Assembly (NCBI RefSeq): GCF_006345815.1
Contig: NZ_VCIG01000008.1
Coordinates: forward strand, 1-64,000
Reading direction: 5' to 3'
From: Ochrobactrum sp. CGA5
GTDB taxonomy: Bacteria > Pseudomonadota > Alphaproteobacteria > Rhizobiales > Rhizobiaceae
DNA: 64,000 bases
Part shown: positions 1-64,000 of the stretch, in pieces
How positions within the stretch are numbered: position 1 is the first letter of the stretch
How the letters are laid out: each line of letters opens with the position of its first letter
Translations under genes and position numbers: made by a program
Notes under the pieces: generated by a model
Databases searched by the model: none
What the model was told of the DNA's origin: nothing
The model's input: only the letters and a program-made list of their open reading frames with translations

Positions 1-2
1 CG

Positions 3-110
3 CTTGGATACAAGCCACCGGCACCCGAGGCCATCATCTGGCCTGCGCCAGCAAGCGGAGCAGCACCGTCATCTGCCCAGGCAATAGCCCCAAGGCCGAA
101 CATGAACTAA
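3..110 (+). pseudogene. C-terminal end of a DDE transposase, cut by window edge
   Basis: An open frame enters from the left edge and stops at TAA 108-110. It reads LGYKPPAPEAI followed by a proline/alanine-rich tail, a C-terminus common in integrase-core (rve) transposases of IS3/IS481 type. The next 30 bp (GACCACCCTATGGGGTCAGG area, about 121-143) look like an IS end. Nothing else is recognisable up to the convergent regulator that ends at 259. Whether the full element is intact cannot be seen. Confidence 0.6.
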
Positions 111-258
111 GATTGAAACCGGACCACCCTATGGGGTCAGGCCAACAATTTATCTGCCTTGACATCTCATTAAAAGATACATTCTGTTTATACTTCAAAC
201 CCATTGGGAATCCTGAAAGGCAATAGCTTTTTCCAAGTTTTCAAACCAAACTATCTGA

Positions 259-957
259 TCAAGACAAATTCACACCTGCCACCTGATGTAGCGCAGATAG
301 CGAGGGTATCTCTATGCAGCTATGATCCCGCGAGGTGATGAGGCCAAGATTGCGCAGTCTCGTGAAACTTCTACTCACGGTTTCAACAGTCAAACCTAAG
401 AAGTCGGCGATATCCTGTCTTGGCATAGGAATATGAACGAAGCCTCTGTTGGGGGACCGTTGAGCGAGAAGAATGATAAAGCATGATAATTTTTCGACTG
501 GTGCCAGCCGACCCAGTATGAGTTGAATAAAGTTCGCCTTCCTTAACGAATCCTTTGTCTCGGCGTGAGAATATTGCTTAATTCTTTCATCTCTAACGAT
601 ACACTCCTGGAATTTAATTTTAGATAGGGAGGTAATATTGCTTGTTACGATGGTTTCAATTGTCGATGAATAGTGTTCATCGTCGATAATCCCTATTAGT
701 TCTCTTGGGAATATGAAGTGTGTTATCTGCCGTCGACCGTCGGGCAAGACTCTGAAAGCTCTTAATAAGCCCTCATTCACCATGTAAATCCGACCGATTT
801 TGTCACCCTCTCGAGCTATGGTAACGTTCTGGGGAATGGTTTTATCAACACGATTGCATTGCGAGAATGCGATCGCTCCAAAGAGTTCATTGAATAGTGT
901 TTTCCTGACCACAGTCGACGCGTCAAGGCTTATAACATTCGTTTTTTCAGAACTCAT
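259..957 (-). CDS. Crp/FNR-family transcriptional regulator (possible ArcR/FixK-like)
   Basis: 232 aa. Residues about 30-120 form a cyclic-nucleotide-binding-type beta barrel (VLPDGRRQITHF, then FPRELIGI) and residues 180-207 a Crp-type helix-turn-helix. The recognition helix VETVSR (191-196) has the E..SR pattern that FNR proteins use to read TTGAT-N4-ATCAA. The N-terminal cysteine cluster that binds Fe-S in FNR is missing (only C34 is near), so direct oxygen sensing is unlikely. The next non-mobile genes are the arc operon, which carries a perfect FNR box at 6421. Control of that operon is an inference from the recognition helix and proximity. The 242 bp upstream of the start (958-1199) hold no clear box or gene. 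Confidence 0.85.
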   Translation of the reverse strand: MSSEKTNVISLDASTVVRKTLFNELFGAIAFSQCNRVDKTIPQNVTIAREGDKIGRIYMVNEGLLRAFRVLPDGRRQITHFIFPRELIGIIDDEHYSSTIETIVTSNITSLSKIKFQECIVRDERIKQYSHAETKDSLRKANFIQLILGRLAPVEKLSCFIILLAQRSPNRGFVHIPMPRQDIADFLGLTVETVSRSFTRLRNLGLITSRDHSCIEIPSLSALHQVAGVNLS

Positions 958-1272
958 TTCGATGACCTGAAGAGTTAATATTGTGTCTTATTCTCAAAGT
1001 GGATGGCTCCATAAATCTAATCACTAACATCGTGCGAAACCCCACTATCCATTTGGGGTAGAGATGAGAAGATCAGACTGGTGAAGTATATCGGGTTTTG
1101 ATGTGATGGGGTATAACTTTCGAGGCAGGCTCCGGTTTTTCGCTTCGGCGAACACCTCACACAAGACTTCGACAGCATCTGGAACCAGAACTATCCGAGT
1201 GAACTGCCCCCCATTTCGACCGGACAGTCGGCATAAGCAGAAAGGCTCAAGCACAGGCTTGGGTATAGGCTT

Positions 1273-1616
1273 ATGTCTAACGAGTATCGACACGTTGAAT
1301 TGCTGACGGGTGATGTTCGCCGCAGGCGGTGGACAACCGAGCAAAAGCTGACGATCATTGAGCAGAGCTTCGAACCAGGCGAGACGGTATCGTCCACCGC
1401 TCGCCGCCATGGCGTCGCGCCCAATTTACTTTATCGGTGGCGCAGGCTCTTGAGCGAGGGAGGTGCTGCAGCTGTGGATTCTGACGAGCCGGTGGTCGGC
1501 ACTTCGGAAGTGAAGAAGCTGGAAGATCGCGTCCGCGAGCTGGAGCGCATGCTCGGCCGCAAGACGATGGAGGTCGAAATCCTTCGGGAAGCCTTGTCCA
1601 AAGCAGACTCAAAAAA
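1273..1616 (+). pseudogene. IS3 orfA (HTH transposase subunit), split
   Basis: The N-terminal helix-turn-helix of an IS3 OrfA is intact (RRRWTTEQKLTIIEQSF, then STARRHGVAPNLLYRWRR), followed by the leucine-zipper-like stretch VKKLEDRVRELERMLGRKTMEVEIL. The frame enters the IS1111-type insert after the A-run 1611-1616. The missing end resumes at about 2972 in the frame ISRPILLPKDGSR and stops at 3015-3017. The split removes OrfA-dependent production of the OrfAB transposase, so this copy is probably immobile. Confidence 0.85.
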
Positions 1617-1639
1617 CGTATGGCCCGCCCCGTTTGCAA

Positions 1640-1800
1640 TAGGATTTTTACGATGTTCTGATCAGTCTGCGTCAACGTATACGGTCTCATGAGCACCCCC
1701 ATGGCCAAGATGGACATCCGCACGTTCAGAGCCCCATAAACGGATCGGCAGTTAATGCCATTTTTTTGACCGGGCTTTCCAAACGCCGTTCGACTGTCAG
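1640..1800 (-). ncRNA. Candidate bridge RNA region of the IS1111-type element
   Basis: This non-coding region follows the transposase. Read in the transposase direction, it holds a revcomp match to the right side of the insertion site (TCAAAAAAA, from 1761-1769), then a direct match to the left side plus core (ATCCGTTTATGG, from 1734-1745). Next come a weak 5-nt match to the element's own left end (1710-1714) and a 7-nt match to its right end plus core (ATACGTT, 1674-1680). The order is the same as in the element at 22080. RNA limits, folding and strand are inferred. Confidence 0.55.
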
Positions 1801-1865
1801 GCCATCTTCACGATCCTTCCTGCAAACCTCATAGGCTACGCGTTCTCATTGCCTAGCCGGTCTGA

Positions 1866-2897
1866 TTACGCTACCGCAGGGCAACTGCGATCAAAGCCTG
1901 TTTCCTTACGCAAAACGGCCCATGCTATCCGCGCCAATTTGTTTGCTAGCGCTACAACCATGACGTTGCGGTGAACACCACGCTCCATCATTGCCTTGAG
2001 CCAACGGCCCGTTGGCGTATCACTCTTTGAGAGCGATGGCAGTGACGCTCGAGCGCCATGGATGAGCAAAGTGCGTAAATAGGTATTGCCACGTTTCGAT
2101 ATCCCAAGCAGTCGGGGTTTACCGCCGGTGCTGTACTGTCGAGGTACCAGTCCGAGCCAGGCACCCAGATCGCGCGCTTTGGCAAAGCTGCTTGCATTAC
2201 CTACAGCGGCGACCAAAGCCGTGGCATTGAGTACGCCTATACCGGGGATAGTCGTCAGTCTACGCGTGGCCGCATCATTGCGTGCCAACTGGATAAGCTC
2301 AGTATTCAATGCTCCGATCTTTGTGTCGAGCTCTTGCCACTCGGCGCGTAATTCACGAACCAGTTGTTGTACTCGCAACGATAATAACTTCACATCTTCG
2401 GCTAGCATGCTGTCCACGCCGAGTTCCAGTTTCCGCCGTCCGGCAGGAAAGATCACCCCGCGTTCCAGCAGAATTGCGCGAAGCTGATTGATGAGGTTTG
2501 TTCGCTCTGCCACAAGGCGAGAACGCACCCGATGCAGTGTCTGGATGTCCAGTTGCTCCTGGCTCTTCAGATCGACGAAACGCATCGTCGGTCGAGATGC
2601 AGCTTCGGCAATACCCTCAGCATCCCGATCATCATTCTTCTGGACTTTGATATACGGGCGAACATATTCCGGCGACATCAGCCGGACCTCGTGACCTCGT
2701 CCCTTAAACAAGCGGCCCAGATGATGAGCTCCGCAGCAAGCTTCCATAGCAACTATGCAGGCGGGGAGTTTCGTTACGTAATCAATCAGTGTCTGGCGAC
2801 GCATCGTTCGACGTGTAACTATTGCACCGGTAGCGTCGACACCAACGACGCTGCAAGAGTTCTTGCCCAGATCAATTCCAAGGATCATGATGCTCAT
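1866..2897 (-). CDS. IS110-family transposase (DEDD recombinase)
   Basis: 343 aa, full family length. The N-terminal RuvC-like DEDD domain starts ILGIDLGKNSCSVVGVD and continues VAMEACCGAHHLGR and KVQKNDDRDAEGIAEA. The C-terminal Transposase_20 domain reads TTIPGIGVLNATALVAAVG, then GAWLGLVPRQYSTGG and ISKRGNTYLRTLLIHGARA. No frameshift is visible, so the enzyme could be active. It lies alone in the element, opposite to the host IS3 genes. Start chosen at MSIMILGIDLG; a Met two codons further in would also fit. Confidence 0.93.
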   Translation of the reverse strand: MSIMILGIDLGKNSCSVVGVDATGAIVTRRTMRRQTLIDYVTKLPACIVAMEACCGAHHLGRLFKGRGHEVRLMSPEYVRPYIKVQKNDDRDAEGIAEAASRPTMRFVDLKSQEQLDIQTLHRVRSRLVAERTNLINQLRAILLERGVIFPAGRRKLELGVDSMLAEDVKLLSLRVQQLVRELRAEWQELDTKIGALNTELIQLARNDAATRRLTTIPGIGVLNATALVAAVGNASSFAKARDLGAWLGLVPRQYSTGGKPRLLGISKRGNTYLRTLLIHGARASLPSLSKSDTPTGRWLKAMMERGVHRNVMVVALANKLARIAWAVLRKETGFDRSCPAVA

Positions 2898-3013
2898 AGG
2901 CCCGTTCCTTTCTTTTTTCGCACCACAGCATCATAACAGACGCTGGGGATAGGGGGGGGGCCATTCCATAAACGGATATCGCGGCCGATCTTGTTGCCGA
3001 AGGACGGTTCGCG

Positions 3014-3841
3014 ATGAAGGCCGTCGCAGATACGCTGGGCGTATCCCGTTCCAACCTCATCGAGCGGCTGAAAGGCAGATCGAAGCCGCGCGGCTCCTAT
3101 CACAAGGCCGAGGATGCAGAGCTTTTGCCCATCATTCGCAGGCTGGTAGATCAAAGGCCAACCTATGGCTATCGGCGGATCGCCGCGCTCCTCAATCGCG
3201 AAAGGCGAGCCGCCGATAAGCCTGTCGTCAACGCAAAACGGGTTCACCGCATCATGGGCAACCACGCCATGTTGCTGGAGAAGCATACGGCCGTTCGCAA
3301 GGGCCGCATCCATGACGGCAAGGTCATGGTCATGCGCTCGAACTTGCGCTGGTGCTCGGATGGGCTGGAGTTCACTTGCTGGAACGGCGAGGTCATCCGT
3401 CTCGCCTTCATCATCGACGCTTTCGACCGGGAGATCATCGCCTGGACGGCAGTCGTCAACGCGGGCATCTCCGGCTCGGACGTGCGCGACATGATGCTGG
3501 AGGCAGTCGAGAAGCGGTTCGCAGCAACCCGAGCCCCACATGCAATCGAGCATCTCTCGGACAACGGCTCTGCTTACACCGCGAGGGACACGAGGCTGTT
3601 TGCGCAAGCACTCAATCTGACACCCTGCTTCACGCCGGTCGCCAGCCCGCAGTCGAACGGCATGTCGGAGGCCTTCGTCAAAACCCTGAAGCGGGATTAT
3701 ATTCGCATCGCAGCACTACCGGACGCAGAAACAGCGCTCCAGTTCATCGACGGATGGATCGAGGACTATAATGAAATCCATCCACATTCCGCGCTCAAGA
3801 TGGCTTCCCCTCGGCAGTTCATCAGGGCTAAATCAAACTAG
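3014..3841 (+). CDS. IS3-family OrfB, DDE transposase domain
   Basis: 275 aa with the HTH_21 region (LLPIIRRLVDQRPTYGYRRIAALL) followed by the rve integrase core. Acidic motifs are WCSDGLEFTC, FIIDAFDREIIAW and LSDNGSAYTA, and the final Glu is in SPQSNGMSEAFVKTLKRDY. Its ATG overlaps the displaced orfA stop by ATGA. OrfB alone lacks the N-terminal DNA-binding part that OrfA normally supplies by frameshifting, and orfA is split upstream. The stop codon shares its last base with the right terminal repeat. Confidence 0.93.
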   Translation: MKAVADTLGVSRSNLIERLKGRSKPRGSYHKAEDAELLPIIRRLVDQRPTYGYRRIAALLNRERRAADKPVVNAKRVHRIMGNHAMLLEKHTAVRKGRIHDGKVMVMRSNLRWCSDGLEFTCWNGEVIRLAFIIDAFDREIIAWTAVVNAGISGSDVRDMMLEAVEKRFAATRAPHAIEHLSDNGSAYTARDTRLFAQALNLTPCFTPVASPQSNGMSEAFVKTLKRDYIRIAALPDAETALQFIDGWIEDYNEIHPHSALKMASPRQFIRAKSN

Positions 3842-3897
3842 CCGACTTGTCCGGCGAAACGGGGAGCACTCCACCGAGTGATATTTTTCGTAAGCGG

Positions 3898-5517
3898 TCA
3901 GCCGATGGCGTTAGACTTGACGTTCCAAGGCATAAGGGCTTCGATTTCAGTTACAGGCCAGCCTTGAGCAATGCGGCTTAGTGTTTGGGATAGCCAGTCA
4001 AGCGGATCGACGCTGTTCATTTTGCATGTCTGGAGAAGCGTGGCCAGTGTAGCCCAGGTCCGTCCGCCGCCTTCGCTTCCGGCAAACAGGCTGTTTTTCC
4101 TCGTGATTGTCTGTGGTCTGATCGCACGCTCGACAATGTTGCTATCGATTTCGACCCGGCCATCGGTGAGGAAGCGCTCCAGGGCCTCGCGCCGGGTGAA
4201 CGCGTAGCGGATCGCCTCGGCGGTTTTGGACTTGCCCGAGACTTTACCCAGTTCCTTTTCCCACCGGTCGAAGAGGCGGGCGACAATGGTTTCAGACTGT
4301 TCCTGACGGAACGCGGCGCGGATGTCGGCATTCTTGCCGCGAACCTCATCCTCGATCTTCCACAATTTGGTCATGGCGGTGACCGTATCTGTTGCAGCCT
4401 GCGAGATCCCGCTGACGTGCAGATCGTAAAATTTGCGGCGCAGATGTGCCCAGCAGCCTGCGAGCTGTATCTGTTCATTGCGCCCAGCCTTGGCTTGCGC
4501 CTTGATCATGCTCGTATAGGCGCCATATCCGTCCACCTGCAGGATTCCGTTGAACCCGGCAAGATGCCGCGCCACGCATTCTGCGCCCCGACTGTCTTCA
4601 AAACGATAGGCCACCATTGGTGGACTGCTCCCACCATAGGGACGATCATCGCGTGCATAGGCCCAAAGCCATGCCTTGGTGGCTTTTCCCGAACCGGGAG
4701 CCAGAGTGGGCAAGGTCGTCTCATCGGCGAAGACCCTTTCACCTTCCTTGACCCGCTCCAGGATATAATCGGCGCATATCTGAAGCTCGAAGCCCAGATG
4801 CCCCATCCATTGCGCCATCAAACTCCGGCTGATCTCGACGCCATCGCGCAAATAGATTGCCTCCTGACGGTAAAGTGGAAGGCCATCGGCATACTTGGAA
4901 ACGGCTATATAGGCGAGCAGGCGCTCTGTCGGCAAACCGCTCTCGATAATATGTGCAGGCGCGAGCGCCTGAACCACACCATCATGGTTCCGGAATGCAT
5001 ATTTGGGGCGGCGTGTCACGACAACCCGGAACTTCGGGGGCACGACGTCCAGGCGTTCCGAGCGATCCTCGCCGATCAGGACCTTTTCCAGACCCTCGCA
5101 ACGAGCCGGAATCTCCGGTTCGATGACTTCCTCAATGCGTTCGAGATGAGCGGCAAAGCCCTTGCGCGGACGTGATGCCCGTTTCGGCTTGCCCCTGGCC
5201 GCATCGTCAAGTTCGCTCTGGATCGCCGAGAGACCGGTTTCCACTTCCTCGAAAGCAAACGATACCTGTTCATCGCTAACACCAAGGTGTAATCGTTCGG
5301 AGCGCCGGCCGTGCTGGGCGCGCTGCAAAACCTTCATGATGGATGTCAGGTTGGCAATCCGTTCGTTGGCGCTCTTCTCCACTGCCTCCAGCCGGGCAAT
5401 CTCAGCTTCAGCAGCCTTCAACCGGGCTTCCTTTTCAGCCTGCTCACGTGCCATTGCGAGCACCATAGCTTTCAGTGCGTCAACGTCATCCGGCAGATCG
5501 TGAAGCGGTAAATCCAT
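3898..5517 (-). CDS. tnpC: IS66-family transposase TnpC
   Basis: 539 aa, normal size. An N-terminal coiled coil (about 15-65, MAREQAEKEARLKAAEAEIARLEAVEKSANERI region) precedes the LZ_Tnp_IS66 segment, the zinc-finger-like region and the DDE_Tnp_IS66 core. Visible core motifs are FADETTLPTL, LQVDGYGAYT, AGCWAHLRRKFYDL and SNIVERAIRPQTITRKNSLFAGSEGGG. The C-terminal tail (NSVDPLDWLSQTL) is typical. It is transcribed after tnpB across a 75-bp gap. Confidence 0.95.
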   Translation of the reverse strand: MDLPLHDLPDDVDALKAMVLAMAREQAEKEARLKAAEAEIARLEAVEKSANERIANLTSIMKVLQRAQHGRRSERLHLGVSDEQVSFAFEEVETGLSAIQSELDDAARGKPKRASRPRKGFAAHLERIEEVIEPEIPARCEGLEKVLIGEDRSERLDVVPPKFRVVVTRRPKYAFRNHDGVVQALAPAHIIESGLPTERLLAYIAVSKYADGLPLYRQEAIYLRDGVEISRSLMAQWMGHLGFELQICADYILERVKEGERVFADETTLPTLAPGSGKATKAWLWAYARDDRPYGGSSPPMVAYRFEDSRGAECVARHLAGFNGILQVDGYGAYTSMIKAQAKAGRNEQIQLAGCWAHLRRKFYDLHVSGISQAATDTVTAMTKLWKIEDEVRGKNADIRAAFRQEQSETIVARLFDRWEKELGKVSGKSKTAEAIRYAFTRREALERFLTDGRVEIDSNIVERAIRPQTITRKNSLFAGSEGGGRTWATLATLLQTCKMNSVDPLDWLSQTLSRIAQGWPVTEIEALMPWNVKSNAIG

Positions 5518-5592
5518 GAGGCTGAGTAGAGCATAAAAGCGGCCGTTTTCCCAACCATTACAGCATCATGAATCATCTTGCCGCAGGCGTTG

Positions 5593-5937
5593 TCATCCTG
5601 TCAGCAAAGGGCGTCTTGTCCTGTTCGGGCGGATCTTTTTCCAGTCCATTCCAGCCAACAAAGCCATGAGCTGGGAATGATCCAGACGTATCCTCGCAAC
5701 TGACAGGCCCGGCCAGCAAAAGCCACGGTCCTCAAGCGTTTTCGAATAAAGGCAAACGCCACTGCCATCCCACCACACAATCCGGACCCGGTCGGCACGT
5801 TTTGACCGGAAGACATAAAGCGCACCATTGAACGGGTCGAGACCGCCATCACGGACAACTGCCATCAGGGAAGCGGCTCCCTTGCGGAAGTCGACGGGCT
5901 GACAGGACACATAAACCACCACACCGCTGGAAATCAT
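5593..5937 (-). CDS. tnpB: IS66-family accessory protein TnpB
   Basis: 114 aa, standard for IS66 Orf2 (PF05717). It begins with VVYVSCQPVDFRKGAASL and carries the conserved LYVFRSKRADRVRIVWWDGSGVCLYSK stretch and an FCWP motif. Its start overlaps the tnpA stop by ATGA (5934-5937), indicating translational coupling. TnpB is needed for IS66 transposition, but its biochemical role is not settled. Confidence 0.95.
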   Translation of the reverse strand: MISSGVVVYVSCQPVDFRKGAASLMAVVRDGGLDPFNGALYVFRSKRADRVRIVWWDGSGVCLYSKTLEDRGFCWPGLSVARIRLDHSQLMALLAGMDWKKIRPNRTRRPLLTG

Positions 5938-6362
5938 GCCTTGCGAGCCGCCCTCAGAACCTTCACCAGGTGATCCGGATCGAAGGCTGAACCGACGCGA
6001 ACTACCATGTCGGCGACAACAATATCGATCGAAGCGCTACACGTCGTTTCAACACGTGCAAATCTGGCCGGACTGGCCGGTCCCGCTGTTACTGGTGAAA
6101 CAACACCAGACGCAAGCGCCTTACGACGCCATCCATAAAGCTGCGAGGGATCCAGACCTTCAGACCGTGCAACCGCCGAGACGTTGGCCCCGGGCTGCAA
6201 CGACGCAGCCACAATCCGCGCCTTCTCGTCATCCGACCAGTCTCGCGGCCGCCGTCGGCTTCGCACAGGCTCCGCCGTCAAAACCTCGAATGTCCGGGTC
6301 TGATTCACACCGTCGCTCATAGGATTCTCCGCATGATTCATGCAGAAAATCGCCCATCTCAC
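5934..6362 (-). CDS. tnpA: IS66-family TnpA (HTH protein)
   Basis: 142 aa, IS66 Orf1-like. The central HTH_Tnp_1 motif reads RRPRDWSDDEKARIVAASL and then VSAVARSEGLDPSQLYGWRRKAL, followed by a short tail that ends at the tnpB overlap. The first in-frame Met is used. A start at the later Met (SDGVNQTRTFEVL region, about 15 codons in) is also possible and would avoid the unusual first residues. Confidence 0.9.
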   Translation of the reverse strand: MRWAIFCMNHAENPMSDGVNQTRTFEVLTAEPVRSRRRPRDWSDDEKARIVAASLQPGANVSAVARSEGLDPSQLYGWRRKALASGVVSPVTAGPASPARFARVETTCSASIDIVVADMVVRVGSAFDPDHLVKVLRAARKA

Positions 6363-6420
6363 CGACGAAAGATACGTGGGATAGCCTACCCGCTTACTAT
6401 TTTTCTATACTTGATGCTTC

Positions 6421-6434
6421 TTGATTGAAATCAA
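6421..6434. promoter_or_regulatory. Perfect FNR/ANR box upstream of arcD
   Basis: TTGATTGAAATCAA matches the FNR/ANR consensus TTGAT-N4-ATCAA in all ten fixed positions. Its centre is about 70 bp before the arcD ATG, compatible with activation at a class II promoter. It lies 16 bp inside the right target duplication of IS66, so the insertion left the box and promoter core with the operon but separated them from upstream DNA. Confidence 0.85.
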
Positions 6435-6497
6435 TGCGGCTTATCTTGCAACCCATAAACTCAGGTCGGTTGCATTGAAAGAGAGCGGGATTAATGC

Positions 6498-7931
6498 ATG
6501 AGTGACATCGCACAAGACGGCGATGGAAAACGATTTCGTTTTCCTACCGCATTCACCATTCTTTTTGGCCTCATTGTCATTGTCGCGGCGCTGACCTGGA
6601 TCATTCCAGCTGGCCAGTACGAGCGAACCATGAATGCGGCTTTGAACAAGGAAGTTCCTATTGCTGGGACTTACAAGGTCGCTGAATCCAATCCGCAAGG
6701 TATTACAGATATATTCATGGCACCGATCGGAGGGCTTTATAATCCTTCGACCAATCAGGCCAACGCCATTGATGTGGCGGTGTTCGTTCTCATTATTGGT
6801 GGTTTTATTGGTGTCGTCACCTCCACTGGCGCGATTGATGCTGGCATTGGCAGCGCCATGGTTGCGCTCAAGGGGCGAGAGAAATGGCTAATCCCTGTGC
6901 TTATGGCACTGTTCGCCTTCGGCGGTACAACCTATGGCATGGCAGAGGAAACGCTTGCCTTCTATATGCTTTTGCTTCCAATCATGATAGCGGCGCGTTT
7001 CGATGCAGTAACTGCGGTCGCTGTCATTTTGCTTGGTGCAGGCGTCGGCGTTCTTGGTTCGACAGTCAATGCATTCGCTACGGTCATTGCCTCGGATGCT
7101 GCGGGCGTACCTTTCACTAACGGCCTCGTGTTGCGCTGCATCATATTGGGACTTTGCTGGCTGGCCTGCGTAATCTACGTGATGCGCTATGCCGAACGGG
7201 TGCGGCAAGATCCTACAAAATCGCTTGTCTATGACATGAAGGCGGCTAACGAAAAGCACTTTCTGAGTGCGCATGAAGGTGAAAAGGCTAACTTTACACT
7301 TTTGCACAAGATCGTACTCACGGTTTTTGGTGTCACCTTTGTCGTCATGATCTGGGGCGTGTTGAAAGGCGGCTGGTGGATGGGGGAAATGAGCGGGTTG
7401 TTCCTCGCTTCAGCCATCCTGATCGGCTTTATCACACGCCCTGGTGAGGCAAGTTTTGTCGACAGTTTCGTCAACGGTGCACGCGACCTGCTTGGCGTGG
7501 CGCTGATCATTGGCCTGGCGCGCGGCATCGTCGTGGTCATGGACGCTGGCAAGATCACAGATACCATCCTGCACTGGGCGGAGCTTTCCGTCTCCGGGTT
7601 GGGTAAGGTGGCCTTCATCAACGTGATGTACTGGCTTCAGGTACTTATGTCCTTCTTCGTGCCGTCTTCGTCCGGTCTGGCGGTCCTTTCCATGCCGATC
7701 ATGGCACCTGTGGCAGATTTCGCCGGCGTTGGCCGCCAGTTTGTGGTCACCGCCTATCAGTCTGCAAACGGGCTCGTGAACCTGATCAATCCGACTTTTG
7801 CGGTCGTAATGGGTGCACTGGCAATTGGTCGCGTCCCCTATGAACGCTGGTTGCGCTTCATGTGGCCGCTGCTTTTGATCCTGACCATTATCATCATGGC
7901 GTGCCTGAGCGCCGCTGTTCTGCTTGCTTGA
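6498..7931 (+). CDS. arcD: ArcD-type arginine/ornithine exchanger (YfcC/DcuC-like carrier)
   Basis: 477 aa membrane protein of the YfcC/C4-dicarboxylate-carrier group, with about 12 hydrophobic segments. The first is [23 protein letters not shown], the family's N-terminal signature; the last ends the protein. [18 protein letters not shown] and [13 protein letters not shown] are the conserved re-entrant-like repeats. Family membership alone does not set the substrate. Placement as first gene of arcDABC, 14 bp before arcA, supports arginine/ornithine exchange at the inner membrane. The FNR box suggests induction at low oxygen. The start at 6498 follows a GGGATTAATGC stretch; no better start is near. 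Confidence 0.85.
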
Positions 7932-7944
7932 AGGAGATTACGAT

Positions 7945-9171
7945 ATGAGCTTGACCTATGGTGTTCATTCCGAAGTTGGCAAACTGCGCCGTGTCCTCGT
8001 CCATCGTCCGGGCTCGGCACTTGCCCGCTTAACGCCGTCGAACTGTCATGAGTTGCTTTTCGATGATGTCATCTGGGTCAAGCAGGCCCGTGTCGAACAT
8101 CTCACCTTTGTCGACGCCATGCGACATCGTGGCGTGGATGTCGTCTTTCTGCGAGAGATGCTGGCAGAGACGATGCAGGATGCCGAGGCCCGCCGCTGGC
8201 TTCTGGAGCGTCGTGTCAACGAGAATACCGTAGGCGTTGGTCTGGCTGACGATTTGCGAGCCCACCTCATGGAGATTGACGCCGATGCCTTGTCGCTGAT
8301 CCTGATGGGCGGCTTGAGTAAAGCCGAATTGCCAATCAAGGGACGTGGGCTTTTCGCGCCAACATTGCGACCGGAGGATTTCGTCCTGCCACCTCTGCCT
8401 AATCATTTGTTTACTCGCGATACAACCTGCTGGATCGGTGGTGGTGTCACGCTCAACCCGATGCGTTGGAATGCACGCAAGCTGGAAACCGTCAATATCA
8501 CGGCCATCTATCGTTTCCATCCGGATTTTCGCGACGCGGGCTTCCCGGTCTGGTGGGGTGATCCCGATACGGATTATGGGCTTGCCACATTGGAGGGTGG
8601 GGATGTCATGCCACTTGGAAACGGTATTGTTCTTGTTGGCATGGGCGAGAGGAGCACACCGCAGGCGGTGGGGCAACTGGCGCGCGCATTGTTTCAGAAG
8701 GGGGGGGCTGAGCATGTGATCGCCTGCAAGCTGCCTGTAGAGCGTTCATCCATGCACCTGGATACTGTGTTCAGCTTTTGCGATCGTGATCTCGTGACGC
8801 TCTTTGCCGATGTTGCAGAAAAGATCGAGCCCTATTCGATCCGTCCGGGCAAGACAAAAGATGAAATAGACGTCAGGGCGGAAGGACGCAAGCTTACCGA
8901 GGTCGTTGCTGAAGCGCTGGGACTGAAGAAGTTGCGCGTTGTTGAAACGGGTGGTGATGCTTACGTCGCCGAGCGCGAGCAGTGGGATGACGGTAACAAT
9001 GTCGTTGCACTGGAGCCGGGTGTGGTCATTGCCTATGACCGCAATACCTACACCAATACACAATTGCGCAAGGCAGGCGTCGAGGTCATCACCGTGCCCG
9101 GTGCAGAACTCGGGCGCGGGCGAGGCGGCGGCCACTGCATGACCTGTCCATTAATACGCGATCCAGTTTGA
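7945..9171 (+). CDS. arcA: Arginine deiminase
   Basis: 408 aa cytoplasmic enzyme that hydrolyses arginine to citrulline and ammonia, the first step of the ADI pathway. Visible motifs are [44 protein letters not shown] and the C-terminal [14 protein letters not shown] with the catalytic cysteine at 398. The start at 7945 is chosen because AAGGAG lies 9 bases upstream; an earlier in-frame start at 7924 would overlap arcD and has no ribosome site. arcB follows after 10 bp, so the genes are one operon. Confidence 0.97.
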
Positions 9172-9181
9172 GGAGACGAAA

Positions 9182-10183
9182 ATGCCAGTCAATATCAAGG
9201 GCCGTAGCGTCCTGAAGTTGCTCGATTTCACGCCGGATGACATCCGGTTCCTGCTAAAGCTCTCGGCCTCATTGAAACAGGCCAAATATGGCGGTTATGA
9301 AGATCAAAGGCTGAAAGGCAAGAACATTGCGCTGATCTTTGAAAAAGACTCCACTCGCACGCGTACCGGGTTCGAGGTCGCCGCCTATGACCAGGGTGCA
9401 CATGTTACCTATCTGGGGCCCACCGGTACCCAGATAGGTAAGAAGGAATCCATGAAAGACACAGCCCGCGTGCTTGGTCGTGTCTACGACGCTATCGAAT
9501 ATCGCGGCTTCGGGCAGGAACAGGCGGAGATTCTGGCGAAATGGTCGGGTGTGCCGGTTTATAATGGTCTGACAGATGAATTTCATCCGACCCAGATTCT
9601 CGCCGACTTTCTTACCATGCGCGAATATACCCGCAAACACCTGTCGCAAGTCACCTTCGCCTTCCTCGGCGATGCCGGCAACAATATGGGCAATTCACTC
9701 CTGACAGGGGCGGCACAGATCGGCATGGATGTGCGCCTTGCCGCACCGAAAGCCTGTTGGCCAGAACAGGAACTGATCGATCGCTGTCGGGAAATCGCGC
9801 TTCAGACCGGTGCGCGCATTACACTCACCGAAGACCCCGTAGCGGCCGTCAAGGGATGTGATTTTATCTATACGGATGTCTGGGTATCGATGGGCGAGCC
9901 GGATTCGGTGTGGGCAGAACGTATTGAACTGCTCACGCCCTACCGTGTGACGCCGGAGATCATGGCGGCGGCTGGCAATCCGCATGCGAAGTTCATGCAT
10001 TGTCTTCCAGCCTTCCATAATCGCGAGACGGAGATCGGAGAGAAGATATTCGAGAAATTCGGCATCGACTGCATGGAGGTGAGCGAGGCGGTCTTTGAAT
10101 CAAACGCTTCTATCGTTTTCGATCAGGCGGAAAACCGCATGCACACTATCAAGGCAATACTCGTAGCAACGTTGGGAAGTTGA
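9182..10183 (+). CDS. arcB: Ornithine carbamoyltransferase, catabolic
   Basis: 333 aa. It converts citrulline and phosphate to ornithine and carbamoyl phosphate when it works in the ADI pathway. The carbamoyl-phosphate loop STRTR is at 57-61, HPTQ at 135-138 and HCLP at 273-276. The ornithine-loop region [12 protein letters not shown] is at 161-172. The last residues ([14 protein letters not shown]) are typical of the family. The catabolic direction is inferred from its place between arcA and arcC, since anabolic and catabolic forms share these motifs. Confidence 0.97.
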
Positions 10184-10184
10184 C

Positions 10185-11093
10185 ATGCGGATCGTTGTGG
10201 CTCTGGGAGGTAATGCGCTTTTAAAACGTGGAGAGCCAATGACCGCCGAGGTCCAGCGCGCCAATGTACGGAAAGCCGCAAAAGCGCTGGCCGAGCTTGC
10301 ACGTAACCACAACATCGTGGTTGCGCATGGCAACGGTCCGCAAGTCGGGCTTCTGGCACTCCAGGCTTCCGCTTATGCGGATGTCCCCGCTTATCCGCTC
10401 GATATTCTGGGGGCAGAAAGCGTCGGTATGATCGGCTATCTGGTAGAGCAAGAACTGACCAATGCCTTGCCCACGCAAACGCGGCTCGCCACGCTCTTGA
10501 CCCAGATTGAGGTGAATAGTGACGACCCGGCCTTTTCCCATCCGGAAAAACCCATTGGTCCCGTCTACGACAAAGCAGATGCCGATCATGTACGGGCGGA
10601 ACATGACTGGGCGCTCATCGAAGAGAGTGAGGGAAAATGGCGGCGCGTCGTGCCGTCGCCGCGTCCGCAACGGATCACTCAGATCGAAGTCATCCGACTG
10701 CTGGTTGAATCTGGCGTTGTCGTCATCTGCGCGGGCGGTGGCGGTATTCCGATTATACGTAACGAGCAGGAGGAAATCGAGGGCGTAGAAGCGGTGATTG
10801 ATAAGGACCGGGCAGCAGGGCTTCTCGCAGAAGAACTCAATGCCGACGCTTTCCTGATGCTCACAGACGTGGACGCTGTCTATAGTAACTGGGGAACGCC
10901 GGCCCAGCATCCGATCAGCAGGGCGACGCCAGCAGAACTCTCAACGCATAAGTTTGCTTCCGGTTCAATGGGCCCCAAAGTCGAAGCGGCCTGCGCTTTT
11001 GCTTCCCATCCCGGCCGCATCGCGGGGATAGGACGGCTCGAAGATGCGGCAGCGCTCCTTTTCGGTCGGGCTGGCACAGTGATAAAAATATAA
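10185..11093 (+). CDS. arcC: Carbamate kinase
   Basis: 302 aa amino-acid-kinase-fold enzyme that makes ATP from carbamoyl phosphate and ADP, ending the ADI pathway. Motifs are VALGGNALLKRGEP (start), VVAHGNGPQVGLLAL, ICAGGGGIPI, VIDKDRAAGLLAEEL and LTDVDAVYSNWGTP. It starts one base after the arcB stop. No clear terminator follows; decayed IS sequence begins within about 10-90 bp. Confidence 0.97.
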   Translation: MRIVVALGGNALLKRGEPMTAEVQRANVRKAAKALAELARNHNIVVAHGNGPQVGLLALQASAYADVPAYPLDILGAESVGMIGYLVEQELTNALPTQTRLATLLTQIEVNSDDPAFSHPEKPIGPVYDKADADHVRAEHDWALIEESEGKWRRVVPSPRPQRITQIEVIRLLVESGVVVICAGGGGIPIIRNEQEEIEGVEAVIDKDRAAGLLAEELNADAFLMLTDVDAVYSNWGTPAQHPISRATPAELSTHKFASGSMGPKVEAACAFASHPGRIAGIGRLEDAAALLFGRAGTVIKI

Positions 11094-11429
11094 GGTCGGC
11101 TAGCGTCCCGGCGCTTGGAGTACACCCTGGACTTAGACAGAAGGGTCGCGGACAGTTTTCCCATAAGGAAAGGGAACTGAGCATGGCGACAAGGCAACGA
11201 ATTATCCATGAAGAACGAAAGCTGGATTTCGTTCGACGCATGGAAGCGGCCGAGAGTGTCAGCAGGTTGGCAGATGAAGCCGACGACAGTCGCCAGCAGC
11301 TTTACGATTGACGTGAGCGGCTCAGAGTTCGTGGTTGTGAATAAGCGCCGAAACGGGACCGAGTCTATATTAAGATTTTACAGTTGGACACCTCGAAAAA
11401 CCTCCCCCTTTTGGGATTATCGTGATTCA
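11094..11429. other. IS remnants between arcC and a decayed IS5
   Basis: This stretch holds no intact gene. At 11183-11311 an ORF of 42 codons (MATRQRIIHEERKLDFVRRM, then ESVSRLADEADDSRQQLYD) resembles the N-terminal helix-turn-helix of a small IS OrfA, cut short. At about 11386 GGACACCTCGAAAAACC looks like the left end of an IS5-type element. The bases between are unassigned. Confidence 0.55.
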
Positions 11430-12394
11430 ATGGGTTTGACGATGCGGGGACAACCGGGTTTTTGGGATTTGGATGAGCGTTACGAGCGGCTGAGCGCCGT
11501 TGGCGACCCTCTGGAAAAGCTCAACAGCATCATTCCGTGGCTGGTGTTCGAGAAGCCGCTTGCGAAGGCCCTGAAGCGTTCGGAGTTCTGCAGGCGCTGT
11601 ATAATCTCTCCGATGATCAGGCGGAGTTCGTCATCCAGGATCGCCTTTCATTCATGCGGTTTCTGGGGCTTGGCCTCTCCGACAAGGTTCCGGATGCCAA
11701 GACGATCTGGCTGTTCCGGGAATGCCTGGTGCGGGCCGGCGCCATCGACAACCTGTTCGCCCGGTTCGACAAGCATCTCTCGCGATCGGGCTATCTTGCC
11801 AAGGGCGGTCAGATCATCGACGCGACGATCATCCAGGCTCCCCGTCAGCATAACAGTCAGGATGAGAAGGACGCGATCAAGGCCGGAGAGATCCCCGCGG
11901 AATGGAAGGACAAGCCCGCCATGCTGGCGCAGAAGGATCGTGATGCGCGTTGGACGGTGAAGTATTCCAAGGCGAAGCAGCCGACGGAAACACTATCTTC
12001 AGCCGCGACCAGGCAGCATGACATCGCCATTCCGATGTTCGGCTACAAGAACCATGCCGGCATCGACCGGGCGCGCGGCTTCATCCGGGGGTGGACGGTC
12101 ACAAGCGCCGCCGCCCATGATGGCGCCCAGCTCCGCAATGTCGTCACCAAGGACAACACCGCCTCTACCGTCTGGGCTGACAGTGCCTATCGGTCAAAGT
12201 CGAACGAGGAATGGCTGGCCAAGAACGGCCTGAAGTCGGACATCCACCAGCGCAAGCCGAAGGAGCGGTCTATGCCAGAGGCGATGTCCAAGGCCAATGG
12301 GCGACGATCCAAGGTCAGGTCCGCGGTCGAGCATGTGTTCGCGCGGCAGAAGGCCGCCGCCAAGGCGGCAGGAACACCACGAAATCCAGCATGA
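11430..12394 (+). pseudogene. IS5-family transposase, internally deleted
   Basis: The N-terminal part (MRGQPGFWDLDERYERLSAVGDPLEKLNSII in the frame of 11430) is followed, after KALKRS at about 11572, by LQALYNLSDDQAEFVIQDRLSFMRFLGL in another frame. By comparison with IS5-group proteins roughly 15-20 codons (KGGRPP area) are missing at the junction. DDE motifs remain downstream: IIDATIIQAPRQ and VWADSAYRSK. The C-terminal part after SAVEHVFARQK diverges, so the 3' end is damaged too. The right terminal repeat is not recognisable. Confidence 0.85.
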
Positions 12395-12529
12395 AATCGA
12401 AGGCAAAAGTCGCCGATACGTATCAGGACGCACAACCGATCTCGAATGCAGGGGTAATTCGAGATCTCCAGTTATTTCAATGTACTGAACCCATTTTTAG
12501 CGAGGTTTAGCTTCCGTGCTTATTCACAG

Positions 12530-13423
12530 TCTGAACGCGAAACATGCCTGATTGGATGGTTGCCAGATCCATACCACCGAACTTCAGGAACTGACGATGA
12601 TGATTGAAACGCCGCAAGTCGCCGGCTTCTGCCAGGATCGTCAAAGCATTGATCGGACCAATACCGGGGATAGTTGTCAGCAGCTTGTACCAGCGTTGTC
12701 TTTGAGCATCTCCACTGCACGCGTTTCGATCAGATTGCGTTGGGATATAAGGCTTCTGCCCTCAGCCAGAACCATTCGAAACATCGCGATGGCGCCGGGG
12801 TCAGGTGTGACAGGAAGAGTAATCGAATGTATAGAAGTTGCATAAATGTCTGACAACAAACGCTCTTTACCAATTTTCCAGCCAATCACATCCCACGCCA
12901 CTTCGATGAAAGCGATCGGCTTGAGGGAGCTGATAATGTGTCAGGATAAGATGCCATAGTTCGGTCTTCGCCCTTGATATCATGTCGTGTGTCTTCGACA
13001 GTTCCTGAATGTCATTCGTGCCATGCAACAATGGATCGTGATAGAATTGTTCCGCGCCAAGCTCATCGTATGCAAGATAGCCTGAGCATCCTTCGGATCA
13101 TTCTTATTCCAGGAATTATGCAATGCCTCTCTGGTCCGCGCCAGTGCGACTGATGAAGTCAGCTTGATGTCGAAGCCTACTGCGCCGAGCTGAAACACCA
13201 ATGCGCGATGATAGTTGCCTGTTGCTTCAAATGCGACACGGACGGGACGTTGAAAACTACGCAGCAGATTGATCAGGCGCTCAAACTCATCAAGAATGTT
13301 GAGGATGCTGACCCGACAAAGGCGTTTCTTATCGGGCACTTCGAAAAGCACCTCATGGCGCTCTTTCGATATATCAATCGTTACCAGTACAGGGGTAGAC
13401 GCTGTAATATTGCACTCGATCAT
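12530..13423 (-). pseudogene. IS110-family transposase remnant, several lesions
   Basis: Pieces of one IS110 protein occur in three frames. The N-terminal DEDD half (from MIECNITASTPVLVTIDISK at 13423) is followed by WDVIG.KIGKERLLSDIYATS and LAEGRSLISQRNLIETRAVEML at about 12700-12900. The C-terminal LLTTIPGIGPINALTILAEAG and FNHHRQFLKFGGMDLAT lie at about 12555-12690. A stretch near 12915 (about 25-30 codons) is missing, and a base is lost near 13057. The protein is different from the two intact IS110 copies in this window. No ends were found. Confidence 0.8.
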
Positions 13424-13987
13424 AGCCAGTCTTCTTTGCAGTGTGGCTTCGCAAAACCACTTTGAGACCTGAGACCGGCTATGACCAACCTGCTTACGCA
13501 ATTTGAAAGGCGTCGCAGCTTGGCCACAGCCTAAAAACTGGCGTTATTACGAAAGTGTTATGGCCCGGAATTTATCGCCAAGGCTTTGAGGGAATGGATT
13601 ACGCTTGTCGGTGCCAAGACGGCTTACATTATGCCGGGTATCTGATCGGCTTCAGCCTCGGTCAGTTGCTCTGGGGTCCGGTCAGCGATCGGCTCGGCTG
13701 GCTGTGCGCTGGGCGCGGCAGCGAGCTGACACGTAAGCAATTGCAACGCGGCGTACACCGCTCGCTCCACCGCAGAACTGGAAGCTGACATCGACGCATT
13801 CATCGAAACTGGCCAATCCGAACTATAGGCCGACAAAGCAGGATGACATCATGGAAAAAGTCGATAACGTCATCTTATATGCAAATGAGATCTCACAACC
13901 AGACACCTAGCATCAAAGACTGGGATCCTCGTGTAATCCGTTCCATGCAACAACGCTATGTCAAGGATTGACAAAGGCCTGAATTTA
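13424..13987. other. Degraded stretch with a Bcr/CflA efflux-pump fragment
   Basis: At about 13621-13701 (+) the frame AGYLIGFSLGQLLWGPVSDRLG matches the TM2/loop signature of Bcr/CflA-type MFS drug exporters, then loses similarity. The rest shows only short ORFs: 13843-13971 (+) has 42 codons with WDPRVIRSMQQRYVKD, which I do not recognise. No promoter, repeat or RNA is evident apart from the palindrome that follows. Confidence 0.5.
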
Positions 13988-14012
13988 AATAAACGGTCCG
14001 GTGGCGTTTATT
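13988..14012. promoter_or_regulatory. Palindromic operator candidate upstream of tetR
   Basis: AATAAACG (13988-13995) and CGTTTATT (14005-14012) are perfect inverted arms around a 9-bp spacer. Arm length and position, 140 bp before the TetR-family gene at 14152, fit autoregulation. It is the only clear palindrome in the leader. Binding is inferred. Confidence 0.55.
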
Positions 14013-14151
14013 GTTTTACAACGACGGACGCGTGTTCGTTGATATAACGGCTGCAACATGCCGCTCAGGCTCTTGGGTTTCGCAGGTCGTGGGTCGGAAT
14101 CTGAGAATTATACCGGGAAGGTAATCGAAGGTGTGGGCGCAACAAAATGCG

Positions 14152-14769
14152 ATGAATCACGGAGGGCGACCGACTGTTGCCGAGTCGGAGGAGATTTCTC
14201 ACCGGATCATGAACAGCGCTAAAGCGCTTTTTTTGCGTAATGGTTATGCGACCACCAGCATGGACGCGATTGCGGGAGAGATCGGCATCTCGAAGCGGAC
14301 ACTTTACGTCCGTCATCCGAGCAAGGCGGCTCTTTTCGAAGCGGTCATCATTGATATTGTGAACACCTGCGTATCGGAAATTGTGCTTGATAGTGCTCCA
14401 GTCGGCTCGCTTAGGGATGACCTGTTGTCCTTGTCTCTCCGGATTCTCGCAGTCGCGACCGATCCCATGATCATTCATCTCGAACGGGCCGTCGTCGGGG
14501 AATTGCATCAATTCCCTCAACTGGCGGAATATATTGATCAATATAGCCTTCCTACGCTGATCGACTTGGTCGTGCGCGTATTGCGCGGTAATGGCGTGCG
14601 CGAAGGAGAGGTTGTTCTCCTGGCCGATATCTTTCTTTCCATAACGATTCTGCCACAGTTGCGTAGGGCGGTTCTTGAACGGACCTCCCCGGGGATCAAG
14701 GGAGTAGACAAGGTATTCCTTGAGCGAACAGTTGATATTTTCGTCAAGGGTGTGATGGACCAGAAATGA
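14152..14769 (+). CDS. TetR/AcrR-family repressor
   Basis: 205 aa. The N-terminal TetR helix-turn-helix reads MNSAKALFLRNGYATTSMDAIAGEIGISKRTLYVRHPSKAALF, with the tyrosine/histidine pattern of the recognition helix. The C-terminal ligand domain is a TetR_C_7-like AefR type (FLSITILPQLRRAVLE). It overlaps the lipoprotein gene by ATGA at 14766-14769 and heads the export operon, so it most likely regulates the pump genes downstream. An upstream Met at 14131 is in frame; MNHGGRPT at 14152 is preferred because family members start close to the GRP motif. Confidence 0.9.
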   Translation: MNHGGRPTVAESEEISHRIMNSAKALFLRNGYATTSMDAIAGEIGISKRTLYVRHPSKAALFEAVIIDIVNTCVSEIVLDSAPVGSLRDDLLSLSLRILAVATDPMIIHLERAVVGELHQFPQLAEYIDQYSLPTLIDLVVRVLRGNGVREGEVVLLADIFLSITILPQLRRAVLERTSPGIKGVDKVFLERTVDIFVKGVMDQK

Positions 14770-16009
14770 GGCTTCCTTTAAACAAGTCTGGATGTCTCGG
14801 TCTGGTTTATTGCTGTCTCCTGTTAACGGGTTGCGCCGGCGGCCCGAAGGCGTTCTGGTACCAGATGCGCGTGTCGTGGAAGGAACCAGCAAGGTCGCTA
14901 TGCTGGTCGCTACGACTCGAAAACCGACAACCACTCCCGGCGAACTTTTTTCAGGTGAACGAGGAGATCAATTGTCTCTGACAGAAATCACCGTTTCAAT
15001 TCCACCAGATAGCAACCGTAAGGCGGGGCAGATCCAATGGCCTCGACGGTTGCCAGCCGACCCTCAAAAAGAATTCACGACTATGAGCGTTAAGTCAGTT
15101 GAGAACAGAGCCGCTGCTCTTGATTGGCTGAAGGGACATCTACCGCCCAGCCGACGTGTCATGGTTTTCGTACATGGTTTCAATAATCGTTACGAAGATT
15201 CCGTTTATCGCTTTGCTCAGATCATTCATGATTCCAAAACCGATGTAGCGCCCATCATTTTCACCTGGCCGTCGCGTGCCAGTGTTTTTGACTACAATTA
15301 CGACAAGGAGAGTACTAATTATTCGCGTGATGCTCTCGAACAGATATTAAAGCAGGGCGCATCTGATCCTAATGTTAGTGAAATTACAGTCATGGCGCAT
15401 TCGATGGGGTCCTGGTTGACTGTCGAGGCTTTGCGGCAGATGGCAATTCGCGACGGTCGTATCGCGCCTAAAATAAAAAACCTTATACTGGCTTCCCCCG
15501 ATCTCGATGTAGACGTCTTCCGCCAGCAATGGATGGCTATGGGTAAAGAGCGACCGAATACGACAATCTTTACATCGAAAGATGATCGCGCACTCAAACT
15601 GTCGCGCCGAATTTCCGGGAACATTGACCGGCTTGGACAGATCGACCCAGCAAGTGAGCCTTATCGAAGCGGATTGGAAACTGCTGGTATTACCGTAATT
15701 GATCTCAGCGCCGTTAAGGCGGGAGATTCGCTCAACCATGGAAAGTTTGCCGAAAGTCCCGAGGTCGTGCAATTGATTGGACAGCGGCTTGTTGCCGGGC
15801 AGACAATCACCGATTCAACGGTTGGAATTGGAGATCGTATTGGTGCTGTAGCGATGGGAACGGCGCAGACAGTGGGAGGCGCGGCAAGTATTGTTGTCAG
15901 CACCCCCGTCGCAGTGTTCGACCAGAGCACGCGACGCAACTATGATCAGCAGATTAGCAGATTTGGTCGTGCGGCAGGGAACACGCTTGGTGCGGCAGTT
16001 GGACAATAG
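14766..16009 (+). CDS. Lipoprotein alpha/beta hydrolase (DUF900), apparent frameshift
   Basis: Two frames make one protein. The first (ATG 14766) encodes a lipoprotein signal with lipobox LLTGC. After GCAGGP near 14845 the sequence continues in another frame as EGVLVPDARVVEGTSKVAMLVATTRKP. The DUF900 hydrolase core follows: VMVFVHGFNN, the nucleophile elbow AHSMGSWL and NLILASPDLDVDVF. One extra C in the CCC run 14843-14845 would join them perfectly. The protein is probably an outer- or inner-membrane-anchored esterase-like enzyme; its substrate is unknown. It sits between the TetR gene and the HlyD/ABC exporter. A short ORF starting at 14792 is an artefact of the shift. Confidence 0.8.
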
Positions 16010-16066
16010 TAGCTCGTTGGTGAACGACATTACGATCGAGCCTGTAAGAATGTGGAGAACGAAAAC

Positions 16067-17134
16067 ATGAAGAATTCTTTCGGCCGCTGGCTCCCGGCCC
16101 TTATCATAGTAGTGCTTGCTGCGGCAGGCTACTATGCCTGGAAAGCACTGAGCGCGCCCGGATTACCGGAAGGCATTGCTGGCGGAAATGGCCGCATCGA
16201 AGCCGTCGAGATCGATGTTTCTACCAAGAGCCCCGGACGTATCCGCGAAATTCTGGCCGATGAGGGGCAATTCGTTGAAGCGAATGCCGTTCTGGCACGC
16301 ATGGATACGGCTCAGCTCGAAAGCCAGCGCAAACAGGCAGAAGCACAATTGCGGCGGGCCGAAATAAGCATCGATACAGCGAAAAGCCTCGTCGCACAGC
16401 GTGAAGCCGAACAAACTGCTGCTGAAGCGACCGTTGCGCAGCGCGAGGCACAGCTGGATGCCGCCAATCGTCGTCTGGCTCGTTCGCAGCAGCTGTCAGA
16501 GTCACGCACGGTTTCTCAGCAGGTCCTCGATGATGACCGGGCAACCGCGCAAGGCGCTGAAGCAGCCGTAGGGGCGGCGAAGGCGCAGCTGGCGGCGACC
16601 GCCGCTGCGATCAGTGCGGCCAAGGCACAGGTTGTCGATGCAGAAGCTGCCGTTGAAGCGGCAAAGGCCGCAATTGCCACCATCGACACGGATATCAACG
16701 ATGCCACCTTGCGTTCGCCAAAGCCTGGCCGCGTGCAATATCGCGTTGCGCAACCGGGCGAGGTGCTGTCAGCCGGTGGTCGCGTGCTTAATCTGGTCGA
16801 TGTCAGCGATGTCTATATGACCTTCTTCCTGCCGACTGCGCAGGCTGGCCGCGTAGCTATTGGGGCAGATGCGCGCATCGTGCTCGATGCGGCACCTCAA
16901 TATGTGATCCCGGCGACGATCAGCTTCGTGGCCGATGTGGCGCAGTTCACGCCAAAGTCGGTTGAAACGGAAGAAGAGCGCCAGAAGCTCATGTTCCGCG
17001 TCAAGGCAAAGATCCCGCAGGATTTGCTTCAGAAATATATTCAGCAAGTCAAAACCGGACTTCCGGGAATGGCTTATGTGAAACTCGATCCCAATGCTGA
17101 ATGGCCGAAGAACCTCGCGGACACCGTAAAATGA
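16067..17134 (+). CDS. HlyD-family membrane fusion protein (YhiI-like)
   Basis: 355 aa periplasmic adaptor. One N-terminal membrane anchor ([20 protein letters not shown], about 9-28) is followed by a lipoyl half-motif ([18 protein letters not shown]) and a long alanine-rich coiled-coil hairpin (about 85-205). The second lipoyl half and beta-barrel follow ([24 protein letters not shown]). GGAG lies 8 bases before the chosen ATG at 16067; an in-frame ATG 15 bases earlier is weaker. Its stop overlaps the ABC gene by ATGA. With the next two genes it forms a YhiI-RbbA-YhhJ type exporter. Confidence 0.93.
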
Positions 17135-19911
17135 GTGCGGCTTCGATAAAGGCTGGCGTGGGCGACGGCAGCTTTGTCGTTCGCGCTGAGAGCGTGAAGC
17201 TGTCTTATGGATTGACGGAAGCGTTGCGCGATATTTCGCTCAACGTGCCTGCCGGTTGCATGGTGGGGCTGATCGGTCCTGACGGTGTTGGCAAGTCGAG
17301 CCTTCTGTCGCTGATTGCTGGCGCACGCGTTATGCAGAAGGGCAGGATCGAAGTGCTGGGCGGCGATATTGCCGATAAGCGCCATCGCCAGTCGGCTTTT
17401 CCGCGAATTGCCTATATGCCGCAAGGGCTGGGAAAGAATCTCTATCCAACGCTCTCTGTCTTCGAGAACATTGAGTTCTTTGGACGGCTGTTTGGTCATG
17501 ACAAGCACGAACGTGAGCGCCGCATCGCCGATCTTCTGGCTCGAACGGGGATGTCGCCCTTTGCGGATCGCCCGGCAGGTAAGCTTTCGGGCGGCATGAA
17601 GCAGAAGACGAGTCTCTGCTGTTCGCTGATCCATGATCCCGATTTGTTGATCCTCGATGAGCCGACAACGGGTGTTGATCCCTTGTCGCGTCGTCAGTTC
17701 TGGGAGCTGATCGACGATATCCGCAAGGATCGTCCGGGGATGAGCGTCATTGTTGCGACGGCCTATATGGAAGAAGCGGAGCGCTTCGACTGGCTGGTTG
17801 CAATGAATGATGGCCAGATTCTTGCGACCGGCACGCCACAGGAACTGCTTGAGAAAACCAAAACGCCCAATCTTGACGCGGCCTTCATTGCACTTTTGCC
17901 GGAAGAACTTCGTCGGGGGCATAGTGAAGTTGTCATGCCGCCGCGCAATGCGCAGGCAGATAGCGGCATCGCTATCGAGGCAGAGCATGTCACGGTGCGG
18001 TTTGGCAATTTTACTGCCGTCGATAATGTGAGTTTCCGTATTCCGCGCGGCGAGATTTTCGGCTTTCTCGGATCGAATGGCTGCGGCAAGTCCACGACCA
18101 TGAAAGTGCTGACCGGGCTTTTGCCAGCGAGCGAAGGCACGGCGCGGCTGTTCGGACGTGAGGTCGATCCAAAGGATATCGATATACGTCGTCATGTCGG
18201 CTACATGTCACAGGCTTTCTCGCTCTATTCCGAGCTCACAGTTCATCAGAATCTTGAGCTTCATGCCAAGCTGTTTGGTATGGCAGAGGACGATACCAAA
18301 CGCAGAATCAAGGAACTGGCCCAAAGGTTTGATTTGGCTGGTGTTATGGATGATTTGCCGGACTCGATGCCGCTTGGCATTCGCCAGCGTTTGTCGCTGG
18401 CTGTGGCATTGATCCATTCACCGGACATTCTCATTCTCGATGAGCCGACATCGGGCGTCGATCCGGTTGCGCGCGATGCATTCTGGCAGATACTTGCCGA
18501 TCTTTCGCGCAAGGATAATGTGACGATCTTTGTCTCGACCCATTTCATGAATGAGGCCGAGCTTTGTGATCGCATTTCCCTTATGCATGCGGGTAAGGTG
18601 CTGATCAGCGACACGCCAAAAGCCATTACTGCAAGCCGCAATGCAGCAACGCTTGAAGATGCGTTTATTGCCTATCTCGAAGAAGCGATAGGTGAGACCA
18701 CGCCACAGAAAAGCAATCAGGAAAAGGTCGATCCGATACCGGAAAAGAAGCCGGAGAAGAGAATAACGCCTTCATCGAGCTGGTTGCCAAACCCACGACG
18801 GATGCTGGCTTTTTCACGTCGCGAAGCGCTGGAGCTCAAGCGCGATCCGATCCGTGCGACACTAGCTATTCTTGGTACTGTCATTCTTATGTTCGTCATC
18901 GGCTATGGTATTAATCTTGACGTCGAAGACCTGACATTTGCGGTTCTTGATCGCGATGACACTACGATCAGCCGGGATTATACACAGCAGCTTGCCGGTT
19001 CGCGCTATTTCACTGAAAAGCCCCCAATTACCGACTATGACGATCTCGACCGACGGATGCGTGAGGGTGAGATAAGTCTTGCGATTGAAATTCCACCGAA
19101 TTTTGGCAGCAATGTCGCGCATGGTCGCCCTGTTGAGGTGGCTGCCTGGATCGACGGCGCCATGCCGACGCGAGCGGAAACCGTGCGTGGTTATGTGCAG
19201 GGGATGCATGCCAATTGGTTGACGCAGAAGGCGCGTGAGCTTTATGGAGATGCTGCTACCGTCGGCATTTTCAATCTCGAAATCCGCTATCGGTATAATC
19301 CGGACGTGCAGAGCCTTGTGGCTATGGTTCCAGCAGTCATCCCGCTTTTGCTTTTGATGATCCCGGCCATGCTCGCTGTGCTGAGCGTGGTGCGCGAGAA
19401 GGAACTTGGCTCGATCATCAATTTCTACGTGACGCCGGTTACGAAATTCGAGTTTCTGCTTGGTAAGCAGTTGCCCTATATTGCGCTGGCCTTCCTCAAT
19501 TTTTTGATGCTGACAGCCTTTGCGGTTTTCATATTCCGCGTGCCATTTACCGGAAGCTTCCTGACCTATGCCACAGCAGCGCTTCTCTATGTCATCATCA
19601 CGACTGGCATGGGCTTAGTGATATCGACCTTTATCAACAGCCAGATTGCAGCGATTTTCGGCACAGCATTGCTGACGCTCATTCCTGCTGTGCAATATTC
19701 CGGCATTATTGATCCTGTCTCATCCTTGCAGGGAGCGGGTGCCTTTATCGGGAAAATTTATCCGACAACCTATTTCGTGACGATCTCGCGCGGGACTTTC
19801 TCTAAGGCGCTCGATTTTACCGATCTGGCGGGGTCGTTTCTGCCTCTGCTGATTGCAATCCCGGTGCTTGCCGTTCTCGGCATTGTTCTCCTCAAGAAAC
19901 AGGCGGGCTGA
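17131..19911 (+). CDS. Double-ATPase ABC transporter with fused ABC-2 permease (RbbA/YhiH-like)
   Basis: 926 aa. Two ATP-binding domains are followed by an ABC-2 membrane domain. Domain 1 has Walker [10 protein letters not shown], signature LSGGMK and Walker [14 protein letters not shown]. Domain 2 has Walker [10 protein letters not shown] and Walker [14 protein letters not shown], but its signature is degenerate (PLGIRQRLS in place of LSGGQ), as in other RbbA-like proteins. A charged linker (about 540-565) leads to the permease, whose first segment is [19 protein letters not shown], with a large periplasmic loop and five C-terminal segments. The start at 17131 overlaps the hlyD stop. Substrate unknown. 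Confidence 0.93.
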
Positions 19912-19912
19912 G

Positions 19913-21025
19913 ATGCGGATTTCCAATATACTCCAGCTTGGTATCAAGGAACTGCGCGGACTGGCGCGCGATCCGATGCTTCTGCTGCTCATTGTCTATG
20001 CCTTCACGCTCGCGATCTATACGGCGGCGAAGGCTATGCCTGAAAACCTCAACAATGCGGCTATCGCCATTGTCGATGAGGATCAGTCGCCGGTTTCGGG
20101 TCGGATTACGACCGCGTTTTATCCGCCATATTTCGTGCCGCCCAAACTCATCTCGTCTCATGAGATGGACAAGCGCATGGATGCAGGTCTTGATACATTC
20201 TCACTCGATATTCCGCCGAATTTCCAGCGTGATCTTCTCGCCGGGCGTTCGCCAACAATCCAGCTGAATGTTGATGCAACACGCATGAGCCAGGCCTTTA
20301 CGGGTGGTGGTTATGTGCAGTCGATTGTCTCGAGCGAAGTTTCTGAGTTTCTCAATCGCTATCGCGGGGACACGCAAACGCCGGTTGGCCTCAATTTGCG
20401 TGCAAGGTTCAATCAGGATCTGAACAAGGGGTGGTTCGGCGCGATCACCAATGTCATCTCGTCGGTGACGATGCTCTCAATTATTCTGACGGGTGCAGCC
20501 CTTATCCGTGAGCGCGAGCATGGCACCATCGAGCACCTTTTGGTGATGCCGGTAACGCCGCTTGAGATCATGATTTCCAAGGTCTGGTCTATGGGTATGG
20601 TGGTTCTGGTCGCTACGGCCTTTTCGCTGATCGTGGTGGTGCAGGGCGTTCTGGCGGTGCCGATCAACGGTTCACTGACACTGTTTCTGGCAGGAGCTGC
20701 ATTGCAGCTCTTTGCAACCACCAGCCTTGGCATTTTTCTCGCAACGATTGCCGGTTCGATGCCGCAGTTTGGCCTTCTGCTAATGCTGGTTTTGCTGCCG
20801 CTTCAGGTTCTCTCAGGCGGTATAACGCCGCGTGAGAGTATGCCTGATATTATCCAGAACATCATGCTGGCAGCACCCAACACACATTTCGTGATGCTCG
20901 CGCAATCGGTGTTGTTCCGGGGGGCAGGACTCAGCGTCGTGTGGCCGCAATTGCTGGCCATGATTGTAATCGGAAGCGTTCTTTTCTTCTTTGCGCTGCG
21001 TCGCTTCCGCGATTTCCTGAGATAG
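19913..21025 (+). CDS. ABC-2 type permease (YhhJ-like)
   Basis: 370 aa. One N-terminal segment (MLLLLIVYAFTLAIYTAAKA) precedes a periplasmic domain (about 45-170), followed by five membrane segments. LIREREHGTIEHLLVMPVTPLEIMISK is the conserved ABC-2 cytoplasmic loop. It starts one base after the stop of the fused ABC gene, so the two membrane halves are made in equal amounts. It belongs to the same operon as the HlyD adaptor. Confidence 0.93.
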   Translation: MRISNILQLGIKELRGLARDPMLLLLIVYAFTLAIYTAAKAMPENLNNAAIAIVDEDQSPVSGRITTAFYPPYFVPPKLISSHEMDKRMDAGLDTFSLDIPPNFQRDLLAGRSPTIQLNVDATRMSQAFTGGGYVQSIVSSEVSEFLNRYRGDTQTPVGLNLRARFNQDLNKGWFGAITNVISSVTMLSIILTGAALIREREHGTIEHLLVMPVTPLEIMISKVWSMGMVVLVATAFSLIVVVQGVLAVPINGSLTLFLAGAALQLFATTSLGIFLATIAGSMPQFGLLLMLVLLPLQVLSGGITPRESMPDIIQNIMLAAPNTHFVMLAQSVLFRGAGLSVVWPQLLAMIVIGSVLFFFALRRFRDFLR

Positions 21026-21067
21026 TGATAGAAGTTCTACATTAAAATAAAAGGGGCAATAAACTTC

Positions 21068-21241
21068 ATGGTTCGGATCATCGCTCAAGTCATTCTTTCG
21101 GCGGCAGGGGTTATTGTTGCATTCTTTGTGTCAAGAGATGAAGCAAATTATCCCGTCTATCAGATGGCCGTCTCACTCCTCATGCTAGTTATTGCGGCGT
21201 TGCTTGTTTGGTATGTGCCAAAAATTATGAAGCGAGACTGA
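21068..21241 (+). CDS. Small two-segment membrane protein
   Basis: 57 aa. AGGGG lies 11 bases before the ATG. It has two hydrophobic segments, IIAQVILSAAGVIVAFFV (4-21) and VSLLMLVIAALLVWYVP (35-51), with a charged loop (SRDEAN) and a basic end (KIMKRD). It follows the permease gene by 42 bp in the same direction and is probably the last gene of the exporter operon. I do not recognise the family. Its stop lies 5 bp before the IS427-type element. Confidence 0.6.
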   Translation: MVRIIAQVILSAAGVIVAFFVSRDEANYPVYQMAVSLLMLVIAALLVWYVPKIMKRD

Positions 21242-21307
21242 CGCTAGGGTCAGGACCCATTGATTTGTCACGCTGATTGTGATTCAGACGGGCTCGAAGG
21301 AGCCTGA

Positions 21308-22071
21308 ATGATGAGTGATCTCTTTTGGCTGACAGACGAGCAAATGGCACGTCTTCAGCCGTATTTCCCTAATAGCCACGGCCGTCCTCGCGTTGATGAT
21401 CGGCGCGTTCTGAGCGGCATCATCTTCGTCAATCGCAATGGGCTCAGATGGCGCGATGCGCCGAAGGAATATGGCCCCTCCAAGACACTTTATAATCGCT
21501 GGAAACGTTGGGGCGACAAGGGCATCTTCCTGCGGATGATGGAAGGTCTGGCAGTGCCTCAAGCTCCAGAGCGCAAGACGATCATGATCGATGCGACCTA
21601 TCTCAAGGCCCACCGCACGGCTTCCAGCCTGCGGGTAAAAAAGGGGGCGCGGAACGCCTGAATGGACGCACCAAAGGCGGCATGAACACCAAGCTTCATG
21701 CTGTAACGGATGCCAACGGTCGCCCGATCAGCTTCTTCATCACAGCAGGTCCGGTCAGCGATTATACCGGTGCAGCCGCCTTGCTTGACGAGCTTCCCGA
21801 GGCCCAATGGCTGCCGGCCAACCGTGGCTATGATGCCGACTGGTTTCGCGACGCCCTACAGGAAAAGGGTATCACTCCCTGCATCCCGGGCAGGAAATCC
21901 CGAAACAAGACCATTAAATACGACAAACGCCGCTATAAACGCCGCAACCGCATCGAGATCATGTTCGGCCGCATCAAGGACTGGAGGCGCGTCGCTACAC
22001 GCTATGACAGGTGCCCTATAGTCTTCCTCTCAGCCATCGCACTCGCCGCTACCGTAATCTTCTGGCTGTGA
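21308..22071 (+). CDS. IS427-type IS5 transposase, two frames
   Basis: The first frame (21308-21661) has the DUF4096 domain (WLTDEQMARLQPYFPNSHGRPRVDDRRVLSGI) and the first acidic residue in IMIDATYLKAHRTASSL. The second frame carries GGMNTKLHAVTDANGRPISFF, the second acidic motif ANRGYDADWFRDAL and RRYKRRNRIEIMFGRIKDWRRVATRYD. The frames meet at an A6-G5 slippery run (about 21638-21648), the usual site of programmed frameshifting in this group, so the gene is probably functional. The start may be either of two adjacent ATGs. Confidence 0.9.
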
Positions 22072-22183
22072 TCAATGAGATGCTGTAACGGGGCCTGCGC
22101 CACGCCACCGGCTGACGCATCTTGAAATTGCCCGCAGCAAGCTGTCGTTGTTCCCGTATCGGTCTCAATCGGAGGAATATGGG

Positions 22184-23215
22184 ATGAAGCTGTTCATAGG
22201 ACTGGATGTATCACTGGCGAAGACTGCGGTCTGTGTAATCAATGAGCACGGCAAGATCGTAAAAGAAGCGCAGGTTCTCAGTGATCCCCAATCGATCGTG
22301 GATTTTGCAAACACCCTGGAGGGATCGGTCGCTATCATAGGGCTTGAAGCCGGGCCGCTGTCCCAGTGGCTGCATCGCGGTTTGGCCGATGCCCGGCTGG
22401 AAGTTGTTCTGATGGAAACCCGACAGGTGAAGGGTGCTCTGAAGGCAATGCCGATCAAAACGGATCGGCGCGACGCGGAAGGGATTGCCCGACTGCTTCA
22501 TCTGGGCTGGTTCAGGCCCGTACATTGTAAATCCGTGTCGGCACAGGAAGTTCGTGCACTTCTGTCTGCCCGCAAGGCGATCCAACAAGGCATGATCGCG
22601 CTGGAACTGTCATTGCGCGGATTGCTGAGAAACTTCGGCCTGAAGGTCGGCGCCATCTCGCGCGGCCAGTTCGACGCCAGGATCAAACAGTTGGTGGAAG
22701 GCAATTCCATGTTGCAAGCAGCGTCCGGACCGATGTTACGCGCGCGCACCAGCCTTCGCCATGAACTGGCGGGACTCGAACGTCAGGTCCGTCTGCTTGC
22801 GAAGGACGACGCGGTGTGCCGGCTATTGATGACGATGCCTGGCATCGGGGCGGTCGTCGCCTTAACTTTCCGATCCGCGGTCGATGATCCCGCGCGGTTC
22901 TCATCGTCCAAGAAGGTGGGTCCATGGGTCGGCCTTACACCTTCGCGCAACCAGTCCGGTGAGCGCGACGTGATCGGCGGTATTACGCGAGCTGGCGACG
23001 CCAATCTGCGAAGAGCCTTGTGTCAGGCGGCTACCGTTATGATACATCGGGGTCGCTCGACATGGCTGAGAAGCTGGGCCGCACAAGTCGCCAAACGCCG
23101 AGGTGCAAAGCGTGCGATGGTGGCTTTGGCAAGGCGCATCGGTACCATCCTTCACCGGATGTGGACGGATGGCACCGAATTCTCTTCAGACCGATTGCTC
23201 ACCAAGTCGGCCTGA
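22184..23215 (+). CDS. IS110-family transposase (IS1111-type)
   Basis: 343 aa. The DEDD domain starts MKLFIGLDVSLAKTAVCVI and continues IIGLEAGPLSQWL and PIKTDRRDAEGIARLL. The C-terminal Transposase_20 domain reads LMTMPGIGAVVALTFRSAVDDP, WVGLTPSRNQSGERD and ITRAGDANLRRALCQAA, ending with a basic tail. GGAGGAATAT precedes ATG 22184, so that start is preferred to the upstream Met at 22148. No lesion is visible. Confidence 0.94.
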   Translation: MKLFIGLDVSLAKTAVCVINEHGKIVKEAQVLSDPQSIVDFANTLEGSVAIIGLEAGPLSQWLHRGLADARLEVVLMETRQVKGALKAMPIKTDRRDAEGIARLLHLGWFRPVHCKSVSAQEVRALLSARKAIQQGMIALELSLRGLLRNFGLKVGAISRGQFDARIKQLVEGNSMLQAASGPMLRARTSLRHELAGLERQVRLLAKDDAVCRLLMTMPGIGAVVALTFRSAVDDPARFSSSKKVGPWVGLTPSRNQSGERDVIGGITRAGDANLRRALCQAATVMIHRGRSTWLRSWAAQVAKRRGAKRAMVALARRIGTILHRMWTDGTEFSSDRLLTKSA

Positions 23216-23279
23216 GCCTTCACATCAGAACCATATCGTTGACGTCTGCCTGACCGCAGACCTTCGAGGTCCCAACCGG

Positions 23280-23430
23280 GACGCGGTTCCGATGATGCCG
23301 TGGTCAGGACTGTCGCCGGCCTCTGCCGAGCACGCCAATGAGATGGGCACATCGGAATTACCGCACTGGACCAGCATCATGTTGGCAGCTATCGCGCTGA
23401 CCACGGACCGAAGCATGAGCCCGGGCGGAC
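23280..23430 (+). ncRNA. Candidate bridge RNA region of the second IS1111-type element
   Basis: Downstream of the transposase four short segments occur in order. GGTCAGGACT (23302-23311) is the exact reverse complement of the right target plus core (23561-23570). CAATGAGATG (23336-23345) equals the left junction (22073-22082). CAGCATC (23372-23378) is the reverse complement of the element's left end (22080-22086 reads ATGCTGT; GATGCTG spans the core). ACCGAAG (23407-23413) equals its right end plus core (23556-23562). This is the layout expected for target-binding and donor-binding loops. RNA ends and strand are inferred. Confidence 0.65.
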
Positions 23431-23632
23431 CTCAAACGAAGGGCAAAGCAAGTCAGGCAGCGGCGAAAGGGGATCTGTCGGGATTATTTACCGCAATGGC
23501 ACCATGACGGCGCGGCTGCGGTCGTCACTTTTTGCTTGACTGGAACGGCCCCGTTACCGAAGTCCTGACCCTAGAATGTGGTGTTTTGAAACAGTGAGCC
23601 CTTAGCTTGAACCAGGGATAAAGCCACTAATG

Positions 23633-23646
23633 TTGATTACGCTCAA
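23633..23646. promoter_or_regulatory. FNR-like box upstream of ackA-xfp
   Basis: TTGATTACGCTCAA differs from TTGAT-N4-ATCAA at one fixed position. It ends 54 bp before the ackA start and 60 bp after the IS427 right end. It suggests low-oxygen control of the phosphoketolase pathway, in line with the arc operon box. Confidence 0.55.
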
Positions 23647-23699
23647 TGCATCGCATTTGCCGATCAGTCAAAGAGGTTATATTTCATAATGGAGGTTTT

Positions 23700-24872
23700 A
23701 TGGACAGCGTCTTGCTGACGTTCAATACAGGATCATCGACCGTCAAAATCGGCAGTTTTGAATATGATGGTTCGTCTTTGCAAAAATCGGCAAAAGCAGA
23801 CATCGATTTTGCCGCGACTCCGTTGAATTTTCATATGGAACGCGGCAAGGAACGGCTGGATATTGAACTGCAGACGCAAGAGTCAGCCGATATTGTTGCT
23901 GTTCTCAGCGAAGTTTTTGACAAGCTTTCAGCCTATATCGAACTTTCCCGTGTCAAAGCAATTGGCCATCGTGTCGTGCATGGCGGCGATATTTTTGCAG
24001 GTCCTGCATTAATTGATGATCGCTCAATTCAGGCCATTGACGATTTGTCGGCCTATGCGCCGCTCCACCAGCCTAAAAGTCTGGCGCTGATTAAAGCAAT
24101 CCGTCAGCTTTTCCCTGATATTCTGCAAACAGCTTCTTTTGACACAGCGTTCCATCGCACTATGCCGGATGTGATCCGCCGCCTTGCCATTCCACGGGCG
24201 ATGCACGATCAGGGCATCAAGCGTTATGGTTTTCATGGCCTTTCTTACCAATCCATCGCGCAACAGTTTAACGAGCTTCAGCCCGATTTGGGCCGTAAGA
24301 AACTTGTTGTTGCGCATCTTGGCAGCGGTGCCAGCATTTGTGCACTCGATCAGGGTAAAAGTGTTGATACCAGCATGAGCTTCTCCACGCTTGACGGTAT
24401 TCCGATGGCAACACGCTGCGGCAATATTGATGCCGGTGTGCTGCTGCATCTGTTGAGCCGGCAGAATATGAGCGCTGATGAGGTGACCGATATGCTTTAT
24501 CATCGCTCCGGCCTGCTCGGTGTTTCAGGCATCAGTGGTGATTGCCGAGACTTGCTGGCAAGTGATGCACCTGAGGCGAAGCAAGCGATTGATCTTTTCA
24601 CCACCCGTATTGCCGGTGAAATCACTCGACAGGCGACCAGCCTTGGCGGGGTGGATGCCGTTATTTTTACCGCCGGCATTGGTGAACACCAACCGGAAAT
24701 CCGTGCCCGCATTGCTCGCAAATTACAATGGCTCGGCCTTGAGCTGGACGATACGGCCAACAACAACAATGCTTTCCGCATCACCACGCCATCAAGCAAA
24801 ATCGCGGCCTTCATGCTCGCAACTGATGAAGAGCAAGTGATTGCTTCTGAAACTCTCACTGTTTTAAACTAA
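23700..24872 (+). CDS. ackA: Acetate kinase
   Basis: 390 aa. It makes ATP and acetate from acetyl phosphate in the cytoplasm. ASKHA-fold motifs are [13 protein letters not shown] at the N-terminus, [20 protein letters not shown] (catalytic Asp), [23 protein letters not shown] and [13 protein letters not shown]. The start at 23700 is chosen because GGAGG lies 5 bases before it; an in-frame ATG at 23646 overlaps the FNR-like box and lacks a ribosome site. xfp follows after 28 bp and supplies the acetyl phosphate. Confidence 0.96.
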
Positions 24873-24900
24873 TCCTCTTAATAGGTTAAGGAATTCCGGA

Positions 24901-27291
24901 ATGAATAATCAGACTGGCGCCCAGCCGCTTACTCCAGATCAGCTGAAACTGACCGACCGCTATTGGCGTGCAGCCAATTATCTCTCCGTCGGCCAGATTT
25001 ATCTGATGCAAAATCCGATGCTGCGCGAGCCTTTAAAGCCTGACCACGTCAAACCGCGTTTGCTGGGCCATTGGGGGACAACACCCGGCTTGAACTTCAT
25101 CTATGTGCATCTCAACCGCATTATTAAAGAACGCAACAAGGATGTGCTCTATGTTTGCGGTCCCGGGCATGGTGGCCCGGGCATGGTAGCGAACACCTAT
25201 CTGGAAGGCACTTATACTGAAACCTATCCTGACATTACCGAAGATGTTGAAGGTATGCAAAAGCTCTTCCGCCAGTTCTCGTTTCCGGGCGGTATTCCAA
25301 GCCATGTGGCACCCGAAACTCCGGGTTCCATCCATGAGGGCGGCGAGCTTGGCTATGCGCTTGTGCATGCTTACGGCGCAGCTTTTGACAATCCCGATCT
25401 CGTCGTTGCCTGTGTCGTAGGTGATGGTGAGGCCGAAACCGGCCCGTTGGCAGCAGCATGGCATTCCAACAAATTCCTCAACGCGAAGCGCGATGGCGCG
25501 GTGCTGCCGATTCTTCATCTGAACGGCTATAAAATCGCCAATCCGACCCTGCTCGCCCGTATGTCGGATGAAGACCTGCACAGTCTTTTCACCGGCTATG
25601 GCTATGAGCCATTTTTCGTTGAAGGCCATGAACCGGAAAAAATGCACCAGCTGATGGCAGCAACTTTTGACATGGCTTTTGACCGTATCAAAACCATTAA
25701 AGAGCAGGCCGATCTTAAATCGCCGGAGCGTCCGCGCTGGCCGATGATTATTCTGCGCAGCCCGAAAGGCTGGACAGGACCCAAAGTGGTTGATGGTAAA
25801 ATGGTGGAGAACCATTGGCGTTCCCATCAGGTGCCGGTTGCCAATTGCCGTGCTGATGATGCACACCGCAAAATCCTCGAAGACTGGATGCGCAGCTATA
25901 AGCCGGAAGACCTGTTTGACGAAAGCGGTAAGCTCAAACCGGAATTACGCGCAATAGCACCGGATGGTGAAAAGCGCATGAGCGCCATTCCGCATTCCAA
26001 TGGTGGCTTGCTGCGTAAGGAACTGAACACACCGGATTTCCGAAAATATGCGGTCAATGTCACCGAACCGGGCGCGGTTGAAGAACAGACCACCAAAATC
26101 CTCGGCGACTATCTGCGCGATGTCATCCGCCTCAATGACGAAGAGAAAAACTTCCGCGTCTTCGGGCCTGATGAAACCGCCTCCAATCGTCTGGGCAGTG
26201 TTTTTGAAGCAACCGACCGTGTCTGGATGGCTGAAACTTTAGGCAGTGACGACCATCTGGCGGCTGATGGCCGCGTGATGGAAGTGCTGAGTGAACATCT
26301 GTGTCAAGGTTGGCTGGAAGGTTATTTGCTGACCGGACGCCATGGCTTCTTCTCCTGCTATGAAGCTTTTATCCATATTGTGGATTCCATGTTCAACCAA
26401 CATGCTAAATGGTTGCAAGTGGCACGCGAACTGCCATGGCGCAAGCCGGTTGCATCGCTTAACTATCTGCTGACGTCTCATGTCTGGCGTCAAGATCACA
26501 ACGGCTTCTCCCATCAGGATCCGGGCTTTGTCGATCTGGTTGCCAATAAGAGCGCTGATATTGTCCGTGTTTATTTCCCGCCGGATGCCAATACGCTGCT
26601 TTGGGTGGGTGAGCACTGCCTCAAAACATGGAACCGCGTGAACGTGATTGTGGCTGGCAAGCAGCCATCACCACAATGGCTCACCATGGATGAGGCAGAA
26701 AAACATTGTGAAGCCGGTCTTGGCAAATGGGACTGGGCAGGCAGCGAAGATGGCATGGAACCAGATCTGGTGATGGCTTGTGCTGGTGATGTGCCGACCA
26801 TGGAAACATTGGCCGCCACCGCAATGCTGCGTGAAGCATTGCCACATTTGCGCATTCGTGTTGTCAATATTGTCGACCTGATGGCGCTGCAATCACCGCA
26901 GCATCACCCGCATGGTATTGCCGATAGTGAATTTGATGCGCTTTTCACCACCGACCGTCCGGTGATTTTCGCCTATCACGGCTATCCATATCTCATTCAC
27001 CGTCTGGTTTATAAGCGCGCCAATCATCCGAACTTCCATGTGCGTGGCTTTATCGAAAAAGGCACAACCACAACGCCGTTTGATATGGCTGTCATGAATG
27101 AACTGGATCGTTATCATCTGGCAATTGAAGCACTCCACCGCCTGCCTTTGGCCGCTGATATTGCCGAGCCTCTGATCACTTCGCTCAATGAGAAGCTGCA
27201 AAAGCATCATGACTATGTCCGTGAACATGGCGAAGACATGCCGGAAGTACACGATTGGAAATGGCCGCATAGCCGCGTATCCAAGGCCTGA
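24901..27291 (+). CDS. xfp: Xylulose-5-P/fructose-6-P phosphoketolase
   Basis: 796 aa, usual length for XFP. This thiamine-diphosphate enzyme cleaves xylulose-5-P (or fructose-6-P) with phosphate to acetyl phosphate and an aldose phosphate. Visible motifs are [42 protein letters not shown], the ThDP motif [19 protein letters not shown] and its LNGYKIANP end. Further along are [19 protein letters not shown] and [23 protein letters not shown] (as [11 protein letters not shown]). With ackA it forms a short route giving ATP from pentose phosphate. A hairpin follows at 27304. Confidence 0.97.
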
Positions 27292-27303
27292 TTGCAGGCA
27301 TTT

Positions 27304-27329
27304 ACCGGAGTGGTGCATACCGCTCCGGT
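27304..27329 (+). terminator. Likely rho-independent terminator after xfp
   Basis: ACCGGAG (27304-27310) pairs with CTCCGGT (27323-27329) across a 12-base loop, followed by CTTTG. It sits 13 bp after the xfp stop. The T-tract is short, so strength is uncertain. Confidence 0.6.
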
Positions 27330-27360
27330 CTTTGAGTATGTATTCTGATGAATAGTGAAT

Positions 27361-27420
27361 GGTTCTGTCGCGAGTTTTTCACTTCTGCTGCGTTATTGTC
27401 GCTTCGGTGCGCATAATTGG
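27361..27420 (+). repeat. 60-bp end of a second IS6-family copy
   Basis: This segment begins GGTTCTGTCGCGAG and is the inverse of 29739-29798 with one mismatch. It is the tnp-proximal end of the IS6 element found at 28984-29798, in the opposite direction. It stops exactly where the IS66 terminus GTAAGCGCGC begins (27420), so the IS66 element was inserted into, or joined to, this IS6 copy. Confidence 0.85.
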
Positions 27421-28983
27421 TAAGCGCGCATTTCCCTGCGCGTTGACTTCGCCGCTATGAGATGTGCTCGTCTTTTGCCTATGGGCCTTGATCAGGCAGG
27501 TGTGGCTTTTGCGAAGTTGAATGGCAGGAGGTCGTTGATATCTGCACGATCTGGACGCTGCGGCATTTCGGTGAAGACGTGCCGCAACCAGGCGAATGGG
27601 TCGACGCCACAGGCGCGACAGGTCAGCATAAGGCTGTAGATGACGGCGCTCGCCTTGGCCCCATCGACGGTGTCACAGAAGAGCCAGGATTTTCTTCCGG
27701 TTGCAAAAACTCTGATATCGCGTTCCAATAAATTGTTGTCGATCGGCATCCTGCCGTCCTCGGTGTAGCGGGAGAGATACTCCCACTGGTTTCGGGTATA
27801 GGAGATGGCATCGCCAAGCTTGGTGTCGGGCACGACCTTGGGGGCCGTCCTGTCGAGCCACTCCTTCAGGGCATTGAGGACCGGAACGCTGTGTTTCTGG
27901 CGCGATCGTCGGATGCAATCGGCCCGCGTTTCGCCGTCATCCGGCTTTTCGTCGCGCACCTGCCTTTCAATCCGGTAGAGCTGGTCGAAGAACATCAATG
28001 CCTGCGCTGGCGGGCCGCTTTGTTTCTTCCCGGCCTTGAAGGCGTTGACGAAGCGTCGCCTGGCATGAGCCATACACCCGACATGTGTTGCGCCCTTCAG
28101 GGTGCGCCAGGCCTGATAGCCATCGCTCATCAGAATGCCGCGATAGTCACCAAGGAAAGTCTGCGGATGCACCTGCCCACGACCGGGCTGATATTCGAGC
28201 AGTACAACTGGCTCAAGGCTGTCCTGCCCGCTGCGATAGGCCCAGATGTAGGATTCGTCGGTTGCTTTCCTGCCCTTTTCCTCAGCACCTGCACCGTGGT
28301 CTCATCACCATGGATGACGCTCTGCGACAGGAGCCGCTGCTTCAGGGCATCGTAGATGCGAACGAGATGCTTTTCGCTCGAACCGATCACCCAATGGCCA
28401 AGAGCGCCCCGGCTGACAGGAACGCCAGCGCGCTCGAAGACCTGTGCCAGACGATAGAGCGGTGTGCCGTCGACATATTTATGAACAAGAGCAAAGGCCA
28501 GCGTCGAGGCCGTGGCAATACTGCCCGGCAAGGGCTGTGCGGGCATCGGCGCGATGATGACGGGCGTGCTGATATCGGTGCGTTCACAATTGCGGCAGGC
28601 ATACTTGGCCCGGGCATTCTGCAGCACCGTGGCCTTCACCTCGATATGCAACTGCTCGGTAACGAGTTCGACCATGCGATGCAATGGGTGCCGGCAGCAT
28701 GGACAGGTCTTCTGATCGTCGGCAAGGTCATATTCAACGCGTTGACGTGGCAAATTTGCCGGAAGAGGTTTGCGTCCGCATTTCCGGCCATGGGGCTTTT
28801 CCATCTCCGGTAATCCCGTATCGGGAAGGTCAGCGGTGGCGGTCTCGTTACAGTCGGCCAGGCCCTCATCAGCGTTGGCCTCAAGAGCAGCGCTCTCCGC
28901 TTCGTTGAAGACGCGATCCATATGCTTTTCGCTACGCGGTGCAAAACGATGCAGTTGTGCAAGCGCCAGTTCTTCCTCGAGCT
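27420..28983 (-). mobile_element. IS66-family element, truncated by IS6
   Basis: The left terminus GTAAGCGCGC is present at 27420. The right side is cut at 28983 inside tnpC by the IS6 element, so tnpA, tnpB and the first part of tnpC are gone. This IS66 differs clearly from the intact copy at 3890. Confidence 0.85.
27492..28983 (-). pseudogene. IS66 TnpC, 5'-truncated and frameshifted
   Basis: The remaining protein starts at RHNQLEEELALAQLHRFAPRSEKH and contains the zinc-finger-like CPCCRHPLH and CRNCERTD motifs and then VIHGDETTVQVLRK. Near 28280 the frame changes; the next part runs WAYRSGQDSLEPVV (other frame), FLGDYRGILMSDGYQAW, VGCMAHARRRFVNAF and NNLLERDIRVFATGRKSWLF. One extra C in the CC run 28280-28281 would restore one frame. 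The C-terminus ends in place at 27492. Confidence 0.85.
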
Positions 28984-29798
28984 GGTTGTGTCGCAAATTT
29001 TCAGCGGGTTAAAGGCAGGCGTATCTCCGGGCGCAATTATGCTGCGAGTTCCGCAAAGACCATGAATGGTGAACAATTGTCGTTTGCGAATTGCCTCTTG
29101 CGGATCATATGCGCAACTTCGATACCCGCGATTGTCGCTGCGGCTGAATGAAATGCCTTGAACCCCAACATCTGATTGGTAATCCGCTTGATGAAACGAT
29201 GGTCCTGTTCAAGAATATTGTTGAGATATTTGATCTGCCGGATTTCAATCATCTTGCTGTAACCTGTGATTTTAAGGATTGTATTTACAGCTTGTGCTCC
29301 CGCCAGATTGGCGCCGCTTTTATCAATGACAATCTTGTCTGGAACACCGTTGGCTGCGATGGCTTTCTTGAAGAAACGTCGTGCAGAACCGAGATTTCGG
29401 CGTTCGGAGAGCATGAAATCAAGCGTTTGTCCGTCACGATCAACGGCCCGGTACAAATATGTCCATTTGCCTTTGACCTTTAGATAGGTTTCGTCAACAC
29501 GCCATGAGCCAAGCGTTCGACGCTTACGTCTCTGTGCCTGATCTGCAATCTGTGGCGCGTAACGGACAACCCAGCGGTTCAATGTTGCATGGTCAACGTT
29601 CACGCCACGTTCGGCCATGATTTCTTGAAGGTCACGATAGGAAACGGAATAAGGAACAAAGAAGAACACCGCATAAAGGATGACATTTTTGGGGAAATGA
29701 GACCCTTTGAAATCGATCGCCATACCCAGTCACCTCGCCCAATTATGCGCACCGAAGCGACAATAACGCAGCAGAAGTGAAAAATTCGCGACAGAACC
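28984..29798 (-). mobile_element. IS6-family element
   Basis: Ends are GGTTGTGTCGCAAATTTT at 28984 and, inverted, GGTTCTGTCGCGAATTTT ending at 29798. Length 815 bp and a single transposase gene fit IS6. The 8-bp flanks differ (CTCGAGCT left, CAAGGGAA right), so no target duplication is present; this points to a cointegrate or deletion event rather than a simple insertion. Confidence 0.85.
29037..29723 (-). CDS. IS6-family transposase
   Basis: 228 aa. The N-terminal part (FKGSHFPKNVILYAVFFFVPYSVSYRDLQEIMAERGVNVDHATLNRW read in pieces) is the typical IS6 HTH. The DDE core has WRVDETYLKVKGKW, YRAVDRDGQTLDFMLSERR, KIVIDKSGANLAG and YLNNILEQDHRFIKRITNQMLGFK. It is intact and in frame throughout. 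Confidence 0.95.
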   Translation of the reverse strand: MAIDFKGSHFPKNVILYAVFFFVPYSVSYRDLQEIMAERGVNVDHATLNRWVVRYAPQIADQAQRRKRRTLGSWRVDETYLKVKGKWTYLYRAVDRDGQTLDFMLSERRNLGSARRFFKKAIAANGVPDKIVIDKSGANLAGAQAVNTILKITGYSKMIEIRQIKYLNNILEQDHRFIKRITNQMLGFKAFHSAAATIAGIEVAHMIRKRQFANDNCSPFMVFAELAA

Positions 29799-29869
29799 CA
29801 AGGGAATCCTTATCGCGGTTCCGCGTACAACGGACGTGCTCTAGAACCCCCAAGTTCAAAGGCCGCAAA

Positions 29870-29894
29870 GGACAGTCGCCGGGTGCGACTGTCC
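29870..29894 (-). terminator. Terminator after the phosphoribosyltransferase gene
   Basis: GGACAGTCGC (29870-29879) and GCGACTGTCC (29885-29894) form a perfect 10-bp stem with a 5-base loop. On the minus strand it is followed by TTTGCGG. It lies 32 bp past the stop of the gene at 29927. Confidence 0.75.
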
Positions 29895-29926
29895 TAAAGT
29901 GAAGGGTTACGGGGCTCCGTTGGTCT

Positions 29927-30565
29927 TCACAGAAAGCTATCAAGAATCGGCGTCCACTCGCCATTCTGATTGTCGAACTGCGGAATATGCGCGAGGTTAT
30001 GAAGTAGCTTCACATCTTCGCCCAGTGTGGCCTGCCAGTCCTTGGCTTCGGTGAGGATGACGCCGATGCCGACGACCTCGCCACCTGCCTTGCGCACCAA
30101 CTCGACTGATCCCTTGAGACTTGAACCCGATGCCACGACGTCGTCCACCACGACCACGCGTTTTCCCTCGAGAAGCGGGATTGCCTGACGATCGAGAAGC
30201 AAACGCTGCTCGCCCTTGGAGGTGATGGAGGAAATCGTCTGCACCAGTGCATCGCCGAGATGGATTTTCGGCGACTTCTGCAACACGACATAATCGTCAA
30301 GACCAAGCGCGCGCGACACTTCAATCGCTACCGGAATGCCGAGCGTTGCAGCACCGACGATCACATCGGGCCTCAGCGGCGCCAGCTTTTCGGCCAGCGC
30401 TTTGCCCACATGTTCTCCGAAGCGAACACCGAGATCAATGACCATCATCAGGGAAATGGCGAAGTTCGGATTGATCGGCACAATCGGCAGATCGACCTTG
30501 CGGCCTGCCACATCGACGGTCCAGACCTGTCCATTGCCGGAAAGTTTCGTGCTGTCTTCAGTCAT
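29927..30565 (-). CDS. Phosphoribosyltransferase-family protein (APRT-like)
   Basis: 212 aa with a type I PRTase fold. The PRPP loop is VVVVDDVVASGSSLKG, preceded by DVIVGAATLGIPVAIEVSRALG and the flexible-loop region VVLQKSPKIHLGDALV. It resembles adenine phosphoribosyltransferases but is not close enough by eye to name a substrate. The start overlaps the stop of the EcfT gene by ATGA (30562-30565), so the two were co-translated. The pairing with an ECF transporter component suggests salvage of an imported base. Confidence 0.8.
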   Translation of the reverse strand: MTEDSTKLSGNGQVWTVDVAGRKVDLPIVPINPNFAISLMMVIDLGVRFGEHVGKALAEKLAPLRPDVIVGAATLGIPVAIEVSRALGLDDYVVLQKSPKIHLGDALVQTISSITSKGEQRLLLDRQAIPLLEGKRVVVVDDVVASGSSLKGSVELVRKAGGEVVGIGVILTEAKDWQATLGEDVKLLHNLAHIPQFDNQNGEWTPILDSFL

Positions 30566-30902
30566 CGTTTTATGTCCTTGGTATTCAGCCGTGATTCAAC
30601 CAGCAGGCCCACGTTGCGCCATGTGGTGCGCTTGCGCTTGGTGTCGAAGCCATAAATGGCGAGCGAAAGCGAAATGGCATGCGCCATGCGGATTGCCTGC
30701 ACCAGAAGCGGAACACCGCGCGCCAGCGCAAAACGCAGGCGCATCGGGAAGGAGACGTCATCGATTTCCATGCCGCGGGCGCGCTGCGCATCCGCGATAC
30801 GTTCGAAATCCTCGCGCAGCATTGGGATGATGCCAAAGGTCAGCGACAGTACTAGCGTTACCATAGGCGGCAGACGCGCAGCGCTTGCCGCTGCCAGAAT
30901 GG
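30562..30902 (-). pseudogene. EcfT/CbiQ-type transmembrane protein, N-terminus lost to IS21
   Basis: The remaining 113 residues hold the cytoplasmic coupling motifs of EcfT: MLREDFERIADAQRARGME (first Ala-Arg-Gly motif) and RFALARGVPLLVQAIRMAHAISLSLAIYGFD (the second is ERAERLAVAM-like and modified). Upstream of 30902 the frame runs into the IS21 end and gains a false Met start. The missing half is not found on the far side of IS21 at 33393, so it was deleted, not just displaced. Confidence 0.8.
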
Positions 30903-30957
30903 TGTTGATTGCCACTGAGAACTGACCCAGCGTTTCCACCGAGAATTGACCCGCCTG

Positions 30958-31764
30958 TTAGGTATGTTTCGGGTCTGCGGTCGTGGTCAAGTTCCTCGTT
31001 TTCTCCTTTGTCGTTTTAGTGTCGTGCGCAGAGCTGTTCTTGAAGCGGAAGCTGTCGTTTCCGGTTTCAAGGATGTGGCAATGATGGGTAAGCCGATCGA
31101 GCAATGCCGTGGTCATCTTGGCATCACCGAAGACGCTGGCCCATTCGCTGAAGCTGAGGTTCGTCGTGATGATGACGCTGGTTCGCTCGTTGCTGAGCAG
31201 GTGGAAGAGCATCGCACCGCCTGACGCGCTGAACGGCAGGTATCCAAGCTCATCAAGGATCACGAGATCAGAGTGGACAAGGCGATTGGCGATCTGCCCA
31301 GACCGTCCTTGCGCCTTTTCCTGTTCCAGCGCGTTGACCAGCTCGACCGTTGAGAAGAACCGGACCCGTTTGTGGTGATGCTCGATGGCCTGAACACCTA
31401 TCGCGGTAGCAATGTGTGTCTTGCCCGTGCCGGGGCCACCGACCAGAACGATGTTGTTTGCGTCGTCCAGGAAGTCGCAGCGATGAAGCTGCTGCACGAG
31501 CGCCTCGTTGATCTCGCTGCTGGCGAAGTCGAAGCCATTCAGATCACGATAGGCAGGGAAGCGTGCCGTCTTGAGCTGGTAGGCAGTCGAGCGAACTTCA
31601 CGTTCCGCGGTCTCTGCTTTCAAAAGCTGCGACAGGATCGGAATGGCAGCCTGGAACGCCGGCGATCCTTGCTCGGTTAGTTCGCCGACGGCTTGTGCCA
31701 TTCCGTGCATCTTCAGTTGCCGCAGCATGATGACGATCGCACCGCTTGCTGGATTATGACGCAT
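30958..31764 (-). CDS. istB: IS21 helper ATPase IstB
   Basis: 268 aa AAA+ protein that assists IstA in target capture. Walker [10 protein letters not shown], Walker [13 protein letters not shown] and sensor region [18 protein letters not shown] are all present. The N-terminal helical part ([16 protein letters not shown]) is typical. It overlaps the istA stop by 11 bp. Confidence 0.95.
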
Positions 31765-33280
31765 GGCGGGCCTCCGTCTTTCTCAGGGCATCGTATCGTT
31801 CAACATTGGCCTTGGGCTCGTTGACGAGCGTCAGGGCTTGTGGCGCATCGATGGTCGGCGGCGTGAAGGATTTGCCGTCGACAAGGCGATGCAGCAGGTT
31901 CAGAACATGCGTCTTGGTCGGAACACCGGACTTCAACGCCATGTCGACCGCCGACAGGACGGCCTGTTCATCGTGTTGAAGGACGAGCGCCAGGATATCG
32001 ACCATCTCCCGGTCGCCGCCCGGCTTCTTGAGCAAGTATTGCTGCAAGGCCCGGAATGCATCGGGAAGTTCGACGAATGGTGCACCGTTGCGAAGCGCAC
32101 CTGGCTTGCGCTGCACTACCGCCAAGTAGTGCCGCCAGTCGTAGATCGTCTGTCCTGGCCTGTCGTGGGAGCGATCAATGACGCGACGATGCTCGCAAAT
32201 GATCTGTCCTTCTGCGGCGGCCACAACACGGTCTGGGTAAACCCTTAGGCTCACCGGCCGATTGGCGAAGGACGCCGGGACGCTATAGCGATTGCGCTCC
32301 AGATGCACGAGGCAGGTCGGAGAGACACGCTTGGTGTATTCGACAAACCCATCGAACGGCCGGGTAATGGGCATGAGCGCGGGAGCTTCTTCCGCCCAAA
32401 TGTCAGCAATGGTGCCACGCATCTGACCGTGCGGGGTCTGTGCCCAGAACTCCTTGCAGCGTTGCTCGAGCCAGTCGTTCAGGGCTTCCAGCGATGGAAA
32501 GCGCGGAACGGGCTGAAAGAACCGATGACGCGCATCCTGAACATTCTTCTCGACTTGTCCCTTCTCCCAGCCTGAAGCCGGATTGCAAAACTCAGGCTCG
32601 AACAGGTAGTGGCTAGCCATCGCCTGGAAGCGCACGTTGACGTCACGCTCTTTCCCGCGGCCAACCTTGTCGATCGCGGTGCGCATGTTGTCGTAAATGC
32701 CGCGTCCCGGAATGCCGCCGAATACGCGAAATGCATGATTGTGGGCATCAAACAGCATCTCATGCGTCTGTAGCAGATAGGCCCGAACGATGAAGGCTCG
32801 GCTGTAGCTCAGCTTCGTGTGCGCCACCTGCAGCTTAGTGCGTTCATTGCCGATGATCGCCCAGTCCTCCGACCAGTCGAACTGGAAGGCTTCTCCGGGA
32901 TCGAACGCCAGAGGTACATATGTCCCGCGGCCCGTCGTCTGCAACTCTCTCTGGCGATCATCACGCCATTCCCGGGCAAATGCCGCAACCCGATTGTAGG
33001 AGCCCTCGTAGCCAAGGCTCATCAGGTCAGCATGCAATTGCTTCATCGTCCGCTTCTGTTTGCGGTTCTTCTTGGATTCCGTCTTCAGCCAGGCAGACAA
33101 CCGATCAGCAAAAGGATCGAGCTTGCTCGGCCGCTCCGGGACCTTGAACTTCGGCTCCACACCGTCCAGGCGCAGGTATTTGCGAATGGTATTCCGGGAT
33201 AAGCCGGTCCTGCGGCAAATCTCCCGGATCGATAAATGGTCTCGAAAATGCCAGCGTCGGATCACGCTCAATAACGCCAT
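31754..33280 (-). CDS. istA: IS21 transposase IstA
   Basis: 508 aa. The N-terminal HTH ([25 protein letters not shown]) is followed by an rve DDE core: [26 protein letters not shown] and [19 protein letters not shown], then a C-terminal beta domain ([24 protein letters not shown]). The start at 33280 ([12 protein letters not shown]) has GGAG upstream; an in-frame Met at 33346 lies near the terminal repeat and is less likely. Confidence 0.94.
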
Positions 33281-33454
33281 GTCGATCACTCCATAGCCCT
33301 CGCTGAAAACATGCAAGGGAAGGTTGGAACATGGGTCAATTCTCAATGGAAATATCAGGCCACGCTGGGTCAGTTCTCAGTGGCAATCAACAATCCGATC
33401 TACAACCTAAATTATTTCCCCCGAAACCAATTCAATGCCGCCGATCATCGTGAG

Positions 33455-33730
33455 TTACGACAAGCCGCCACTGACATGTGGCGCGAAATCACGTGCCTGA
33501 AATCCGCATGACAGATGCGCCAAAGAATACGTTACGTCTGCACTCTCGTGAAAGTAACAGTGCCCGGGCGCAAACAGGAGCCCCCCGACCATCGCGAGCG
33601 CCATGAGGAGATTGGTCTCCGGTCCGACGATCGCTGTCACCGCGATCCAGGCGATCGCGGCCATGAGCCCGAGCAGCAGCGCCGATTGCACGAAATTGAG
33701 CAGGCGGTCGCTGGCGGAGGCCGCGGTCAT
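33455..33730 (-). pseudogene. N-terminal remnant of an M48 (HtpX-like) protease
   Basis: The first 56 residues hold two membrane segments (LLNFVQSALLLGLMAAIAWIAV and LLMALAMVGGLLFAPG) as at the N-terminus of HtpX-like M48 proteases carried in stress islands. After position about 33560 the frame runs into unrelated sequence and ends at 33455 without an HExxH site. This break, 168 bp from the IS21 end, marks the left limit of the recognisable stress island. Family assignment is by the membrane part only. Confidence 0.5.
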
Positions 33731-33738
33731 CGCGTCTT

Positions 33739-34206
33739 TTAGCCTCCGAGTTCGCGCCGGTCCTGATCGCGTACCAGCCAGTGGACAGCGCCGAGCGCAA
33801 GCGCCGCGCCCGCGAGTGCGGCAATCTTGGATGATTCCGTCTCGCCGAGGTCCAGGATGATGAACTTGCGCGCGATGGCGAGGAGCGCGATCAGCACGAT
33901 CGTGCGGACCTGGAGGATCCCGAAGCTGCGTTCGGTCGCAACAAGAAGGGAGCGCTTGAACTCGAGCGCGATCACCACGGTGAAGATCATGCCGAACACC
34001 ACCTGGAAGGTGGCGTAATCGAGAGGGTCGAATGCCCCCAGAACCAAGCGGTTCACGACTTCGCGCATCAGCGCCCAGACCGACGCCACGACGATCGCCG
34101 CAATGATGACGCTGAGGACGAGGATGACAACTTGCTCGAACTTCTCGTAGAGCGTCATCGCCGACCATTGTTCACGGGTCAGCCCAGATCGTTGCAAGTC
34201 TTTCAT
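33739..34206 (-). CDS. psiE: PsiE-family membrane protein
   Basis: 155 aa with four membrane segments: VVILVLSVIIAAIVVASVWAL, ATFQVVFGMIFTVVIALEF, VRTIVLIALLAIARKFIIL and IAALAGAALALGAVHWLV. This is the PsiE (PF06146) layout. PsiE homologues recur in transmissible heat-resistance loci beside Hsp20 and protease genes; their function is unknown. The start MKDLQRSGLTREQW at 34206 is chosen as family members begin there. The next gene starts 9 bp after its stop. Confidence 0.85.
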   Translation of the reverse strand: MKDLQRSGLTREQWSAMTLYEKFEQVVILVLSVIIAAIVVASVWALMREVVNRLVLGAFDPLDYATFQVVFGMIFTVVIALEFKRSLLVATERSFGILQVRTIVLIALLAIARKFIILDLGETESSKIAALAGAALALGAVHWLVRDQDRRELGG

Positions 34207-34321
34207 GATTGCCTCTCGAAAGCCGCCCTGGAGAGACAAGCTCCCCGGGGCTTTGCCAGACGGTGCGATATCGCACGGAGCGGAGGGGACGCCGCAAACC
34301 GGCGACACCCCATGTGGCATA

Positions 34322-34813
34322 TCAGCCGTTCTTGACCTCGATGCGCTTGACCTTGGCCTGCGCCTCGGGAGTCTGGGGCAGCTTGATCGTCAGAACCCCG
34401 TTCTTGAAGGATGCTTGCGCCTTTTCGCCATCCACACCGGGGGGGAGCGGAATTGTCCGGTAGATCGCGCCGTAGCTGCGCTCGGAGAGATAGTATCCCG
34501 TCTTCTTCTCCTGGCGCTCGATCTTCTTCTCCCCCTTCACAGTCAACATGTCATCGTTGACCGTTACCTCGATGTCTTTCATCTCCATGCCCGGCAGCTC
34601 GATCGACACTTCGATCGCGTCGTCGGTCTCGACCATGTCGGATTTGGCTTCGCCGCTGCCCCAGGGCCATTCGAAATGACCGACCCTATTCCAGAAATTC
34701 TCGAACACGTGGTTCATTTCGCGCTGAAGCGTTGCGATCGGGTTGTCTTCGCTGCTTTTGGCGTCTGGCGCGCCGTCCTTGCGCGCCCAGGGAATGAGGT
34801 CTTTAATCTGCAT
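34322..34813 (-). CDS. Small heat-shock protein Hsp20
   Basis: 163 aa. An alpha-crystallin domain (about 55-155) contains DAIEVSIELPGMEMKDIEVTVNDDMLTVKGEKK and ends with GVLTIKLPQTPEAQAKVKRIEVK, including the conserved A.x.x.nGvL motif (KNGVLTIKLP). The N-terminal PWARKDGAPDAKSSEDNP and FENFWNRVGHF stretch is typical of the island-borne sHsp. It binds unfolding proteins and hands them to disaggregases such as the ClpK-type protein encoded at 38145. Confidence 0.93.
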   Translation of the reverse strand: MQIKDLIPWARKDGAPDAKSSEDNPIATLQREMNHVFENFWNRVGHFEWPWGSGEAKSDMVETDDAIEVSIELPGMEMKDIEVTVNDDMLTVKGEKKIERQEKKTGYYLSERSYGAIYRTIPLPPGVDGEKAQASFKNGVLTIKLPQTPEAQAKVKRIEVKNG

Positions 34814-34833
34814 GACATGGTCTCCTTAGGTTT

Positions 34834-35231
34834 TCAGGCGCCCTTGACGGCGATCCTTTTCGGCTGCGCTTCAGGGGCTCGGGGGAGCGTCAGGGTGAGG
34901 ACACCTCCACGCATCTCGGCTTCGATCCTGTCGGGGTCGAAGTCCTCGGAAAGCGTGAAGGTACGCTCGAAATCGCCCTCGCCATATTCGGCATAGGCAA
35001 GTTCCAGGTTTTCTGGCCGCATCGGCTCAACCTTGCCGCGGATCGTCAGCACGCGGTTTTCGAGTGTGATTTCGACCGCATCGGCGGCGACCCCAGGCAT
35101 TTCGGCCATCATGGAGACACCCTCATCGGTCTCTACGATATCGGTCAGCCGGCGGTAGATGCGCCCGCCACCGATGGTCTCGGCGTGTCGGTCGGCGTCT
35201 TTTCGGTGGCTTGCGTGATGTCGGCGCTCAT
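34834..35231 (-). CDS. Small heat-shock protein Hsp20, apparent frameshift
   Basis: GAGGAGCTGGAAAG precedes an ATG at 35231 whose frame reads MSADITQATEKTPTDTP. The alpha-crystallin domain (IYRRLTDIVETDEGVSMMAEMPGV, split in two frames; AEMRGGVLTLTLPRAPEAQPKRI) follows in another frame. One extra G in the GG run 35182-35183 of the plus strand joins them as TPTDTPETIGGGRIYR. The alternative long frame starting at 35316 overlaps the upstream gene and is not credible. Confidence 0.8.
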
Positions 35232-35245
35232 CTTTCCAGCTCCTC

Positions 35246-35674
35246 TCAGGCTGCCTTGATCTCGATTTTCTTTGGCTTTTCTGCCGCGGCCCGGGAGATG
35301 ACGATCCGCAATACACCGTTCGTCATCTTCGCCTCGACCTTGTCATCCGAGGCCGCGAATGGCAGGCGGATAGCGCGGGAAAACTTGCCATAACCGCGTT
35401 CGTTGCGGTGCCAGCGCGCACCTTCGAGAACCTGGGGCGCCTTGCTTTCGCCCGACAGCGTCAGGACGTTGTCCTTGACCGCAATCTCGATATCGCCCGG
35501 CTCAATGCCAGGGAGTTCGGTAGTAACGGCGACGACTTCCGCACCCTGCCAGACATTCACTGCCGGGAATGCCGCGCGAAACGGCGACGGCCAGAAACCT
35601 CGGTCGAGATCGCGCATCATGGAACGCATCAGCGCAAAGGGATCGCTGCGGCGCAGATATGTCACATAGGGCAT
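35246..35674 (-). CDS. Small heat-shock protein Hsp20
   Basis: 142 aa. It begins MPYVTYLRRSDPFALMRSMMRD and has an alpha-crystallin domain from about 45 (VVAVTTELPGIEPGDIEIAVKDNVLTLSGE) to the nGvL motif KMTNGVLRIVISR near the end. The start at 35674 has an AGGAGG-like stretch upstream (GGAGGCC). It lies divergent from the MarR gene, with the two heat-shock genes downstream in the same direction, so the promoter is probably in 35675-35821. Confidence 0.93.
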   Translation of the reverse strand: MPYVTYLRRSDPFALMRSMMRDLDRGFWPSPFRAAFPAVNVWQGAEVVAVTTELPGIEPGDIEIAVKDNVLTLSGESKAPQVLEGARWHRNERGYGKFSRAIRLPFAASDDKVEAKMTNGVLRIVISRAAAEKPKKIEIKAA

Positions 35675-35737
35675 TGCTGGCCTCCTGTTGCTGATCGACA
35701 CCCCGAACCGACATCAAGATAGGCGGCTCCAATTATT

Positions 35738-35767
35738 ATGCAAGCATGTATGCTGTTTGTATTGCAT
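35738..35767. promoter_or_regulatory. Palindromic operator candidate between hsp20 and marR
   Basis: An inner palindrome AGCAT-GT-ATGCT (35743-35754) overlaps outer arms ATGCAA (35738-35743) and TTGCAT (35762-35767). It is in the 147-bp divergent region, where a MarR-family dimer would be expected to bind and control both directions. Confidence 0.45.
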
Positions 35768-35821
35768 TTTGGGTGGACCGGAGCCTATCCTGATTCTCAT
35801 TGAGACGGAGAAAAGATACCC

Positions 35822-36238
35822 ATGTCTTCTTCTGATCTTACCCTGTTCGGGACGACGATCCACCGGGTCGCGCAGCTCATCCAGCAGCGGATCGACAACG
35901 AGATGGGCGACAGCGGCCTGACCCGGTTGTCTTGGATGGCGGCGGCATCGTCCGGGTTGACCATCGGCGATCTGGCCGGCCGGCTGGAGGTGGGCCGGGC
36001 CACTCCGGGCCAGCTCGTCGATCGCATGGTACCGGGCGGTTGGGTAGAGCGGTGGGCATCACCCGACGACCGAAGGCTGCAGATCGTCACGGCAACGCCA
36101 AAGGCCAGCGCGATGCTGGAGGAACTCGCACCGCGGCAATCGGCGCTCCAACATGAAATCCTGCAGGATCTGTCGGCGGACGAAAGGCGCATCCTGCTGG
36201 CGCTGCTCGAGCGGATCAAGTCGCGGCTTGGGCGCTAG
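35822..36238 (+). CDS. MarR-family regulator
   Basis: 138 aa winged-helix protein. The DNA-binding part reads LTRLSWMAAASSGLTIGDLAGRLEVGRATPGQLVDRMVPGGWVERW, followed by the wing SPDDRRLQIVTATPKASAML with the MarR DxR motif. The C-terminal dimer helix follows. ftsH begins 11 bp later, so it is the first gene of the rightward island operon and probably controls it and the divergent hsp20 genes. Confidence 0.88.
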   Translation: MSSSDLTLFGTTIHRVAQLIQQRIDNEMGDSGLTRLSWMAAASSGLTIGDLAGRLEVGRATPGQLVDRMVPGGWVERWASPDDRRLQIVTATPKASAMLEELAPRQSALQHEILQDLSADERRILLALLERIKSRLGR

Positions 36239-36248
36239 GGAAAGCGGT

Positions 36249-38081
36249 ATGGAAAAGAAGACCGAATACAACATCTGGTACTGGGTGGCGGCTTTCATAG
36301 CCGTGATCTTCATCCAGGATCTGATCGCCGGCTGGCGATCCGTGGCTCCCATCAGCTACAGCCAATTCGAAACTTATCTCGAGGACGGCAGGGTCGCGTC
36401 CGTCGCGGTCGGCGCGGACACCATCACCGGCACCTTCACCGACCCCGTCGACGGCAAGAGCCAGTTCGTCACCACGGTCGTGGATCCCGCGATCCTGCAG
36501 CGGATCGACCGCTCCGGCGTCGAGATCACGGGCGTTCCTCAGAACACCTTTCTCGGCACGCTGATTTCCTGGGTGGCGCCAGCGCTTGTCTTCTTCGGAA
36601 TCTGGATGCTGCTGTTCCGTAAGTTCGCCGCCAAACAGGGTTTCGGCGGGTTCATGCAGGTCGGCCGCAGCAAGGCCAAGGTTTACATGGAAAAAGAAAC
36701 CGGCGTCAGCTTCGCCGACGTGGCCGGTGTGGACGAGGCCAAGGCCGAGCTCGAGGAGGTCGTAGAGTTCCTCAGGAACCCCGCCGAATACGGAAAGCTG
36801 GGCGCACATATCCCCAAAGGCATATTGCTTGTCGGGCCGCCGGGCACCGGCAAGACGCTTCTAGCGCGCGCAGTGGCAGGCGAGGCCGGCGTGACCTTCT
36901 TTTCGATCTCGGGCTCCGAGTTCGTCGAGATGTTCGTGGGCGTCGGTGCCGCGCGGGTGCGCGACCTCTTCGAGCAGGCTCGGAAATCCGCGCCGGCGAT
37001 CATCTTCATCGACGAACTCGACGCTCTCGGGCGGGCGCGCTCCTCCGGCCAGATCGCTGGCGGCCACGATGAGCGTGAGCAGACGCTGAACCAGCTTCTG
37101 ACCGAGCTCGACGGCTTCGACCCTTCGGTGGGCATCGTGCTCCTGGCCGCCACCAACCGACCAGAGATCCTCGACCCCGCGCTGCTGCGTGCGGGACGCT
37201 TCGACCGGCAGGTGCTGGTGGATCGGCCGGATAAGAAGGGACGTGTGCAGATTCTCGGCGTTCACATGAAAAAGGTGAAGCTCGCCCCGGACGTCGATGC
37301 CGAGAAGGTCGCAGCGCTTACTCCCGGCTTTTCCGGGGCGGACCTCGCCAATCTCGTCAACGAGGCAGCATTGCTCGCCACGCGCCGCAAGGCTGATGCG
37401 GTGACGATGGACGACTTCAACAATGCCGTCGAGCGCATCATCGCAGGGTTGGAAAAGAAGAACCGCGTGCTCAATCCGCGCGAACGCGAGATCGTGGCGC
37501 ACCACGAGATGGGGCACGCGCTGGTCGCGATGGCTCTGCCGGGGGTGGATCCGGTGCACAAGGTCTCGATCATACCGCGCGGCATCGGCGCGCTCGGCTA
37601 CACCATCCAGCGGCCGACCGAGGACCGCTTCCTGATGACCCGCGACGAGCTGGAGAACAAGATCGCCGTGCTGCTGGGCGGGCGCGCGGCCGAGAAGATC
37701 GTCTACGACCACCTCTCGACCGGGGCGGCGGACGATCTGGTCAAGGCCACCGATATCGCCCGCGCCATGGTCGCGCGGTACGGGATGGACGAAGACCTCG
37801 GGCATGTCAGCTACGACACCGATCGGCCCGGCTTTCTCGGCACCGGTGACCAGTCGTCGTGGCTGAACCGCCGCTACGGCGAGGCCACTGCCGAGCGGAT
37901 GGACGCGAAGGTGCGCGACATCGTGGATGGCGTGTTCAAGCGCACCCTCTCGCTTCTCGAAGCCAACCGGGCGCTGCTCGAGCAATCGGCGCAGGATCTC
38001 CTGCAACGGGAGACACTGGACGAGCCCGATCTGGTGGCAATTGGGGCCAAGGTGAAAAGAACGGAAGCGGTCGCTGCGTGA
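36249..38081 (+). CDS. ftsH: FtsH-type membrane AAA+ zinc protease
   Basis: 610 aa. Two membrane segments (about 9-25 and 105-124) flank a small periplasmic domain. The AAA+ module has Walker A GPPGTGKT (196-203), Walker [12 protein letters not shown] and SRH region [21 protein letters not shown]. The zinc protease site is HHEMGHAL near 418, with the third ligand in the DDL region of [16 protein letters not shown]. It degrades damaged membrane proteins. A start at 36249 is chosen since earlier in-frame Mets lie inside marR. This is an island copy, expected in addition to a chromosomal housekeeping FtsH. Confidence 0.95.
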
Positions 38082-38144
38082 CACCGTCACTGACGCAGAT
38101 GATCGGCGGACAACCCTGACTGGATAAAGAAACGGAGAGGAAAA

Positions 38145-41051
<2,907 letters not shown>

Positions 41052-41128
41052 CGTCGTGAAGGACTGGCCGGCGCGACGACGGTCGCGCCGGGCCATTTCG
41101 TCGGAGGGTTACAGGAAGGATCCACGGC

Positions 41129-42253
41129 ATGAAAGTCATCAGAGCATTTCGCAATCTTGACCGGCACGGGCAACAGCGCGCGCCTGAAGTTATCGAGGAA
41201 GAGGTGCGACAACTTGAACCGCATCTTGTACGTTTCCGCGACGGGCTGGTCAGGCTTGAGATCGTTGCCTCGCAGACGAACGGGAAGAAGCGCATCCACG
41301 TCAGCTTGCGCCTGCAACTGCCCTCAGGGGTGATCGCGGCGCAGGAAGATGGATTCGAGATCGAACCTGTTCTACGCAAGGCTTTCGCCGATCTACGCCG
41401 CCGTGTCGATCGCAAGGTCGCGCTCCTGAAAGGCGAGCCGCAGTGGAAGCGCCCCGCACGTCGCGCCCGGATCAAAGCGCTGCTGCCGCCCGCACGGGAC
41501 AGAGCCGAGGCCGAACGGCGCACGCTCTATTTTGGCCTTATCGAAAATAATCTCGATGCGGTCTACGACACCGTGAGGCGCGAGCTGATCTATTTGGAAG
41601 CCAACGGGTCGGTTCGCGAAGGCCTTCTCAATGTCGGCGATCTGGTTGATACGACGATTCTGAAAGGCCTCGAGCGGTTCGAGCAGCGGCCCGCAAAGTT
41701 TTCGACCGGCGACTGGCTGACGCGGCTGGCCTTCGAGACCATCGACGCTTCAGCACGGGAGGCCAGCCATGCTCTGCCCGACAGCGCCGCCTCTCTCGAC
41801 GCCGCGCCCGAGGCCCCGGCGCAAGATCCGACTGAGGCCGACCAGGAGATGTTCGAGTTTTATCAGCCCGATGATGTCCCACGTCTGGAAGACCTTGTGG
41901 CCGACAGCTCCGCCGCCGATCCTGAGGCCGAAGCGGCGCGGCGCGAAGAGGCACTGGCGCTACACCGGGCCATCGCGGCGCTGCCGTCGCTCTGGCGCAG
42001 GGTGCTGCTGCGGCTCGAACTGGAGAAAGACACGGCGGAACACATCTCCCACATCCTCGGCATTCCGGAAGAAGACGTCCGACGTGTTGCCGAATCTGCA
42101 CGCGCGCAAATTCGTGAGAAGATGCATGCGTCCGGATACCCGGCTGACATCGCCGGGACGGTCAGAGAGCCGTCGCGCATTCCGCAGCCGCTCCAGCACC
42201 GGGATCGGATCGAGAGGGGTCTCCTGGGCGACGTGAAGGGAGAAGCGTCATGA
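41129..42253 (+). CDS. HPF-like domain fused to a sigma-70-like factor
   Basis: 374 aa. Residues 1 to about 105 resemble the ribosome hibernation factor HPF/RaiA (VEEEVRQLEPHLVRF-type helix, IHVSLRLQLPSGVIAAQEDG strands, AFADLRRRVDRKVALLK helix). Residues about 125-215 resemble sigma region 2 (NVGDLVDTTILKGLERFEQ, then WLTRLAFETIDASARE). An acidic linker and a region 4-like HTH follow (ALHRAIAALPSLWRRVLLRLELEKDTAEHISHILGIPEEDVRR in part). It could couple ribosome protection and stress transcription. The sigma part is divergent, so promoter recognition is not assured. It sits 77 bp after clpK. Confidence 0.7.
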   Translation: MKVIRAFRNLDRHGQQRAPEVIEEEVRQLEPHLVRFRDGLVRLEIVASQTNGKKRIHVSLRLQLPSGVIAAQEDGFEIEPVLRKAFADLRRRVDRKVALLKGEPQWKRPARRARIKALLPPARDRAEAERRTLYFGLIENNLDAVYDTVRRELIYLEANGSVREGLLNVGDLVDTTILKGLERFEQRPAKFSTGDWLTRLAFETIDASAREASHALPDSAASLDAAPEAPAQDPTEADQEMFEFYQPDDVPRLEDLVADSSAADPEAEAARREEALALHRAIAALPSLWRRVLLRLELEKDTAEHISHILGIPEEDVRRVAESARAQIREKMHASGYPADIAGTVREPSRIPQPLQHRDRIERGLLGDVKGEAS

Positions 42254-42438
42254 CGCGCGGACATAATCGTCCTCCCCTGCAACCGAAGATGCCGGGGATC
42301 GACATGAGGTCCTGGGACGTGCCGACGGTTATCATCAACCGGCCGGCGCGCTCGGTAGTGAGTGTAGAAAATGCCGTCGCAACTCGGCTCGAGAAAACTT
42401 CTCAAATTTCAAGGAGGAACAGAAGAAATGAACACTGA
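42250..42438 (+). CDS. Short ORF matching the start of the NDUFS4-like gene
   Basis: 62 codons. The first 36 (MTRGHNRPPLQPKMPGIDMR, then SWDVPTVIINRPARSV) are nearly the same as residues 1-35 of the protein encoded at 43959. The rest is unrelated and overlaps the hdeD start. It overlaps the stop of the sigma-like gene by ATGA, so it could be translated. Most likely it is a duplicated gene end rather than a functional protein. Confidence 0.5.
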   Translation: MTRGHNRPPLQPKMPGIDMRSWDVPTVIINRPARSVVSVENAVATRLEKTSQISRRNRRNEH

Positions 42439-43078
42439 CGCGAAACGAAGTGTGCATGGCCGCGCGGATTTTCTTTGCAGCCTCTCCGAGAACTGGTGGG
42501 CATTCGTGCTGCGCGGCGTTCTCGCGCTTTTGATTGCAGTGCTGGCATTCATCATGCCGGCAGAGTCGCTCCTTGCTTTGACGCTCGTCTTCGGCGCATT
42601 CTCTTTTGCCGACGGTGTGTTCGGACTAATTGCCGCCGTACGGCACCTCCGCAAGGGCGAACGTTGGGGCTGGCTGATGTTCAGCGGCATCCTTGGAATT
42701 GCGACCGGTGTCGTTGTGGTGGTCTCGCCCTTCGTCGCCACACTGGTACTGGCCACCTTCCTCTGGGCGAGCATCGCTTTCTGGTCAGCGTTCTCCGGTA
42801 TCTTCGAAATCGTCGCTGCGATCCGACTGCGCAAGGAAATCAAAGGCGAAATCTGGCTCATTCTCAGCGGTCTTCTCTCCGTTGCCCTGAGCGTAGCGGT
42901 AATCTGGCTGTTGCTCAGCCGCCCGGTCGAGACCTTTCTTGCGCTTGGTTGGCTTCTCGGTTTCTACGCTGCCTTCTTCGGCGTGACGATGGTGTTGCTC
43001 GGCCTCCGGCTTCGCAAGGCTCGTAGATCCGATGGCCCCATCTCCGGTGACATGATGAACAAACCCAGTGAAGCGTGA
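42428..43078 (+). CDS. hdeD: HdeD-family membrane protein
   Basis: 216 aa with six membrane segments in three pairs, for example WWAFVLRGVLALLIAVLAFIM, LLALTLVFGAFSFADGVFGLIAAV and TFLALGWLLGFYAAFFGVTMVLLG, the repeated DUF308 pattern. AAGGAGG lies 9 bases before ATG 42428, which fixes the start. HdeD proteins are linked to acid resistance and are a regular part of transmissible stress loci; molecular role unknown. Confidence 0.9.
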   Translation: MNTDAKRSVHGRADFLCSLSENWWAFVLRGVLALLIAVLAFIMPAESLLALTLVFGAFSFADGVFGLIAAVRHLRKGERWGWLMFSGILGIATGVVVVVSPFVATLVLATFLWASIAFWSAFSGIFEIVAAIRLRKEIKGEIWLILSGLLSVALSVAVIWLLLSRPVETFLALGWLLGFYAAFFGVTMVLLGLRLRKARRSDGPISGDMMNKPSEA

Positions 43079-43287
43079 GCGTGGCGACCGAACACGACCG
43101 ATCCGTTGGCGACGAAGACGATGATCTCACTCGTTGGGATGAAACGATCTTCGAGCGATGTTTGCGCGTCGGCTTCAATCCCTTCGGGTCCGGGCCGACG
43201 CCTGTTTTCTTGCGGCACATGCCAATAGAAGTGACGGCGGCGCACAATCTCCCGAATCAACCTACGGGAGATTGCAGAGATGAATGA
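43075..43287 (+). CDS. Small acidic ORF coupled to hdeD
   Basis: 70 aa from a GTG start that overlaps the hdeD stop (GTGA); its own stop overlaps the ATG of the next gene at 43280. It is acidic at the N-terminus (EHDRSVGDEDDDLTRWDE) with a hydrophilic tail and no membrane segment. The tight overlap on both sides supports real translation, but I recognise no family. Confidence 0.5.
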   Translation: MSVATEHDRSVGDEDDDLTRWDETIFERCLRVGFNPFGSGPTPVFLRHMPIEVTAAHNLPNQPTGDCRDE

Positions 43288-43972
43288 TGGCAGTCCCTCT
43301 AACATCAGCAAACAATTTGTACATAGGCGTTCAATGTATAGAGCTCACGACCTGGCTTATATGCTTTTCTCCATCGCCCTTGTGGGAGCAGGATATCTCG
43401 CTTTTCGCGAGATGTTCGTCGAGAGCGAACCTGTACCGTTCGCCCGGGAAGTAGTGCTGGTGTTTCTCGGAGCAGTTGCGACAATCTATCTGACAGCTGT
43501 TTTGCTCAACAGGCAAACTGAGCTGGAGCTCCGCAAGGAAGGACAGGTCATCATCCTGCAGCAGAAAAATGATATTTACATGGCCTGCATCGAGACGGTC
43601 GCCCAGATCGTGGAAGTCGCTCTGCACAACGACGACCTGATCAATGAATTGCGCGTCCTCAGCCACAAGTTGGCAGTATTGGGTAGTGCTGACGTCATCG
43701 CCTCTTTCGAGAATGTCCTTGACACCCTCATTTCGGGTCTGCGGGACGGAAAACTGAATTCAGAAGACGGATCAAATATCATGAAAGCTGTCGCAGAAAT
43801 GACCTCTGCTATGCGCAGAGATATTCTCGAAGAGATTGCTGCCGGGAACGTGCGTACAACGCGCGAAGCCATTCTTCGAAACTCGAACCGTATGCAACAT
43901 CTCGACCGGATTGAACCCGGTGGTTCCGAAAGGGAACTACATCAGAAGGAGAACACCAATGCGCGGACATAA
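43280..43972 (+). CDS. Two-segment membrane protein, unknown
   Basis: 230 aa. Two N-terminal membrane segments (LAYMLFSIALVGAGYLAF, about 25-42; VVLVFLGAVATIYLTAVLL, about 58-76) are followed by a soluble helical domain of about 150 residues (LELRKEGQVIILQQKNDIYMACIETVAQIVEVAL region) with coiled-coil potential. The end is basic and hydrophilic. I do not recognise the family. It starts inside the end of the 70-aa ORF and runs 14 bp into the next gene, so it is part of the island operon. Confidence 0.7.
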   Translation: MNDGSPSNISKQFVHRRSMYRAHDLAYMLFSIALVGAGYLAFREMFVESEPVPFAREVVLVFLGAVATIYLTAVLLNRQTELELRKEGQVIILQQKNDIYMACIETVAQIVEVALHNDDLINELRVLSHKLAVLGSADVIASFENVLDTLISGLRDGKLNSEDGSNIMKAVAEMTSAMRRDILEEIAAGNVRTTREAILRNSNRMQHLDRIEPGGSERELHQKENTNART

Positions 43973-44534
43973 TCGGCCTCCGTTTCTACCGAAGGTGCCG
44001 GGGACCAACATGTGGTCGTGGGACGTTCCCACGGCCATTATCTACCGGCCGGCGCGCTCTGTGATGACCTCCGCACCCCGGCCGAACCACTGGATCCTCG
44101 AGTTTGAACCATCACGGCCGCTTCGGATTGAACCGCTGATGGGCTATACGTCCAGCGACGATCCCTATCGCCCGATACGGCTTCGATTTCCTGATCGGCA
44201 AAGCGCGATCGCCTTTGCAGAGCATAACGATTGGACCTACATTGTTCGCGAAGAGGCGCCGGGACGTGCGCAAAATAGTCGCTGGCGGGGGGCCGAGAAA
44301 CATAAGCTCTATAAAGGCGCTGACGCACCGGGGGCGTTTCGTATCGACGCTCGGCAGAGGCCGGGAAGGTCGGGCCACAGCCTGAAACCCGCAGTGGAAC
44401 GAGACGGCGCAGTGGACCTCGCCGCACCCGAGCACACAGAGCTCGATCCCGTGCTCGAAGCGAGCCTCGAGTCCTTCCCCGCATCCGATCCGCCGGCATG
44501 GACAGGTGTTACCGTGGCGGCGAAGAAACCGTGA
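43959..44534 (+). CDS. NDUFS4-like (ETC complex I subunit family) protein
   Basis: 191 aa. Residues about 44-105 match the ETC_C1_NDUFS4 family: WILEFEPSRPLRIEPLMGYTSSDDP, then RLRFPDRQSAIAFAEHNDWTYIVRE. The C-terminal half is hydrophilic and unlike NDUFS4. AGAAGGAG precedes ATG 43959. In alphaproteobacteria NDUFS4 is an accessory subunit of NADH dehydrogenase; here, away from nuo genes and inside a stress island, it may have another role. Its first 35 codons are duplicated at 42250. Confidence 0.75.
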   Translation: MRGHNRPPFLPKVPGTNMWSWDVPTAIIYRPARSVMTSAPRPNHWILEFEPSRPLRIEPLMGYTSSDDPYRPIRLRFPDRQSAIAFAEHNDWTYIVREEAPGRAQNSRWRGAEKHKLYKGADAPGAFRIDARQRPGRSGHSLKPAVERDGAVDLAAPEHTELDPVLEASLESFPASDPPAWTGVTVAAKKP

Positions 44535-44567
44535 CTCGAACTTTAAACTGAAGCAGGCACGGAGCAC

Positions 44568-45317
44568 TTGTTTCCCTATCTCGACACCGTCGCGCGGAGA
44601 TATCCTCCCGTCATCGTCTGGGCACTCTTAGGGGTGAACGTCCTCGCGTTCCTCTACCAGATCAGCCTGCCCCAGCGCCTGCTGGATCGGTTCCTGTTCG
44701 AGTTCGCGCTTGTGCCATCGCGCTTCTTCGGGCAGCTCAGTCTTGTCGCCCCCTCTGATTGGACTCCCTTCCTGACGAATATGTTCCTGCACGGGGGGTG
44801 GCTGCACCTCATCCTCAACATGTGGACACTCTGGATTTTCGGTCCCGCGGTCGAGGACCGTCTCGGCCCCGGGCGGTTCATCCTGTTCTACCTGTTCTGT
44901 GGCGTGGCGGCCGGGCTGGCCCATGCGCTCGCCAATCCCGACTCGGCCGTGCCCGCGCTCGGTGCATCCGGCGCAATCGCTGGCGTGATCGGGTGTTACG
45001 CGCGGATGTTCCCGGCGGCCCGGCTGGTCGTGATGGTGCCCATCGTGTTCATACCGTTGTTCTTCGAAGTGCGGGCAATCGCGTTCGCCCTAATCTGGTT
45101 CTTCATGCAGCTCGTACCGGGCTTCTTCTCATTGGGTGTCCAGGCATCGGGCGGGATCGCCTGGTGGGCGCATATCGGCGGCTTCGTCGCCGGCTGGCTC
45201 ATCACGCCACTGTTGCGCAGGCCGAGCGCAGCCTATCGCCAGTACTATCGGGACGAAGGCGTCTACGGCTTCCTGCCGGATGGACGCCGGAAAGGAGAAC
45301 AAGGTCCATGGACGTGA
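44568..45317 (+). CDS. Rhomboid-family intramembrane serine protease
   Basis: 249 aa with six or seven membrane segments. The catalytic serine is S134 in GASGAIAG and the histidine is H202 in WWAHIGGF. The L1-loop WR-like region and HGGWLHLILNMWTLWIFG motif (75-92) are present. It cleaves membrane proteins within the bilayer. It uses a TTG start after GGAGCAC; its stop lies 10 bp inside the next gene, showing coupling. Confidence 0.92.
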   Translation: MFPYLDTVARRYPPVIVWALLGVNVLAFLYQISLPQRLLDRFLFEFALVPSRFFGQLSLVAPSDWTPFLTNMFLHGGWLHLILNMWTLWIFGPAVEDRLGPGRFILFYLFCGVAAGLAHALANPDSAVPALGASGAIAGVIGCYARMFPAARLVVMVPIVFIPLFFEVRAIAFALIWFFMQLVPGFFSLGVQASGGIAWWAHIGGFVAGWLITPLLRRPSAAYRQYYRDEGVYGFLPDGRRKGEQGPWT

Positions 45318-46138
45318 TGCAAGTCTTCTGGCTTTTCTTCATCGTGTCGGCGCTACAGCCCGTGCTGCAGCGGCGGTATCTCGAAGCGATGCGCACGCGA
45401 AAGATCGCGCAGATCGAGAAGAAGCGCGGCAGCCGCGTCATTCTGCTGATCCATCGCCAAGAGACCATGAACCTCTTGGGCTTTCCCCTCATGCGCTACA
45501 TCGACGTCAACAACTCGGAGGAGGTCCTGCGCGCCATCCAGATGACCGGCGACGAGGTTCCTCTCGACATCGTGCTCCATACGCCTGGCGGCCTCGTGCT
45601 GGCGGCGACCCAGATCGCCCAAGCGATCCAGGGGCACAAGGGCAAGGTGACGGTCTTCGTGCCGCATTATGCAATGTCAGGCGGGACCCTGATCGCCATT
45701 GCGGCCGACGAGATCGTGATGTGTCGCCATTCTGTGCTCGGCCCGATCGACCCCCAGCTCGGCGGCATGCCGGCGGCTTCAATCATCAAGGTTGCCGAGG
45801 AGAAGCCGATCGCCGAGGTCGATGACCAGACGCTGGTCATGGCCGACATCGGCCGCAAGGCGATCACCCAGGTTCAGACCATGGCTTTGCAGCTGCTCGC
45901 GGAAAACACGGACCAGGACCGCGCCCGGTCGCTGGCCGAAAAGCTTGCGACCGGAACCTGGACCCACGATTACCCCATCTTCGCCGAAGAGGCGCAGAGC
46001 ATGGGACTGCCGGTGAGCACCGACATGCCCAACGAGATCCTGGAGCTCATGACGCTCTATCCGCAGCCCCTGCGGCGCCAGGGTGGCGGCGTCGAATACC
46101 TTCCAAAGCCACGACAGAGGGAAACACGCAGACAATAG
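45308..46138 (+). CDS. SDH-family (ClpP-fold) membrane-linked serine protease
   Basis: 276 aa. One N-terminal hydrophobic segment (VMQVFWLFFIVSALQPVL, 3-20) is followed by a ClpP/crotonase fold of the SDH_sah type (PF01972). It has LDIVLHTPGGLVLAATQIAQAI and the nucleophile region VPHYAMSGGTLIAIAADEIVM, then LGPIDPQLGG. These proteins resemble SppA and archaeal membrane proteases. Co-translation with the rhomboid suggests a shared task in clearing membrane protein fragments. GGAGAAC-AAGGTCC precedes the ATG. Confidence 0.85.
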   Translation: MDVMQVFWLFFIVSALQPVLQRRYLEAMRTRKIAQIEKKRGSRVILLIHRQETMNLLGFPLMRYIDVNNSEEVLRAIQMTGDEVPLDIVLHTPGGLVLAATQIAQAIQGHKGKVTVFVPHYAMSGGTLIAIAADEIVMCRHSVLGPIDPQLGGMPAASIIKVAEEKPIAEVDDQTLVMADIGRKAITQVQTMALQLLAENTDQDRARSLAEKLATGTWTHDYPIFAEEAQSMGLPVSTDMPNEILELMTLYPQPLRRQGGGVEYLPKPRQRETRRQ

Positions 46139-46206
46139 CTCCTATGACTGCGGGGCAGAAAGAAGCGCCGCGTCATTCAGGACGGCAATTCAATTGGAGA
46201 AAAGCG

Positions 46207-46635
46207 ATGCCGACACTTACATGCCCGCAGTGCAACACCACCAACCGTGTGCCCGAAGAGCGCCTGACCGACGATCCAAAGTGCGGCCGCTGTGGGGCTC
46301 AGCTCTTCCAGGGAAAGCCGGTCATCCTCACTACATCCAATTTCGACCGTCACGCCAGCGCCGAACTGCCATTGCTCGTTGATTTCTGGGCAGAATGGTG
46401 CGGGCCATGCAAGATGATGGCGCCCCAGTTCGAAGCCGCCGCACGTTCACTGGAGCCGCATGTCCGCCTCGGCAAGCTCGATACGGAGGCGGAACAACAG
46501 ATTGCGGGTCGGTACGGAATCCGCAGCATTCCCACCATGATCCTGTTCAAGGCTGGCCGCGAGGTTGGCAGAACCAGCGGCGCAACGACGGCTTCGCAAA
46601 TAGCGGCCTGGGTGCGCTCTCAGTCACGAGGCTGA
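46207..46635 (+). CDS. trxC: Thioredoxin-2 (zinc-binding)
   Basis: 142 aa. The N-terminal zinc site has C6, C9, C26 and C29 (CPQC, CGRC), then the thioredoxin fold with active site WCGPC (64-68) and cis-Pro region SIPTMILF. It is a cytosolic disulfide reductase; the zinc domain marks it as TrxC rather than TrxA. TGGAGAAAAGCG precedes the ATG at 46207. Thioredoxin genes recur in transmissible stress loci next to kefB, as here. Confidence 0.95.
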   Translation: MPTLTCPQCNTTNRVPEERLTDDPKCGRCGAQLFQGKPVILTTSNFDRHASAELPLLVDFWAEWCGPCKMMAPQFEAAARSLEPHVRLGKLDTEAEQQIAGRYGIRSIPTMILFKAGREVGRTSGATTASQIAAWVRSQSRG

Positions 46636-46681
46636 TTGTCGACCTTGGCCATCGCTTGCAGAAAAGTGGAAAGTAATCGAT

Positions 46682-47842
46682 TTGCACGGCACGACCGGCT
46701 TTCTTGAAAGTGGCGCTCTTCTTGTTGTCGCAGCATTTGTGCTCGTGACGATCTGCGCACGCTTTGGCATTCCAAGCCTTGTGGGCTACATTCTCACGGG
46801 GCTATTGATCGGATCGTCGAGTTTCGGTCTGATTTCAGAGAGCGCCGCCCTGACCGCCATCGGGGAACTTGGGGTGATTCTGTTGTTGTTTGCGCTCGGC
46901 TTGGAGTTCTCCTTCGAGAAACTCGCGTCTCTCAAGCGTCACGTTTTCGGTCTCGGCCTGGGGCAGGTTGCCGTCACGACGATCCTCGTTTCCGCGGTGA
47001 CAATCTATCTGTTCGGGCTTGACATCATCCCCGCGATCCTCGTCGGCGGAGCCGTCGCGATGTCATCCACCGCGCTATGCCTCAAGGTGTTGGCGAGCGT
47101 GAACGCCCTTGGATCGCTGCAGGGGCGCATGGCGATCGCCGTACTTCTGTTTCAGGATGTTGCCGCAGTGGCATTCCTGTTGTTGCACGATGCATCGAAC
47201 GGCGCCGCCGAAGGATTCGGAGCGATTACCGTAATTCTTGGAGCCGTGGCGCTGGTCGCTCTTCTCTTCATCGCGCGGGGACCTTTGCAGGTGATCGCCA
47301 AGTGGATTGCAGCCTCTGGCGACCCAGAGCTTGCACAGCTTCTCGCGCTCGCGATCGCACTCGGCTCTGCTATCGCCGCAGCATCCGCCGGGCTCTCTCC
47401 GGCGCTCGCTGCCTTCGCCGCCGGGATGGTGATAGGGGAAGGCGATGCGCGTCATGCCGTCGAAAATGAAATCCGGCCTTTTCGCGATCTCTTCGTCGGC
47501 ATCTTCTTCATCGGCATTGGGGCGCAACTTCCGCTCGGGATCTTGGCGTCATCATGGCCCGCTGTGTTGACCTGGCTCGCGATCCTCTTCTTCGGCAAGG
47601 TGCTGATCTTTCTCACTGTCGCTCGCGGGTTTGGCGAACCACTTCCGGCGGCTGCGCGAACCGGTATCATCCTGGCTCACGGAGGCGAATTCAGCCTCAT
47701 GCTGCTTTCGGTCTCGATGGCCTCAGGCCTCCTTCCCGCAAGCTTCGGCGGTCCCTTGTTCATCGCCATCGGCATAAGCATGTTGTGCGGGAGTGTTCTG
47801 GTCCGGCGGGCCGGACGAGATGCTCAGTCGAACCTGCAGTGA
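46682..47842 (+). CDS. kefB: KefB-like cation/proton antiporter, no RCK domain
   Basis: 386 aa CPA2-family carrier with about 12 membrane segments. It begins with a TTG start and runs LLVVAAFVLVTICARFGIPSLVGYILTGLLIG and IGELGVILLLFALGLEFSFEKL. AMSSTALCLKVL, LFQDVAAVAFLLL and ILAHGGEFSLMLLSVSM are KefB/KefC motifs. The C-terminal KTN/RCK nucleotide-binding domain (about 200 residues in KefB) is absent, so glutathione-linked gating is unlikely. It closes the recognisable island. Confidence 0.88.
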   Translation: MHGTTGFLESGALLVVAAFVLVTICARFGIPSLVGYILTGLLIGSSSFGLISESAALTAIGELGVILLLFALGLEFSFEKLASLKRHVFGLGLGQVAVTTILVSAVTIYLFGLDIIPAILVGGAVAMSSTALCLKVLASVNALGSLQGRMAIAVLLFQDVAAVAFLLLHDASNGAAEGFGAITVILGAVALVALLFIARGPLQVIAKWIAASGDPELAQLLALAIALGSAIAAASAGLSPALAAFAAGMVIGEGDARHAVENEIRPFRDLFVGIFFIGIGAQLPLGILASSWPAVLTWLAILFFGKVLIFLTVARGFGEPLPAAARTGIILAHGGEFSLMLLSVSMASGLLPASFGGPLFIAIGISMLCGSVLVRRAGRDAQSNLQ

Positions 47843-48031
47843 AGTTGGAATGCGCCAGCGTTCGCGCATGGCTATTGCTGCATTGACGGCGGTCATTGGC
47901 GCCTGATGCGCAAGTCGTCACAGTGAGATTACCTTTGGCTGTCGGAAATGAGCGCCTTGAGCACATGCAATTGGCACAACTGGCTCCTGATCGAACAGTC
48001 CTCAAGCACATGATTCAATAGGAGCTGGATC
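47843..48031. other. Intergenic, nothing recognised
   Basis: No gene, repeat or terminator-like hairpin stands out in these 189 bp between kefB and the small-ORF cluster. AGGAGCTGGAT at the end is the ribosome site of the next ORF. Confidence 0.6.
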
Positions 48032-48115
48032 GTGCGCATTTTGACTGATGAAGAGACGACAGGCCTGGTCGGATATCCAGAGGATGGCGTGTATGTCCGC
48101 CATGGCAGAGCATAG
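48032..48115 (+). CDS. 27-codon ORF, first of an overlapping set
   Basis: GTG start after AGGAGCTGGATC; reads VRILTDEETTGLVGYPEDG and ends VYVRHGRA. It overlaps the next ORF by 23 bp if that one starts at 48093. No family is recognised. A leader-peptide role is possible but not shown. Confidence 0.35.
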   Translation: MRILTDEETTGLVGYPEDGVYVRHGRA

Positions 48116-48479
48116 CGGCGACAATCCGCGGCTGTTAGGTGGCGAATATTGTGAAGGTGGCCTTTCTGGAGCGGCTCTGAAGGCCGCGGCTTTGCCGCGC
48201 TATTATCCGGAGACAGTGCAGCTCGTCGTCGCTATCGTCAAAAACGGGCGTTTGATGACGCTTTGGGATTACAGGACTGGTGATGCGCGAGACCTGTCGC
48301 CGGCGACGCGAGCGATGTTTGAGCGGATTGGCGATCTGGAAGAGGAGGTTCGGCTTCTGAAATCCAATCAGGATTATTACCGCCAATGCCTGATCGCTCT
48401 AAAGAAACAGCATCCAGATTGCCAGGATTCCATCAACGACGTCTTCTTGTCGATTCCTTATCCGGAGACTGGAAAATGA
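48093..48479 (+). CDS. Unknown protein with C-terminal coiled coil
   Basis: 128 aa from MSAMAEHSGD; upstream in-frame Mets at 48048 and 48084 are alternatives. The middle reads LVVAIVKNGRLMTLWDYRTGDARDL; residues about 83-112 (RIGDLEEEVRLLKSNQDYYRQ) can form a coiled coil. No family is recognised. Its stop overlaps the ATG of the next ORF by ATGA. Confidence 0.55.
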   Translation: MSAMAEHSGDNPRLLGGEYCEGGLSGAALKAAALPRYYPETVQLVVAIVKNGRLMTLWDYRTGDARDLSPATRAMFERIGDLEEEVRLLKSNQDYYRQCLIALKKQHPDCQDSINDVFLSIPYPETGK

Positions 48480-48595
48480 GCGACGATAAGTACCATCCTT
48501 ACCCCCAAACCGGACCGAATTTCCTGGCTGTGGCGAAGCCACAGAGCGGAAAAACGGCATCCGTTATCGTTCAAATGAAGAGGAGCGGAAAATGA
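48476..48595 (+). CDS. 39-aa unknown protein
   Basis: MSDDKYHPYPQTGPNFLAVA followed by a basic tail (KPQSGKTASVIVQMKRSGK). Linked by ATGA overlaps to both neighbours, which is the main evidence that it is translated. QSGKT resembles part of a P-loop, but the protein is too short for an NTPase. Confidence 0.5.
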   Translation: MSDDKYHPYPQTGPNFLAVAKPQSGKTASVIVQMKRSGK

Positions 48596-48765
48596 GCTCT
48601 CCACTGAAAACGGCTTTAGTTATCGGCTTCCTCATGTTCCTGTTGCAATTCGTCGTGGGCGCAATTGTAGGGCGTTTCTTCCTCGGCCTGCTCATCGCCA
48701 CTGGCGGGGCGTTATGGCTCGGATATCAAGTTTATCAAACTGAAAAGTCGTATCGTTCATGGTGA
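48592..48765 (+). CDS. 57-aa two-segment membrane protein
   Basis: Hydrophobic segments TALVIGFLMFLLQFVVGAIVG (7-27) and FLGLLIATGGALWLGYQVY (30-48) are separated by RF; the tail is QTEKSYRSW. AGGAG precedes its ATG, which overlaps the previous stop. No family is recognised. The ISNCY element starts 140 bp later. Confidence 0.55.
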   Translation: MSSPLKTALVIGFLMFLLQFVVGAIVGRFFLGLLIATGGALWLGYQVYQTEKSYRSW

Positions 48766-48904
48766 TTGGCGTGGATGGATGCGAAATGAGACTTGCGGTT
48801 TACGAATGGACTTTAGCAAACCGATCAATTATTATATAACAATATCAATAACTTAGTTCCATAATGCGTATTATGCGATTTTTGTATATAACAGCAATAT
48901 ACAG

Positions 48905-50599
48905 ATGCGACAGATGGGCAAGATAGAGATGCGACATTTTTAGGTCGCGTGCTCTGTTCAGATCGAACGAGGAAAGGAAGACTGGCTCTCTATTGATGTG
49001 TATCAGTTTAGAGAGTTGCCATGTCTTGTTTGATTACTATGTCGCAGAGAGAACTCAATCGATTGGAAGTCATTCAGAAGATACGGGATCGCCGCCTGAC
49101 CGTTATACAGGCCACCGCATTGCTCGATCTCAGCCGCAGCCAGATTCATCGTCTTTTACAGGCTTACGACAAGCTTGGGCATTCGGGTCTGATGTCGGGA
49201 CGACGCGGACGCCCGAGCAATCGTCGTTACAGCGAGGATTTCCGGAATGCGGTGCTTGATTTGATCCGGGCTTATTATCGGGATTTTGGGCCGACACTGG
49301 CCTGTGAGAAGCTTGTCGAACGCCACCAGCTTTCGGTCAGCAAGGAGACGCTGCGGCAATGGATGACGGTGGCGGGTTTGTGGACGTCACGGCGCGAACG
49401 CAAGCGACAACTGCATCAGCCGCGCGGTCGGCGTGATTGCTTTGGTGAACTGGTACAGATCGATGGTTCGCATCATTGGTGGTTTGAGGAGCGGGGTCCC
49501 AAATGCGCCCTCCTCGTTTATATTGACGATGCCACGGGCAAACTCCTGCATTTGCGCTTCGCTGGATCAGAGAACACGTTTGATTATTTTCATGCGACGA
49601 AGGCCTACCTGCAGCAATGGGGCAAGCCGCTGGCCTTTTACAGTGACAAGCATGGTGTGTTTCGCACGACCCATGGTTCGCAGCAGGATCGCACGAGCGG
49701 TCTGACCCAGTTTGGCCGGGCGCTTTATGAACTCAACATCGACATTATCTGTGCCAATACCCCGCAGGCCAAAGGCCGTGTCGAGCGGGCAAACAGAACT
49801 TTGCAGGATCGTTTGGTCAAGGAATTGCGACTGCGCGGCATTGATACGATCGAAGCAGGCAATGCTTATGCGCCGGAATATATTGCAGACTTCAATGCCC
49901 GTTTTGGCAAGGATCCGCGCAATCCCAAAGATATGCACCGACCGCTGGCCGCACATGAGAACATCGATGGTGCGATGTGCCGGAAGGAAGTGCGGACACT
50001 GTCGCAAACACTGACGCTGCGTTACGACAAGGTGCTGTTCATCCTGGAGCCGACGGAGCTTGCAACGCGGCTGGCTCGACAAAAGTTGATTGTCTGCGAC
50101 TATCCCGATGGTCGTCTGGAGATCATGCATGGTACGGACACCCTGCCCTATACAACGTTCGACAAGCTTCGTTCTGTTCACCGGTCGCCTGTTGTCGAGA
50201 ACAAGCGACTGGATGACATGCTTTCGATTGTGGCCGAGATGCAGGCGGGCCGGGAATTGCAACGCAGCAAGAGCGGTCCCCGTCGCACAGGTCAGAAGAA
50301 CCATCTGTTTGGCGTGCCTGATGGCAGTGTCGGGAACGGGTATCAGAAGCGTGAGCGCAAATCGCGCACCGCTTACATGAACGATCCTGACGTTATTGCG
50401 CGCCGGGAAAAAGCGTTGGCTCGGTTGGCTGCGACCGAGTGAAATGGCGAGATCGACGACATTTAGCACTCTCAAAGCTAAAGCCGAAGGGCACCTATCG
50501 ACCCGCCCCCATTCCTCGCCTGCAACTCTGACCAGCCTCTCGGAATGGGGGCTGAACGTCAGCACCTGTCGCATCCCTATCTTGCTGGAGATGGCGCAT
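48905..50599 (+). mobile_element. ISNCY-family (IS1202-like) element
   Basis: Imperfect ends of about 32 bp lie at 48905-48936 and 50567-50599 (inverted). Each contains CAAGATAG-RGATGCGACA and an outer ATGCGMCA. The element holds one transposase gene. The 140 bp before it are AT-rich with no gene. Exact outer limits and target duplication were not resolved. Confidence 0.75.
49021..50442 (+). CDS. ISNCY-family transposase
   Basis: 473 aa. Two N-terminal HTH units (RLTVIQATALLDLSRSQIHRLL and LSVSKETLRQWMTVAGLW) are followed by an rve core: LVQIDGSHHWWFEERG, YIDDATGKLLHLRF, FYSDKHGVFR and NTPQAKGRVERANRTLQDRLVKELRL. The C-terminal domain reads EPTELATRLARQKLIVCDY. No lesion is seen. The start may be the later MSQREL (49039). 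Confidence 0.93.
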   Translation: MSCLITMSQRELNRLEVIQKIRDRRLTVIQATALLDLSRSQIHRLLQAYDKLGHSGLMSGRRGRPSNRRYSEDFRNAVLDLIRAYYRDFGPTLACEKLVERHQLSVSKETLRQWMTVAGLWTSRRERKRQLHQPRGRRDCFGELVQIDGSHHWWFEERGPKCALLVYIDDATGKLLHLRFAGSENTFDYFHATKAYLQQWGKPLAFYSDKHGVFRTTHGSQQDRTSGLTQFGRALYELNIDIICANTPQAKGRVERANRTLQDRLVKELRLRGIDTIEAGNAYAPEYIADFNARFGKDPRNPKDMHRPLAAHENIDGAMCRKEVRTLSQTLTLRYDKVLFILEPTELATRLARQKLIVCDYPDGRLEIMHGTDTLPYTTFDKLRSVHRSPVVENKRLDDMLSIVAEMQAGRELQRSKSGPRRTGQKNHLFGVPDGSVGNGYQKRERKSRTAYMNDPDVIARREKALARLAATE

Positions 50600-50648
50600 C
50601 CCTAACTTGCCAAAACATAGTATGTAGCCGGGTACATTCTATTTTAAA

Positions 50649-51727
50649 CTGCAACATGCCAATGAATTCATGTGGTTAGCCATGGAGGAAATTGGATGTC
50701 GAATTGCTATTCACAGATCACTTTGCGTGAACGTCGCCGTCTTTTCGAACTTAAACAGCTCAAAGTCCCGCTCGGCGATATAGCGCGGCTGATGGGTCGT
50801 CATCGCTCGACGATCTATCGCGAGATTAAGCGCAACAGCTTTCGGGACACGGAGATACCAGACTATAATGGCTATCATAGCGTTGTTGCCGACAACATCA
50901 GTAAGGAACGCAGAACGCGGTTGCGCAAGCTCAGACGTTACCCAGAACTGCGCAAGTTTGTCATTGAACAATTGGAAGCCCATTGGTCGCCGGAACAGAT
51001 TTGCGGCCGACTGATTAGCCATGGCCTGAGCGCGATACGTCTGTGTGCAGAAACCATCTATCGCTTCATCTATTCAAAGGAAGAATACGCGCTGAAACTG
51101 TATGAACATCTGGCCGAGATGCGAACAAAACGCTGCCCACGCGGCACCAGACGATCGCGCAGTTCCCGCATCCCAGAAGCGTTTCGCATTCATCAACGCC
51201 CTGATTTTATTGGCAGTCGTCTGCAATTCGGGAATTGGGAAGGCGACTTGATTATCTTTGAACGAGACCTTGGAGAAGACAATGTCATGACGCTTGTCGA
51301 ACGCAAAAGTCGTTATTGCGTCATCATCAAAAACAACACCCGGCACTCAAAGCCGATCATGAACAAAATCATTCAGACCTTTGCTGCACTGCCTTATCAC
51401 GCACGCCGCAGTTTTACCTTTGATCGTGGTTCCGAGTTCATGGGGTATAGGGCTTTGGAGGATGGTATGGGGGCCAGAAGCTGGTTTTGTGATCCAAACT
51501 CGCCTTGGCAAAAAGGTGCTATTGAGAACATCAACAAGCGCATCCGACGTTACTTACCCAGCAACACTGACCTGACGCAGGTCAACCAGGCGCAGTTGAC
51601 TGCCCTCGCCCATGATCTCAACGCAACCCCGCGCAAGTGTCTTGGATTCAAGACACCCGCTGAAGTGTTCGCCTCCCTTTTGCAGGAAGCAGCATAATCA
51701 GATAGCCTAATCAACGGCATGATGCAC
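50649..51727 (+). mobile_element. IS30-family element
   Basis: Imperfect ends: CTGCAACATGCCAATGAATT from 50649, and its partner ATCAACGGCATGATGCA ending about 51726 (inverted TGCATCATGCCGTTGAT). One transposase gene lies inside. It lies 50 bp past the ISNCY right end and borders a piece of a second ISNCY copy on its right. Confidence 0.7.
50696..51697 (+). CDS. IS30-family transposase
   Basis: 333 aa. The N-terminal HTH_38 (ITLRERRRLFELKQLKVPLGDIARLMGRHRSTIYREIKRN in part) is followed by an rve core with WEGDLIIFERD, TFDRGSEFMGY and SPWQKGAIENINKRIRRYLP. It ends TPAEVFASLLQEAA. GGAGGAAATTGG precedes ATG 50696, preferred to an upstream in-frame Met. Intact. Confidence 0.94.
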   Translation: MSNCYSQITLRERRRLFELKQLKVPLGDIARLMGRHRSTIYREIKRNSFRDTEIPDYNGYHSVVADNISKERRTRLRKLRRYPELRKFVIEQLEAHWSPEQICGRLISHGLSAIRLCAETIYRFIYSKEEYALKLYEHLAEMRTKRCPRGTRRSRSSRIPEAFRIHQRPDFIGSRLQFGNWEGDLIIFERDLGEDNVMTLVERKSRYCVIIKNNTRHSKPIMNKIIQTFAALPYHARRSFTFDRGSEFMGYRALEDGMGARSWFCDPNSPWQKGAIENINKRIRRYLPSNTDLTQVNQAQLTALAHDLNATPRKCLGFKTPAEVFASLLQEAA

Positions 51728-51744
51728 TTGGGATAGCTTCTCCA

Positions 51745-51780
51745 GCGGCATTGATACAATCGAAGCAGCAAATGCTTATG
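51745..51780 (+). repeat. 36-bp fragment of a second ISNCY transposase
   Basis: This segment matches 49835-49870 of the ISNCY transposase in the same direction with three mismatches (GCGGCATTGATAC start, AATGCTTATG end). Only the surrounding few bases share any similarity. It abuts the IS30 right end, so it is a trace of an ISNCY copy lost when IS30 inserted or recombined. The rest of 51781-51939 has no gene. Confidence 0.75.
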
Positions 51781-51939
51781 TCACTGGCAACTATAACTTT
51801 TTTTCTTTTATGATAATTGTATCAAGTTCTGTTTAGAGACTGCCGGTTCATTTAATACGCCCGAATTGCGGAGGCTGTCGGATGGGCGACCATTCAGTTT
51901 TCACTTGGTCACTGCTGTGGGAGGCTGCCAATTGGTTAG

Positions 51940-52722
51940 TTATCTGACGCCAATAGAGTTGCGATACAGGATATATGACGCAACCATGAAGATTATCGCG
52001 GCGAAAATGCGATTCAGAACGTTCCTGTAGGCGCTTAATTGCGTGGCGAGCATCATTCCAATTACCCCTCCTAATACGCCACCTCCGATAAATTCTGCAG
52101 CAAGCCACCAATCCACCAGCCCGGAACTCGCATAGTTCAAAGCCGTGGCCAGTCCGAATGCGCCCACCGAGAGAAGGGACGTGCCGATTGCATTGATCAT
52201 CGGCATACCTGTTGCCAACATCAGACCGGGCACGATCAGGAAACCGCCGCCGATACCAAAGAATCCGGATGCCGTACCTGAAACAAGAGCTACAGCTGCT
52301 GTTACGAGGCACATTCTTAAATCGATCGGGCGGCGTTCGACGTCCAGTCTCTTATTAGGCTTCAACATGAACAGCCCGACGACGATCATCAGAAGGCCGA
52401 ACAAATGGATGAGACGATCACCGTCTAAAGCTTTTCCAAGACTGGAACCGATGAGTGCCCCTATAACGCCCAGTGCGGAGAAGACGACACCACAACGCCA
52501 CCAGACGTGCCCCTTCAAAGCATGGCTCGTAAAGTTCGCGAACGCGTTGAATGAAACAGCAAGCGCACCCGTACCGATGGCGACATGGGGCTGGCTCACA
52601 CCGACGACATACAGGAGCAACGGTGTAGCCAGGATGGAGCCGCCGCCGCCAAGTAACCCCAGCATAAAGCCAACAACACCTCCTGACCCAACCGCCGCAA
52701 GGATGGAATTACTCAGCACCAT
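51940..52722 (-). CDS. TauE/SafE-family sulfite/sulfur-compound exporter
   Basis: 260 aa with about eight membrane segments. The N-terminal half-repeat (VGFMLGLLGGGGSILATPLL) and the second (GTASGFFGIGGGFLIVPGLMLATGMPMINAIGTSLL in part) carry the glycine-rich TauE/SafE signatures. It is the last gene of the blh-bigR-tauE operon, 6 bp after bigR, and is expected to export sulfite made from sulfide oxidation. It belongs to the inner membrane. Confidence 0.92.
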   Translation of the reverse strand: MVLSNSILAAVGSGGVVGFMLGLLGGGGSILATPLLLYVVGVSQPHVAIGTGALAVSFNAFANFTSHALKGHVWWRCGVVFSALGVIGALIGSSLGKALDGDRLIHLFGLLMIVVGLFMLKPNKRLDVERRPIDLRMCLVTAAVALVSGTASGFFGIGGGFLIVPGLMLATGMPMINAIGTSLLSVGAFGLATALNYASSGLVDWWLAAEFIGGGVLGGVIGMMLATQLSAYRNVLNRIFAAIIFMVASYILYRNSIGVR

Positions 52723-52728
52723 AAGTTC

Positions 52729-53094
52729 CTAATTTTCACGCGCTGTCAGCGCTGGTTTTCCGTTCTCCACGCAGAAGATGTCGTAAAGTGCAGCGACCAG
52801 TTGCGCCGCTTTGTCTTCGGTGAGCCGATAATATATCTGCTTTCCTTCCCGACGCGTCTCAACCACTGCGGAACTGCGCAGCACCGTTAAATGCTGCGAT
52901 AGATGCGGTTGATGAACATCGACTTTTTCTTCAAGCTCTCCCACGGAATATTCGCTTTCCACCAAGCTGCAGACGATCATCAGACGGGCTGGATGGGACA
53001 ATGTTTTTAGTAAGTCTGCCACTTCGCCCGCCCGCAAGGACAGTTCTGCCGAAGATTGGCCAGCTTTCATCATTGCCGTTATGTCCCTTGTCAT
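52729..53094 (-). CDS. bigR: BigR-type ArsR-family persulfide sensor
   Basis: 121 aa. The winged helix reads YSVGELEEKVDVHQPHLSQHLTVLRSSAVVETRREGKQIYY in part. Counting from MTRDITAM, the only cysteines are C42 and C108, which are the two thiol-switch residues of BigR from Xylella and Agrobacterium. That agreement and the ATGA overlap with blh support the start at 53094 rather than 53100. It should repress the operon until persulfide forms a C42-C108 bond. Confidence 0.93.
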   Translation of the reverse strand: MTRDITAMMKAGQSSAELSLRAGEVADLLKTLSHPARLMIVCSLVESEYSVGELEEKVDVHQPHLSQHLTVLRSSAVVETRREGKQIYYRLTEDKAAQLVAALYDIFCVENGKPALTAREN

Positions 53095-54389
53095 CCCCAT
53101 ACAGCTCCGTCCAATGCATCCAGAGGAAACTTCAGGTAGCGTTTGCCGTTGGCTTCCGGTTCAGGCAGTCGCCCGCCGCGTATGTTTACCTGTAGCGCAT
53201 GCAGGATGAGCTTTGGCATTGGCAGCGTATTGTCTCGCCTGGTTCGTAAGGTAACGAAGGCCTCTTCCGTCACGCCAGCAAGGTGCGGGTTGAGCTTTTT
53301 CTGGTCCGCCACAGTGCTTTCCCAGCGTGGCGCACGGCCGCGCGGCTGATAATCATGCCCGGTGAATATCCGCGTCTCGTCAGGAAGTTCAAGAATGCCC
53401 TGGATTGACTTCCACAAGGCTCGCGCATCGCCACCGGGAAAATCGGCCCGTGCCGTACCGCTGTCGGGCATAAAAATTGTGTCGTGGACAAATGCCGCAT
53501 CGCCGATCACGTAAGTGATTGAAGCGAGCGTATGTCCCGGCGAGAACATAACTCTGGCATCGATAGAACCAACCTTAAACGCCTCACCATCGGCAAAGAG
53601 CCGATCCCATTGCGAGCCATCTGTAGCTAGTTCGGGCCAGTTGTAGATTTCCTTCCACAGCTTCTGGACGTCGATTACATGCTCGCCTATCGCCGTCTTT
53701 GCGCCCGTTTTCTCCTTGAGATACTGAGCTGCGGAAAAGTGGTCGGCGTGTGGATGAGTGTCGAGAATCCATTCGACCGTCAGGCCACTATTGCGGACGT
53801 AATCGAGAATTGCGTCTGCATTGATCGTCGCTGTGGCCCCCGACTTTTCATCAAAGTCGAGAACGGGATCTACAATGGCGCAAATACCGGTCGTCGGATC
53901 GGACACCACGTACTGAACACTGGAGGTTCGCCTATCGAAAAAGCCTTTTACCTGCGGGCGACGGTCAGCGAACCGTTGAAGCCACGATGCTGCGACACTG
54001 GTATCAAAGCCGAGCTGATGTCCGAATGGTACGACGTCTTCAACAGACATGCGTCCGTCCAACACCTCACCGATCAGATGAAGGCTGAGCGAACGCGTAC
54101 CTGTTTTGCAATGCGCAAGCACGGGGCCATCGGAGTTTCTGACCGCCGCCTGAAACGCACGCACATCAGCTTCAGTGATCGTATTCATTGTGACCGGAAT
54201 ATACGCATAAGAGAGATCGGATTGGTGGGCTGCATCGCATTCAGCCTGGTTTCCAGGCTGGTCTGCGCTTTCATTATCGGGACGGTTGTTGATCAGCGTT
54301 TTGAAGCCGCTTCGATCGAGTACACTGAGTTCTTGCGCGTTTGGCTGCGAAGATACCGACAGCTTCTCAGATACTTTGGTGATGGGCAT
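53091..54389 (-). CDS. blh: Bifunctional sulfur transferase/persulfide dioxygenase (Blh)
   Basis: 432 aa. The N-terminal TIGR01244/DUF442 domain has the phosphatase-like loop HCKTGTRS with C94, here acting as a rhodanese-type sulfur transferase. The C-terminal metallo-beta-lactamase domain has THPHADHFSAAQYL, SPGHTLASITY, FVHDTIFMPDSGTARADFPGGD and FTGHDYQPRGR, as in persulfide dioxygenases. It oxidises glutathione persulfide to sulfite. The start MPITKVSEKL follows a palindromic AT-rich operator; a longer frame to 54476 would run through the operator. Confidence 0.93.
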   Translation of the reverse strand: MPITKVSEKLSVSSQPNAQELSVLDRSGFKTLINNRPDNESADQPGNQAECDAAHQSDLSYAYIPVTMNTITEADVRAFQAAVRNSDGPVLAHCKTGTRSLSLHLIGEVLDGRMSVEDVVPFGHQLGFDTSVAASWLQRFADRRPQVKGFFDRRTSSVQYVVSDPTTGICAIVDPVLDFDEKSGATATINADAILDYVRNSGLTVEWILDTHPHADHFSAAQYLKEKTGAKTAIGEHVIDVQKLWKEIYNWPELATDGSQWDRLFADGEAFKVGSIDARVMFSPGHTLASITYVIGDAAFVHDTIFMPDSGTARADFPGGDARALWKSIQGILELPDETRIFTGHDYQPRGRAPRWESTVADQKKLNPHLAGVTEEAFVTLRTRRDNTLPMPKLILHALQVNIRGGRLPEPEANGKRYLKFPLDALDGAVWG

Positions 54390-54403
54390 CTTTGCCTCCG
54401 ACG

Positions 54404-54440
54404 TTAACATTATATAATATACTATAATGTATAATGTTAA
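54404..54440. promoter_or_regulatory. AT-rich palindrome, probable BigR operator
   Basis: TTAACATTATA (54404-54414) and TATAATGTTAA (54430-54440) are perfect 11-bp inverted arms around 15 AT-rich bases. It lies 15 bp before blh, where the promoter is expected. AT-rich dyads of this kind are the known BigR sites in Xylella and Agrobacterium. Confidence 0.8.
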
Positions 54441-54615
54441 ACTTTTCAAGCCTCCCTCGAACAGGCAGATCCTCAAAACCTGCGCATAAACTCTAACGAA
54501 AAAGGTAAAAGCCCAATCGCTGGAGAAGAATTCTAAAACTTCAAACGTTCAGTCCACTGGCAAAGGGTCTCGATAGAGGTATGATGATATGAATCCAACG
54601 TCCGGAGGTAGCTCA

Positions 54616-55311
54616 ATGAGCCGATTGCATACAGAAAACCACCTCGTATCTCGGATCGGATGGCTTCGCGCAGCGGTACTCGGCGCCAATGATGGCATTG
54701 TCTCAACGGCGAGCCTCATTATGGGCGTCGCATCTGCTTCAACGGGAACAACACAGATAATGGTCGCTGGCATCGCGGGCCTTGTCGCAGGCGCGATGTC
54801 CATGGCGGCGGGTGAGTATGTTTCCGTCAGCTCTCAATCCGATACGGAGTTGGCAGATCTTGCCAGAGAACGCAGGGAACTCGAATCTCAGCCCGAAGCA
54901 GAGCTCGATGAATTGATGCAAGCCTATATTGATCGCGGCCTAACTTCGGAATTGGCGCGGGAGGTGGCAATACAGCTGACCTCACGCGATGCTCTGGAGG
55001 CACATGCCCGTGACGAACTGGGAATTGTCGAACACATGGAAGCACGGCCTGTGCAAGCAGCACTGACCTCAGCGGCCACGTTCTCGATTGGGGCCGCCCT
55101 ACCCTTGCTGATGGCGTTCATCGCGCCTCCCTCGATCTTGCTTTATGCGGTTGCTATCTCTTCCTTGCTGTTTCTAGCTTTACTAGGCGCAATCGGCGCC
55201 AAGGCGGGAGGAGCTAATATGCTTAAGGCAACCGTTCGCGTCACTTTTTGGGGCGCATTGGCCATGGCAATCACGGCTGGTATTGGGGCCCTAGTCGGCA
55301 CAGCGGTCTGA
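54616..55311 (+). CDS. VIT/CCC1-family metal transporter
   Basis: 231 aa. The N-terminal part reads HLVSRIGWLRAAVLGANDGIVSTASLIMGVASAS, the family signature with the first segment. A cytoplasmic acidic/helical insert (SQSDTELADLARERRELESQPEAEL) and ELGIVEHMEARPVQAAL follow, with three further segments to the C-terminus. These proteins move Fe(II)/Mn(II) out of the cytoplasm. GGAGG lies 9 bases before ATG 54616; an in-frame ATG at 54589 lacks a good site. Confidence 0.92.
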   Translation: MSRLHTENHLVSRIGWLRAAVLGANDGIVSTASLIMGVASASTGTTQIMVAGIAGLVAGAMSMAAGEYVSVSSQSDTELADLARERRELESQPEAELDELMQAYIDRGLTSELAREVAIQLTSRDALEAHARDELGIVEHMEARPVQAALTSAATFSIGAALPLLMAFIAPPSILLYAVAISSLLFLALLGAIGAKAGGANMLKATVRVTFWGALAMAITAGIGALVGTAV

Positions 55312-55414
55312 CCGTCGATCTGAGTTTATAGGGAATCCATATGTAAAGAAGAATTACTGTAGTCGGTCAGAGGCAGGGCTCTATAATTTGCTCATTCTAT
55401 AGGTCGGGGAGACT

Positions 55415-57265
55415 ATGAAGATGCGGTTCTCGGTTGAAGATCGATTAAAAACAATCCTGCTGATTTTTGCCTTGTGTGGACTTGTGATGGGGCTCGGCTT
55501 GCACTTTTCCGGCTACTTCTCGGGAGCACGGATAATCTGGGCAATCGCCACTTTGCCAGTGCTGGGATCTTTGCTCGTCGAGATTCTCCGGAGTTTATGC
55601 CGAAAGGAGTTTGGGCTAGATATCGTCGCCGCGATGTCTATGTCGGCCGCACTGGCATTTGGGGAAATGCTGGCGGCTTCGATTGTCGCCCTCATGTATA
55701 CTGGCGGAGCCTTTCTTGAGAGCTTTGCAGAGGGACGAGCACGCCGTGAGATGCATGCTTTGCTGTCCCGTGCGCCGCGAACGACAATGCGTTATATCGA
55801 TGACCATCTCGAAGAGATTGCCGTCGAAACTATTCGTCCGGGTGACCGCCTTCTGATCCGTCAGGGAGACGTCATCCCCGTCGACGGAAGTATCACTTCC
55901 GTAAAAGCTTTCGTAAACATGTCTGCTTTGACGGGAGAGTCACTTCCGATTTCGCTTACATCCGGAGCCGATGCTTTGAGCGGATCAGTAAATGCTGGCG
56001 ATGCCTTCGATATTGTTGCCAGACACGAAGCAAAAGATAGCACCTACGCTGGCATTGTTCGGCTCGTGGAAGAGGCCCAGCATTCGAAAGCCCCGATGTC
56101 TAGGCTAGCAGACCAATGGTCTATCGGCTTTCTGATAGTGACCGTCTTAATCGCCTTCGGCGCGTGGTTTTTCACGGGAGACCCGATTAGGTCGGTCGCC
56201 GTTCTCGTCGTGGCGACACCATGTCCTCTCATCTTGGCGGTGCCAGTCGCTCTTGTTGCGGGACTATCGCGCGCCGCTCATTTCGGCGTGCTGGTAAAGG
56301 GTGCTCGTCCATTAGAGAACATGGCTCGTATCAACACGTTAGTGCTGGACAAGACTGGAACACTGACAGATGGCCGCCCACAAATTACTTCAATCAATGC
56401 GCAGCCAGGATTGAGCGAAAATGATCTACTGCGTTTCGCCGCCTCCCTTGACCAAGTGTCCAAACATCCGATGGCGCAGGCTCTTGTACTGGCCGCTCAG
56501 CGGCGCGGTATAGATCTTGTATTGCCGACCGATGTAAGCGAACTGGCCGGAGATGGCGTGGCGGGCTGGGTCGATCGCAAAAGCGTCGTTGTCGGCGGAC
56601 ATAGCTTCGTTGAGAGACAGGTCAATGCAAAACTGAGTGAAATCCCCCATAGAGAAGCTGGAGCGGCCCTGGTTGCAGTCGCAATAGACGCCAGGATTGC
56701 GGGCTATATCATCATGGCCGATCCCTTGCGCGGCGAAGTTGTCGATACGTTACGGGGATTGCGTAAGGACGGCGTAAAGCGAATAGTGCTGGCGACAGGT
56801 GATCGTGCTGCAGTGGCCAAACGCATCGCCAAGGGCTTGGGGCTCGATGCCGTCTACTCGGAGCTTTCACCCGATCAAAAGGTGCTGACCGTGCTCAGCG
56901 AGCGTAAGAACGGCCCCGTGATGATGGTCGGAGACGGGGTCAACGACGCGCCCGCACTTGCAGCGGCTGATGTTGGCGTTGCCATGGGTGCGAGGGGAGC
57001 GGCAGCCTCGGCAGAAGCGGCCGATGTCGTTCTCCTCGTAGATAGAATAGATAGACTCCGCGCCGGGATTGAAATTGCCAAGCGGTCAAGGCGCATTGCT
57101 GTCGAAAGTGTAGTGGTTGGGATTGGTCTTTCTGTAATCGCCATGATCGCAGCCGCGTTCGGTTATCTAAAACCTGTTCAGGGTGCATTGCTCCAGGAGC
57201 TGATTGACGTCGCTGTCATCCTCAATGCGCTTCGGGCGTTGAGAATCTCCCCCAAGATCGGCTAA
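55415..57265 (+). CDS. P1B-type heavy-metal ATPase (TPC motif)
   Basis: 616 aa. The phosphorylation site is D312 in DKTGTLTDG; the actuator loop TGES is at 173-176; the hinge is VMMVGDGVNDAPALAAADVGVAM. The transmembrane metal site reads TPCPL (268-272), the TPC type rather than CPC, so the metal cannot be assigned. No N-terminal metal-binding domain exists. About seven membrane segments are seen. GGGGAG precedes the ATG. Its last 99 bp overlap the convergent apbE end. Confidence 0.92.
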   Translation: MKMRFSVEDRLKTILLIFALCGLVMGLGLHFSGYFSGARIIWAIATLPVLGSLLVEILRSLCRKEFGLDIVAAMSMSAALAFGEMLAASIVALMYTGGAFLESFAEGRARREMHALLSRAPRTTMRYIDDHLEEIAVETIRPGDRLLIRQGDVIPVDGSITSVKAFVNMSALTGESLPISLTSGADALSGSVNAGDAFDIVARHEAKDSTYAGIVRLVEEAQHSKAPMSRLADQWSIGFLIVTVLIAFGAWFFTGDPIRSVAVLVVATPCPLILAVPVALVAGLSRAAHFGVLVKGARPLENMARINTLVLDKTGTLTDGRPQITSINAQPGLSENDLLRFAASLDQVSKHPMAQALVLAAQRRGIDLVLPTDVSELAGDGVAGWVDRKSVVVGGHSFVERQVNAKLSEIPHREAGAALVAVAIDARIAGYIIMADPLRGEVVDTLRGLRKDGVKRIVLATGDRAAVAKRIAKGLGLDAVYSELSPDQKVLTVLSERKNGPVMMVGDGVNDAPALAAADVGVAMGARGAAASAEAADVVLLVDRIDRLRAGIEIAKRSRRIAVESVVVGIGLSVIAMIAAAFGYLKPVQGALLQELIDVAVILNALRALRISPKIG

Positions 57266-58243
57266 AGGGCGTCGTGGTACACCAGAATTTGAACTGGTGA
57301 ATAAGTCACCTACAGCTTCGCACCGAATTGTCGTTCCTGCAGCACGCAATAAGAACAGAACATTGAAGCTTAACCGCCTTGCCAGTACCGCGCCGGTCTT
57401 CGAACCAAGCACCATTAGCGCTGTTGCCCATGCATCCGCTTCGGCACAGGTACGTGTCACGATGGTGACTGACGCCGGAGGCTCCATCACGGGAGCACCG
57501 CGAAGTGGGTCCATGGTGTGCGACAGGCGGTAATCGTTGACATTAATCCAATGCCGATAATCGCCCGACGTGGCGACCGACGCATCCTGAAGAGCCAAAA
57601 CCGAGTGGGCTGCGCGACGATCATAGTCAGGAGCCTCAACTGCAATCGACCAAGGACTCCCATCTGGCCGCAACCCGAGCGCCCGCATCTCCCCATCGAT
57701 TCCGACGAGGCTGGACGAAATCCCGAAAGACAGTAATGTCTCCGCCAGACGATCCACGCCATATCCCTTGGCAATTCCATTGAGATCAAGCGTGATGGGA
57801 GCCGACTTTCGCACCATTCCCAGCTCGACGTCCAGTTCCAGAACGTCATGGGCTGGTCGGCGCTCGCGCTCGAGCGCTGCTCGCATCTGCTCAGGGACCG
57901 CCTCTGACGCCCCGAAACCCCAGGCGCTTACGGCATCCCCCATGCCGATATCAAACGCGCCGCCCGATGCACGGCCAATGTCGAGCGCAAGGCGCAAAAC
58001 GTCCAGCAGTTGCTGCGGCACCTTTATCCAGTGTCCCACCGGCGCGGCGTTCACCTGCATTAGATTACTTTCCGGCTTCCATGTTGACATCTGCATGTCC
58101 ACCGCGTCCACTGCCGCCTGAAGTGCGGCCCGAACGGATTGTGGATCGAACCCCGCTGCTTGGTAAAACAACGTTGACCAACGTGTACCCATGGTAGGCC
58201 CGCTCAAAGCGTGACGTTGCATCTCAGTAGACGTCTTCGACAT
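57167..58243 (-). CDS. apbE: FAD:protein FMN transferase ApbE
   Basis: 358 aa. It attaches FMN to threonine of target proteins using FAD. Motifs are LSGPTMGTRWSTLF, the MSTWKPESNLMQVN region, LDLNGIAKGYGVDRLAE and ATSGDYRHW, then SHTMDPLRGAPV with the active Asp. AEADAWATALMVLG is the Mg-binding region. GGAGGG lies 7 bases before ATG 58243, which starts inside the end of the flavoreductase gene. The last about 40 residues (from TSSNSGVPRRPLADL) are unlike the family and overlap the P-type ATPase gene. Confidence 0.9.
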   Translation of the reverse strand: MSKTSTEMQRHALSGPTMGTRWSTLFYQAAGFDPQSVRAALQAAVDAVDMQMSTWKPESNLMQVNAAPVGHWIKVPQQLLDVLRLALDIGRASGGAFDIGMGDAVSAWGFGASEAVPEQMRAALERERRPAHDVLELDVELGMVRKSAPITLDLNGIAKGYGVDRLAETLLSFGISSSLVGIDGEMRALGLRPDGSPWSIAVEAPDYDRRAAHSVLALQDASVATSGDYRHWINVNDYRLSHTMDPLRGAPVMEPPASVTIVTRTCAEADAWATALMVLGSKTGAVLARRLSFNVLFLLRAAGTTIRCEAVGDLFTSSNSGVPRRPLADLGGDSQRPKRIEDDSDVNQLLEQCTLNRF

Positions 58244-59993
58244 AACGTCCCTCCGCCCTGAGTTTGGCCAATGTCAGCCCCGTGGAACCCAGAATATCGG
58301 CGAGAACCAACGAGACTCCGTTGGCCATATCGCGTCCGCCACATACCATGATCCGCGCCCCCTCCTGAATCAGCCGAGTGACGTCATCGGCTTCTTCCCG
58401 AAGAGCATGCTGCACATAGCGCGGCATTTTCCCGCGTGAACAACAGGAGCTAATGTGCGCAACTTGCCCCTTCTGCTTCCATTCACGGAGTTCGTCGCCA
58501 AAGAAAAAATCGCTATTCGTCCGGCGCATTCCAAAGAACAAATGGATCGGGCGATGTCGCGTATTGGCACGGATAAAACCCGCCAAAGGTGCGATTCCGG
58601 TTCCCGCGCCGATCAAAATCAGGGGCATGTGTGTCCGATCGTCTGCATGGAAACCGGGATTGCGGCGCAGGAAAGCGCTGATCGTATCCCCGGGCTCCAG
58701 TTCCAGGAGCTGGCAAGAGCATAGCCCACCCGGATGTTTTCTCACGACGATCTCGACAAAGCCGTCGTTGCGTCCAGTAGCCAGCGAGTAGAATCGGGGC
58801 ACGGTCGATCCCGAAGGAACGATGGCGATCAGATCGCCGGCCACAAAGCGCCCGAGTCCGTGGCCAAGCACTTGCCGCCAGAAGGAAAGCTTTGGCAAGG
58901 CAAAGCGCAAGATTGCTGCGGGTGCCTGTACTGCCGCGCCATAATCACGGCGCGACACAAGCGTGAGCGGGACGGCGGTGGGTTGAACGACCTGATGCGT
59001 GAGTTCAAGATTTATGGTCATCGCAGTACCGAGTGTCTTCCCCCATCGGGCAAAAGCCTGCGGCGACTGGCGGTCGACCGTCTCAAAGGGAATGAGCATT
59101 TTCCACCCGGCGGCCTGAGCTGTCTCCGTTACCGCCCGCGCGAAAGCGCAGTAGGCAGGAAAGCTACTGTCGCCGAACCCGAGCACAACCAGCGGAATTG
59201 TCGGATCCGCTACCTGAGGTGAGAGCCGTTCAAGGAACCCCTTGGCCGAAGCGGGCCCATCGCCATAGGTAGCGGCCAAAATGATAATGCGCCGGGCCTG
59301 CCGATAACGGCCTGGATCAAAGGCTGACATTGGCGCAGCGTGAACCGTCTGGCCAGAATTGGACAGCGCCGCATGCAATGTTGCGGCAAAACCCCATGTG
59401 CTACCGCCTTCACTGCCGACGAGAATGATCGTCTCCGCCCGTCCCGCGGCAACATTTTCGCGAATGCGCGGCCGTCCGCGACGCCCGTCGAACCAGAGAA
59501 CAACGCCCGTGCCCGCCATGACTGGTACACCAAGAGCCGCCAGGCCAAGGATCAGCGCCAGAACAGAAGCCCCCCTTCCCGTATGGAGCATATAAATGGT
59601 TTCCGACAGACGTTGCCATCCGGTCAGGCCGCTCCAGCCGAGAAGAGCGCCCGTGCCCTGATCGATATAGCCGGTGCCCCGATCGGTCTTAAGGGTGAGA
59701 ATCTCCATCGGGTTGGATGGATCGGCGAATGACAGGCTGCGCATTTCCGCAACCGATATCTGCCGCAGCGGTTCCATCGTCGCCGGAAGCGCTCCAGTCT
59801 GGCCGCTTGCCTCAGTCTGCATGACCGGCGAAACCGCACTATCAGGCAACAGATCGAAGGTGGAGGCCATCATCCACAAAGCCGTGGCCGAGGAAAGCAG
59901 CAGGCCTGCGACGGCCAGTCGGGCGACCTCGACATGCAGACGCCCGGAGAGCGGGCCACGCAGGCGCGAGAAGATTGCTGACGCTTTGAGCAA
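58224..59993 (-). CDS. PepSY/flavodoxin/FNR-type reductase, N-terminus short
   Basis: 589 aa with three parts. A PepSY-associated membrane region (LAVAGLLLSSATALWMMAS, about 28-46; VLALILGLAALGVPVMAGTGVVLW, about 145-168) comes first. A flavodoxin domain follows (ILVGSEGGSTWGFAATL, ILAATYGDGPASAKGF, VLGFGDSSFPAYCAFA). The last part is an NADPH-ferredoxin-reductase-like domain (RFYSLATGR, LILIGAGTGIAPLAGFIR, IMVCGGRDMANGV). It would carry electrons from NADPH through FMN/FAD to a membrane or periplasmic acceptor. Relatives usually have a longer PepSY start; here the frame opens at a TTG (59993), with a stop 45-50 bp upstream. Translation couples to apbE. Confidence 0.83.
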   Translation of the reverse strand: MLKASAIFSRLRGPLSGRLHVEVARLAVAGLLLSSATALWMMASTFDLLPDSAVSPVMQTEASGQTGALPATMEPLRQISVAEMRSLSFADPSNPMEILTLKTDRGTGYIDQGTGALLGWSGLTGWQRLSETIYMLHTGRGASVLALILGLAALGVPVMAGTGVVLWFDGRRGRPRIRENVAAGRAETIILVGSEGGSTWGFAATLHAALSNSGQTVHAAPMSAFDPGRYRQARRIIILAATYGDGPASAKGFLERLSPQVADPTIPLVVLGFGDSSFPAYCAFARAVTETAQAAGWKMLIPFETVDRQSPQAFARWGKTLGTAMTINLELTHQVVQPTAVPLTLVSRRDYGAAVQAPAAILRFALPKLSFWRQVLGHGLGRFVAGDLIAIVPSGSTVPRFYSLATGRNDGFVEIVVRKHPGGLCSCQLLELEPGDTISAFLRRNPGFHADDRTHMPLILIGAGTGIAPLAGFIRANTRHRPIHLFFGMRRTNSDFFFGDELREWKQKGQVAHISSCCSRGKMPRYVQHALREEADDVTRLIQEGARIMVCGGRDMANGVSLVLADILGSTGLTLAKLRAEGRYVEDVY

Positions 59994-60191
59994 ACTGCCC
60001 GCGGACAGGTTTCCGAATGTGTTTCCTCAGCCGCATCTTCATCGCGGGCAGACGGCATCGTTCTGTGACACGAGAGGAGCACAAACCGCCCGTTTCAGCG
60101 GGTCGACCATATGGAACAGAAAGAAGAACCGCGTGGAGAGTACTTTTGGCCGCGCTTGGCACACAGGTAAGCGGTTTATTGGGCTTGCGAT

Positions 60192-60205
60192 TTGATTTAC
60201 GTCAA
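60192..60205. promoter_or_regulatory. FixK/FNR-like box between flavoreductase and cysQ
   Basis: TTGATTTACGTCAA fits the FixK/FNR pattern TTGAT-N4-RTCAA. It lies in the 246-bp divergent gap, 34 bp before the cysQ ATG and about 190 bp before the flavoreductase start. It may serve either side. The same 14-mer also occurs inside cysQ at 60939-60952. Confidence 0.6.
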
Positions 60206-60239
60206 GACCTGTAAATGAATTCCTGCCTATAATTTAAAC

Positions 60240-61045
60240 ATGGATGATGTTCGCCTTCTTGCTCTTGCCGCGAAACTGGCCGAAAAGGCTGGGATGGCGA
60301 TACTTGCCATCCGGGCCCGCGATTACAAGTTTGCTGAAAAACCCGATCATTCTCCGGTAACGGATGCCGATATCGTTTCTCAGTACGTGATCCTTGAAGG
60401 GCTCAAGTCAGCAACACCCGGTATACCGGTTATCTCCGAGGAGTTTCCTGCGAAGGGGATCGGGCCGGTACCGAACGTCTTCTGGTTGGTAGATCTTTGG
60501 ACGGCACACGGGAATTTGCCGCTGGCCTTGACGAGTTTGTCGTTAATATCGGTCTTTTTAGAGGCCATAAGGTAGTACTGGGAGCCGTGGCAGCAGCGGC
60601 CAAAGGCGAAGTGTTTACTGGCATGGTGGGACGTGGAGCATGGAAGCGGTCAAAGGGAAGGGAGAAACCTATTCACGTCAACAATAGTCCTTCGGATGGG
60701 GTTATCGTTTTGACCAGTCGTCATGACGCCGATGATCCTCGCCTTCCTTCGATGCTCGCCAAGCGCAAGGTCGCAAATACGATCAAAATGGGTTCCGGTC
60801 TCAAATTCTGCTGGATCGCCGAAGGTAGAGCCGATCTATATGTGCGCCCTGGCCGTACGATGGAGTGGGACACGGCTGGTCCACAGGCCGTCCTTGAGGG
60901 CGCAGGCGGCATTGTGCTGACAGCGGATCGCAAGCCTTTGATTTACGTCAAGCCAGGCTGGGAGAACCCCTCTTTTATATGCGTGAGACAAGAGTTGCTG
61001 ACAACCATAAGCATCCGAAATGACGAACCTTCCCGCGATGAATAG
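60240..61045 (+). CDS. cysQ: CysQ-like 3'(2'),5'-bisphosphate nucleotidase, apparent frameshift
   Basis: The first frame (from ATG 60240) runs AAKLAEKAGMAILAIRARDYKFAEKPDHSPVTDADI and VISEEFP to FWLVD. The second continues DGTREFAAGLDEFVVNIGLFRG and ends with GRTMEWDTAGPQAVLEGAGG, the second metal/substrate motif (WDTAGP). The break falls exactly in the metal-binding motif DPLDGT. One extra C at 60495 gives VDPLDGTREF. It belongs to the inositol-monophosphatase family and removes pAp during sulfate assimilation. Whether the lesion is real is open. Confidence 0.82.
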
Positions 61046-61300
61046 AATTTTGAGGAAGGGGACCGTGTTTGTCCCAGCCCTGGATCGGGAGATCCTATAA
61101 CGTAGGAGGGACAGCTTCAAAACTGTCCGAAATATGGTGGGGAAGTCCATTCATTTTGTTTGGCCGGAGTCAATGGCCCCGCCTGCGATAACGCTAAACT
61201 TTAAAATAGGCGCGGAAAATATAAAAAATATCAGCGGGATCAGTTTGCAGGATGTCGGACGCATGGAGTGCTGGCAGCTACAATTGTTGGAGAGAGGTTC

Positions 61301-62824
61301 ATGGGTATTTCAAACCAAACTGATGCAATCGCCTTGTTGACCGATGTCGGCAAGCCCGGAGTTTCCGAATCTGTCGAGATCATCGACACGCATATTTCCC
61401 GGATCATTCTTGCTGGCGACCGCGCCTTCAAGATCAAGCGCGCTGTCAAGCTACCCTATGCTGACTTCTCGACGCCTGAATTGCGACTGGCAGCGTGCCT
61501 GAAGGAAGTCGAATTCAACTCCGTCACGGCGCCGGGGCTCTATCTGGGTGTCAGGCGCATTGTGCGCAATATTCAAGGTCGGCTTGTGCTGGATGGAGAC
61601 GGAGAACTGGTCGAAGCAGTGATCGAGATGAAACGCTTCGACCAGTCTCTTCTGCTTGATCGCATGGCCGCGGTCGGAAAGTTGACCGCCGAACTGATGA
61701 CTCAGACTGCGCGCATGATCGCCCGTTTTCACTCCCAAGCCCCGGTTGTGCATAGCGGCAGCGGCTCCGAAAATCTCGCGAGCGTACTCGACATCAACAA
61801 GGCTGGCTTTGCCACCAGCCACTGCTTCCGCGAAGAGGAAGTTAATATTCTAGACGGCGTGTTCCGGGAGACGCTTTCGCAGCACACCGATCTTCTGAAC
61901 CAACGTGAGGTGGGCGGCAAGGTGCGACGCTGCCACGGCGACTTGCATCTGCGTAACATCTGCTTTCTCGACGGTCAGCCCTGCCTGTTCGATTGCATAG
62001 AATTCAACGACCAGATCGCGACGGTGGACGTGCTCTACGACTTGGCCTTTCTGCTTATGGACCTGCGTCACCGTGGTTTCCCAGAACTCGCAAATCTGAT
62101 GATGAACCGGTATCTAGATGAGACGGACAACGAGGACGGTTTTGTCCTCCTGCCTTTCCTTATGGCCATGAGGGCCGCAGTGCGCGCCCATGTCACCGGC
62201 ACGCAAATCGAGGAAAGCGGCGATCTGTCGGGTTGCCTGCGCGCCGAAGCCCGTGCCTATTTCGACCTTGCCATGGAATTGCTCGAGAAGCGCCCTCCCC
62301 GCCTCATCGCCATTGGCGGGCTCAGCGGTTCGGGCAAAACCACGATCGCCGAGGCGCTCGCCGCCCATATCGGAGCGCCGCCGGGAGCCCGCATCGTGGA
62401 GAGTGACCGCATCCGCAAGGCACTGCACGGAGTGCCGTCGGAAACGCGCCTGCCGGAGGAGGCGTATCGGCCGGAAGTCTCCGACCGAGTATATGGTGAA
62501 ATGGTATGGCGTGCAGAACTCATCCTCGCCGGGGGTGGAACCGTCCTCGCGGATGCCGTCTTCGATAGACCGGCGGATCGCACCCGTATCGAAAAAGTCG
62601 CGATGAACCAGCATGTGCCATTCCTCGGCATCTGGCTGGATGTCTCTCCCGACGTGCTGTGGCGCCGCGTCGACCAACGGCGTGGCGGCCCGTCTGATGC
62701 AACGGTCGACATCCTCTCTCGACAGCTGAAAAGGAATGCAGGTGAGATTACTTGGCGCCGCTTCGATGCCGGCCGAAGCCCCGCCGATATCCTATCCGGC
62801 ATCCTGTCCGTGCCGATCAACTGA
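61301..62824 (+). CDS. Dual-domain kinase: APH-like plus P-loop kinase
   Basis: 507 aa. The N-terminal part has an aminoglycoside-phosphotransferase fold with catalytic loop RRCHGDLHLRNICFLDGQPCLFDCIEFND. The C-terminal part (from about 335) is a zeta-toxin/gluconate-kinase-like P-loop NTPase with GGLSGSGKTTIAEAL, VESDRIRKALHGV and VLADAVFDRPADR. Such fusions are annotated as bifunctional APH/ATP-binding proteins; substrate unknown. GAGAGG lies before ATG 61301, preferred to the Met at 61268. It is often part of low-oxygen regulons in alphaproteobacteria, which the nearby boxes would support. Confidence 0.85.
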   Translation: MGISNQTDAIALLTDVGKPGVSESVEIIDTHISRIILAGDRAFKIKRAVKLPYADFSTPELRLAACLKEVEFNSVTAPGLYLGVRRIVRNIQGRLVLDGDGELVEAVIEMKRFDQSLLLDRMAAVGKLTAELMTQTARMIARFHSQAPVVHSGSGSENLASVLDINKAGFATSHCFREEEVNILDGVFRETLSQHTDLLNQREVGGKVRRCHGDLHLRNICFLDGQPCLFDCIEFNDQIATVDVLYDLAFLLMDLRHRGFPELANLMMNRYLDETDNEDGFVLLPFLMAMRAAVRAHVTGTQIEESGDLSGCLRAEARAYFDLAMELLEKRPPRLIAIGGLSGSGKTTIAEALAAHIGAPPGARIVESDRIRKALHGVPSETRLPEEAYRPEVSDRVYGEMVWRAELILAGGGTVLADAVFDRPADRTRIEKVAMNQHVPFLGIWLDVSPDVLWRRVDQRRGGPSDATVDILSRQLKRNAGEITWRRFDAGRSPADILSGILSVPIN

Positions 62825-62848
62825 CATTCATCGGACATCGGATCGAGT

Positions 62849-63276
62849 TTACGGCACAACAACCACTGGGCAGGGAGCCAGGCTCACCAGCTTCTGCGAA
62901 CCACTGCCAAGCAAAAGGCGCAGGCTAGCCTGCCACGTCCCCTCCGCCCCACAACGATGGCATCAACATTCCCGCGAGAGGCCATTTCGAGGATCACCTC
63001 CGCCGGATCGCCCCAGCTCGTCCGCGCTTCAACAGCGGTGATTCCTGTTTTTGTCGCGATGTCCCTTGCCTGACAAAGCACCCGTGTCGCAAATCCCTCG
63101 ACGGCATCTGCGAGGCTTCCTTCGCTTCCTGCAAACTGTTCCATGTCCTTCGTGATGCCTCCTTCAACGGTGACTATCGACAATTTTCCGCGTAAAACCT
63201 GCGCCAAGTGCGCAGCCACCTCGGCGGCGCGCTGGGCGCTTTCCGAACCGTCGGTCGCCAGGAGATTATGCGGCAT
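62849..63276 (-). CDS. UspA-family universal stress protein, apparent frameshift
   Basis: From MPHNLLATDGSESAQRAAEVA at 63276 the UspA fold is clear: AVEARTSWGDPAEVILEMA and DAIVVGRRGRGRLA, the ATP-binding G-2x-G-9x-G(S/T) start. After the GG run 62923-62924 the expected LLLGSGSQKLV and LAPCPVVVVP lie in another frame ending at TAA (62849). One extra G there restores the full protein of about 142 residues. The uncorrected frame ends at 62884. Confidence 0.83.
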
Positions 63277-63341
63277 CGAAATTGCTCCACTCTTGATCAC
63301 ACGCCCTCGTCTAAGACGTATAGTTCACCAACACGATTCTA

Positions 63342-63637
63342 TCAGATACCAAGTGCCGCAATGGTCGCCTCGAGATCTTGCCGACACACCTTCGTCAGGT
63401 CTTTTGCGAGTTCAGCAACTACGGTCTGCTCGAGAGCTGGCGAAAACTTCCTGCGGAGTGTGCCCAGCATTCGCGGTTCCGCGATGGTCGCCGGCCGTTC
63501 GAATTCACGAGCGCGGAGACGTCGCTCAAATTCTTCGACAAGCGTGTCGCCGAACCGCGCCTCCTGATGCTTTTCCGGCGCACAATTCGCGCACGCGCCC
63601 CATCCGCTATTAGCACCCAACTCGTCTTCGCTTTCAT
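63342..63637 (-). pseudogene. Host-attachment family protein, internally deleted
   Basis: The N-terminus MKAKTSWVLIADGARARIV (from 63637) is typical of the Host_attach family (PF10116). The C-terminus in another frame, FGDTLVEEFERRLRAREFERPATIAEPRMLGTLRRK (in part) and TVVAELAKDLTKVCRQDLEATI, ends at 63342. The central 50-70 residues of the family are missing, so this is a true deletion with a frame change rather than a single-base slip. Confidence 0.75.
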
Positions 63638-63716
63638 GGCTTACACGCACTGCCATCGTTCCAGTACCATTTTCACACATGATCCCGACTAAGGTTCCTG
63701 CCCGACGGGCTGTCAT

Positions 63717-63940
63717 TCACACGACTTCCACTGCTGAAGCAGTAGGACCAGGGGTACCATCGTGCTCGGAGAACCGGTTCCCTGCCTTGCGACAGCAAGG
63801 TCCACTCCATGTCCGATATCATGCTCTAGCGGCGGAAGAACGCTCGCGTCCATCCCGGGCGAGGATGAAACCAAAGCCTTCCTACTGCATGAGCCGGGCG
63901 ATTGTGCCCCGCAATGCTCCGAGATGCGGCTTTACGCGGC
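63717..63940 (-). pseudogene. Cold-shock-domain protein, decayed
   Basis: On the minus strand the frames show ALRGTIARLMQ, an in-frame TAG, EGFGFILARDGRERS, and after frame changes FSEHDGTPGPTASAVEVV with its stop at 63717. These match the start (RGTIARL...GFGFI) and end (GPTA..VEVV) of a cold-shock-domain protein. At least one stop and one or two frameshifts break it. Upstream sequence to the window edge shows no other gene. Confidence 0.6.
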
Positions 63941-64000
63941 TGCCGTTGTTCTTGCGAACGATATCTCAACTTTCGCTGCGCAGCATCGAAGCTACCCCGA

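Follow-up and report, generated by a model that had tools for sequence, protein, structure and literature searches.

IS4321 and IS5075, as Partridge and Hall are said to have described in 2003, sit in the terminal repeats of Tn21-family transposons, and in Pseudomonas putida IS1383 reportedly occupies the inverted repeats of IS1384, an observation credited to Muller et al. in 2001. The IS4321/IS5075 pair resembles the locus analyzed here in that an IS1111-family element lies in another transposon's terminal repeat, but the host there is Tn21 rather than IS427, and the IS4321/IS5075 transposases, among the plasmid copies listed, are ~24% identical to ours. IS1383, likened to our element by description alone, is the closest precedent: it is of the IS110 type and inserts specifically into an IS5-family element, at the inverted repeats. 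The classification of IS1384 in the IS5 family is taken from the available part of PMC5141477. ISPye46 of Paracoccus yeei, a 1361-bp IS110-family element with TG repeats, was found with IS5- and IS256-family elements, and the accessible portion of PMC11578231 raises preferential insertion into such elements.

There are also models for the mechanism. In the part of PMC11187229 available, ISEc11, ISKpn4, ISPst6, and ISPa11 combine a DEDD transposase, subterminal repeats, 7- and 3-bp extensions, a 3′ noncoding RNA in which the top-strand complement precedes the bottom-strand match, and a fixed insertion site and orientation, all of which have counterparts here; their targets differ (a short linear site, attC, REP), and our RNA is predicted from sequence. 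IS621, in the excerpted PMC11208160, likewise has a bridge RNA in which target guides and donor guides each come in a pair around a 2-bp core, and its CT core reads AG on the other strand, but that RNA lies 5′ of the gene and not 3′ as here, and transposase similarity is confined to residues 191 to 337. Both the mechanism and the habit of inserting into transposon ends are thus already known, and a clade dedicated to IS427 ends adds a case; a literature search lacking most subscription papers found no published account of this clade at these ends.

The window, a stretch of 64,000 nucleotides (positions 1 to 64,000, forward strand, of Ochrobactrum sp. CGA5 contig NZ_VCIG01000008.1, assembly GCF_006345815.1), contains one IS1111-family element nested in one IS427-type element; DNA searches of the 4.6-Mb genome found no second IS1111-family copy and, for an IS427-type element elsewhere, a 46-bp match only. 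The parts of the two elements are all given on the + strand. The left part of the host, an IS427-type member of the IS5 family, extends from the CTAG of its left tip to the insertion point as placed by comparison with empty sites (21244 to 22079), and its transposase (21308 to 22071) is encoded by two overlapping frames, 21308 to 21661 and 21508 to 22071, matching DUF4096, DDE_Tnp_1, and NF033580. The right tip severed by the insertion, AGTCCTGACCCTAG, lies at 23561 to 23574, its first 2 bases being the right copy of the core. The host has imperfect terminal repeats and CTAG at both tips, which would fit duplication of TA as a 2-bp direct repeat; overlapping frames, imperfect terminal repeats, and a 2-bp direct repeat are features of the IS427 group in the available part of PMC3281130, and we use the group name on the basis of frames, repeats, and domain models rather than an ISfinder search.

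By the convention of PMC11187229 (available in part), the inserted element comprises 1483 bp including the left core copy (22078 to 23560). An earlier note on this DNA had described an IS110-family element inside a split IS427-type right repeat with an AG core on both sides, and this arrangement is present, the left AG occupying 22078 to 22079. Perfect 11-bp subterminal inverted repeats, GTAACGGGGCC (22085 to 22095) and GGCCCCGTTAC (23547 to 23557), are set in from the ends by extensions of 7 bp on the left (AGATGCT) and 3 bp on the right (CGA). The transposase gene (22184 to 23215) encodes 343 residues from its ATG, with DEDD_Tnp_IS110 and Transposase_20 domains over the Pfam cut-offs and a score above the cut-off of the NCBIfam model of IS110 RNA-guided transposases; its similarity to the ISCro4 and IS621 chains covers residues 191 to 337 only. 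A GL-P----S/TG motif, GLTPSRNQSG at residue 250 of the window protein, is found in 60 of 62 close and all 19 sister proteins of the sets defined below. This anatomy is read from the DNA itself, as are, in what follows, the agreement of guides with targets, the specialization of the clade, the empty sites, and the use of the right end only.

A TTGAC at 23536 to 23540 lies 27 nt from the core's end, a spacing kept at 54/56 close and 14/15 sister right ends. It could be the −35 box of a promoter formed at a circle junction, and its placement is in line with the circle-junction promoter of ISEc11. No convincing −10 partner was found near the right end, and a sigma-70 scan of 21100 to 23700, with a model that says little for this host, returned no promoter-like site on the + strand.

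The 3′ noncoding region (23216 to 23560) holds four segments that the earlier note had singled out as guides, and all four matches are exact. Target guide 1 (23302 to 23311) is the reverse complement of core plus right target (23561 to 23570); target guide 2 (23336 to 23345) is identical to the left target, core, and first element bases (22073 to 22082). The donor guide for the left end (23372 to 23378) is the reverse complement of GATGCTG at 22079 to 22085, and that for the right end (23407 to 23413) equals the right end plus core, ACCGAAG, at 23556 to 23562. The proposed logic, in which the first segment of each pair is complementary to the right side of a junction and the second identical to its left side, also holds exactly, and guide 1, the top-strand complement, precedes guide 2, the bottom-strand match. 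Among 20,000 first-order Markov copies of the noncoding region, 6, 18, 795, and 401 contained the first to fourth word, respectively, so the two 10-mers are far beyond chance; each 7-mer donor guide is weak by itself (4% and 2%) and needs the support of relatives.

Conservation and folding set these segments in a conserved, putative bridge/seekRNA region at 23262 to 23426, from which the ends of the RNA itself may differ. In the close set, conservation relative to the window is high at ~23240 to 23440 and over the last 30 bases and low elsewhere; in the sister set it falls to 0.27 in the block 23300 to 23309, which carries target guide 1, versus 0.89 in the preceding block. A consensus fold of 60 sequences leaves guide 1 wholly unpaired and 8 of the 10 bases of guide 2 unpaired, with an outer helix and an inner hairpin around the guides and a two-pair helix closing the edge of guide 2. 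The donor guides flank a second hairpin, with 5/7 (left end) and 6/7 (right end) bases open. Covariation in the 3′ regions of relatives, suggested earlier as a check, is seen: 97.1% of 2037 cells are paired, and 16 of 34 pairs have changed on both sides, values reached by 0 of 500 shuffles, while sliding the partners by 1 to 3 columns leaves 29 to 42% paired; these statistics are favored by the derivation of the structure from the same alignment. The window's own minimum-energy fold places guides 1 and 2 on two sides of one internal loop with three guide-guide pairs. The expectation that all four segments would lie in two internal loops is thus borne out for the target guides, which are mostly unpaired, but only in part for the donor guides: in this fold the right-end guide is open at 6/7 bases and the left-end guide at 3/7, the other 4 being paired. 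An Rfam search returned no match at E up to 1, and single-sequence fold stability is unremarkable (z of −1.63 and −1.43).

Relatives were collected by a scan of genome contigs, the best 80 of the 234 found being kept, which makes 81 elements with the window. We separated 62 close elements (window included) from 19 sister elements at 73% protein identity to the window, a cut of our own choosing; the two sets fall on opposite sides of a 100/100 branch in the tree, which, the cut having been made by identity, speaks only for its naturalness. Flanks were scored independently of the tree. In 42/62 close versus 0/19 sister elements, a same-strand IS427-type orfB stops 0 to 20 bp short of the left end; the other close left flanks carry a C-terminal IS427 remnant (5), neither (12), or an unreadable end (3). 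The right flank is an IS427 tip in 49/55 readable close elements, the other 6 having another flank, versus 0/15 sister elements. The left end could be read in 59 close elements, and in none of them does an IS427 open reading frame lie on the opposite strand within 150 bp, as would be expected of a left-end insertion. The proposal that one IS is specialized on IS427 ends therefore stands, narrowed to the right (3′) end, the only one seen in use. That relatives sit at the same base of these ends is mostly true; three close elements (L017, L022, and L031), with partial guide matches and no IS427 sequence on either side, are possible insertions elsewhere.

The named hosts of the close set are Rhizobiaceae, Phyllobacteriaceae, Aurantimonadaceae, Brucellaceae, Paracoccaceae, Roseobacteraceae, and, once, Acetobacteraceae; one of the nearest relatives of the window's element comes from Brucellaceae, L004 is from Oryzicola mucosus, and L033 is from Paracoccus aminovorans. 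In an order-wide sample of 397 genomes, a search at E 1e-100 found 6 with matches, namely the window, one truncated copy at 77%, and others at 50 to 51%, and so supplied no further replicate of the close clade. Partial second 3′ copies (noncoding region and right end) stand directly behind the full element in L006 (5384 to 5762) and L019 (5405 to 5735); they may have arisen when an older copy was inserted into or recombined with.

The sister elements sit mostly at unrelated sites, and relatives with other guides do occupy other sites, mostly ones matching those guides. We quantified the agreement at guide places taken from a single alignment of the 3′ regions, against 2000 permuted pairings with identical guide-flank rows collapsed. 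Both ends were read in 68 of 81 elements; dropping L009 for its short right flank left 53 close and 14 sister elements (left end of L062 set by hand), collapsing for the four guides to 37, 20, 17, and 10 close and 13, 13, 12, and 11 sister rows. In the sister set the right target matches its guide at 74/91 positions (permuted mean 51.9, maximum 65) and the left target at 49/65 (38.3 and 48); the right end matches its donor guide at 53/55 (mean 48.0; 2/2000 permutations as high) and the left end at 59/72 (mean 55.9; 59/2000). In the close set, where relatedness makes the control soft, the right target scores 220/259 (mean 201.2, maximum 216) and the left target 76/100 (mean 67.5; 3/2000 as high); its donor guides give no covariation signal, the left-end guide scoring 89/102 with 1405/2000 permutations as high and the right-end guide 47/50 in every permutation. 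Individual elements illustrate the donor side: the left end GATGTCG of L077 faces the guide CGACATC, and the right ends ATGGA (L073), ACGAA (L074), and ACAGA (L071) go with the guides GGATGGAAG, GAACGAAAG, and GGACAGAAG. The right-end donor guide is mismatched in L032, L053, L057, L059, L060, and L062.

A further scan, of the whole noncoding region, presupposed no guide place. Queried with the core plus 8 right-target bases, it scored best at the guide place in 53/55 close and 13/15 sister elements (7 sole best and 6 ties; L068 and L071 miss), versus 2 and 0 with flanks taken 20 bases further out. On the left side the counts were 52/53 and 11/13, with 5 and 0 in the control, a weaker test since the query contains the constant AGATG. 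Guide-target mismatches in 48 distinct close rows, L009 and L062 being left out, were not enriched for wobble (23/103 wobble-compatible versus 17 opposite transitions). In L071, the sequence to the right of the right end near 5430 (AGCAGGATCCCGATGTGGGACAAC) equals the element's own noncoding region just 3′ of the donor guide, as if right-end and guide DNA had recombined or the end had been misassigned. The flanks of L063, L068, and L078 have in common a word like GGCGACAGGG or GCGACAGGG, so part of the sister clade may favor some repeated sequence too.

Unoccupied hosts indicate what the guides would recognize. In a congener (L104), the right end of a 98% identical IS427-type element is uninterrupted and reads ATCAATGAGTCCTGACCCTAG. 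The core is AG on the right and GG on the left in all unoccupied full-length IS427 copies read, 9/9 in the genus and 2/2 on Agrobacterium plasmids, and in these copies the two ends are mostly alike apart from the core. At 30 usable close loci, counted by eye after exclusion of L004 and L031 as false left-repeat matches, the left-repeat core is GG in 27, something else in 3 (L008, L049, and L054), and AG in none. A left core that is usually GG would account for the exclusive use of the right end among the elements observed, and the AG/GG difference suggests that the core excludes the left end. The exact programmed 13-mer, CAATGAGTCCTGA, is absent from the window's own genome, where exact CAATGGGTCCTGA occurs only at the left end of the same IS427. 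Thirty-five congeneric genomes contain the 13-mer 28 times versus once for the reversed pattern, and at least 24 of the 28 lie directly behind an IS427-type transposase: 13 abut IS427 matches by coordinates, and 11 of the other 15 follow orfB at 5 to 10 bp. Of the last four, one runs into a contig edge yet still shows an IS427-like tail, two are IS427-like tips with no transposase match nearby in the sequence, and one is an unlike sequence. At two sites in the genus, L140 and L141, the IS427-like tip has the core AG and the stretch retrieved gave no transposase match; these might be small nonautonomous derivatives of IS427 and could serve the element as further targets. A tip search of the Paracoccus aminovorans genome gave 4 places and yields no estimate of occupancy.

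We consider it very probable that this is an IS1111-family IS with a 3′ bridge/seekRNA whose guides are programmed for the right ends of IS427-type elements, and that its clade is specialized there. The 3′ noncoding region would encode the RNA, one region of which would carry two guides reading both strands of the target CAATG-AG-TCCTGACC and a second the guides reading the element's own two ends; the RNA-loaded DEDD transposase would then use the 2-bp core AG to join target and circularized element. The chemistry behind this joining is that described for the family in the available parts of PMC11187229 and PMC11208160, by analogy with which we infer RNA production, a circular intermediate, and cleavage at the core. 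Because the programmed target is predicted to be the right-hand end of an IS427-type IS, just past the transposase stop codon, the clade would be specialized to land in another IS, whose right terminal repeat it splits.

Could both ISs instead travel as a composite, an old insertion having been spread in a few events by IS427 transposition with no targeting at all? A joint move is conceivable in the window, where CTAG still stands at either end of the pair and neither outer IS427 tip is damaged, and several P. aminovorans copies have one left flank in common. We nevertheless judge this improbable: the IS427 transposases adjoining close relatives range from 100% down to ~48% identity to the window's, empty IS427 copies are present in congeners, sister-clade guides match unrelated targets, and the part of the host's right repeat outside the insert is only 12 bp long. 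The site might also be picked by the transposase or by a fold of the IS427 end, the RNA words being by-products; the ends of IS427 form inverted repeats, and foldable sites such as attC and REP are used by some IS1111 elements (PMC11187229, available in part). Closely related transposases with other guide words at other, matching sites argue against such protein or fold choice, as does the variation of guide columns while adjacent RNA columns stay constant, and we hold it very unlikely. That the guide matches arose by chance or as small duplications has a negligible probability in our view; although the 7-mers are not rare singly, no Markov copy in 20,000 held all four words jointly, and relatives with different targets show the matches at one and the same alignment position.

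Returning to an RNA-guided element programmed for right IS427 ends, the 12 bp of terminal repeat left outside the insert mean that the host IS is probably disabled. The element lies on the same strand, 2 to 13 bp behind the host transposase gene, a position that could allow read-through expression; if the core tells right from left end, every insertion would fall there. We posit only tentatively, and with more doubt than belief, that the element is an RNA-guided parasite of ISs in which the core, not the guides, separates the host's ends, same-strand landing brings read-through, the split of the right repeat disables the host, and the guides follow the hosts; guide changes within the clade would then track the end types of different IS427 elements. 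Since host right and left ends differ at the core and often hardly elsewhere, they offer a simple test of its role. A one-target clade beside a sister clade whose members each have their own site, with guides readable on both sides, provides natural data on RNA-guided target choice, and the transposon-end habit is here seen with a transposase only distantly related to those of IS4321/IS5075.

On one side of the nested pair is an ABC-2 type transporter gene (19853 to 21025) and on the other a phosphoketolase region (23646 to 27291), and the open reading frame separating the pair from the phosphoketolase gene is presumably an acetate kinase. An IS5 and IS110 pair of this kind also occurs on a Shinella plasmid (L086, 377 to 3892), flanked by one gene annotated with a phosphoethanolamine transferase domain and another annotated as a sulfatase-like hydrolase/transferase.
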